In this document: one piece after another, positions 1-35,318 of the stretch
How positions within the stretch are numbered: the first letter of the stretch is position 1
How the letters are laid out: each line of letters opens with the position of its first letter
Assembly (NCBI GenBank): GCA_009780985.1
Contig: WQYZ01000025.1
Location: 1 to 35,318, forward strand
Source of the DNA: Oscillospiraceae bacterium
Lineage (GTDB): Bacteria > Bacillota > Clostridia > Oscillospirales > WRJC01
Direction: 5' to 3'
DNA length: 35,318 nt
The notes under the pieces: model-generated
What the model was told of the DNA's origin: nothing
The model's database searches: none
What the model saw: the letters and a program-made list of their open reading frames with translations, nothing else
Position numbers and translations under genes: made by a program

Positions 1-199
1 CTGTGTCGTTAAAAATACTTTCCTCAACGATTATACTTTTTATTTTTGATTTATACTTTGACCCCAAAATTTCTTTCAATAATTTTACGCCTTCGACATA
101 AAATAAATTTTTTTCAGTTCTGTATTTTTTCTGTTTCAGTTTCGCAGTTTCAACTATAAAATCATTGTTTCTGCTCGAAATAAAATTCACATTTCCCAA
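1..199 (-). CDS. TrmH/SpoU-family RNA 2'-O-ribose methyltransferase, N-terminal fragment
   Basis: This gene is absent from the ORF track because it runs off the left edge of the window. Reading minus from a TTG at 199 gives an open frame to base 1 with the pattern NFISSRNNDFIVETAKLK followed by KKYRTEKNLFYVEGVKLL. That matches the substrate-binding N-terminal domain of SpoU/TrmH-type methyltransferases, which opens with a SRxNxxIKxxxKLxxKKxRxxxxxFxVEG pattern. The TTG is chosen because AAGGAG lies 9 nt upstream (209-214); an in-frame GTG at 190 would be 18 nt away. The SAM-binding knot domain is outside the window, so the subfamily cannot be given. It follows rplT on the same strand, as TrmH-family genes often do in Firmicutes, behind an apparent terminator. 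Confidence 0.72.
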   Translation of the reverse strand, partial: MGNVNFISSRNNDFIVETAKLKQKKYRTEKNLFYVEGVKLLKEILGSKYKSKIKSIIVEESIFNDT

Positions 200-220
200 A
201 CAATATATCTCCTTAAATAA

Positions 221-282
221 TTTAAAAAATTACTTTTCTCCTCTCTACCAAAATATTGAGAACTGTCAAGAAAAGTAATTTT
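221..282 (-). terminator. Rho-independent terminator after rplT
   Basis: On the minus strand AAAATTACTTTTC (complement of 270-282) pairs perfectly with GAAAAGTAATTTT (226-238) and is followed by further T residues. The loop of about 31 nt may hold extra pairing. It begins 19 bases after the rplT stop and should end the rplT transcript before the methyltransferase gene. Confidence 0.6.
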
Positions 283-300
283 CAAATCATAATATTTAAT

Positions 301-654
301 TTAAAGAACCGCTTTAGCTTTTTCAACTAACGCCGCGAACGCGGTTTTGTCAGAAATAGCAATTTCCGATAGCATTTTTCTGTTCAGCATTATTCCCGCT
401 TTTTTCAGACCGTTCATAAATCTTGAATAATTTATCCCGTTTATTCTTGCCTGAGCTGAAATTCTTGTTATCCAAAGCGTTCTGAAATCTCTTTTTTTAT
501 GTTTTCTGCCGACAAAAGCATAATTGCCGCTTTTCATCACTGCCTGTTTAGCCATCTTAAAATGCTTGGATTTTGCTCCCCAGTATCCTTTAGCGGCTTT
601 TAACATTTTATTTCTTCTTTTGCGCGTTGTAACTGCGCCTTTTATTCTTGCCAT
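301..654 (-). CDS. rplT: 50S ribosomal protein L20
   Basis: L20 binds 23S rRNA early in assembly of the large subunit and, in many bacteria, represses its own operon. The product of 117 residues starts [18 protein letters not shown] and contains the L20 signatures [25 protein letters not shown] and [14 protein letters not shown]. The track starts 15 codons earlier, but the ATG at 654 is preferred: it gives the usual L20 N-terminus and length, and has GAGAGGAG just upstream. It lies 69 nt after rpmI on the same strand and is followed by a hairpin terminator. Nothing in the protein looks degraded. Confidence 0.97.
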
Positions 655-723
655 AAAATTTTTACTCCTCTCAATTAACCTGAAAACTGAACTAATCATA
701 ACAATACTTAATACTTAAAATAT

Positions 724-921
724 TTACGAATAGGGCATAAGCTTTTTTATAGCGTCTGCGTTCGCTTCGCTGATATATGCTCCTTTTTTAAGATGTCTTA
801 TTCGTTTGGTGTCCTTGAGATGAACCTGATGGCGTCTGTTTTGACGCATATATTTTATTTTTCCTGTTTTTGTGAAACTAAAACGTTTTTCAGCCGACTT
901 GTGAGTTTTTATCTTGTTCAT
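724..921 (-). CDS. rpmI: 50S ribosomal protein L35
   Basis: This is a small basic ribosomal protein of 65 residues, the usual length for L35. The start MNKIKTHKSAEKRFSFTKTGKIK is the L35 signature (KTHxxxxKRFxxTxxGKIK), and the C-terminal half keeps the KDTKRIRHLKK block. An AAAGGA Shine-Dalgarno lies about 11 nt before the ATG. The normal neighbour upstream is infC, but here a solute-binding protein gene lies between them. rpmI and rplT may therefore depend on readthrough from the infC promoter or on a promoter I could not identify. Confidence 0.96.
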   Translation of the reverse strand: MNKIKTHKSAEKRFSFTKTGKIKYMRQNRRHQVHLKDTKRIRHLKKGAYISEANADAIKKLMPYS

Positions 922-970
922 TTTTACATCAATCCTTTCTTTAAAAATTTATTTATATTAAACTATAAAC

Positions 971-987
971 ACTGAGCGCAGCTCAGT
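971..987. terminator. Perfect 7-bp hairpin between solute-binding protein gene and rpmI
   Basis: ACTGAGC-gca-GCTCAGT is a perfect stem in the gap between the solute-binding protein stop and the rpmI Shine-Dalgarno. On the minus strand it is followed by GTTTATAGTTTAAT, a poor U-tract, so it would be a weak terminator, a processing site or an mRNA-stabilising end rather than a strong stop. Confidence 0.4.
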
Positions 988-1006
988 AGATTAATATCTA
1001 AAATTA

Positions 1007-2500
1007 TTATGATTGCGCACCCGTAAATATTGCTACCGTTTTGTCCATAGCCGCCTGCGCTGTGCCTTGTAACGCTTCAAATTTTGATGTAAAACTCTGT
1101 CCCTTATCTAAGGTGGCGACAAAACTGTCGAAAATTCCGCCCCAGTTGTAGATATCTCCAAAATCGTAGCACGAACCGGCAAAAATTATATCGAGCATCG
1201 ATTCGCTGTCGGTGTCCCTCGAATATTTTGATTTAAGAGTGACGTCGTATGCCGCCGGAGTTGACGTGTATCTGCCCGCCATGGCAAGCGCCTCTATAAT
1301 CATGCCTGTGCGGTCTATATTTGAATTTGTTTGCGGGACGCATACCGCCGCGCTTCCCCACGGCTGACAGTACGAATAATAGTCGGCTTGATTTTCGTCA
1401 TATTTGGGCATCGGAATTATGCCGAAATCTGAGTTCATATCTCTGAACATAGATATATTTGTGCCTGTCTGCGGCAGGAACAATAACTGGTCGTTTTTAA
1501 ACATTGTCACTTCTTCATAGCTCTGATAATTCGTCGTATAGTACATATACGCGGAATTACCCATAAAAGACGCCAATTTGTCCATAATGGTATTTGCCGT
1601 GTCATTGTTCACATTAAACGCCGGATTTCCGTCCTGTATTTTGATAATCGACCCGCCGGCGCCGGCATATAATAAATACGAACTTTGGTATCCGTAAAAT
1701 CCGTAAAAGTCGGATTTATCGAGTGTTCCATCGCCGTTTAAATCTTTTGTCTTGTCTTTTATCAGGCTTTCGAATGCGTCAAGCGTCCATTTGCCATCGA
1801 GCACCGACTGATACGGATAATCAAGACCCATATTGGTAAACAGATTTTTATTGAAGAGCAGCACATATTGCGATCCTGGGTATCTCGCGGTTATATCGCC
1901 CGTCGGGAAATAGAATTTGCCGTCTATAGTAAGATCGCGGATTGCGTATTTGCTCCAGCACGGCTGAGTCAAATCGACGTGCGGTATCGTGTTAAAATCA
2001 TATATAGCTCCGGTTTGAGCGAGCCCTTTCGTCACATTCATCATATCTCCCATAGCAAAATCGAACGCGTCGTCTCCCGCCTTTACGGAGTTTGACGCCT
2101 TTGTGGTGAACTGACTGTAATCCTCTATCAGAGTGTATTGAATATTAATGTTATACTTTGCCTCTACAAGCTGGTCGCGCGTATAGAGAGCGTCGTTGAT
2201 CGGCTCTCCCGTCTGTTCTTCATCAGGAGCCTGCCGACCTTCGAGAGTGGCGTTAAACCAGTTTGACGTCCAGATATTGAACTGATATCCGCCGTAGTCT
2301 GCAGCGGGAAGCCCCGCCACTATATCAGAGGCGTTGGCTTGCGTCGTTTCTTCTGTTGCGCCGTTAGCCCCGTTTCCATTGTTTTGGGTGTTGTTATTGT
2401 CCGAGCTGTTTTTATTGCCGGAATTGCTGCATGAAAACATTGTTGCAATAACAAATATGCTTATGAGCAATATACATATAGTGCGCGTAATTTTTTTCAT
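1007..2500 (-). CDS. Extracellular solute-binding lipoprotein (orphan ABC receptor)
   Basis: This is a 497-residue ABC-type extracellular solute-binding protein. It has a lipoprotein signal (MKKITRTICILLISIF...) with lipobox MFSC at residues about 21-24, then an Asn/Ser/Gly-rich linker typical of Gram-positive surface lipoproteins. Family-like blocks include GKFYFPTGDIT, LFNKNLF, GKWTLDAFESL and a calcium-loop-like DLNGDGTLDKSD. It resembles carbohydrate-binding receptors of ABC importers, but the ligand is unknown. No permease or ATPase is adjacent. A paralogue lies at 12615-14135. Its position is odd: it sits between infC (60 nt upstream) and rpmI (85 nt downstream) on the same strand, inside what is normally an uninterrupted ribosomal operon. 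An AAGGGG Shine-Dalgarno precedes the ATG. Confidence 0.88.
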   Translation of the reverse strand: MKKITRTICILLISIFVIATMFSCSNSGNKNSSDNNNTQNNGNGANGATEETTQANASDIVAGLPAADYGGYQFNIWTSNWFNATLEGRQAPDEEQTGEPINDALYTRDQLVEAKYNINIQYTLIEDYSQFTTKASNSVKAGDDAFDFAMGDMMNVTKGLAQTGAIYDFNTIPHVDLTQPCWSKYAIRDLTIDGKFYFPTGDITARYPGSQYVLLFNKNLFTNMGLDYPYQSVLDGKWTLDAFESLIKDKTKDLNGDGTLDKSDFYGFYGYQSSYLLYAGAGGSIIKIQDGNPAFNVNNDTANTIMDKLASFMGNSAYMYYTTNYQSYEEVTMFKNDQLLFLPQTGTNISMFRDMNSDFGIIPMPKYDENQADYYSYCQPWGSAAVCVPQTNSNIDRTGMIIEALAMAGRYTSTPAAYDVTLKSKYSRDTDSESMLDIIFAGSCYDFGDIYNWGGIFDSFVATLDKGQSFTSKFEALQGTAQAAMDKTVAIFTGAQS

Positions 2501-2559
2501 ATTAATTTAATCCCCTTAATATATTTCTCTGCGTATAATTAAAAAATACGGCGCAGGCT

Positions 2560-3252
2560 TCATTTTAAAACCTTTTCTTCCGCGTCTTCTGTTTCGGGTT
2601 CATTAGTATTAGTAATTTCGACTGAGCCGTTATTTTCGTTGTCGTCATTAATGTCGCTGTCATTTTGATTATCATCTCCTTTAAAATCCTGCTTATCGGT
2701 ATTTTTATTGGAAATACCGGAAGCCGGCTCTGGTTTCACTTTTTTTGGCGCGATAAACATAGTTATTTTCCGCCCCTCGCGTACCGGTTTTTTTTCTACA
2801 ATACTGAAATCAAGACAAGCCTGCTCGAATTTTTCAAGCATTTGGTAACCGAATTCCATATGGGCCATTTCTCTGCCTTTTGCGAATTCCAAGCAGATTT
2901 TTACTTTATTTCCCGCTTCGATAAACTTTCTTGTCTGGCTGAGCCTCGTGTTAAAATCGTGTATGCCTATGCGGCATGTGAGCTGTATTTCTTTTGTTTC
3001 TACGACAACTTGTTTTTTCTTAGCTTCTTTTTCTTTTTTAGCTTTTTCAAACTTATACTTGCCGTAGTCCATAATTCTGCACACAGGAATCTGGGCTGTA
3101 GGCGCAATCTCGACCAAATCCATCCCTTTTTCCAATGCCATATTCAGCGCGTCTCTTGTCTTCATAACGCCGAGCTGGGCTCCCTGGCTGTCCACAACTC
3201 TCACCTGAACCGCTCTGATCTCATTATTGATAGAAAGTTCTCTTGTACTTAT
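2560..3252 (-). CDS. infC: Translation initiation factor IF-3, probable AUA start and acidic C-terminal tail
   Basis: IF-3 binds the 30S subunit, keeps it apart from the 50S and rejects non-canonical start codons. The track starts at GTG 3204, but that removes the conserved N-terminus: the frame continues upstream as STRELSINNEIRAVQVRVVD, which is the standard IF-3 opening. No ATG, GTG or TTG lies before it. TGGAGGT (3261-3267) sits 8 nt before ATA at 3252 and 5 nt before a second ATA at 3255. I therefore propose AUA initiation, in keeping with the unusual AUU starts known for infC elsewhere. Both IF-3 domains are complete, with the basic linker KFEKAKKEKEAKKK and the normal end MFIAPKK. A 59-residue Asn/Asp/Glu-rich tail follows. 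Transcription comes from a consensus promoter through an attenuator-like leader. Confidence 0.93.
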   Translation of the reverse strand: MSTRELSINNEIRAVQVRVVDSQGAQLGVMKTRDALNMALEKGMDLVEIAPTAQIPVCRIMDYGKYKFEKAKKEKEAKKKQVVVETKEIQLTCRIGIHDFNTRLSQTRKFIEAGNKVKICLEFAKGREMAHMEFGYQMLEKFEQACLDFSIVEKKPVREGRKITMFIAPKKVKPEPASGISNKNTDKQDFKGDDNQNDSDINDDNENNGSVEITNTNEPETEDAEEKVLK

Positions 3253-3260
3253 TATAAAGC

Positions 3261-3267
3261 ACCTCCA
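3261..3267 (-). promoter_or_regulatory. Shine-Dalgarno site deciding the infC start
   Basis: TGGAGGT on the minus strand is near-perfectly complementary to the 16S rRNA tail. It is 5 and 8 nt upstream of two in-frame ATA codons and more than 55 nt from the first GTG, so it points to initiation at ATA. Confidence 0.75.
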
Positions 3268-3295
3268 AAAATAAAAAACAAATAAATTAATAAAA

Positions 3296-3424
3296 TAATA
3301 AAAAATGCGCCGAAATTACAAATTCCGACACTTCCCCGCACATATATAATTAACAATTAATAATATTAACCAATACAACCATAAGTGTATGGTGAGAACG
3401 GAGAAGTTCTACTTCTTTTTACAA
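3296..3424 (-). promoter_or_regulatory. infC leader with attenuator (L20-leader-like)
   Basis: The transcript from the promoter at 3431-3459 should begin near 3424 and run about 160 nt before infC. It can form two mutually exclusive small hairpins: AGAAGT-aga-ACTTCT (3402-3416) and AGAAC-ttctcc-GTTCT (3395-3410). A further hairpin ACCATA-cact-TATGGT (3378-3393) follows. A terminator-like stem (3306-3333, core GTCGGAATT-tgt-AATTTCGGC with G-U pairs) is then followed by TTTTTT at 3300-3305. In Bacillus subtilis L20 represses infC-rpmI-rplT by transcription attenuation in the leader. The arrangement here fits that model, but I could not test it against the L20-leader covariance model. Confidence 0.6.
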
Positions 3425-3430
3425 TACAAG

Positions 3431-3459
3431 ATTATACCACAATATATTTTTTTTGTCAA
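3431..3459 (-). promoter_or_regulatory. Consensus sigma-A promoter for the infC locus
   Basis: On the minus strand TTGACA (3454-3459) and TATAAT (3431-3436) are separated by exactly 17 nt. Both boxes match the housekeeping consensus perfectly, as expected for a highly expressed translation operon. Confidence 0.88.
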
Positions 3460-3480
3460 GAGATTTTTAATAATTAATTT

Positions 3481-3514
3481 ACAAAAATTTCAAGGGCGGA
3501 AAAACCCCGCCCTT
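3481..3514 (-). terminator. GC-rich hairpin terminator after the pdaA-like gene
   Basis: AAGGGCGG (3492-3499) and CCGCCCTT (3507-3514) form a perfect 8-bp stem with a 7-nt loop, 15 bases beyond the deacetylase stop. On the minus strand it is followed by GAAATTTTTGT, a moderate U-tract. The stem shares the GGGCGG/CCGCCC core with other palindromes in the window. Confidence 0.65.
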
Positions 3515-3528
3515 ACGGTTTATATTTT

Positions 3529-4317
3529 CTACGCCGTCAGCTCGTCGAGAGTGCCGAATCTGTAGCCGAGCTTTTTCCATTCTTTTATAAGGGTGTCAAG
3601 AATCGCAGCGTTTGTGTTTGACGTCGGGTGAAGCAGAACGACTGCGCCGTTGTGCGTGCGTTTTAATATTTTTTGAATTGACGCGTCCGGGTCAGGCTGA
3701 TTATTATTGTCCCAGTCTTTATAAGCAAGACTCCAGAATATCGTTTTATAGCCGAGTTTTTGATTATACTCTAAATTTTGTTTTGTAAATTCGCCCTGAG
3801 GCGGTCTGAAATATTTAGACATTTTATGTCCCGTTGCTTCTTCATACATTTTTTCAAGTCCTGTTACTTCTTTTTCATACTCCGCAAAATCCGTTATATA
3901 GCACATATTTTTATGCTTCATCGTATGATTTGCGATAATATGACCGCTGTCGGCAATTTCTTTCAGCAATTCGGGATTTCTTTTAACTACATTTTCAAGT
4001 ATAAAAAACGAGCCTTTGACGCCGTACGCATTTAACGCGTCGAGACATTTTTTCACGTTGCCGTTTTCAAACCCGAAATCAAAAGTGAGATATATGACTT
4101 TATCGTCTTTATTTCCCAAAGCGTACGCGCCGTATTTTTTTATTTCGTCTAAATTTACGTCAAAATTGGGCTGTTTATTTTCGGGAACAGGTACGGAATA
4201 CCAGCTGTAATTTTTGTTTTCGGCGAGATTCGGCGCAGAATTTGCCGAAACGACAATATTCAGCAGACTGATTATTACAAAAACAAGTAAGATTATTTTT
4301 TTATTTTTAAACTTCAT
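3529..4317 (-). CDS. pdaA: Polysaccharide deacetylase, PdaA-like
   Basis: This is a NodB-fold (carbohydrate esterase 4) deacetylase of 262 residues with an N-terminal signal or anchor segment (residues 6-24), so it acts outside the membrane. The sequence resembles PdaA, which removes N-acetyl groups from muramic acid to make the muramic delta-lactam of spore cortex. Visible motifs are TFDFGFENG (residues 78-86), NHTMKH (130-135; metal His pair), YFRPPQGEF and WSLAYKDWDNN. The second Asp of the usual TFDD motif is Phe; in PdaA itself that position is also changed (TFDNG), which supports the PdaA subgroup. TTGGAGGT lies about 12 nt upstream of the ATG. A PdaA-type enzyme hints at sporulation, but no other spore gene is in the window. 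Confidence 0.87.
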   Translation of the reverse strand: MKFKNKKIILLVFVIISLLNIVVSANSAPNLAENKNYSWYSVPVPENKQPNFDVNLDEIKKYGAYALGNKDDKVIYLTFDFGFENGNVKKCLDALNAYGVKGSFFILENVVKRNPELLKEIADSGHIIANHTMKHKNMCYITDFAEYEKEVTGLEKMYEEATGHKMSKYFRPPQGEFTKQNLEYNQKLGYKTIFWSLAYKDWDNNNQPDPDASIQKILKRTHNGAVVLLHPTSNTNAAILDTLIKEWKKLGYRFGTLDELTA

Positions 4318-4334
4318 TTATTTTTATTTACCTC

Positions 4335-4407
4335 CAAGAATAATTTTTCACAAATTTTTAACATATTGCTGTATATATTTTTTATGTTTTTTCTATGATT
4401 ATTCTTG
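4335..4407. repeat. 10-bp inverted repeat upstream of the pdaA-like gene
   Basis: CAAGAATAAT (4335-4344) and ATTATTCTTG (4398-4407) are perfect inverted copies 53 nt apart. The copy nearer the gene directly adjoins its Shine-Dalgarno, so pairing in the mRNA could hide the ribosome site. In such AT-rich DNA the match may be chance. Confidence 0.35.
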
Positions 4408-4431
4408 TTTTGCAAAATTAAAATAAAATTT

Positions 4432-5433
4432 TTACTGCCCGCGAAGTTTGTATAAAGTCATACTGCCTGTAAAATTGTAGTATCTGGTAATATCCTCATA
4501 ATTTTCGCCGTATTTTCTTTTCGCATATTTGTCTGTTTTTGCCCATGCTTCGTTATGTATTTCATCGGGGATTAACTGCTTTACACCGCTTGCTCTTGTT
4601 TTGATTTTGTGCAGCCCCATTTTTAACGTCCATTCCATGTTATTTGCTCCATATATGCCAGTATCTTTTATATTCATAAATTCGACAAAATTTTCTTTTA
4701 TACATTCTGCCGCTTTGTCCATAGTTGTAAATGGTCTCTCTCCGTAACCTGCTTTTTTTATAAGTTTATCATAAAAAGCCTCAATATTCTTATATGCTTC
4801 GCCATATTTCGCGTTTGCCGCTACTTGTTTTCCTGTATATGGCAGATCTTTATTGTTGCCGTATTGCAGAAAATAACCGTCGGGTTTCAATACTCGTTTT
4901 ATTTCGGCCACCATCGATTCGGGGCGGTCAACCTGATGAAGCACATCCATAGCCAAAACGGCGTCAGCACTGTTATCCGCCAATTCGAGTTTATAACCGT
5001 TCATACGCGCAAATATAATTTTATCTTCCGGCGTATTATGTTTTTGCGCTCTTTTCACGGCAGTTTCCAGCATAGTTTGTGATATATCGGCGGCAATTGC
5101 CTGTAAACCGGATAACGCGAACGAAATAGATGAACCGCCTAATCCCGCGCCTAAATCAAGAATGACTTTACCGTTGCCCAAATATTCCGTGAGCTTATCA
5201 GAATTTCCGATTCCCACTTCGTTATCTTTATCGTAATAATATCCGGGTTCATAATTCTCGCCTACATTTTCATATCCCAACCATTTCAAACCGTCGCCGT
5301 CAACAGATATAGGTTTATCGTCTGTAAACTGATATACTCCGTTTATAACGGGCGCAACAAACCCGCATTCGCATTTTTCCGGGATAAACCCGTTCAGCAT
5401 TCTGCCGCATTTTGTACACTTAAATATATTCAT
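4432..5433 (-). CDS. Zinc-ribbon class I SAM-dependent methyltransferase
   Basis: The N-terminus carries a probable zinc-binding element (CTKCG...CECG within the first 25 residues), as in RlmA-type rRNA methyltransferases. A class I Rossmann methyltransferase domain follows: motif I ILDLGAGLGG, an acidic Asp at the end of strand beta-2 (AAADIS), NSADAVLAMDVLHQV and the post-motif LKPDGYFLQYG. The substrate is unknown; the zinc ribbon suggests RNA or protein rather than a small metabolite, but this is inference. The ATG at 5433 is preferred to the track start at 5439, because GAGGT is 9 nt from the former and only 3 nt from the latter. It lies 114 nt before the pdaA-like gene on the same strand. 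Confidence 0.8.
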   Translation of the reverse strand: MNIFKCTKCGRMLNGFIPEKCECGFVAPVINGVYQFTDDKPISVDGDGLKWLGYENVGENYEPGYYYDKDNEVGIGNSDKLTEYLGNGKVILDLGAGLGGSSISFALSGLQAIAADISQTMLETAVKRAQKHNTPEDKIIFARMNGYKLELADNSADAVLAMDVLHQVDRPESMVAEIKRVLKPDGYFLQYGNNKDLPYTGKQVAANAKYGEAYKNIEAFYDKLIKKAGYGERPFTTMDKAAECIKENFVEFMNIKDTGIYGANNMEWTLKMGLHKIKTRASGVKQLIPDEIHNEAWAKTDKYAKRKYGENYEDITRYYNFTGSMTLYKLRGQ

Positions 5434-5531
5434 ACACATTTTACCTCGAACTTTCTTATAAATATTTTTATTATCTAATATTATAAATCAATAAATATAT
5501 AAAGTAAAGCAATGATTAATTGCGCGGCAAT

Positions 5532-5563
5532 ATAAAAGAACGGATTTCAAATTCGGAAATCCG
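5532..5563 (-). terminator. Terminator of the YdjGHI-like operon
   Basis: On the minus strand CGGATTTC-cgaattt-GAAATCCG forms a perfect 8-bp stem (5541-5563) followed by TTCTTTTAT. It starts 11 bases after the ydjH-like stop and lies between that gene and the methyltransferase gene. Confidence 0.72.
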
Positions 5564-5573
5564 CCCTTTATTC

Positions 5574-6428
5574 CTAAAATCCTCTTCCGCCGCCGCCGTG
5601 ACTGCGCCCGGAACTGCCGCTGGATATACTTCCGCCGCTTCTGCCGCCGCCTGAAGTGTTGGTCTGTATTCTCGTCCTGGTTTCGTGTGACCGCATATAT
5701 ACGTCGCGGACAACTTCCATTTTGACATTTTCGTCTTTGACATAATAGTCTGCGTTTGTAGCTTTTCTAACAGGCTTATGTTTCCCTAACTGCACACTTG
5801 TCAAAATAATTGCAAATATAATTCCGCCTACAATACCTACTAACACTATTTGCCCTACATCAGTCCCCGTGACGTTTATAACGTTGCCGAATCTGTCTGT
5901 GACACCCGGGGAATCTGTATTATAACTGTCGGTCATTTTTGCGGCTAAGTCTATAAAACTGTCTAACGCACCGTCGTAATCGTCGTTTTTCAGGCTGACC
6001 GTCAAAGTGTCCAACATCCCGTTTACATAATTGTCGTTCATTACATCTATTCCCTTGCCTAAAGTATATACGTATAAATTCCTGCTTTCAGAAGATATAA
6101 CCGCAGAGATATAATCTCCGTCATAACCGGCATGTTCCCATATATAATCTGCCAATTCATCCATTTTACTGCTGTAATCGTCCACTACAATAAAAGTGTA
6201 TGTTATTCCGTATTTATCTCTCATCTGACTTAAAATCTGATTATATTGATTTAAATCTACATTTTTAAAATTATTGCCTATATCGTATATATAAGTAGAA
6301 TTATTAAACCTGCTGTAATCGTATGTGTCCCACTCATTGCCGTTCGCCGCCGCAGAAACATGAATTGCCGAACACATCAATATAACAATTATAATACTTA
6401 ATCTGAAATACTTTCTAAAATTTCGCAT
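5574..6428 (-). CDS. ydjH: TPM-domain membrane protein, YdjH-like
   Basis: The protein has a signal peptide (LSIIIVILMCSAIHVSAAA), then an extracytoplasmic TPM domain with IYDIGNNF, KYGITYTFIVVDDYSS, SRNLYVYTLGKGIDVMND and LDSFIDLAAKM. A transmembrane helix follows (VGQIVLVGIVGGIIFAIILTS), and a cytoplasmic tail ends in a Ser/Gly run (GGGRSGGSISSGSSG...GGGGRGF). This order matches YdjH of Bacillus subtilis, part of the PspA/YdjGHI membrane-stress system. The track start 6443 is a TTG directly after the upstream stop; the ATG at 6428 has GGGGTG 5 nt upstream and is chosen. The gene is translationally close to the YdjG-like gene (15-nt gap). The TPM domain is called phosphatase in some families, but no activity is claimed here. 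Confidence 0.8.
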   Translation of the reverse strand: MRNFRKYFRLSIIIVILMCSAIHVSAAANGNEWDTYDYSRFNNSTYIYDIGNNFKNVDLNQYNQILSQMRDKYGITYTFIVVDDYSSKMDELADYIWEHAGYDGDYISAVISSESRNLYVYTLGKGIDVMNDNYVNGMLDTLTVSLKNDDYDGALDSFIDLAAKMTDSYNTDSPGVTDRFGNVINVTGTDVGQIVLVGIVGGIIFAIILTSVQLGKHKPVRKATNADYYVKDENVKMEVVRDVYMRSHETRTRIQTNTSGGGRSGGSISSGSSGRSHGGGGRGF

Positions 6429-6443
6429 ATTCACACCCCGCAA

Positions 6444-7505
6444 TCAAGATAATAACTGAAATATTACATCTGCCAAACCGCACAGCACACCTGATATCAG
6501 GAAAACCAACGCGGCGTATCTGAATACTTTCCCACCGTCTATAGGCAAATTCCCTATGATTTTGCCTGTTTGTCCGTTCATCGCGTATATATACTGTTTG
6601 TCTTTAAAATTCGAATACAGTATCCATACAGGCAGTAATCCGTATTTGGACGATACATTATCCACGCGCTTTTTATCTACTGTTCTTCTGACAATAGCAT
6701 ATTTGTGTAAACTCGCCTTTATTTTATTTTCAGCAGAACCGTCAAATCTCTCCTTTGCCCTGTCATAAACCTGATTTCTATCCTCGTCATATCTTTCGGC
6801 TAAAAATCCCGACAAATAATTTGACGAAAACTCAGTAAGTTTTGAAAAATCAAAAGGTTCGATTGAATCCATTATATCGTCGGGAGTTCTCGACGATGCG
6901 TCTACCGGAATATCCTCTATATGTATTGCCCCTTCTCTCGAAACGCCGAAAACGTCCGTTTTTGTTATCTCATAATTGCCGCTTCGTCTTACTGTCACTA
7001 TATCGCCCTCGCCCTGCATGTTAAAACCAACGTCGCCGTTATAAAGCCAGAACGGTATGTAAACCCCGGTTAATTTTTCTATATTCTGGTCGCTTTTATA
7101 AGCATCGGGAACAAACCTTTTATTTTTCAGATAATTCTTAAATGCGCTTAACGCCTCGTCTTTTGTATTCTGGAAAGGTATGACTACGTCGGGCTTGAAT
7201 ACGCCGGACAACTGACTTCCCAAAGTTATCGGTCTTTGGCAGTAAACGCAGAAAGTGGCGGACGTGACGTTATCCGTAAACACTTCGCCGCCGCAGTAAC
7301 TGCACTTGTAGACTTTTGTGTCGGCGTCCGACATAAATTCCACCGTGTCATTGGAATTGTCCGCCGCCGCGTTTGTACCCTCAGCACCCACGTCTAGATC
7401 TTTTTCCGTATACTCCGAATCGCACCATTCGCACTTCCATTTTTGCAAAGTGGGATTAAATTTCAAATCCGCACCGCAATTCAGACATTTTAATGATTTT
7501 ACCAT
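6444..7505 (-). CDS. ydjG: Zinc-ribbon membrane protein, YdjG-like (TFIIB-type ribbon)
   Basis: The 353-residue protein starts with two zinc ribbons: CLNCG...CEWC (residues about 7-29) and CSYCG...CVYC (about 68-92). A conserved domain follows with FKPDVVIPFQNTKDEAL, GVYIPFWLYNGDV and KYGLLPVWILYSNFKDK. A C-terminal hydrophobic segment (FRYAALVFLISGVLCGLADVIF) acts as a membrane anchor. This is the YdjG type found with TPM and SPFH partners; in Bacillus subtilis the three form a membrane complex that recruits PspA. CGGAG is 8 nt before the ATG. The stop abuts the ydjH-like reading frame. No pspA gene is visible nearby. Confidence 0.8.
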   Translation of the reverse strand: MVKSLKCLNCGADLKFNPTLQKWKCEWCDSEYTEKDLDVGAEGTNAAADNSNDTVEFMSDADTKVYKCSYCGGEVFTDNVTSATFCVYCQRPITLGSQLSGVFKPDVVIPFQNTKDEALSAFKNYLKNKRFVPDAYKSDQNIEKLTGVYIPFWLYNGDVGFNMQGEGDIVTVRRSGNYEITKTDVFGVSREGAIHIEDIPVDASSRTPDDIMDSIEPFDFSKLTEFSSNYLSGFLAERYDEDRNQVYDRAKERFDGSAENKIKASLHKYAIVRRTVDKKRVDNVSSKYGLLPVWILYSNFKDKQYIYAMNGQTGKIIGNLPIDGGKVFRYAALVFLISGVLCGLADVIFQLLS

Positions 7506-7595
7506 ATATAAATCTCCGCTTGAATTTTAATGTTTTTTGCAATTTAAAAAAAGCTATGTTAAAAATATATTTTGATATAGTGTAGAAAATGCGTA

Positions 7596-8525
7596 TTATC
7601 TGTACATTTTAATATCAAGCCATTTAATAAGCATATTTTTTAACGCATTTATACTTGTAATACCGGCAATGTCAATACCAATATCATTGGCAATCTCTCC
7701 TATATGAACCCCGCCCCAAAAGTGCAGTATATATGAAGCCGTTAGCATTTCATAAAAGCTGTCATTTTTATAATCGCCAAAAAATACGTCCATCATAACG
7801 GGCTCATAACCCAAACAATATAAAATGCTTCCCCAGTCATAGCAAGAAGGCGCAATAACGCTTTCGGCAAAATCAATCAAATTCAAACGTCCTTGTTTGT
7901 CTATAATAATATTGCTGTCATTTAAATCGCCATGATTGAATACAAATTCCGAAAAATTGGCATTTGCTATATAACGTTTTCTTTCTTCTTTGAACGGTTC
8001 TGGCATATGATTCCATAGATTATGATTTATCCTGTCAGGGTCATCGCAACGCATTATTTCTATGCCAGCCGCACAACTTATTTTGTTTTTCAATTCTTTT
8101 AACTTCAATGCAAATTCTACTTTTTCAGCATGATTAAAAGCAGGCATAGCCTTTTCTGCATCAACTCCGTCAATATAATTCATAACAATATACGGGAAAC
8201 TATATATACTGTCATAAACTATCCCGTTACAGATTATATCGGGAGTAAGAACACCTAAATTTTTGCAGAATTTCATCGCTTTTAATTCGGTGTCATACTC
8301 TGGCTCATTCCAAAATTTAGCTTCCGGGGGATTGAATATCTTGACGATAGTGTTTTCTACACGGAATACTGCGTAAGGAGGTTCATGATTAACAGACGCT
8401 TCATTAAATTTTAATTTATTAGTTTCATAGATATATTTTATCAGCGGTATAAAATTTTCTTTTGACTGTCTAAGCCTATACCATATGTCTCCATTTATCA
8501 TTGCTTCCGTGAAAAAATTTTTCAT
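7596..8525 (-). CDS. APH/ChoK-fold small-molecule kinase
   Basis: The 309-residue protein belongs to the aminoglycoside phosphotransferase/choline kinase fold. Evidence is the phosphate-anchoring lysine in NTIVKIF, the hinge-like SFPYIVMNYIDG, the catalytic loop FNHGDLNDSNIIID and the metal-binding NLIDFAES. The substrate cannot be read from sequence; it need not be an antibiotic, since most chromosomal members are not resistance enzymes. It sits 15 nt after the YdjI-like gene and 90 nt before the YdjG-like gene, all on one strand, so it is probably cotranscribed with the stress module. GAGGT lies 9 nt before the ATG. No membrane segment is seen. Confidence 0.78.
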   Translation of the reverse strand: MKNFFTEAMINGDIWYRLRQSKENFIPLIKYIYETNKLKFNEASVNHEPPYAVFRVENTIVKIFNPPEAKFWNEPEYDTELKAMKFCKNLGVLTPDIICNGIVYDSIYSFPYIVMNYIDGVDAEKAMPAFNHAEKVEFALKLKELKNKISCAAGIEIMRCDDPDRINHNLWNHMPEPFKEERKRYIANANFSEFVFNHGDLNDSNIIIDKQGRLNLIDFAESVIAPSCYDWGSILYCLGYEPVMMDVFFGDYKNDSFYEMLTASYILHFWGGVHIGEIANDIGIDIAGITSINALKNMLIKWLDIKMYR

Positions 8526-8540
8526 TCATTAATTACCTCA

Positions 8541-9884
8541 TTAAAATTTCGTGCCGCATTCGGGGCAGAATTTCGGCGGTTTAGATTGGTCTTCCGGAGT
8601 CCAGCCGCATTTCGGGCAGACGATTTTCTCCGGGCGCGCCTTACCGCATTCAGAACAGAATTTCCCAGTATTAACCGCCCCGCAACCGCACGTCCATGTT
8701 CCCGTGTTTTCGGGTTTCTTCGCGCCGCACTCCTCGCAGAACTTGCCCGTGCTTACATGACCGCAGGCGGCGCACGTCCACGCGTCTGCCGCCGCATTAT
8801 TTGACTGCATCTGCTGTGCCTGTTGAGCTTGCTTTTCGTCCTTTTGTTCTTTAGCCATGTTAAATAAACTCGCCGCCGCGTTTGAACCGCCGGTTCCCTG
8901 CGCCATGCCAAGCCCCATGAAACCGGTCATGGCTCCGGCTTGATTTTTAGCCGCGTCTTCCATGGCGTTAGCCTGCGCCGTGACTAATCTTGCGCCTGCC
9001 ATACCCGGATCGGTATGTATCGCAGTTTCCTGAAGCTGTGCGATTTTCTTCGCCGATTCGTCGTCGACGGTTATGCTCTCGACAGCGAAAGATTTGATTT
9101 CTATACCCCTGTCGGTGCCCCATTTCGGTCCGACTGCTTCATTTACATATTTGCCCAATTCTTCGGGATACATCGTCAACTGATCGTACGGTATTTTTGT
9201 CATCGCGATTTTCCCTAAGGCAGGGTTCAACGCGGACATTATCTCGGCTTTCATTGTCATCATCAAAGTATCTTTTGTATAAACGTCCGTAATATTGCCC
9301 GCCAAATTTTTATAGAACAGCAGCGGGTCTGAGACGTGGAAAGTGTACATTCCGAATCCCTGAACCTGCACGACTATGCTCTTGTCGAAATCCGGGTCGT
9401 AATGTCTGAACGGGATTTTACCCCAGCCTATTTTATTGTTTATTATTTCCTTAGTATTTACATAATAGACTTTCTGCTGGTCCGTAGGCGCGCCTCCGGC
9501 GGCAAATCTCTTGCCTATCTGCATAAAACTGCTCTTTAAATCTTTTAATCCGCCGCCTAAAAGAGACGGCTGAAGCTGGGTGTTATAAACATACTGACCC
9601 GGTTCCGCGCAGTAATCAACGACTTTTCCGTTCTCGATTATCAGCATACACTGACCGTCGGCGACATTGATTTTTGAACCGTTTGAAATTATATTTTCCG
9701 ACCCTTTATTATTTACCGAACGCGACTGCTGTGGTTTTTTGCCTACAGCCATAAGATTACTGTCCGACAAAGAATCGCAGGTTATAAAATCAACCCACTG
9801 GTCGGCTAAAACTCCCCCTACAGAATTGACGCCCGCTCCGACTACTCCGCCTATAGCGTTGGCAGCCATTTGAATCAAACCCAT
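8541..9884 (-). CDS. ydjI: SPFH-domain protein with three C-terminal zinc ribbons, YdjI-like
   Basis: The protein of 447 residues opens with a Gly/Val-rich segment (IGGVVGAGVNSVGGV). An SPFH/Band-7-like domain of the 'virion core protein' type follows: VADGQCMLIIENGKVVDYCAEPGQY, VYYVNTKEI, WGKIPFRHYDPDFDKSIVVQVQGFGMYTFHV. Next are an Ala/Gln-rich helical stretch and three zinc ribbons (CAACG...CEEC, CGCG...CSEC, CPKCG...CPEC). YdjI of Bacillus subtilis has the same core and ribbons and works at the membrane with YdjG, YdjH and PspA. Here it is the first gene of the probable operon. AAAGGAG precedes the ATG by 10 nt. At 447 residues it is longer than YdjI, because of the extra ribbons and linker. 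Confidence 0.84.
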   Translation of the reverse strand: MGLIQMAANAIGGVVGAGVNSVGGVLADQWVDFITCDSLSDSNLMAVGKKPQQSRSVNNKGSENIISNGSKINVADGQCMLIIENGKVVDYCAEPGQYVYNTQLQPSLLGGGLKDLKSSFMQIGKRFAAGGAPTDQQKVYYVNTKEIINNKIGWGKIPFRHYDPDFDKSIVVQVQGFGMYTFHVSDPLLFYKNLAGNITDVYTKDTLMMTMKAEIMSALNPALGKIAMTKIPYDQLTMYPEELGKYVNEAVGPKWGTDRGIEIKSFAVESITVDDESAKKIAQLQETAIHTDPGMAGARLVTAQANAMEDAAKNQAGAMTGFMGLGMAQGTGGSNAAASLFNMAKEQKDEKQAQQAQQMQSNNAAADAWTCAACGHVSTGKFCEECGAKKPENTGTWTCGCGAVNTGKFCSECGKARPEKIVCPKCGWTPEDQSKPPKFCPECGTKF

Positions 9885-10106
9885 ATATCAAAATCTCCTT
9901 TGTAACTTAATTTATTTTCCTAAATTATCGAATTTAATTTAAGTATTATTAATGTAAACTTAAAACAAACTTCATTTTATATCATAAAATATAACAGAAA
10001 TATGTAAAATAAATAACGTAATTTTGTGAATTTTTTGAATAACCACTGACAATTAAGTGTAACTATACACGGCAGAAGAAATGCAGAAGAAAATAAGATA
10101 AATTAG

Positions 10107-10135
10107 TTGCATTTCCTCACTCGATATGATATACT
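10107..10135 (+). promoter_or_regulatory. Promoter of the amino-acid ABC importer
   Basis: TTGCAT (10107-10112) and TATACT (10130-10135) are 17 nt apart, giving a good sigma-A promoter about 35 nt before the receptor gene. The rest of the 285-base divergent gap (9885-10169) is AT-rich; I see no clear promoter for the minus-strand ydjI operon in it. Confidence 0.65.
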
Positions 10136-10169
10136 ATATATTATATTAAATACATAAGGAGTGATTCTG

Positions 10170-10994
10170 TTGAAGAAATTTTCAATATTTTCAGTATTTA
10201 TTTTATTATTTCTAATCGTATTACCGATATTTACAGCAGCCGGCTGTGCGTCTGCGACCGGCAAACTGGCAAAAATTCAAAGTAAAGGCGAAATTGTGGT
10301 GTACACCGACCCCAATTTTCCTCCTTTTGAATCCTCAGACGGCAACGGGGTTAAGGGAGTGGATATTGAAATTGCCAAGGCTATTGCAACGGAACTTGGC
10401 GTGACGGCTACGTTTAAAGAGGCAAATTTTGACTCGATTTTAATGGCTATAAAAGGCGGCAAGGGCGATATCGCAATTTCAGGTTTTACTATTACGGATG
10501 AACGGAAGAAAAGCGTGGATTTTTCGGAACCGTATATCGAATCTGTGCAATATTTAATTCTGCCGAATGATTCGACCATTGCAGTTATGGAAGATTTAGC
10601 CGGAAAAAGAGTCGGAGTGGCGAAAGGCTACACAGGTCAGTTTTTAATGGACAGTGAAACAAGTAAGGACGATAATGGCAATGCGGGAGTTTTATATAAC
10701 AAAAACACGCAAATTAAAGAATATAACAGCGCAATGGAGGCAGTATTGGACATGAACGCGGGAAGAATTGACGCCGTAGTAATGGACCAGTATGTGGCGG
10801 AAAATATTGTGTCGCAGAACGCCGACATTCAGGCAATAGAATTAGTTTATCAAAACGGAAGTGCCGCTTCCGAAGAATATGGAGTGGCGGTTCCGAAAGG
10901 CAACGAGGATTTAGTGGAAAAAATAAATCAGGTGATTGAACAGCTCAAAGCAGATGGGAAAATTCCCGAATGGATGGTTCAATTTTCTCAATAA
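10170..10994 (+). CDS. Polar amino-acid ABC transporter, substrate-binding lipoprotein
   Basis: This is a family-3 periplasmic-type receptor of 274 residues. It has a lipoprotein signal with lipobox TAAGC, then the typical opening GEIVVYTDPNFPPFES, NGVKGVDIEIAKAIA and GDIAISGFTITDERKKSVDFSEPY, which is the family signature for binding of polar amino acids. VGVAKGYTGQF and the DAVVMDQYVAE block complete the second lobe. The track begins at GTG 10161, which overlaps the AAGGAG ribosome site; TTG at 10170 lies 8 nt after that site and gives a normal signal peptide, so it is chosen. It heads a three-gene importer operon. Which amino acid is bound cannot be decided from sequence. Confidence 0.9.
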   Translation: MKKFSIFSVFILLFLIVLPIFTAAGCASATGKLAKIQSKGEIVVYTDPNFPPFESSDGNGVKGVDIEIAKAIATELGVTATFKEANFDSILMAIKGGKGDIAISGFTITDERKKSVDFSEPYIESVQYLILPNDSTIAVMEDLAGKRVGVAKGYTGQFLMDSETSKDDNGNAGVLYNKNTQIKEYNSAMEAVLDMNAGRIDAVVMDQYVAENIVSQNADIQAIELVYQNGSAASEEYGVAVPKGNEDLVEKINQVIEQLKADGKIPEWMVQFSQ

Positions 10995-11016
10995 CGATTA
11001 ATGTATATTTTTATTT

Positions 11017-11064
11017 GTATGGGCGGACATGCTGAACAGAGTTCGGCAATTCGTCCGCCTATAC
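11017..11064. repeat. Long imperfect palindrome between receptor and permease genes
   Basis: GTAT, GGCGGAC and GCTGAAC pair with GTTCGGC, GTCCGCC and (A)TAC around a 3-nt AGA loop, with small internal bulges. The structure begins 22 nt after the receptor stop. Hairpins at this place in ABC importer operons can protect the upstream mRNA and keep receptor levels above permease levels; that role is inferred. It shares the GGGCGG/CCGCC core with other palindromes here. Confidence 0.72.
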
Positions 11065-11112
11065 TTTCTGTCTGAATAAAAATCGTATATTTTGGGAGAA
11101 AATTAAAAAATT

Positions 11113-11823
11113 ATGAAACAAGTATGGGATTGGCTGACTTATCAAATTCATATTACTTTTGTCGAAGCAGACCGTTATAAGCTGTTTTTGGAAGGTTTCC
11201 GCAATACGCTTATAATAGCGGTAGGCGCGGCGGCAATCGGCGTAATAATCGGTTCGATAGTGGCGATGGTGCGCGTATATCATGCGCAGACTGGCCGCCT
11301 GAAAATCATCGATGCTGTGTTTGGCGCGTACTTGGCGGTATTCCGCGGCACGCCTATTGTAGTCCAGCTTTTAATCATGTATTATATCGTTTTCCAAAGC
11401 GTCGACAACGGTTTGATTGTGGCAGTTCTGGCGTTCGGTATCAATTCAGGCTCATATGTGGCGGAAATTATCCGCGCCGGGATCTTAGCCGTCGATATCG
11501 GTCAGACTGAAGCCGGACGCTCGCTTGGATTGTCCGCTTTAAAAACCCTGACGCTTATCGTACTGCCGCAGGCGGTTAAAAACATTCTGCCGGCGTTGGG
11601 CAACGAGTTTATCACGCTGCTGAAAGAAACATCGGTTGCCGGATATGTTGCGATAAGGGATTTGGCAAGGGCGGGCGAGAATGTGCGTTCCGTCACTTTG
11701 GAACCGTATTTTTCGCTTCTGTTTATCGCGTTGGTCTATTTTATTTTGGTGCTTTGCCTGACTAAACTGCTTAAAATCGCTGAAAGGGGGCTGGCAAAAA
11801 GTGACAGAAGTAATAGGCGTTAA
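11113..11823 (+). CDS. Polar amino-acid ABC transporter permease
   Basis: This is a HisM/GlnP-type inner-membrane permease of 236 residues with several hydrophobic helices. It carries the family blocks [37 protein letters not shown] and the EAA loop [42 protein letters not shown], which contacts the ATPase. The start is the first ATG; the best Shine-Dalgarno-like match (GGGAG) is about 14 nt away, so the site is weak. The 3' end overlaps the ATPase gene by 23 nt, a sign of coupled translation. Codon usage is visibly richer in G and C than in most of the window, as is the ATPase gene. Confidence 0.93.
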
Positions 11824-12532
11824 AGATTTACATAAAAGTTTCGGTGAAATTGAGGTATTGAAAGGCATTAATTACACTGTTAATAAAGGCGAAAAAATCG
11901 TTATTGTCGGTCCGAGCGGCTCCGGCAAAAGCACTTTTCTGCGCTGCCTTAATCTTCTGGAACAGCCGACTTTCGGACAAATTGTTTTTGACGGGGAGGA
12001 TATTACCCATGCGAATAAACGTCTGAATCAGGTGCGGCAGAAAATGGGCATGGTCTTTCAGAATTTTAATTTATTCCCGCATTTAACCGTGAGAAATAAT
12101 ATCACATTGGCGCCGGTTCAGCTTAAAGTAATGAGCGGCGAAGAAGCGAACCGCCGCGCGGACGCTCTGCTGACCCGTATCGGTCTGTTGGATAAAGCCG
12201 AAACTTACCCGAATATGCTTTCGGGCGGGCAGAAACAGCGCATTGCCATTTTGCGGTCATTGGCTATGAATCCCGACGTTATGCTGTTTGACGAGCCAAC
12301 ATCCGCTTTAGACCCCGAAATGGTGGGCGAGGTTTTATCGCTGATGAAAGACTTAGCCGCCGACGGCATGACAATGATTGTGGTGACGCATGAAATGGGG
12401 TTTGCCAAAGAAGTGGCGACAAGCGTGCTGTTTATGGACGGAGGTCAGATTTTGGAGGAAGCTCCGCCGGAGCAGTTTTTCACATCCCCCAAACACCCGC
12501 GATTAGTGGATTTTTTATCTAAAGTGCTGTGA
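11801..12532 (+). CDS. Polar amino-acid ABC transporter ATPase
   Basis: The 243-residue ATPase powers the importer encoded just upstream. All nucleotide-binding motifs are present: Walker [11 protein letters not shown]-loop [14 protein letters not shown], signature [11 protein letters not shown], Walker [15 protein letters not shown] and switch His VVTHEMGF. These are the hallmarks of the GlnQ/HisP group. Initiation is at GTG with GAAAGGGGG about 10 nt upstream, inside the end of the permease gene. A hairpin with a T-run follows the stop by about 35 nt. Confidence 0.95.
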
Positions 12533-12567
12533 AAATTTCAAAAAACTTATTTATAGATATATCAAAG

Positions 12568-12594
12568 AAACGCCGCGATAAAACAGCGTTTTTT
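12568..12594 (+). terminator. Terminator of the amino-acid importer operon
   Basis: AAACGC (12568-12573) pairs with GCGTTT (12586-12591), and the run continues TTT. The 6-bp stem with a 12-nt loop is modest, but its place just after the operon fits a rho-independent terminator. Confidence 0.55.
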
Positions 12595-12614
12595 GCACTA
12601 TTCCGGTTATTTGT

Positions 12615-14135
12615 TTATTGAAAAGCAGCCAGAAATGTATCGAGAGCTTTCTGATATTTATTTATGTTCTGGTCGTATTCTGACGCAAATTTGAACGAGG
12701 CGTCATTTACGCATGTGCGAACCATCCAGCCGGCATTGCCAAGCTGAGATGAAAATACTATTCCGAAATCGCAACTCAAGCCTTGGCGGATAATATCAAG
12801 CATGTCTTTGGACTCGTCGTCTCTAGCATATTTGCTCTTTAACGCTATATCGTAATATGCGGGAACAACGATTTTATTGCTTGCAACACATAACGCTTCA
12901 GTTATCAGTCCGGTAAAGTCAACATCTTTTACGTCAACAGGTATTCCGAACATAGTATGCTGGTCGCGTGACGAAGTTTTATACTGAGCCTGGTCTTTTG
13001 TCTGTTTAGGGTACGGCAGTATACCAAAATCCGTTTCAGTAGCTCTTAACTTTTCCGCGTCGCTTAATGTCGTCGGGAAAAATAAAATCTGATTGTCGGC
13101 GAACATATTGAGAACCATAGCGAGCAGTTGGTCATACTGATTGGAACTTATTAATTTTTTGAAATCAGGATTTTGACCGGTGTATGTCATACTGTCCGTA
13201 GAAGTCGCGAGATTATACATTGTCTGCGCCAAATTTAACACTTCCGGCGAGCCGAGATTAAAATACGGCACGCCCTTATCATCTTTCAATGTTGTCGGAA
13301 TATTGAACGCATTATGAAAATTGTTGAAAAACAAATCGTCGTCAAACAGCGCGCCGTACCGGTCTTCGCTGTACATTTTGCCGTCGCCGTTTAAATCTGC
13401 CGATACCCCTTTACACATCTCAATCATTTTATCGAGCGTCCATTCGCCATTTTTTACGAGAGTATACGGGTCGTCAAGATTGAAATTTTTAAGCATTCCT
13501 TTGTTAAAAAATATCACGTAAATAGTTTCCCAAAGATTTGTGGTTATATCGCCGGGCACAATATACAGTTTTCCATTTATCGTAAGTTCGTTGACGGCGT
13601 TCTGTGACCACCACGGTTCAGTCAGCCGCAAATGCGGGACGTCGAGAAGATTAAGATATAAGCCCGCGCTTATCATATTGCCTATATACGCCTCGTAGCC
13701 GTCAACCAAATCATATGCTCCGTCGCCGGACATGATTGAAGCTTTCAGCGTATTTATAAAAGTATCCTGATCCCCCCATTCCCCGGGAACAGGTATAACG
13801 TTTATTTTTACGTCATATTTATCTTCTACTGTCTGATTGCGTTTGAATACTGCGTCGTTTATAACGTCCCCGTTTTCTTCTTCGACGGAAAACTGCGCAA
13901 CCTGCGACGCTCTGGACATGATGTTAAACTCTCTTCCGTCATATGTTTTTTCGTCAAGGCCGTCGAATATATTTTCGGCGGTTGTCGTATTTTGGCTTGC
14001 GCCGTCGGATATATCGACGGCGGACGTGTCTGATTTATTATTGTCCGTATTGCTTTTGCTGCCTCCGCACGCCAAAAACAAAGGCAGAAGAACAACAATC
14101 ACGCCAATCAACGCTATTTTTTTCATTTTATTCAT
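12615..14135 (-). CDS. Extracellular solute-binding lipoprotein, paralogue of the gene at 1007-2500
   Basis: The 506-residue lipoprotein has signal MNKMKKIALIGVIVVLLPLFLAC with lipobox FLAC, then an Asn/Ser/Thr-rich linker. It aligns along its length with the receptor in the infC locus: YDGREFNI, GDVINDAVFKRNQTVEDKYDVKI, LYIVPGDITT, VIFFNKGML, GEWTLDKMIEM, DLNGDGKMYSEDRYG and SKYARDDESKDMLDII all have counterparts there. The Asp-rich loop resembles an EF-hand. It is probably an ABC receptor for a carbohydrate or other organic solute, but no permease or ATPase gene is adjacent: the neighbours are the amino-acid importer (convergent) and fchA (divergent). GAAAGGAT precedes the first ATG. The ligand is unknown. 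Confidence 0.87.
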   Translation of the reverse strand: MNKMKKIALIGVIVVLLPLFLACGGSKSNTDNNKSDTSAVDISDGASQNTTTAENIFDGLDEKTYDGREFNIMSRASQVAQFSVEEENGDVINDAVFKRNQTVEDKYDVKINVIPVPGEWGDQDTFINTLKASIMSGDGAYDLVDGYEAYIGNMISAGLYLNLLDVPHLRLTEPWWSQNAVNELTINGKLYIVPGDITTNLWETIYVIFFNKGMLKNFNLDDPYTLVKNGEWTLDKMIEMCKGVSADLNGDGKMYSEDRYGALFDDDLFFNNFHNAFNIPTTLKDDKGVPYFNLGSPEVLNLAQTMYNLATSTDSMTYTGQNPDFKKLISSNQYDQLLAMVLNMFADNQILFFPTTLSDAEKLRATETDFGILPYPKQTKDQAQYKTSSRDQHTMFGIPVDVKDVDFTGLITEALCVASNKIVVPAYYDIALKSKYARDDESKDMLDIIRQGLSCDFGIVFSSQLGNAGWMVRTCVNDASFKFASEYDQNINKYQKALDTFLAAFQ

Positions 14136-14277
14136 ATGGGTTATCCTTTCAATATAATTTTTAATCGACTTTCAGCATAATATTAACTCAATTTTAATAG
14201 AAAAATATGAACGTTAAATAAATAATTTTCATAAATTACTTTCAAAATTATACATATTTTTAAGATATTATAAATTT

Positions 14278-14304
14278 GTAGGGGCGGTAATATGCCGCCC
14301 GTAG
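14278..14304. repeat. GTAGGGGCGG palindromic repeat just before fchA
   Basis: GGGCGG-taatatg-CCGCCC (14282-14300) forms a 6-bp GC-only stem in AT-rich surroundings and begins GTAGGGGCG like the palindrome at 29739. It lies immediately upstream of the fchA ribosome site. An ATG inside it misled the ORF track start for fchA. Confidence 0.65.
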
Positions 14305-14318
14305 AAAAAGGAGAAATT

Positions 14319-14942
14319 ATGAAAAACATACATGAAGAATTACTTGCAGATTTTATACAACAACTATCTTCGAAAGATCCAATACCCGGCGGAGGGGGAG
14401 CAAGCGCACTAATCGGCGCAGTAAGCGCGGCATTATGTTCCATGGTGGCAAACCTGACATCTGGAAAGAAAAAATATATGGAATATCAGGCGGATATTGA
14501 CGAAATCCTTAGATTTACATCAATATCGGTTCCAAAACTGTTGGACCTGATTGAAAAGGACGCCGAAGTATTTGAGCCTCTTTCCGCCGCTTACGGTATT
14601 CCAAAAGATGCGACGGGCAGAGATGAAATACTCGAAAACGCGCTTGTTGCGGCGTGTTCCGTGCCAATACAAATATTAACAGAAATATCGGTTATTGTAG
14701 ATATTATAGAAAGCCTTTACGTAAAAGGCTCAAGGCTTCTGATAAGCGATGTTGCAGTCGCGGCTTCAGCCTGCCGTTGCGCTATAGAAAGCGCAATAAT
14801 GAACGTTTATATTAACACTAAACTGATGAAAAACCGGGATTACGCAACTCAGGTAAATGCAGAAGCAGAGGCTATATTCAGCGACGGCGTAAGACGATGC
14901 GACGCGGTATATCAAAAAATCAGCGATGAATTGAGGTCATAA
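14319..14942 (+). CDS. fchA: Methenyltetrahydrofolate cyclohydrolase, cyclodeaminase family
   Basis: The 207-residue protein belongs to the formiminotransferase-cyclodeaminase (FTCD_C) family; stand-alone members such as FchA hydrolyse 5,10-methenyl-THF to 10-formyl-THF. Family marks are the early Gly-rich PIPGGGGASALIGAVSAAL, MVANLTSGKKKY, and the helical C-terminal part with SDVAVAASACRCAIESAIMNV. The start at 14319 has AAAAGGAG 5 nt upstream; the track start at 14292 lies in a palindromic repeat and would add a meaningless MPPVEKGEI. Cyclodeaminase activity on formimino-THF is an alternative, but direct pairing with folD (2-nt gap) favours a one-carbon role. The enzyme is soluble and cytoplasmic. 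Confidence 0.88.
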   Translation: MKNIHEELLADFIQQLSSKDPIPGGGGASALIGAVSAALCSMVANLTSGKKKYMEYQADIDEILRFTSISVPKLLDLIEKDAEVFEPLSAAYGIPKDATGRDEILENALVAACSVPIQILTEISVIVDIIESLYVKGSRLLISDVAVAASACRCAIESAIMNVYINTKLMKNRDYATQVNAEAEAIFSDGVRRCDAVYQKISDELRS

Positions 14943-14944
14943 TT

Positions 14945-15793
14945 ATGCAGGAATTAAAAGGTATGCCGGTCGTGAACATGCTGAACGAAAATTTTTTAAC
15001 GCAGACCGGAATATTAAAAACTAAAGGGATTACCCCCAGACTCGCGGCAGTGCGAATCGGCGAACGGGACGACGATATATCCTACGAAAAAGGAATAATA
15101 AAACGGTTTTCCGCAGTTAATGCCGAAGTTAAAATAACTGTTCTGCCGGCTGACGTATCTCAGAATGAACTCGAAGAAACGATAACGTCTCTTAATCATG
15201 ACAAAACTGTGCACGGAATATTATTATTCCGACCTTTGCCGAAACATCTTTCTTTAGAGCCAATAACGTTTATTATATCCAAAGATAAAGACGTAGACTG
15301 TATGGGAATAGTTAATACCGCCAACGTTTTTGCGGGCAATAAAAAGGGATATGCCCCCTGTACACCCCAAGGTGTAATTGAAATGCTCGACTATTACGGA
15401 ATCGACGTATCGGGTAAGAAAGCCGTGATTGTCGGTCGAAGTTTAGTTGCGGGGAAACCGCTCGCAATGCTGCTGCTTGATAAAAATGCAACGGTCACGA
15501 TTTGCCATACAAAAACGCTGAATCTCGCAAACGAATGTAAAACGGCGGATATACTGATATCCTGCGCGGGTGTCGCAAAAATGATAACTTCTGATTTCAC
15601 AAATCCCGACCAAACCGTTATCGACGTAGGCATTAATATGCTTGACGGAAAATTATGCGGCGACGTTGATTTTGATGATGTAAAAGATAAAGTGAAAGCT
15701 GTTACTCCCGTGCCCGGAGGAGTAGGAACAGTGACGACTTCCGTACTTTTAAAACATACGATAAACAGCGCGTTAAAAAATATTGATTTGTAG
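14945..15793 (+). CDS. folD: Methylenetetrahydrofolate dehydrogenase, FolD family, apparently cyclohydrolase-deficient
   Basis: The 282-residue protein has the FolD fold: an N-terminal folate domain, the Rossmann stretch KKAVIVGRSLVAGKPLAMLLLDKNATVTICHTKT, and the late PVPGGVGTVTT loop. In bifunctional FolD the motif YxxxK supplies the Lys needed for cyclohydrolase action; here the aligned text is SYEKGIIKRF, with Ile at that place. The Gln of the usual GILVQLPLP is also replaced (GILLFRPLP). The Asp of DKDVDC remains. I infer a dehydrogenase-only enzyme, with the next step done by FchA from the preceding gene. The cofactor preference is not determined. It ends 7 bp from the convergent creatininase-family gene, with no obvious terminator between them. 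Confidence 0.92.
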   Translation: MQELKGMPVVNMLNENFLTQTGILKTKGITPRLAAVRIGERDDDISYEKGIIKRFSAVNAEVKITVLPADVSQNELEETITSLNHDKTVHGILLFRPLPKHLSLEPITFIISKDKDVDCMGIVNTANVFAGNKKGYAPCTPQGVIEMLDYYGIDVSGKKAVIVGRSLVAGKPLAMLLLDKNATVTICHTKTLNLANECKTADILISCAGVAKMITSDFTNPDQTVIDVGINMLDGKLCGDVDFDDVKDKVKAVTPVPGGVGTVTTSVLLKHTINSALKNIDL

Positions 15794-15800
15794 GACGCGT

Positions 15801-16598
15801 CTATTTATTCGTCGTTAATTTTGCCAATTTTTCTCTGGCGAATTTTGCTAATCCCTCAATTTGCAGTTCAAAGCATGCTTTGCCTTCCTCGGTTGAGGCT
15901 TCATTTGCAGGTTTTCCTGTGCTGATTGCGAGATTAGGGTTTTCATACCCGTCGTTAGCCTGCAAATTTACCCGCCCGTCCGTCAGATACATCATCATAC
16001 TGGTTTCATAAAATCCGGCATGGTCTGAATACCGTTTCGGATTTTCTTTTTCCAATACCGTATATTCCATTGTAAAGCATACAGGTTCAGTCCCGTCGTC
16101 CGATTTCAATTCATAACATATTTCATCAAATAAATACTGCTGCGTTAAAGCATTATGACCAGAAACTATAATAACAAGTTTAAATCCCCTAGACAAATAA
16201 TTTTCGCAAGCCGCTTTGATAAACTTTTTCAAAATCTCGTCGGGCATTTTATAAAACGACCCCGGCAGTTGAAAGCCTGCAACGGCATCCATTCCGCACC
16301 CCAAACCGTATCCTAAATCCCTTGTGCCGTCCGTCGCGAAATAAATCGGCGGCATAACAACTCCGCCAGTCTTTTTCGCCGTTTCCACGCAGAGCGACTC
16401 CGCCTTTATGGTATCGCACCCAAGCGGGTTCTGACGCCCATGCCATTCGACGGTTCCCACAGGCTGAAACGCTACGGGGAATTGGTCGAGGATATTAAGC
16501 AGTTCGCCGGGACGGAGGTACTGTATCCGCACTTCTTCCGGTATCGGTTCGAAATGAACAGATTCTTTTACTTTTTCAGGTTCATAATATTTTTTCAT
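15801..16598 (-). CDS. Creatininase-family amidohydrolase
   Basis: This metal-dependent hydrolase of the creatininase/MftE fold has 265 residues. Visible metal-site motifs are PVGTVEWHGRQNPLGCDT (Glu, His, Asp), IIVSGHNALTQQ and HAGFYETSMMMYL (His and Glu). Members open cyclic or linear amides such as creatinine or precursor amides, but the substrate here is unknown. The second ATG (16598) is chosen: GGAGGT is 10 nt before it, while the track ATG at 16616 overlaps that ribosome site. It is the last of five closely spaced minus-strand genes and follows a WbsX/GH99-like protein by 38 nt, which may point to a modified sugar or amide substrate; this is inference. Confidence 0.85.
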   Translation of the reverse strand: MKKYYEPEKVKESVHFEPIPEEVRIQYLRPGELLNILDQFPVAFQPVGTVEWHGRQNPLGCDTIKAESLCVETAKKTGGVVMPPIYFATDGTRDLGYGLGCGMDAVAGFQLPGSFYKMPDEILKKFIKAACENYLSRGFKLVIIVSGHNALTQQYLFDEICYELKSDDGTEPVCFTMEYTVLEKENPKRYSDHAGFYETSMMMYLTDGRVNLQANDGYENPNLAISTGKPANEASTEEGKACFELQIEGLAKFAREKLAKLTTNK

Positions 16599-16636
16599 AA
16601 TTATTTTTACCTCCATTTATTGTTTATTATATTTCA

Positions 16637-17761
16637 TTACGTCAAAAAGACTTTTTTCACGGCTTCAAGATAACCATATCCGTACAAATCGTCCGGCAGC
16701 AAATACGACGTTTCTGTCCATTCGTTCCAACTGTTGATTGTTATAAGCGGCGGTTGGACCGGGTGAATGTCGGCATATTTTTTTGCGTGTCCAAGAGCTT
16801 TCGCAAAATTTTCGGGAGTGTTGTTTTTTACTATGCCGGGTTTGAATTCATAAAATCTCGGATTGTTGTCCCACCCTATCGAAACATGCGGGAAATATGG
16901 CTTTTTATATGTTTTTTCGTTGATTTCCCAGTGCCTGAGCACGTCTGCCACAATTTCGTTATAATCCCTGTCGATATTTACAAAATGAACAAATTGATAA
17001 TTGGTAAAACTGTCAAACCCCAGTTTATCAAAAAGTTCCTGCGTCGTTTCGGTTCTGCCTCTGTCAAATCCGCTTAAATCGCTTAAATTATGCGCGTAAT
17101 CTCCCCACTTTGTCAGTTGCAGGTGCAGACCATTCAAGCCGGATTTCACGCACTCGTTGCGAAACCAGTCAAGTGCGGAAACAGTGTTGTCAATCCCGTC
17201 AAGACCGCGTATCAGATTGTCTATGTCGTATATCATAAACACAGGCTTGCCGTCTATCTGATAATACAGCGGGGATTTGAAATATTTTTCTATGACGCGT
17301 TTTGCTATAATCTCAAACTCTTTTCTGTCAACCGCGCCGTCCCAGATTATATTATCCTGTTCCCATGAATTTCTTATATCCCATGTGTTGTTGGCTGTAT
17401 GATTTGCCCACATGAGATAAAATTTCATTTTGCCGTTATTTTTCGCTTTCAGAAAACCATCATTCAGACAGTTTTCCAGAAACGGACGCCTGTCATACCA
17501 GTACCAATCGTAGATAAAAACGTTTACGCCGTGGTCTGTGGCGGCTTCGATTTGCATTTCCATAACATACGGGTCAGCCTCGTTGACATATCCCCATAAA
17601 GGCTTGCGGGGCCATGAATGTTCCGGGAACTTTTTCACAGCATTTTTGACGGACTGCCATTCGCCTATACCCTCTGCCCAGAACATTCTTGTTCTTTTTT
17701 CGTCGCCGGTATATGCGGGCCATACATACGCCGCGACGTCGTATTTGTTTTTTGTTGACAT
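16637..17761 (-). CDS. WbsX/GH99-like glycan-active protein
   Basis: The 374-residue protein matches the WbsX family (glycoside-hydrolase-99-like TIM barrel) found in O-antigen and polysaccharide loci. Marks include an N-terminal YVWPAYTGDEKRTRMFWAEG, VNVFIYDWYWYDRRPFLE, YLMWANHTANNTWD, KPVFMIYDIDNL, and the typical end TINSWNEWTETSYLLPD...YGYGYLEAVK. GH99 enzymes cleave alpha-mannosides with inversion-free chemistry, but WbsX proteins are not well characterised, so neither hydrolase nor transferase action is certain. No signal peptide is seen, so it should be cytoplasmic. GGGAGA precedes the ATG. It follows the S41 peptidase gene by 40 nt. Confidence 0.83.
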   Translation of the reverse strand: MSTKNKYDVAAYVWPAYTGDEKRTRMFWAEGIGEWQSVKNAVKKFPEHSWPRKPLWGYVNEADPYVMEMQIEAATDHGVNVFIYDWYWYDRRPFLENCLNDGFLKAKNNGKMKFYLMWANHTANNTWDIRNSWEQDNIIWDGAVDRKEFEIIAKRVIEKYFKSPLYYQIDGKPVFMIYDIDNLIRGLDGIDNTVSALDWFRNECVKSGLNGLHLQLTKWGDYAHNLSDLSGFDRGRTETTQELFDKLGFDSFTNYQFVHFVNIDRDYNEIVADVLRHWEINEKTYKKPYFPHVSIGWDNNPRFYEFKPGIVKNNTPENFAKALGHAKKYADIHPVQPPLITINSWNEWTETSYLLPDDLYGYGYLEAVKKVFLT

Positions 17762-17801
17762 ATTTGCTCTCCCTAAATTTTATGTTTATTTATAATAATT
17801 T

Positions 17802-19025
17802 TCACTTCTCTGCAATCACGCGCAGACACGCGTTGAGCGGGGTTTCGCCGTCTTCGCATATATAGTCCGGCGGCGTGCCGTATTCCTCGTTGCATGAACC
17901 GTCGGCGTTAAGCACATACATAGTGCTGTATTCGAAAGTCAATCCGCTGTTTGGAAGCATAACTTCATTAGGAGCAATACCACCGTCGCTTCCTCCGCCG
18001 CCCCACATTGTGCCAACAATCGTCGCAAATCCGGTATTTTTGCAGAATGCCGCAAAAGTTTCGGAAGCGGACGTCACACTCTTGTCCACCAATAAATATA
18101 TATTGCCGTTAAACTGTTTCTCCCCTGTCGGGGATACGTCAATCGCATTTTTATACAGCCTGTCGAACATTTTTATATCATCGGTACTCACGCTTTTCAT
18201 TTCCTGAATAATTTCCGACGAAACAGCTAACCTGCTGAGACTAAGTCCGCATGTCGCACTAAGATAATTCCGGTTTTCATTTCCCGGTTTTACAAAAAAA
18301 TATTGATTATAGTCGAATTCTGTATTAATATTCGGCTGAACAATATTATCAATCCAATAGTTTATATCGCCGCCTGTGCTGCCGGTTATGTCGATAATCA
18401 GATTTTCGCAGTCTTTTATCTGCGAATAAAAATTGCTTATCTGTTTGTAATTTAATTCGATACATGATTTATTCATTAATTTTATCTTCATATAGGCTGT
18501 TTTACTGTCAATAATATTAAATGAAACGTTATCATCGACAGATATTACAGTAGCATACGTAGAAGGAAAGCCTATATAATTCAATTTCCCGCAGCCGTGA
18601 AATTCCGACAAACATTGGCTTATTATTTGACCGAAGGAATCCCAATTTATACTACCGTACTTCATAATTTCGTCGAGATATTTTTGTTTTACAGTATCTT
18701 TGTCAACGCCGTACTTTCTTTGAGCGACGCCAAAAAACGCGTAATTATCCTCAAGAACCTGCCACATATAGTTATAGTCCGCGACGGCTTCGTCCTGCGA
18801 TAAGACTAAACCGCCGACATCAAAAGTGTCGGTATCGGCGGTAAGTTGCGCGGTTGTCGGCTGCGTAGTAGTGGGTATAAACAACGCAATATCATTAGTG
18901 GTAGTATATGGATTTCCTTTGGTTGTCCGCTGATTCGCCGCGTCGTTGTTTAATTTCTGATTGTAAGCCGCTATTAATGCAATTACAACCAGAACAACGC
19001 CGACTATAATCAAATATTTTTTCAT
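17802..19025 (-). CDS. Membrane-anchored S41-family serine peptidase
   Basis: The 407-residue protein has a single N-terminal anchor (YLIIVGVVLVVIALIAAY) and a Thr-rich linker, so the catalytic part is outside. The peptidase shows the S41/tail-specific fold: LIIDITGSTGGDINYW, the nucleophile block IYLLVDKSVTSASETFAAFCK (Ser in SASE) and GTMWGGGGSDGG. There is no clear PDZ domain, unlike CtpA-type processing proteases. The C-terminal GTPPDYICEDGETPLNACL resembles the end of other S41 proteins, where a VEPDI/xPD motif precedes the last helix. AGAGGT is 5 nt before the ATG. It is spaced 14 nt from the unknown gene upstream and is likely cotranscribed with it. The substrate is unknown. Confidence 0.84.
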   Translation of the reverse strand: MKKYLIIVGVVLVVIALIAAYNQKLNNDAANQRTTKGNPYTTTNDIALFIPTTTQPTTAQLTADTDTFDVGGLVLSQDEAVADYNYMWQVLEDNYAFFGVAQRKYGVDKDTVKQKYLDEIMKYGSINWDSFGQIISQCLSEFHGCGKLNYIGFPSTYATVISVDDNVSFNIIDSKTAYMKIKLMNKSCIELNYKQISNFYSQIKDCENLIIDITGSTGGDINYWIDNIVQPNINTEFDYNQYFFVKPGNENRNYLSATCGLSLSRLAVSSEIIQEMKSVSTDDIKMFDRLYKNAIDVSPTGEKQFNGNIYLLVDKSVTSASETFAAFCKNTGFATIVGTMWGGGGSDGGIAPNEVMLPNSGLTFEYSTMYVLNADGSCNEEYGTPPDYICEDGETPLNACLRVIAEK

Positions 19026-19039
19026 ACGATACCTCTAAG

Positions 19040-20020
19040 TTAAAAATCAATCTTAGCATTGTGTAAAATTTGTAATACTTTGAAATATATATCTATCTTT
19101 TCGCTCAGTTCTTCTATTTTCAAGTTTCCAATCAATGAATTATCTAACACCCGTTCTGCGAGTTTTTCTGCCTGCCTGAAATAATATGGGATTTTTTCAA
19201 TATCGCATATTTTGCATAAATAATTGTAATCTCTAAACCAAAATCCTCTGCCCTTTAGAAATTCACAACAATCATCTGAATAATGGAATAATTCGTATGA
19301 ACAAATCGGAGCGACATAATGATTATTATAATAGCCAAAAATGTTTGGAATAGGCGCAAGCCGCGCGACATTTTCCATAGCGGCTGTTATTATATCCGCC
19401 GCTCGCAGTGTTTTCCAGTTTAGCGACGACCCAAGAAGAATGAAATCAGACGGCCATGGGAAAGCGTTATCTTTATCCTTGAGCCATGCTCTTGCTCCAT
19501 TAAATTTCGCCGTTTTAATCTCTCTTGACACTTCGTCCAATGAATCGATATTTATCGCCTTTTGATATTTATCTATAAGTTCATTTTGAAACTTTACAAG
19601 TAGTTCATCCGCCGTTTCGCCTGCGATATGAAGGTTCGCAAGCGTCTGTACCCTGCTGAAATGAAATTTTTCTACAGGAGGATAAGAGCGTTTATCTTTC
19701 GTCGGGTTTACGTCTATCAGCAAGGCTTGTTTTGCTTTTTGCATAAATACATGATTCGGCTCTACCCCAAGTTCTCTCAACTTCGCAACACTTCCGTCCA
19801 TTGCGTCACCTGCTCCTCCATGAAGATAAATCCCGAACCAACCGTCGTCATTTTGCTTTTTCAAAATTTGACATACTTCTTTTGAATTTACAATCTGCTC
19901 CTGTAAATCAAGCATATCCGGATTATTTTTATCAATAGATAAAATATCGCGGTTAATAATATATTTTTGTGCCGCAGTGCCATTTGTCTGTATCAGTTCG
20001 ATTATTTCGTGCTTTTTCAT
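19040..20020 (-). CDS. Uncharacterised cytoplasmic protein
   Basis: I do not recognise this 326-residue protein. It has no signal peptide or membrane helix and looks mostly alpha-helical. The segment ILKKQNDDGWFGIYLHGGAGDAMDGS carries a QNDDGWFG pattern seen in alpha-toroid proteins such as prenyltransferase/squalene-cyclase-like repeats, but only once, so this is a weak hint. A later region rich in aromatic and Cys residues (SYELFHYSDDCCEFLKGRGFWFRDYNYLCKICD) might bind a metal. GTAGGTG is 7 nt before the ATG. It lies 14 nt upstream of the S41 peptidase gene and 37 nt after the NfeD gene, so the three are probably one transcript. Confidence 0.6.
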   Translation of the reverse strand: MKKHEIIELIQTNGTAAQKYIINRDILSIDKNNPDMLDLQEQIVNSKEVCQILKKQNDDGWFGIYLHGGAGDAMDGSVAKLRELGVEPNHVFMQKAKQALLIDVNPTKDKRSYPPVEKFHFSRVQTLANLHIAGETADELLVKFQNELIDKYQKAINIDSLDEVSREIKTAKFNGARAWLKDKDNAFPWPSDFILLGSSLNWKTLRAADIITAAMENVARLAPIPNIFGYYNNHYVAPICSYELFHYSDDCCEFLKGRGFWFRDYNYLCKICDIEKIPYYFRQAEKLAERVLDNSLIGNLKIEELSEKIDIYFKVLQILHNAKIDF

Positions 20021-20057
20021 AGTATTACACCTACAAATATGATTTTATTTATCATTA

Positions 20058-20495
20058 TTATCTCGAACAGATTGCTTTTACGCCGTCTGTTCCGACTATG
20101 CTTACAACGAGCCCGCTTTCGTATATAATATCGTCGTCTTCGGACTTTGCAGTCCATGTTGCGCCGTTAATTCTCACTGCGCCGGTATTTTTGAAATTGT
20201 TTATTTCTTCCGTAACTATCGCGGTCTTGCCTATAACAGAATTATAATTTGTACTGACCGCTTTAAATTTTATAAATTTTTTAAAAATTGTCCGTGACAA
20301 AATCAATAATATTAATGCTATAATAAAAAAGACTAAAACCTGCGTCCAGACATCTACCGTCCCTGTCAGCGACAAAATGAAAGAAACAAGCGCCGCCGGT
20401 ATAAACCAAAATGCCGCCGCCGCGCGGGTGTAAAGCTCCAGTATAGACGCAAAAACTATGATGCCAATCCAAATGTACGGCATAATCTCGCCCAA
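20058..20495 (-). CDS. NfeD-family membrane protein
   Basis: The protein of about 145 residues has hydrophobic N-terminal segments (YIWIGIIVFASILELYT, FWFIPAALVSFILSL, TQVLVFFIIALILLIL). A soluble OB-fold-like tail follows, with SVIGKTAIVTEEI, GAVRINGATWTAKSEDD and GLVVSIVGTDGVKAIC, as in short NfeD proteins. NfeD proteins usually partner SPFH/flotillin proteins; no SPFH gene is next to it, but the YdjI-like SPFH gene lies in another operon here. The start is uncertain: TTG 20495 has TGAGGTG 7 nt upstream, ATG 20483 has only a weak site, and the track uses TTG 20510 within the ribosome site. It is probably the first gene of the five-gene minus-strand set. Confidence 0.82.
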   Translation of the reverse strand: MGEIMPYIWIGIIVFASILELYTRAAAAFWFIPAALVSFILSLTGTVDVWTQVLVFFIIALILLILSRTIFKKFIKFKAVSTNYNSVIGKTAIVTEEINNFKNTGAVRINGATWTAKSEDDDIIYESGLVVSIVGTDGVKAICSR

Positions 20496-20564
20496 ATTAA
20501 CACACCTCAATTTAATAATTCTAAATATTTTTTAATATTTACGTATATATTATATTTTATCACA

Positions 20565-20582
20565 TTTACAAAAATTTGTAAA
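20565..20582. repeat. 18-bp inverted repeat before the RluA-type gene
   Basis: TTTACAAA-aa-TTTGTAAA is a perfect inverted repeat in the divergent NfeD/RluA gap, directly overlapping the AAAGGAG ribosome site of the RluA-type gene. It could be an operator or a small RNA hairpin; in AT-rich DNA chance is possible. Confidence 0.45.
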
Positions 20583-20595
20583 GGAGAATATTGTT

Positions 20596-21570
20596 ATAAA
20601 AACAGTTATAATAAACAAAAACGACGCAAATCAACGTCTTGACAAATTTTTAAGCAAAACTTTTGAAAATCTCCCAATGTCTATGCTGTATAAGTTTATC
20701 CGCACAAAAAAAATAAAGGTAAACGGCAGACGCGCGGATATAAGTTATAAATTGACAGAAGGGGATGTTGTCGATTTATATATAAAAGACGATTTTCTGG
20801 TGACACCTGACAATAATCAGAGTTTTAAAAATATAGTCCCAAAAATAAAAATTTTATACGAAGACGAAAATATTCTGCTCGCGGATAAAAAGCCGGGAGT
20901 TATAGTCCACCCCGACGAAAATGAAGAAATAAACACGCTTATAAATCACATCACAGCATATCTGTATAAAAAAGGCGAATATAATCCGGACTTGGAAAAT
21001 TCTTTTTCTCCCGCTTTATGCAACAGAATCGACAGAAACACCGGAGGAATTGTGATATGCGCCAAGAATTCCGAAGCTCTGCGGATTATAAACGAAAAAA
21101 TAAAAAACAACGAAATAAAAAAGTCGTATCTATGCCTTGTTCACGGTATTCTGACCAAAAAAGAAGATTTGTTGACGGCGTATCACCGCAAAAATCCGGA
21201 TGATAATATAGTCGAAATAGATAAAAATAAATTCCCCGGGTCAAAAATCATACAGACAAAATATAAAGTCCTGAAAGAAAAAAACGGCATGTCGCTTCTT
21301 GAAGTCACGCTTGTCACTGGCAGAACACATCAAATCAGAGCGCATTTCGCGTATGTGAACCACCCGATTGTCGGCGACGGAAAATACTGTTTATCTCCGG
21401 AAATGAATAAATCAGACAGAAAAAAAGGCTTTTTTTCGCAGGCGTTGTATTCGTATAAAATGCAGTTTGATTTTTCTCCGGCTTCGTCTGCCGGGATATT
21501 GGATTACCTTGACGGCAAATTGTTCACAGTGGAAGATGTGGATTTTGCGCGGGAATTTATAGAAGATTAG
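20596..21570 (+). CDS. RluA-family pseudouridine synthase, probable AUA start
   Basis: The enzyme converts specific uridines of rRNA or tRNA to pseudouridine. The catalytic block is LCNRIDRNTGGIVICAKN, with the essential Asp in RID, followed by KSYLCLVHG, VTGRTHQIRAHFAYVNHPIVGD and the RluA-like end. The track begins at ATG 20677, which cuts the S4 RNA-binding domain in two. The frame stays open upstream and reads KTVIINKNDANQRLDKFLSKTF, the standard RluA/S4 opening. AAAGGAG (20580-20586) is 9 nt before an in-frame ATA at 20596; no ATG, GTG or TTG fits in frame there. I therefore propose AUA initiation, giving about 324 residues. Which RNA position it modifies cannot be told. Confidence 0.87.
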   Translation: MKTVIINKNDANQRLDKFLSKTFENLPMSMLYKFIRTKKIKVNGRRADISYKLTEGDVVDLYIKDDFLVTPDNNQSFKNIVPKIKILYEDENILLADKKPGVIVHPDENEEINTLINHITAYLYKKGEYNPDLENSFSPALCNRIDRNTGGIVICAKNSEALRIINEKIKNNEIKKSYLCLVHGILTKKEDLLTAYHRKNPDDNIVEIDKNKFPGSKIIQTKYKVLKEKNGMSLLEVTLVTGRTHQIRAHFAYVNHPIVGDGKYCLSPEMNKSDRKKGFFSQALYSYKMQFDFSPASSAGILDYLDGKLFTVEDVDFAREFIED

Positions 21571-21590
21571 AAAAATTTAAATTATCAGTA

Positions 21591-21619
21591 TTGTGTTATT
21601 CTGAAATTTGTGATATAAT
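21591..21619 (+). promoter_or_regulatory. Promoter of the WG-repeat protein gene
   Basis: TTGTGT (21591-21596) and a perfect TATAAT (21614-21619) are 17 nt apart, starting 20 nt after the RluA-type stop. The gene start is about 47 nt downstream of the -10 box. Confidence 0.68.
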
Positions 21620-21665
21620 CTATACGGTTAGATTTTATCAATTTGTTTACCAAAGAGGGATATTT

Positions 21666-23663
21666 ATGAGGAAGTACAAAAATATAGCCATACTGCCTGC
21701 TATGCTGATTATAACATTCGCGCTTGGATACTTTTCGTACATAGATATAAAAGATACAGATACGGAAGAAACGGGTTTGCCGAATTATGACGGTTCAACC
21801 GACATAGCTGTTGCCGCCGTCACGGAAATACCGCAGACATCGCAAATAACGCAGCCAACACAGCCGGCGCAGACTGAAAATATTTACGGTTATATGTCGG
21901 ACGACGGGGATTTATCCGCATGGAATATCATACCGGAAGTAAAAAAAAGATTTTTCACGGATTCAAATTTTGACATAGATAATATATCGAACAAAAATAC
22001 CACGCCGTACAAACCTCTTGAAAATTTTGAAAAGCTGAAAAATACCGAATATTTTAAAGCGTCTCCGAAAAACCGCGACGCTATGACAAGCGCGCAGTAC
22101 AGCGTTATAAAAACTTTGACAAGCGGCAATAAAATCGTAAACGTGTCGGTTAAAATAAACGATTCGGAAATATTGAATTATTATATTTTAACCGATAAAA
22201 ACGGCAAATGCCTTACTGAAATATTTTACGGCAGTCTTGAAGAATTTGAAAGCGGCGGCAAATATTTAAAAGGCGAATTACAACAGTTAAACGTCGCTGA
22301 TATAATAGACTCGGACACCGGAGAAATCGTAAAAGATTTTTATAACTGCGGCATATATCTGAGCCGCCCGAGCGTTTCCTCTAACGGACAGGCTCAAGAG
22401 CCGATGTATTCTTTCAGCGTTGGGCATACTTATTATTACGACGCTGAAAACGACCGGATTTATTCTCCGGAAGAAGCGGACGAATATAGCGGCGGCGGCA
22501 ATTTAGAGCAAAAGAGTTACGTCAAATGCGGTTATCTCAACAAAGATTTCAATATACTAATTCCGCCGGTTTACGATTCTATTATGCCGTGCGATGATAC
22601 ATATGAACACTTCGTATATTTTATTGACAGCAAGTATTTTATAGGCGATATAGACGGCAATCAGATTTCGGAATATCAGTACGATGCTCTGTGCTGGTAT
22701 TACGATTCATACGAGGGCAACGTCTACAGAGCGTTCAGGGACGGGAAATACTGTATTCTCGGTCCGGATTATAAAGAGATAGTTCCGCCGACCTACGACT
22801 TAATCGGGGTTTTCACCAATGGCTATGCCCCAGTCGTAGTCGGGGACGAAGCATATTACATAGACGGCAAAGGAAACAGAGTTGATGTTGAAACGGTAAA
22901 AAAAGCATATTTCGAAACTAATCCCGGAGACAGTGAAAGCGATTTTGACGCTAGTCTTCCCTACATATTTGAAAGCGATATAAATAAAAAAATAGAAAAA
23001 TATTTCAGTAATATGGAAATTTGGAATGCGCCAAACTTAAATTTACTTGATTTGACAAGCCTGTTGTCGCCTCCCTGCCCCATTGATTCCATACTCTACG
23101 AATATCCCACAGTCACCAACGAAATGATAAAAGGCGAGATGAAGTATACGCTCGGCGTTGACGATTCGTATTTTCCGGACGAAAAGATGCAGGAAATAAG
23201 AAAAGACAATGAAATGCGTTACGACCCCGAAACAGACAGTTATACATTTGAGCGACCGGACGGTTTTTATCCGCGTTATGTTCTTGACGGCGCGTTATTG
23301 AATGTGCATGACAAGGGCAGGGATATCTACGAAGCGCAGATTCTGCCGGTCGTCATTGACTATACGGACGCTATGGGGCGCGGGTCGGAAAACTTCGATT
23401 TTGGCTTGCCAACAGCGTTTGTTTTAGGAAACAGCGGCGAAAAATATTATATAGACAGTTTTTTATCTCCTGAAATTATCGCAAGATATGAGGAAGAGGA
23501 CTCTGCGTCCAGTGTCACATATAATTATTTTTATAATCTGAAAAAAGACGACCCGGAACTCAACACTTTAAAACAGGCGTATGAACAGTCGCTGGACAAG
23601 TACGAGACTTTGACGCTGACGTTTAAAATCACAGCGGGCGGGTTGATAAATCTTATGCAATAA
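21666..23663 (+). CDS. Membrane-anchored WG-repeat-like extracellular protein
   Basis: The 665-residue protein has one N-terminal membrane segment (IAILPAMLIITFALGYFSYI) and a Thr/Pro/Gln-rich linker, so most of it should lie outside the cell. The middle contains WG-type beta repeats: KCGYLNKDFNILIPPVYDSI, IDGNQISEYQYDAL, FRDGKYCILGPDYKEIVPPTYDLI and YYIDGKGNRV, matching the G-x-I-(D/N)-x-x-G-x-x-I-x-P-x-Y-D pattern. The last 200 residues have no family I recognise. The start at 21666 is chosen because AGAGGG is 6 nt upstream and it gives a clean signal-anchor; the track start at 21591 coincides with the -35 box. WG proteins are common surface proteins of unknown role. It has its own promoter. 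Confidence 0.78.
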   Translation: MRKYKNIAILPAMLIITFALGYFSYIDIKDTDTEETGLPNYDGSTDIAVAAVTEIPQTSQITQPTQPAQTENIYGYMSDDGDLSAWNIIPEVKKRFFTDSNFDIDNISNKNTTPYKPLENFEKLKNTEYFKASPKNRDAMTSAQYSVIKTLTSGNKIVNVSVKINDSEILNYYILTDKNGKCLTEIFYGSLEEFESGGKYLKGELQQLNVADIIDSDTGEIVKDFYNCGIYLSRPSVSSNGQAQEPMYSFSVGHTYYYDAENDRIYSPEEADEYSGGGNLEQKSYVKCGYLNKDFNILIPPVYDSIMPCDDTYEHFVYFIDSKYFIGDIDGNQISEYQYDALCWYYDSYEGNVYRAFRDGKYCILGPDYKEIVPPTYDLIGVFTNGYAPVVVGDEAYYIDGKGNRVDVETVKKAYFETNPGDSESDFDASLPYIFESDINKKIEKYFSNMEIWNAPNLNLLDLTSLLSPPCPIDSILYEYPTVTNEMIKGEMKYTLGVDDSYFPDEKMQEIRKDNEMRYDPETDSYTFERPDGFYPRYVLDGALLNVHDKGRDIYEAQILPVVIDYTDAMGRGSENFDFGLPTAFVLGNSGEKYYIDSFLSPEIIARYEEEDSASSVTYNYFYNLKKDDPELNTLKQAYEQSLDKYETLTLTFKITAGGLINLMQ

Positions 23664-23771
23664 TCGCAAATAACGTTTAATTAATTTAAAATCGGGACGA
23701 TAAATATTATACATAAATATGCAATAATATAAAAACAATAATAATATTAATAAAAAGGATTGTGAAAAATT

Positions 23772-24524
23772 ATGCTGTATACGTACATCAAACAGAATTA
23801 TGAATTTACAGACGAGGATAAAAAAAACTGTCTCAGGACATTTGAAATTATGCTCGAAATTACGCAAAAATTAAAGAAAAACGGAATTTTATCTTTGGAA
23901 ACTGACCTTGATTCCTATGGGAATCCTTTTCTGCGCAAAGCTATATCTCTTATGATTGACGGCTTTGACGCCGAACAGATAAACAGTATTCTTGAAAAAC
24001 ATATGATTTTCGGGGATTATACAAGTAAAGAAGTTTTGGAACGGCTTTTGATAAAAGAAGGAATCAGTTTAATATTGTACGGACACACCACGTTCAGCGT
24101 CTATATGAATCTGTCGGCTTTTTTCGGCGAGGATTACATTGACGAAACCGAACGCGTCTATGAAAATTTTATCAATTCGACAATAAATAAATTTTACCGT
24201 CAAATAAGAAACGGAATAAAGTACTTTCCGAACAGGACGAATTTATTGGAATCCGAAATCAAAAGTTTAAGCGACGCCGATATTCAGAAAATATTGCATC
24301 ATTTGGAATTCGACGAACTTGTTTTGACAGTAAACGGCTCGTCCGCATATGTTTCTGAGCGGATTTTAACTAACATATCCAAGAAATATGCCGATGATAT
24401 ATTGCAAATCATAGCTTTCGATTATAATTATAAAAGATATAACGATGTTGAGGCTGTTATACATATGCAAAACAAAGTGTTGGCTCTTTGCAAACATGAA
24501 AAACACGCGGGCGTTAAAAAATAA
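23772..24524 (+). CDS. Soluble MotA-like/FliG-like fusion protein
   Basis: The 250-residue protein combines pieces of two flagellar motor parts. Residues 24-78 (FEIMLEITQKLKKNGILSLE...DPFL-like NPFLRKAISLMIDGFDAEQINSILE) resemble the cytoplasmic segment of MotA (ARREGLLALE...FLKNGL..AVDG). Residues 88-124 (VLERLLIKEGISLILYGH...LSAFFGEDY) resemble the MotA tail (MIEGVLSVLEG...LLMYLP). The two membrane helices that lie between them in MotA are missing. Residues 160-242 (SLSDADIQKILHHLEFDELVLTVNGS...ILTNISKKYADDIL) resemble a FliG C-terminal/middle domain (DDRSIQRLLQEVDSESLLIALKG...NMSQRAADIL). No hydrophobic helix is seen, so it should be cytoplasmic. No other motility gene is in the window. 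It precedes corA by 46 nt. Its function is unknown. Confidence 0.72.
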   Translation: MLYTYIKQNYEFTDEDKKNCLRTFEIMLEITQKLKKNGILSLETDLDSYGNPFLRKAISLMIDGFDAEQINSILEKHMIFGDYTSKEVLERLLIKEGISLILYGHTTFSVYMNLSAFFGEDYIDETERVYENFINSTINKFYRQIRNGIKYFPNRTNLLESEIKSLSDADIQKILHHLEFDELVLTVNGSSAYVSERILTNISKKYADDILQIIAFDYNYKRYNDVEAVIHMQNKVLALCKHEKHAGVKK

Positions 24525-24570
24525 AATTACCGAACTTATTTCGGTATAGATAGGTAACAGGGGTCAATGT

Positions 24571-25425
24571 ATGGCTGAATTTATGCAGTATGAAGACGTT
24601 GATCGTTTGCCGGTCGATAATTTGATTATTCGGCACATCAAAAATAAAAATGCAAATAAATTTGAGGCTTTTGATGATTTGGATTTGATATGCTTTGATT
24701 TATTAGATATTTTCGACATGAGCAAAGAGACGGAAAAGATTACTGTCTGTCAGACGGCAGAGCAGGTTTATTATATCTGCGAAAGTTTGGAAACGTCAGA
24801 CAAACTGAAAACATTTTATCAGGCAACCCGGATAAACAAAACAACTCCGGCAACTCCGGATACCGTGCCGGCAAAAGAACTGTATGGATTTTTTGCGTTT
24901 CTGTTAAAAGACGATATTGATAAAATGGACGACTTGGAAGAACGTATCACAGATATGGAAGATGTGCTTTTAAAAGACAATAAAACTGATTATACCGTTG
25001 GGATTATATCTTTCAGAAAAGAGCTTCTGCGTCTGAAAAGATATTACGAACAATTAAGCCAGGTTTTCGACGGCATAATCGAGAATGAAAATCATTTTAT
25101 TGACGAAAAAAACATAAAATATTTTAAATTTCTCGATCAGAGAGCGGACCGGCTGCTTTCGCATATTGTAAACTTACGCGATTATATAACACAGGTGAGA
25201 GAGGCGTATCAGGCGCAGATTGATATAGAGCAGAACCGTCTGATGAAAATATTCACTGTGATTACCGCCATATTCCTGCCGCTGACGTTAATTGTCGGCT
25301 GGTACGGAATGAATATGAAAATACCTGAATACGGGTGGAAATACGGCTATTTATATGTGATTGTGTTCAGCGTTGTCGTAGTTGTCTTGATGATAGTCTA
25401 TTTCAAGAAGAAAAAATGGTTTTAA
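24571..25425 (+). CDS. corA: CorA-family divalent metal transporter
   Basis: The 284-residue protein has a long cytoplasmic alpha/beta and helical N-terminal domain. Two C-terminal membrane helices (IFTVITAIFLPLTLIVGWYG and YGYLYVIVFSVVVVVLMIVYF) flank the signature YGMN, the selectivity loop of CorA pentamers. The stalk helix IEQNRLMKIFTVITAIFLPLTLI is typical. CorA proteins carry Mg2+, and sometimes Co2+, Ni2+ or Zn2+; the ion is not decided here. AGGGGT precedes the ATG by 6 nt. The gene follows the MotA/FliG-like fusion by 46 nt and may share its transcript. No Mg riboswitch fits in the gap. Confidence 0.9.
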   Translation: MAEFMQYEDVDRLPVDNLIIRHIKNKNANKFEAFDDLDLICFDLLDIFDMSKETEKITVCQTAEQVYYICESLETSDKLKTFYQATRINKTTPATPDTVPAKELYGFFAFLLKDDIDKMDDLEERITDMEDVLLKDNKTDYTVGIISFRKELLRLKRYYEQLSQVFDGIIENENHFIDEKNIKYFKFLDQRADRLLSHIVNLRDYITQVREAYQAQIDIEQNRLMKIFTVITAIFLPLTLIVGWYGMNMKIPEYGWKYGYLYVIVFSVVVVVLMIVYFKKKKWF

Positions 25426-25465
25426 TGCTATAATATTTTTTATATAAGGTCTGAATAAATTAATT

Positions 25466-27409
25466 ATGGGAAATTGTCGGAAAAATAAAATAATAAATCT
25501 CGGCATAGTCGCGCACGTTGACGCGGGCAAAACCACCCTCACAGAACAGCTTTTACTCGCGGCAGGCGCGATAAGAGAAGCCGGAAACGTAGACGACGGC
25601 ACCGCGCATACTGATTTTATGGAAATAGAACGCAAAAGGGGCATATCAATCAAAGCCGCGTCTACTGTCTTATCGTGGCGGGACTGTGATATAAATCTTA
25701 TAGATACCCCCGGTCATACGGATTTTGCGGCGGAAGTCGAACGGTCCGTATGGGTTGTGGACTGCGTCGTATTTGTCATATCAGCCGTCGAAGGCATACA
25801 GGCTCAGACCGAGGTTATCTGGAAAGCCCTGAAAAACCTGAATAAACCCGTGATATTTTTTATAAACAAAACAGACAGGCTCGGGGCAAATCCCGAAAAA
25901 ATCTTCGACGATATTAAAAATAAATTTACGAAAGACGTCGAGACGTTTGAAAATACAGACGTCTCCAAAAATATTTTTACACAGCAAATCGAAGAAGCAG
26001 TCTGCGAAAAAAACGATGTTTTATTGGAAAAATATCTTGACGGTAAAATTTCAGAATCAGATAAACAGGAGATCTCGGACGAGTTGAAAAAGCAGTTCGC
26101 AGAGTGTCAAATTTATCCGGTTATGCAAGGCTCGGCTATATCAGGTAAAGGCGTGCCGGAGATTCTCAATCTGATATGCTATATATGCCCCGATTCCAAT
26201 TTAACCGGCGATCCGGACGACGAAGCGTCCGGGGTTATATTTAAAATAGAGCATGACAAACAGTCCGGGCGGCTCGCTCATGTGAGACTGTATTCAGGCT
26301 CGATAAAAAACAGAGACGTTATTCACAATAAAACAAGCGGTCTCGACGAAAAAATCGTGCAGATCCGCAAAAATAAACTAAACAAAGCCATAGACACCGG
26401 ATTTTTGACTGCGGGCGATATTGGCGTCATATGCGGCTTCTCTAACGCCAAACTCGGCGATATTATCGGCGCGGGCAAAAATATCCCGCCATCGTATAAA
26501 ATTGCCTCGCCGCTTCTGCGCGCGAAAATCACCCCGTCGGACGACAGCAAATATCCCGAACTTGTCGCGGCGATTTCCGAACTTGCCGCCGAAGACCCAT
26601 TGCTCGAAATGTATTGGGTGCAGGACGAAAGGGAACTTGTCGTCAATGTCACGGGGCTTATTCAGATAGAGATTTTGGAAAGCATAATCGCCGCAAGATT
26701 TGATATAGACGCAAAGTTTTCAAAGCCGTCGGTTATATATAAAGAAACGCCGACAAAACCCGGTTACGGCTTCGAGGCGTACACAATGCCCAAACCCTGC
26801 TGGGCGATTATTAAATTTTATATAGAGCCTGCAGAGAGAGGGCGCGGACATACTTACAAAAGCGAAGTCGGGGACAATAAAATCTGGTACAGATACCAGT
26901 CCCAGATAGAACAAGCAATTCCGGACTCGCTCAAACAGGGTCCGCTCGGCTGGAATGTCACGGACCTGCATATAACGCTTGTGGACGGGGAATCGCACTT
27001 CTTGCATACGCACCCGCTTGATTTTATGATGACTACGCCCATGGCGATGATGAGGGGGCTTGTGGACTGCGGAACGACGCTTCTTGAGCCTATGCTGGAT
27101 TTCAGGATAACCGCAGACGAGAGTTTAAGCAGTAAAATAATAGGCGAAATAATCGCCATGCGCGGCACATTCGAATCGCCGACGATAATCAACGGGAATT
27201 TCACGATAGAGGGCAGGTATCCCGCCGCGACAAGCACCGATTTTCCGGTTAGATTAGCCTCGATAACATCCGGGCGCGGAACTCTCGCGGCGGCGTTTTC
27301 GGGATATGAGCCGTGTCCGCTTGAACTCGGCGCAACGACGCCGTACAGGGGAGTAAATCCGCTCGACAGGGCGAAATATATTCTGCATATACGGCACGCT
27401 TATAAATAA
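25466..27409 (+). CDS. Tet(M)/EF-G-like translational GTPase
   Basis: The 647-residue protein has the size and domain order of ribosomal-protection GTPases. G motifs are AHVDAGKTT (residues about 16-24), RGISI, LIDTPGHTDF, NKTD and GSA. EF-G-type domains II-V follow, with SGVIFKIEHDK, ASPLLRAKI, VTGLIQIEILESIIAARFDID, and a domain V ending ATTPYRGVNPLDRAKYILHIRHAYK. It resembles Tet(M)/Tet(O) more than EF-G in length, but the C-terminal part differs from Tet(M) as I recall it, so it may be a housekeeping ribosome-rescue or stress GTPase. Resistance is not claimed. The Shine-Dalgarno site is weak. No conjugative element genes surround it. Confidence 0.85.
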   Translation: MGNCRKNKIINLGIVAHVDAGKTTLTEQLLLAAGAIREAGNVDDGTAHTDFMEIERKRGISIKAASTVLSWRDCDINLIDTPGHTDFAAEVERSVWVVDCVVFVISAVEGIQAQTEVIWKALKNLNKPVIFFINKTDRLGANPEKIFDDIKNKFTKDVETFENTDVSKNIFTQQIEEAVCEKNDVLLEKYLDGKISESDKQEISDELKKQFAECQIYPVMQGSAISGKGVPEILNLICYICPDSNLTGDPDDEASGVIFKIEHDKQSGRLAHVRLYSGSIKNRDVIHNKTSGLDEKIVQIRKNKLNKAIDTGFLTAGDIGVICGFSNAKLGDIIGAGKNIPPSYKIASPLLRAKITPSDDSKYPELVAAISELAAEDPLLEMYWVQDERELVVNVTGLIQIEILESIIAARFDIDAKFSKPSVIYKETPTKPGYGFEAYTMPKPCWAIIKFYIEPAERGRGHTYKSEVGDNKIWYRYQSQIEQAIPDSLKQGPLGWNVTDLHITLVDGESHFLHTHPLDFMMTTPMAMMRGLVDCGTTLLEPMLDFRITADESLSSKIIGEIIAMRGTFESPTIINGNFTIEGRYPAATSTDFPVRLASITSGRGTLAAAFSGYEPCPLELGATTPYRGVNPLDRAKYILHIRHAYK

Positions 27410-27427
27410 AAATTTACACAATTTTGC

Positions 27428-27456
27428 TTGATATTTTTATTTTTGTATCATATAAT
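27428..27456 (+). promoter_or_regulatory. Promoter of the two-gene membrane protein operon
   Basis: TTGATA (27428-27433) and a perfect TATAAT (27451-27456) lie 17 nt apart, about 43 nt before the GTG start of the next gene. Confidence 0.72.
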
Positions 27457-27498
27457 AAGTGCAAATAAATAAAAAATTAATAAAGGGTGGTGTTTTTA

Positions 27499-28278
27499 GT
27501 GGCATGGGCATCATTTTTCCCGTCGTTTGTGGCGTCTATCGTTGAGTTTGTCGAGGCTCTGACGATTGTCTTGGCAGTCGGCATGACAATCAACTGGAAG
27601 AGCAGTTTATGGGGCGCGGTTGCAGGAGCGGGCGCGCTGTCAGTTATTATCGCGATATTCGGCGCGGCGATTCTGCAGATACCGATTGATATTCTGCGGT
27701 TTGTTATCGGCGTTATTCTTATCTTGTTCGGATTGCAGTGGCTGAAAAAATCCATACTTCGATACAGCGGACACAAAGCGCTTCACGACGAGGAAGAAAT
27801 ATACAAAAGAGAAGTGGAAGAATTAAAATCGCGCGGGGAAAATCATACAAAGTTCAATAAATTCGGCTTTATTACGTCTTTCAAGGGCGTACTGTTGGAA
27901 GGATTGGAAGTCGCGTTTATCGTCATCAGTTCAGCCGCCGCAGTAAAAACCGCCTCGACCGGACTTGTATACGCCGTACTTGGCGCGGCGGCAGCATTTG
28001 TATTAGTTGTAGTTCTTGGCGCAATCGTACATAAGCCGCTTACTTTAATCCCTGAAAACACGCTGAAATTCGCCGTTGGCGTAATTATCACGTCTTTCGG
28101 CACATTCTGGTCAGGCGAAGGATTACATGTCAACTGGCCACTATCAGACTTTTTTATAATTATACTGGCGGCATTCTATCTCGCGGTCAGTTTAGGGATT
28201 ATTGCTATGCTGAAATCGCGTAAAGCGGCGCAGGAAAAAGAAACAGAGGATATATCAGAAACGGAGGGCGAAAAATAA
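27499..28278 (+). CDS. Polytopic membrane protein, putative transporter with duplicated E-x-x-E motifs
   Basis: The 259-residue protein has about seven hydrophobic segments in two halves separated by a charged loop (HDEEEIYKREVEELKSRGEN). Each half begins with an acidic helix motif: SIVEFVEALTIVLAVG and GVLLEGLEVAFIVIS. These resemble the REGLE-type helices of FTR1-like and related metal or cation transporters, with internal duplication. I think it belongs to an uncharacterised predicted-membrane-protein family (COG4280-like) but cannot confirm this. GTG 27499 is chosen because GGGTGG lies 8 nt before it; the track start at 27487 overlaps that site. The stop overlaps the next start (TAATG), so the two proteins are probably made together. 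Confidence 0.72.
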   Translation: MAWASFFPSFVASIVEFVEALTIVLAVGMTINWKSSLWGAVAGAGALSVIIAIFGAAILQIPIDILRFVIGVILILFGLQWLKKSILRYSGHKALHDEEEIYKREVEELKSRGENHTKFNKFGFITSFKGVLLEGLEVAFIVISSAAAVKTASTGLVYAVLGAAAAFVLVVVLGAIVHKPLTLIPENTLKFAVGVIITSFGTFWSGEGLHVNWPLSDFFIIILAAFYLAVSLGIIAMLKSRKAAQEKETEDISETEGEK

Positions 28279-28499
28279 TGAAAGTATTAAAAGCTGTAAA
28301 AAGGGTTTTATGGGAAATTTTCGACTTCTTCTGCGGAGACTGGTGGAATTTGATTGGACTTGCGGTAACGGTGCTGATTCTGTTTGCGATAGATAAATTT
28401 GAATTTTTAGCGTTTCTGCAACCGGCGAACTTTATCCTGTACCCGGTATTGATCGGACTGACGCTGATGTTTGCCTTAAATAAGGCGGCAAAAAAATAA
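28278..28499 (+). CDS. Small two-helix membrane protein coupled to the upstream transporter
   Basis: The 73-residue protein has two hydrophobic helices (WNLIGLAVTVLILFAI and ANFILYPVLIGLTLMFALN) with a positively charged N-terminus (KVLKAVKRVLWE) and C-terminus (NKAAKK). I do not recognise a family. The start codon overlaps the stop of the preceding gene in TAATG, which implies translational coupling and a joint role, perhaps as a small subunit or stabiliser of the putative transporter. It is followed by a hairpin and then a strong terminator. Confidence 0.75.
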   Translation: MKVLKAVKRVLWEIFDFFCGDWWNLIGLAVTVLILFAIDKFEFLAFLQPANFILYPVLIGLTLMFALNKAAKK

Positions 28500-28538
28500 A
28501 CTCACGCAATAAGTGAATTCTATTCGCTTAATTGATTA

Positions 28539-28567
28539 TTGATTTTTAAATCAGAATGATATATAAT
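28539..28567 (+). promoter_or_regulatory. Promoter of the XRE/TPR regulator gene
   Basis: TTGATT (28539-28544) and TATAAT (28562-28567) are 17 nt apart. The -10 box overlaps the first arm of the terminator stem that ends the upstream operon. Confidence 0.6.
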
Positions 28568-28598
28568 AAGCTTACAAGTGCTTGTAGGCTTATTTTTT
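28565..28598 (+). terminator. Strong terminator after the membrane protein pair
   Basis: AATAAGC-t-TACAAG-tg-CTTGTA-g-GCTTATT forms a stem of about 13 bp with one internal mismatch, directly followed by TTTTT. A second hairpin (AAGTGAAT...ATTCGCTT, about 28511-28529) precedes it. Confidence 0.85.
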
Positions 28599-28630
28599 AG
28601 TTATTTATCTGGAAACGGAGGCATGATTTT

Positions 28631-29734
28631 ATGACAAATAAAATAGGCGAAAAAATAAAAAATTTACGAAAAAAGTCAAATGTTACGCAGGAAAAACTTG
28701 CAGATTACTTAGGGATTTCTTTCCAGTCGGTATCCCGCTGGGAATCAGGGGTGTGTTACCCGGATTTGGAGATATTGCCGGCAATCGCAAATTATTTCAG
28801 CGTAACCACAGACGAATTATTAGGAGTTGATATTATGAATAAACGGGGACGAAAAAGGGAAATACTGGGACAGTACAAGGAAAATTTTTCAAAAGGATTG
28901 GTAGAAGAAAATATCACGATGCTGCGAAGCGCAATAAACGAATTCCCGAATGAATATAATTTATTAAGTCATCTTGCTTTTTGTTTAGGCATTAAAAGCA
29001 AAAGAGATAAGGAATCGGAAGCCTATAAAGAATCCACGGCAATATATGAGCGTATCTGGAAAGATTGTCCCGATAATAAAATTCGTTACAATATAATAGA
29101 ATATTTGGCACGCCGTTATAAAGATATGGGCGAAAAAGGTAAAGCAATGGAACTCGCTTTTGAACTGCCAGTGATTACTCTGGACGATGTGCTTGGGGAA
29201 CTATATGAAGGCGAAGAAAAAGCAAGACATTTCAAATATCAAATATTAAAAAACTGTGATGTTATTACACGCAATATAGCATCAAATTTTGCCCAAGCGA
29301 AATATAGCGACGATACATACATGATAGGAGTACAAAAGCGAATAGAGTTGAACAAAAAAGCAATCGGGATTTTTGAAATAATTTATGAAAAAGGAGATTA
29401 CGGTTATTGTAATGAAGAAATGGCGGGATTTTATTTAAATGTAGCATCAAATTATGTGCTTTTGCAAGATTTTGACAATGCGCTCGACTGCTTAGAAAAA
29501 ACTGTCGATTATACAATAGCATACGATACTTTGCCCGAATCGTTCACACATACATCGACAATTGTTGAAGGTGATGTAGTTTCAAAAACTCAAGTAGCCA
29601 AAATTACTACTGCCAACGACAGTTATGTAATGCTGCAAAAGCTATCCGACGAAAAATATGACCCAATCCGAGAAACCGAGCGTTTCAGGGCAGTCACTGC
29701 GAAACTTGAACAATACGCGAAAAAAGAAACATAA
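28631..29734 (+). CDS. XRE-family HTH regulator with helical repeat domain
   Basis: The 367-residue protein starts with a Cro/C1-type helix-turn-helix: IGEKIKNLRKKSNVTQEKLADYLGISFQSVSRWESG, then DLEILPAIANYFSVTTDELLG. The remaining 290 residues are alpha-helical and look like TPR-type repeats (YNLLSHLAFCLG, FYLNVASNYVLLQDFDNALDCLEKTV), as in many Firmicute regulators that sense peptides or partner proteins. It probably binds DNA as a dimer; the target is unknown. GGAGG is 9 nt before the ATG. It has its own promoter and ends 5 nt before a perfect palindrome, convergent to helD. Confidence 0.86.
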   Translation: MTNKIGEKIKNLRKKSNVTQEKLADYLGISFQSVSRWESGVCYPDLEILPAIANYFSVTTDELLGVDIMNKRGRKREILGQYKENFSKGLVEENITMLRSAINEFPNEYNLLSHLAFCLGIKSKRDKESEAYKESTAIYERIWKDCPDNKIRYNIIEYLARRYKDMGEKGKAMELAFELPVITLDDVLGELYEGEEKARHFKYQILKNCDVITRNIASNFAQAKYSDDTYMIGVQKRIELNKKAIGIFEIIYEKGDYGYCNEEMAGFYLNVASNYVLLQDFDNALDCLEKTVDYTIAYDTLPESFTHTSTIVEGDVVSKTQVAKITTANDSYVMLQKLSDEKYDPIRETERFRAVTAKLEQYAKKET

Positions 29735-29738
29735 AAAT

Positions 29739-29780
29739 GTAGGGGCGACCTCACGAACGCGTTCGTGAGGTCGCCCCTAC
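29739..29780. repeat. Perfect 42-bp palindrome between convergent genes
   Basis: GTAGGGGCGACCTCACGAACG is followed directly by its exact reverse complement, with no loop. It fills the gap between the XRE gene stop and the helD stop, where it may work as a bidirectional terminator, though there is no clear T-run. Its GTAGGGGCG edge is shared with the repeat at 14278, suggesting a dispersed palindromic element. Confidence 0.88.
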
Positions 29781-29797
29781 GCATTAAATACCCCGGG

Positions 29798-32011
29798 TTA
29801 CCTCAAAAATCCCGTGGCCTCGCCCGTATGCAGCAGCGTTAGTTTGTGCAGGGCGCGCGTAATCCCGATGTATATCATCTGACGGTCCATGTCGTTTTTG
29901 TAATTTTCACTGTCTGTGTCGGGCAGAATAACGCAGTCAAACTCCAAGCCTTTGGCAAGATACGCCGTCGTTACGACTAAATCGTTCGTGAATTTCTCGC
30001 TGGTTACAGTTATCAGAGCCGTTTCGATATCCGCTTTTTCTTTCAGAAGTTTGTGCAGATTTGCGGCTTGTCTGTCCGTTTTACAGATTATGCCGATTGA
30101 TTTGAATCCTTTTGGGGGATATTCTTTTATCAATTTTATTATCTTTTCAACCTGTTCGTTATTGTCTTTACATTTGATTATATCCGGCTCGTCGCCGTGA
30201 CGCTCTATAATCTGTATTTTGTCGTTTGGAATAATCCGCCTCGCAAAATCGGTTATTTCAGTCGTTGACCTGTAACTTTTCAATAAAGTCATCGTATTGA
30301 CGGTTGTTTTCGGTATTTTTGCATATATCTCCGCGATGCCCTCCTGCGACGACGAACTTATGAACGGATTTACAAGCTGGCTGATGTCGCCGAGAATAGT
30401 CTTTTTACCCGGGAACATTCTATTAAACAAAGCGTAATGCACGGGAGAATAATCCTGCATTTCGTCTATCAATAACTGCTTGACGTATAAAAAACTGTCA
30501 ACGCCGAATAAAGTGCTTTTCAGATATAAAAGCGGCGCGACGTCATCGTATGGAATCCAGGTTGCATCAACTTTATGGGTCAGCTGCGTTTTTGCGTTGA
30601 TTTGTTTGTTTATTTTAATTTTTTTAGGCGTATACATTTTTTCCGCGCCAATATGTTTATACATATCGGCGTATAGTTTTAATATATCTTTCGAGTCTTT
30701 GAACATGGAGTATATTTTATTTGTCAGCCATATAAGTCTTATTTTGACGCGCTTTATGTTATAAAAGTCGATGATTTTGTCTATTATGTCCTCGATTATC
30801 ATATCAAGGCGTTTTTTTACAGGGAATCTTTTGTACGCGTAAAACCTGTCGTTTATATAATAATCCGAGATTTCAAACGGTCTTGTCAAATCGTATGAGC
30901 CGCGCTCGTCCTGAACATAAATAACCGTCTCAGCCTGAAAATTGTTTTTTTCGATAAACGATATATATCCGTTCATCATATCGAGAAATTCGTTTGACGA
31001 TTTGAATTTTATCCTCTCTATCAGATTTCTGTCATAATTTTCAAGAAGCTCGGATATCTGCCCGTATGAATCCTGAAATTCGCATGTTTCGTCGAGTTCG
31101 TGCTCGGCGATATCGTAGAAAGTCATCTGGAGTATCTGGTCTTCGCCGAGCTCAGGCAGGACGTTTGATATATAGTCCGAAAAGACTTTGTTCGGCGATA
31201 TAATCATCATATTTTCTGAATATATCTTGTCTTTGAGTCTGTACAAAAGATATGCCACTCTGTGAAGCGCTATAGAGGTCTTTCCCGACCCCGCAACGCC
31301 CTGTATAATCAGAACGTCGGATTTTTCGTCCCGGATAATCGCGTTCTGCTCTTTTTGAATTGTGGCGACGATATTCTTCATCTTGTCACTGGTGGCTTTG
31401 CTCAACTGTTCCTGCAAAATTTCATCATCGATAGTCAAATCGCTCTCAAACATATAATCTAATTTTCCTTCTGATATTTTATACTGCCGCTTCAGGTTTA
31501 TTTCCCCGGTTATAATGCCTTTAGGGGCAATATACTGCGCTCTACCGACCTCGTAGTCATAAAACATGCTCGCAATCGGCGAACGCCAGTCGTATATTAT
31601 ATTTTTCATGCTTTTGATATACGAATGTATGCCTATATAAATCTGAAAGTTTCCGTACTGGTCTACGATCGAGCCGCGTTTTATACCGTCCGCAGACTTT
31701 TTATCGTCAAACAAAAAAGAAATTCTTCCAAAATAGGGAGAATTAATCATCTTTAGAAATCTTCTGTTTTTTGCCACTAAACCGTAAGCCGAATCTACCA
31801 TGCTTTCGAGAACCTGTCTGTTTGCCCTGACTTCTGTCGGGTCCATTTCATAGACTTTATCGTGCATGTATTTCTGCGTTTCCTGAATATATTCGCTTTC
31901 TTTTGAAATTGCCTCCTGGATTTTTTCGCTTTCTCCTTTTAGTTCCTCAATGATTTTTGTTACATATACTTTTTCCTGCTCTTGTGTAATGTTTAAATCA
32001 GGCATACCCAT
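29798..32011 (-). CDS. helD: RNA-polymerase-associated UvrD-like ATPase HelD
   Basis: The 737-residue superfamily-1 helicase-like protein matches HelD, which uses ATP to strip stalled RNA polymerase from DNA and recycle it. It has the long N-terminal coiled coil (EQEKVYVTKIIEELKGESEKIQEAI...) that enters the secondary channel, then SPYFGRISF and YIGIHSYI. The Walker A is VAGSGKTSIALHRVAYLLYR, the DEAD-like Walker B is LIDEMQDYSPVHY, followed by TILGDISQLVNP and LKSYRSTTEI; the C-terminal motif is GLEFDCVILPD...IGITRALHKLTLLHTGE. AGGAG lies 9 nt before the ATG. A clear promoter is upstream. Confidence 0.9.
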   Translation of the reverse strand: MGMPDLNITQEQEKVYVTKIIEELKGESEKIQEAISKESEYIQETQKYMHDKVYEMDPTEVRANRQVLESMVDSAYGLVAKNRRFLKMINSPYFGRISFLFDDKKSADGIKRGSIVDQYGNFQIYIGIHSYIKSMKNIIYDWRSPIASMFYDYEVGRAQYIAPKGIITGEINLKRQYKISEGKLDYMFESDLTIDDEILQEQLSKATSDKMKNIVATIQKEQNAIIRDEKSDVLIIQGVAGSGKTSIALHRVAYLLYRLKDKIYSENMMIISPNKVFSDYISNVLPELGEDQILQMTFYDIAEHELDETCEFQDSYGQISELLENYDRNLIERIKFKSSNEFLDMMNGYISFIEKNNFQAETVIYVQDERGSYDLTRPFEISDYYINDRFYAYKRFPVKKRLDMIIEDIIDKIIDFYNIKRVKIRLIWLTNKIYSMFKDSKDILKLYADMYKHIGAEKMYTPKKIKINKQINAKTQLTHKVDATWIPYDDVAPLLYLKSTLFGVDSFLYVKQLLIDEMQDYSPVHYALFNRMFPGKKTILGDISQLVNPFISSSSQEGIAEIYAKIPKTTVNTMTLLKSYRSTTEITDFARRIIPNDKIQIIERHGDEPDIIKCKDNNEQVEKIIKLIKEYPPKGFKSIGIICKTDRQAANLHKLLKEKADIETALITVTSEKFTNDLVVTTAYLAKGLEFDCVILPDTDSENYKNDMDRQMIYIGITRALHKLTLLHTGEATGFLR

Positions 32012-32080
32012 AAAATAACGCTCCTAACTTTTACAAATTTTCACTTTTATTTTTATATATTTTTATACAACGAGAAATTA

Positions 32081-32109
32081 ATTATATCACATTACACAAA
32101 AAATTGCAA
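32081..32109 (-). promoter_or_regulatory. Promoter of helD
   Basis: On the minus strand TTGCAA (32104-32109) and TATAAT (32081-32086) are exactly 17 nt apart, about 70 nt before the helD start. The rest of the gap to the ABC permease stop is very AT-rich with no clear terminator. Confidence 0.7.
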
Positions 32110-32187
32110 TAGGTTTTATAAAATTTTTATAGTAAATGTAAAAATATTTTTTTATTGTCTTGTTTTTTTGTTATCACCTTAACTATT

Positions 32188-34104
32188 TTACACTTTATGG
32201 TTATAGAAAATACCGTTGAATTTCCCAATATAATATCTTTTGTAAACCATATAAAAAACAAATTGAATAACAAAGTATATAAATCCTATAAAAGACGCTA
32301 TAAGTAAAGAAAGTAAACTTTCGTTAGCGGATATGAAATAAATATAAATATCTACAGTTATAATTGATAGTATAATCGGCATTATAAATAAAATTAGAAG
32401 CTCTTTAGAAATCACGCTAAATAATTCCTTTTTTGTAATTCCTATCCTATAGATTTTTTTATATTTTATTTTTTCATCTTCAAATTCTATCATCATCTTA
32501 AAATATATCATTGCTGCAAACGAAAATAAAGATAATAAGCCAATAAACACAAATAAAAATAACATAAACGAAGCTCCTTTTATATTTTTATTATACGTAG
32601 CAATTTTAGATGATAGTTCATATATTCTATTTGCGGAAAATGAATTCCCATTGTATTTTATATTATTATTCTGAAGAGTCTGCGAAAGTTTATCGGCAAT
32701 CACTGAAGTTTTGCGCCAATCCTTGAAATCCAAAAGTCTGATTTGACCAACTTCAATATCATTGGATTTATTTTGTTTTATATTGAGATAATCCTGACTG
32801 CTGATTATAATTAACGTGGAATTATTTAGTGATGTTAATCTGTTAAACAACACTTTTTCTATATTATCTTCGCAAATATAAGTAATATCAAATATGTTTA
32901 TTTTATCTATTTCAGTTATATCATGCAGATAGCCGTCGTCTGGAACAATTTGAAATAAATTTTTGAAACAGCCGCTGGTTACATTAATATTATAGCCCAA
33001 TTTTTCTCTTATTTCTAAATCTGAAAATATTTTGACCGAACCAGTTCCTATATATTCTACGGAAATATCATCGCTTGGTTCTGTATCCCCGGATTTTACT
33101 ATATTATAAAGTTCATCTTGGGAAATTTTATTTATATTTTCGATTTCTTCAAATGCAATGTCGTACGGCGCATATTCTGTCGCGGATTTTTGCGCGTTAA
33201 ATATAAATAGCGCGGCAATACTGATAAAAAAAATTGTAATGCTTGAGAATATAACCCCCAAAAATAGTATTTTTTTAGATTGCCCTATTGAATATTTGAT
33301 GTTAGAGAGAAATAAAATGTTTTTGATATATTTTTTTGGCGACAACTTTAAAATTTTAGAGAGTATAAAGTATATATTTGAAATTAATAAAAACACGCCT
33401 ATGAAATATAAAATTATACTTCTCAATATAACAAAATTTTTATCAAGTCCGTAATTTAAGCTTATATCAACCGAGGCTACAATTATAAAAGAAATTCCAA
33501 TAATTGCGAAAATAGGGGAATTTAAAATATTTCCGAACCCTTTCCGCGATGATTTCAATAAATTTATGATACTGTACTTGAGTGCAATTAAAGAATTAAA
33601 CGTAATAACTAAAGTATATATTATTGCGAAAAAAAGTATGGTATATAAATAGCTCTCAGGAGAAACAGTATATGAAATGCTGTTTAAATCCAATATCTTC
33701 ATACAAATAATATAAAAAATATAAGAAAATATTCTGCCTAATATTCCCCCTGAAACTATAGAAATGAACCCGATTATGCTGTTTTCAAAAATTATATTTC
33801 GGACAATGTCAGTTTTTGTCATTCCAATCATCATTAAAACGCCGTATTCTGACCTTTTAAATTTCTCAAATGACGCTTGCACATAAAAAATGAAAAAAAT
33901 AGCAAATAATGCAATCCCAAAAGTAGGCGCAATAACCATATCCGAATAATACGGATTTACTATGTTTGGATTCATAAAAGTTTTATTCGTCAGAATCGTC
34001 ATATAACTAAAAAATATCATAACAGTGAAACTGCTGCTGAGGAAAAAAAGCACATATCTCCTGAAATTTGCCCTAAACATACGGAAGAAAAATTTATTTA
34101 TCAT
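32188..34104 (-). CDS. FtsX-type ABC permease, BceB-like
   Basis: The 638-residue protein has about ten membrane helices. The N-terminal part (FRMFRANFRRYVLFFLSSSFTVMIFFSYMTI) and the FKRSEYGVLMMIGMTKTDIVRNII block are typical of BceB/VraG-type permeases. A large extracellular loop of about 200 residues (after IFNAQKSATEYAPYD) precedes the last helices; in this family it interacts with peptide antibiotics. The C-terminal part keeps KYKKIYRIGITKKELFSVISKELLILF. It overlaps the ATPase gene by 11 nt. Such pairs confer resistance to cell-wall-active peptides, usually under a two-component system; no such system is visible here. The gene is unusually AT-rich. Confidence 0.85.
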   Translation of the reverse strand: MINKFFFRMFRANFRRYVLFFLSSSFTVMIFFSYMTILTNKTFMNPNIVNPYYSDMVIAPTFGIALFAIFFIFYVQASFEKFKRSEYGVLMMIGMTKTDIVRNIIFENSIIGFISIVSGGILGRIFSYIFYIICMKILDLNSISYTVSPESYLYTILFFAIIYTLVITFNSLIALKYSIINLLKSSRKGFGNILNSPIFAIIGISFIIVASVDISLNYGLDKNFVILRSIILYFIGVFLLISNIYFILSKILKLSPKKYIKNILFLSNIKYSIGQSKKILFLGVIFSSITIFFISIAALFIFNAQKSATEYAPYDIAFEEIENINKISQDELYNIVKSGDTEPSDDISVEYIGTGSVKIFSDLEIREKLGYNINVTSGCFKNLFQIVPDDGYLHDITEIDKINIFDITYICEDNIEKVLFNRLTSLNNSTLIIISSQDYLNIKQNKSNDIEVGQIRLLDFKDWRKTSVIADKLSQTLQNNNIKYNGNSFSANRIYELSSKIATYNKNIKGASFMLFLFVFIGLLSLFSFAAMIYFKMMIEFEDEKIKYKKIYRIGITKKELFSVISKELLILFIMPIILSIITVDIYIYFISANESLLSLLIASFIGFIYFVIQFVFYMVYKRYYIGKFNGIFYNHKV

Positions 34105-34858
34105 CTATATTTCCTCCGATTTGAGAAAGACAATCTAATATATTATGAAAAAATTCTGTTTTCCCGTTTACTTTTCTTATTTCGTTATTAATTTGCCCGT
34201 CCTTAATAAATATGACTTTAGAACAATAACTTGCGACAAAAGCATCATGCGTCACCATAATTATAGCTATTTGTTTCATCTCATTGAGCTGTTGAAAGCA
34301 TTTCATAACTTTTTCAGACGCGTTGGAATCCAAATTGCCTGTCGGCTCATCTGCGAAAATAATTTCAGGATCGTTAATTATAGCTCTGCAAATGGCAGCT
34401 CTTTGTTGCTGTCCGCCTGATACCTCATATGGATATTTATTTACTATATCTTCGATGTCAAACATTTTAACTGTTGTATTTACTTTTTGCTCTATTTCAT
34501 TTATATCTTTTTGGTCCAAAATCATAGGAAGCATAATATTTTCTTCTATTGTAAGACTGTCTAAAAGATTAAATTCCTGAAATACAAATCCAAGATTCTG
34601 ACGGCGAAAAAGCGCAAGTTCATTTGCAGTCATCAAAGAAATATCTTTATCGGATATTCGCAAATTTCCTGATGTGAAATTATCTATGCCACTTAACACA
34701 TTTAAGAGTGTGGTCTTTCCACTGCCCGACGACCCCATGATAGCGACAAAATCCCCATTTTCTATTGTAATATCAATGTCATTAACTGCGTGAACGCCGC
34801 CTTTACCATTTTTGGTGTTATAAATTTTATGTAGTTTTTTTGCTTCAAGTAATATCAT
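34094..34858 (-). CDS. ABC ATPase of BceA/MacB type
   Basis: The 254-residue ATPase partners the permease that overlaps its 3' end. Motifs are Walker A GSSGSGKTTLLN, Q-loop LGFVFQEFNLLDSLTIEENIMLP, signature VSGGQQQRAAICRA, Walker B IIFADEPTGNLDS and the switch His MVTHD. This is the pattern of the MacB/LolD/BceA group, which drives peptide efflux or detection rather than import. The start at ATG 34858 is chosen because TGAGGT is 5 nt upstream; the track start at 34870 overlaps that ribosome site. A good promoter lies about 55 nt upstream. Confidence 0.9.
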   Translation of the reverse strand: MILLEAKKLHKIYNTKNGKGGVHAVNDIDITIENGDFVAIMGSSGSGKTTLLNVLSGIDNFTSGNLRISDKDISLMTANELALFRRQNLGFVFQEFNLLDSLTIEENIMLPMILDQKDINEIEQKVNTTVKMFDIEDIVNKYPYEVSGGQQQRAAICRAIINDPEIIFADEPTGNLDSNASEKVMKCFQQLNEMKQIAIIMVTHDAFVASYCSKVIFIKDGQINNEIRKVNGKTEFFHNILDCLSQIGGNIDDK

Positions 34859-34913
34859 GTATAACCTCATATTTTATTAAACACAAAGAATCTTCACCAA
34901 AATCTTTGATAAA

Positions 34914-34942
34914 ATTATACTATAGTATTTTAAATTTTGCAA
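34914..34942 (-). promoter_or_regulatory. Promoter of the BceAB-like operon
   Basis: On the minus strand TTGCAA (34937-34942) and TATAAT (34914-34919) are 17 nt apart. A separate TATAAT on the plus strand at 34996-35001 may serve the DUF1638 gene, but its -35 box is poor. Confidence 0.68.
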
Positions 34943-35036
34943 TATAATTCAATATTTTTATAAAATTTATTACAGAAAAACTATTTATTTTGTGTTATAA
35001 TATAATTATAAATTAAAAATGACGAGGTATTTATTT

Positions 35037-35318
35037 ATGTTTCTTAAATTTATCTGCTGCGATGTATTCGCAAGAATGGCATGCAAATTTGTGTCTGAAT
35101 CCCAAAACTTTGTGGATATAGAATTTGTGCATATGCTTGCGCACGACGAACCGCAGAAATTAAACCGCATTATAAAAGAAAAAATCGAGAACAGCGTAAA
35201 CGATCCACGACGCAAATACGACGCAGTTATTCTCGGCTACGGTCTGTGCGGCAACGCCGTTATCGGTCTATCCTGCCCCATTCCAATGGTTATTCCCCGC
35301 GCCCACGACTGCTGTACC
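35037..35318 (+). CDS. DUF1638-family protein, N-terminal part (cut by right edge)
   Basis: The track shows only a shadow on the other strand. Reading plus from ATG 35037 gives 94 open codons to the window end, with GACGAGGT 8 nt upstream. The translation opens MFLKFICCDVFARMACKFV and contains KYDAVILGYGLCGNAVIGL and MVIPRAHDCCT, a pattern I associate with DUF1638 proteins. That family often lies near corrinoid or methyltransferase genes in anaerobes, but its role is not established. The C-terminal part lies outside the window, so length and context cannot be judged. Confidence 0.75.
   Translation, partial: MFLKFICCDVFARMACKFVSESQNFVDIEFVHMLAHDEPQKLNRIIKEKIENSVNDPRRKYDAVILGYGLCGNAVIGLSCPIPMVIPRAHDCCT

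Follow-up and report, generated by a model that had tools for sequence, protein, structure and literature searches.

Gene order at the infC locus

The window analyzed here, the whole 35,318-nt stretch of contig WQYZ01000025.1, carries on its minus strand infC, a gene for a solute-binding protein (SBP), rpmI, and rplT in that order, with intergenic gaps of 59, 85, and 69 nt. The features of the locus, in the direction of transcription, are as follows.

3431-3459, minus strand: sigma-70-type consensus promoter (TTGACA-17-TATAAT, TG preceding the second hexamer; 12/12 matches)
3295-3420, minus strand: putative L20-interacting leader (RF00558), attenuator terminator included (cmscan)
3331-3307, minus strand: attenuator terminator before infC (terminator scan; fold of -11.9 kcal/mol)
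2560-3252, minus strand: infC, translation initiation factor IF-3 (TIGR00168, 200 bits, E 2.5e-59)
2501-2559, minus strand: infC-SBP spacer, which came with the insert (unlike the ancestral infC-rpmI spacer)
1007-2500, minus strand: SBP, the inserted gene for a predicted CUT1-type sugar-binding lipoprotein of 497 aa, an orphan paralog (family profile and predicted structure)
922-998, minus strand: spacer of the ancestral infC-rpmI junction, which now separates SBP from rpmI and holds the rpmI ribosome-binding site (shuffle test, blastn)
988-970, minus strand: hairpin in the SBP-rpmI spacer (8 pairs, -10.2 kcal/mol)
724-921, minus strand: rpmI, ribosomal protein L35 (TIGR00001)
301-654, minus strand: rplT, ribosomal protein L20 and presumed autoregulator (TIGR01032, E 3.8e-47)

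The matches to TIGR00168, TIGR00001, and TIGR01032 bear out the gene order proposed in an earlier note on this DNA. That note gave the gaps on either side of the SBP gene as 60 and 85 nt; the second figure is exact and the first measured 59 nt. Its limits for the unit, 724 to 3252, leave out rplT, which is part of it. The three translation genes keep their order on one strand, but their contiguity is broken by the SBP gene.

For comparison, G000 denotes the genome of this contig, which belongs to an uncultured member of the Clostridia, and G001 and G002 the two other genomes of its genus. G002 is the public record WRHM01, Oscillospiraceae bacterium Nt197P3bin116, whose isolate name we take to indicate a termite gut sample. 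The infC start (3250-3262), served by the ribosome-binding site GGAGGT, is apparently AUA in the window and in G001 and AUC in G002; rare start codons are a known habit of infC, which these apparent starts fit.

The inserted receptor

Scans of the SBP itself against Pfam and NCBIfam gave no match. A profile built from 60 SBP paralogs matched AbnE, an arabino-oligosaccharide-binding protein (6rjy, E 6e-11), and an AlphaFold model of the SBP (mean pLDDT, 90.8; pTM, 0.85) had AbnE as its best PDB match in Foldseek (E 2.3e-15; TM, 0.54/0.62), followed by other sugar-binding proteins. By its predicted fold, the SBP is a CUT1-type sugar receptor. Its N terminus resembles a signal peptide and Cys24 is invariant in the 60 paralogs, which indicates a putative lipoprotein; a simple pattern search found a lipobox-like motif in 63 of 72 SBPs. 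The SBP shares only 63% identity with its nearest paralog, and no cognate permease pair lies near the gene. The window encodes another SBP paralog (12615-14135; PF01547; 34% identity to the first), which is oriented convergently to a polar amino-acid ABC operon (10161-12532) and likewise has no permeases of its own.

Insertion point and lineage specificity

In all 29 relatives in which the rpmI neighborhood was read, including G001 and G002, infC, rpmI, and rplT are contiguous. The premise that this operon is normally uninterrupted was therefore upheld, and the comparison of related genomes, suggested earlier as a way to date the insertion, places it in this lineage only.

The 85-nt SBP-rpmI spacer aligned over almost its full length with the infC-rpmI spacer of G002, and none of 2,000 shuffles aligned as well; the matching blocks read GATATTAA...CTACT...TATAGTTTAATATAA...TTTAAAGAAAGGATTGA. 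With the 30 bases adjoining rpmI removed, the count was again 0 of 2,000 shuffles, and with 20 or 25 removed it was 11 and 17, respectively. The infC-SBP spacer behaved differently, as 1,116 of 2,000 shuffles reached its alignment with the same G002 spacer. The only blastn matches of positions 922 to 998 that stood clearly above background were to the infC-rpmI spacers of G001 (E 2.9e-5) and G002 (E 4.6e-4), and positions 2501 to 2559 had no matches beyond chance among the loci compared. The SBP-rpmI spacer is therefore the ancestral infC-rpmI spacer, the insertion point of the SBP gene lies no more than about 8 nt from the infC stop codon, and approximately 59 nt of DNA from upstream of the gene came with it.

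We considered and rejected a transposon or other mobile element: the two flanks have no repeat of more than 7 nt in common, and neither a target-site repeat nor a mobile element was found. No flanking DNA was shared beyond chance between this and other SBP loci. A G000 contig (C93) syntenic with contig C9 of G002 has the first SBP of the C9 cluster and lacks the one closest to the window SBP, which is suggestive, not proof, of a move from that site; the tree leaves the sister of the window SBP without resolution.

It is important to note that G000 is a draft MAG (387 contigs, 88% complete, 6% estimated contamination) whose roughly 90 SBP paralogs could mislead an assembler, so that the SBP segment might have been wrongly joined between infC and rpmI. 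A closest paralog at 63% identity means, however, that there is no long exact repeat to cause a false join. Moreover, two wrong joins would have been needed, restoring the operon order on both sides: infC is 74% identical to that of G001, rpmI and rplT are 78% and 90% identical to theirs, and all stand in the right order and strand on either side of the SBP. The ancestral spacer is intact and begins right after the SBP stop codon, the GC content of the SBP gene (0.451) fits that of the other SBPs of the genome (mean, 0.438; sd, 0.017), and a comparable insertion, the cmk-plsC-ispH-rpsA sister case described below, is common to two independently binned genomes. We consider a misassembly highly improbable.

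Putative L20 leader, promoter, and terminators

In Bacillus subtilis, L20 attenuates infC-rpmI-rplT through a terminator that is stabilized when L20 binds (PMC6097659). The window likewise has a promoter, a putative leader, and an attenuator terminator upstream of infC and the same gene order, but differs in the 1.5-kb receptor gene between infC and rpmI and in a leader score under the Rfam cutoff. The leader covered the full model (1-127) at 51.1 bits (E 1.9e-9), compared with a gathering score of 58.7. Of 20 relatives from the order, 8 also have an RF00558 match before infC, at 34 to 50 bits, and the window leader outscores all of these. G001 and G002 have almost the same leader core, and TTGACA and TATAAT are invariant in both.

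Downstream of the leader, we found no convincing promoter. Neither the infC-SBP nor the SBP-rpmI spacer has a minus-strand promoter-like site of at least 9/12 matches, and the promoter-like sites found (18 versus 12.6 expected; sd, 3.7) were near the chance number. The 59-nt segment upstream of SBP has a -10-like TATATT with a poor -35, and a 10/12 site lies within the SBP gene at 1212-1185. No strong terminator separates the genes. The hairpin noted earlier between the receptor and rpmI does exist, but its tail is a short, broken T run (TTTATAGTTT) that makes a poor terminator. Because of this tail, and because the ancestral spacer already lay there, the proposed role of the hairpin in tuning readthrough is speculation.

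Two readings of the locus had been offered: that the receptor was captured under attenuation control, or that rpmI-rplT gained another promoter. The second has no sequence support above chance. The first holds as to the interrupted operon and the leader, promoter, and terminator; its single transcript is what we infer. On these sequence features, cotranscription of the receptor gene under L20 attenuation appears to be the simplest reading, because the operon is interrupted here and uninterrupted in relatives, the leader, promoter, and terminator lie upstream of infC, no promoter-like site in the spacers reaches 9/12 matches, and the hairpin has a poor tail. We counted against it the leader score under the Rfam cutoff, a hairpin of this stability between SBP and rpmI, a possible weak promoter in the 59-nt segment or within the SBP gene, and the draft state of the MAG.

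Alternatively, the insertion could be neutral and simply reflect rapid turnover of SBPs, with an SBP promoter in the 59-nt segment, a new internal promoter for rpmI-rplT, and no link to L20. The nonancestral 59 nt that came with the gene and the 10/12 site inside it would fit this explanation. However, the near-chance number of promoter-like sites, the lack of a threshold-level site in either spacer, and the lack of a strong terminator between the genes all argue against it, and we think it unlikely.

SBPs within other operons

We read the neighborhoods of 69 complete SBPs by region. More than half (38 of 69) lay at most 150 nt behind a same-strand gene, 21 of the 69 were flanked in this way on both sides, and several dispersed paralogs sit within housekeeping operons. 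In G000, one SBP lies between plsC (gap of 3 nt) and ispH-rpsA (gap of 12 nt), and its sister occupies the same place in G002, whereas none was found at this site in four relatives from the order with a readable operon (L202, L203, L210, and L211). The two cmk-plsC-SBP-ispH/rpsA loci (L161:1070-5584 and L073:63-4503) put an orphan SBP in another translation-linked operon in two genomes. In G000 and G001 alike, a further SBP comes after dapB and an aspartokinase-like ACT gene. Insertion of this kind recurs in the genus, and the infC case is therefore the most striking instance of a general scatter and not a unique accident.

Among approximately 15 well-supported SBP sister pairs, only 5 share any neighboring gene within the limited flanks compared. 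SBP positions therefore turn over, as the neutral explanation of the infC insertion would have it.

SBP expansion and scarce permeases

The larger and more general finding is the orphan SBP expansion itself. G000 has approximately 93 matches to the window SBP, 84 of them at an E value of ≤1e-30; G002 has 66 matches and G001 has 30. In one genome from each of nine other families of the order, no match reached E ≤1e-30. The G000 genome is 4.9 Mb, compared with 2.0 to 2.6 Mb in the two relatives, and has correspondingly more SBPs; part may be contamination (6%). Literature searches found no report of an orphan SBP expansion in termite-gut Clostridia. Bug proteins are binding proteins of the tripartite tricarboxylate transporter type. 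As orphan periplasmic binding proteins in Bordetella (PMC11452294), they also form a large lineage-specific family with mostly unassigned functions, but they are periplasmic, whereas the SBPs described here are putative CUT1-type lipoproteins of a Clostridia lineage.

Permease domains (PF00528) number only 15 in G000, 11 in G002, and 15 in G001, and the permease loci read belong, by gene content, mostly to phosphate, amino-acid, and polyamine systems. Two CUT1-like permease pairs are present, on contigs C90 and C124 of G000 and adjacent to each other on contig C8 of G002, next to a DUF5696 protein. In G002, both pairs and proteins of 1,132, 761, and 1,011 aa form one cluster (L227:2287-15119), and the homologous G000 loci encode DUF5696 and beta-propeller (NHL) proteins. 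It is possible that this cluster is a shared uptake hub for orphan receptors. All three genomes of the genus also have a stand-alone MalK/MsmK-like ATPase gene (L230, L232, and L228).

In Streptococcus pneumoniae, one MsmK energizes several CUT1 importers (PMC3302838). In both systems the MsmK-like ATPase is encoded away from the receptor genes and the SBPs have a similar fold (AbnE and MalE type), but the pneumococcal CUT1 SBPs have two permeases each, whereas here dozens of lone SBPs face few permease pairs. From the retained CUT1 pairs, the stand-alone ATPase, and the pneumococcal precedent, it is plausible by analogy that many receptors share few permeases.

The dispersed SBPs may alternatively be permease-free surface lipoproteins that bind or sense glycans, one of them held constant by a ribosomal operon. 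Ninety-three SBPs against 15 permease domains, mostly of amino-acid, phosphate, and polyamine systems, and the many SBPs that adjoin catabolic genes favor this alternative; the fold, which is that of importer sugar-binding proteins, and the retention of two CUT1 permease pairs and an MsmK-type ATPase do not. We hold it to be possible but rather doubtful.

Discussion

Few gene clusters are better conserved than ribosomal operons such as infC-rpmI-rplT, and in this lineage one of them has probably subjected a nutrient receptor to the feedback that governs ribosome synthesis. In the account that we favor, and regard as reasonably likely as a whole, a single SBP gene of the expanded, genus-specific family was inserted, or translocated, just after the infC stop codon together with about 59 nt of its upstream sequence, became coregulated by L20, and feeds shared permeases. 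The four genes would be transcribed together, as one mRNA, from the promoter at 3459-3431. L20 bound to the leader would favor the terminator at 3331-3307 and so lower infC, SBP, rpmI, and rplT together, while RNA polymerase that passed the SBP gene and the weak hairpin would supply the essential L35 and L20. Joint attenuation of all four genes would therefore make receptor output proportional to ribosome synthesis rather than responsive to its sugar. For uptake of its ligand, the SBP would probably rely on a shared CUT1 permease pair, of which there are few (C90 and C124), and the stand-alone MsmK-type ATPase would energize that pair.

A broader and more tentative reading is that interchangeable orphan receptors feed few permeases and that some, placed in translation operons, are set by ribosomal-protein feedback and not by substrate. 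Its two cases would be the window SBP under L20 attenuation and another SBP in the ispH-rpsA operon; taken jointly, we find this somewhat unlikely.

A precisely datable receptor insertion with its leader retained offers a natural test of whether uptake genes can co-opt ribosomal-protein feedback. At the level of the genus, many receptors with few permeases make the idea of many receptors for one transporter testable in a Gram-positive-type lineage.
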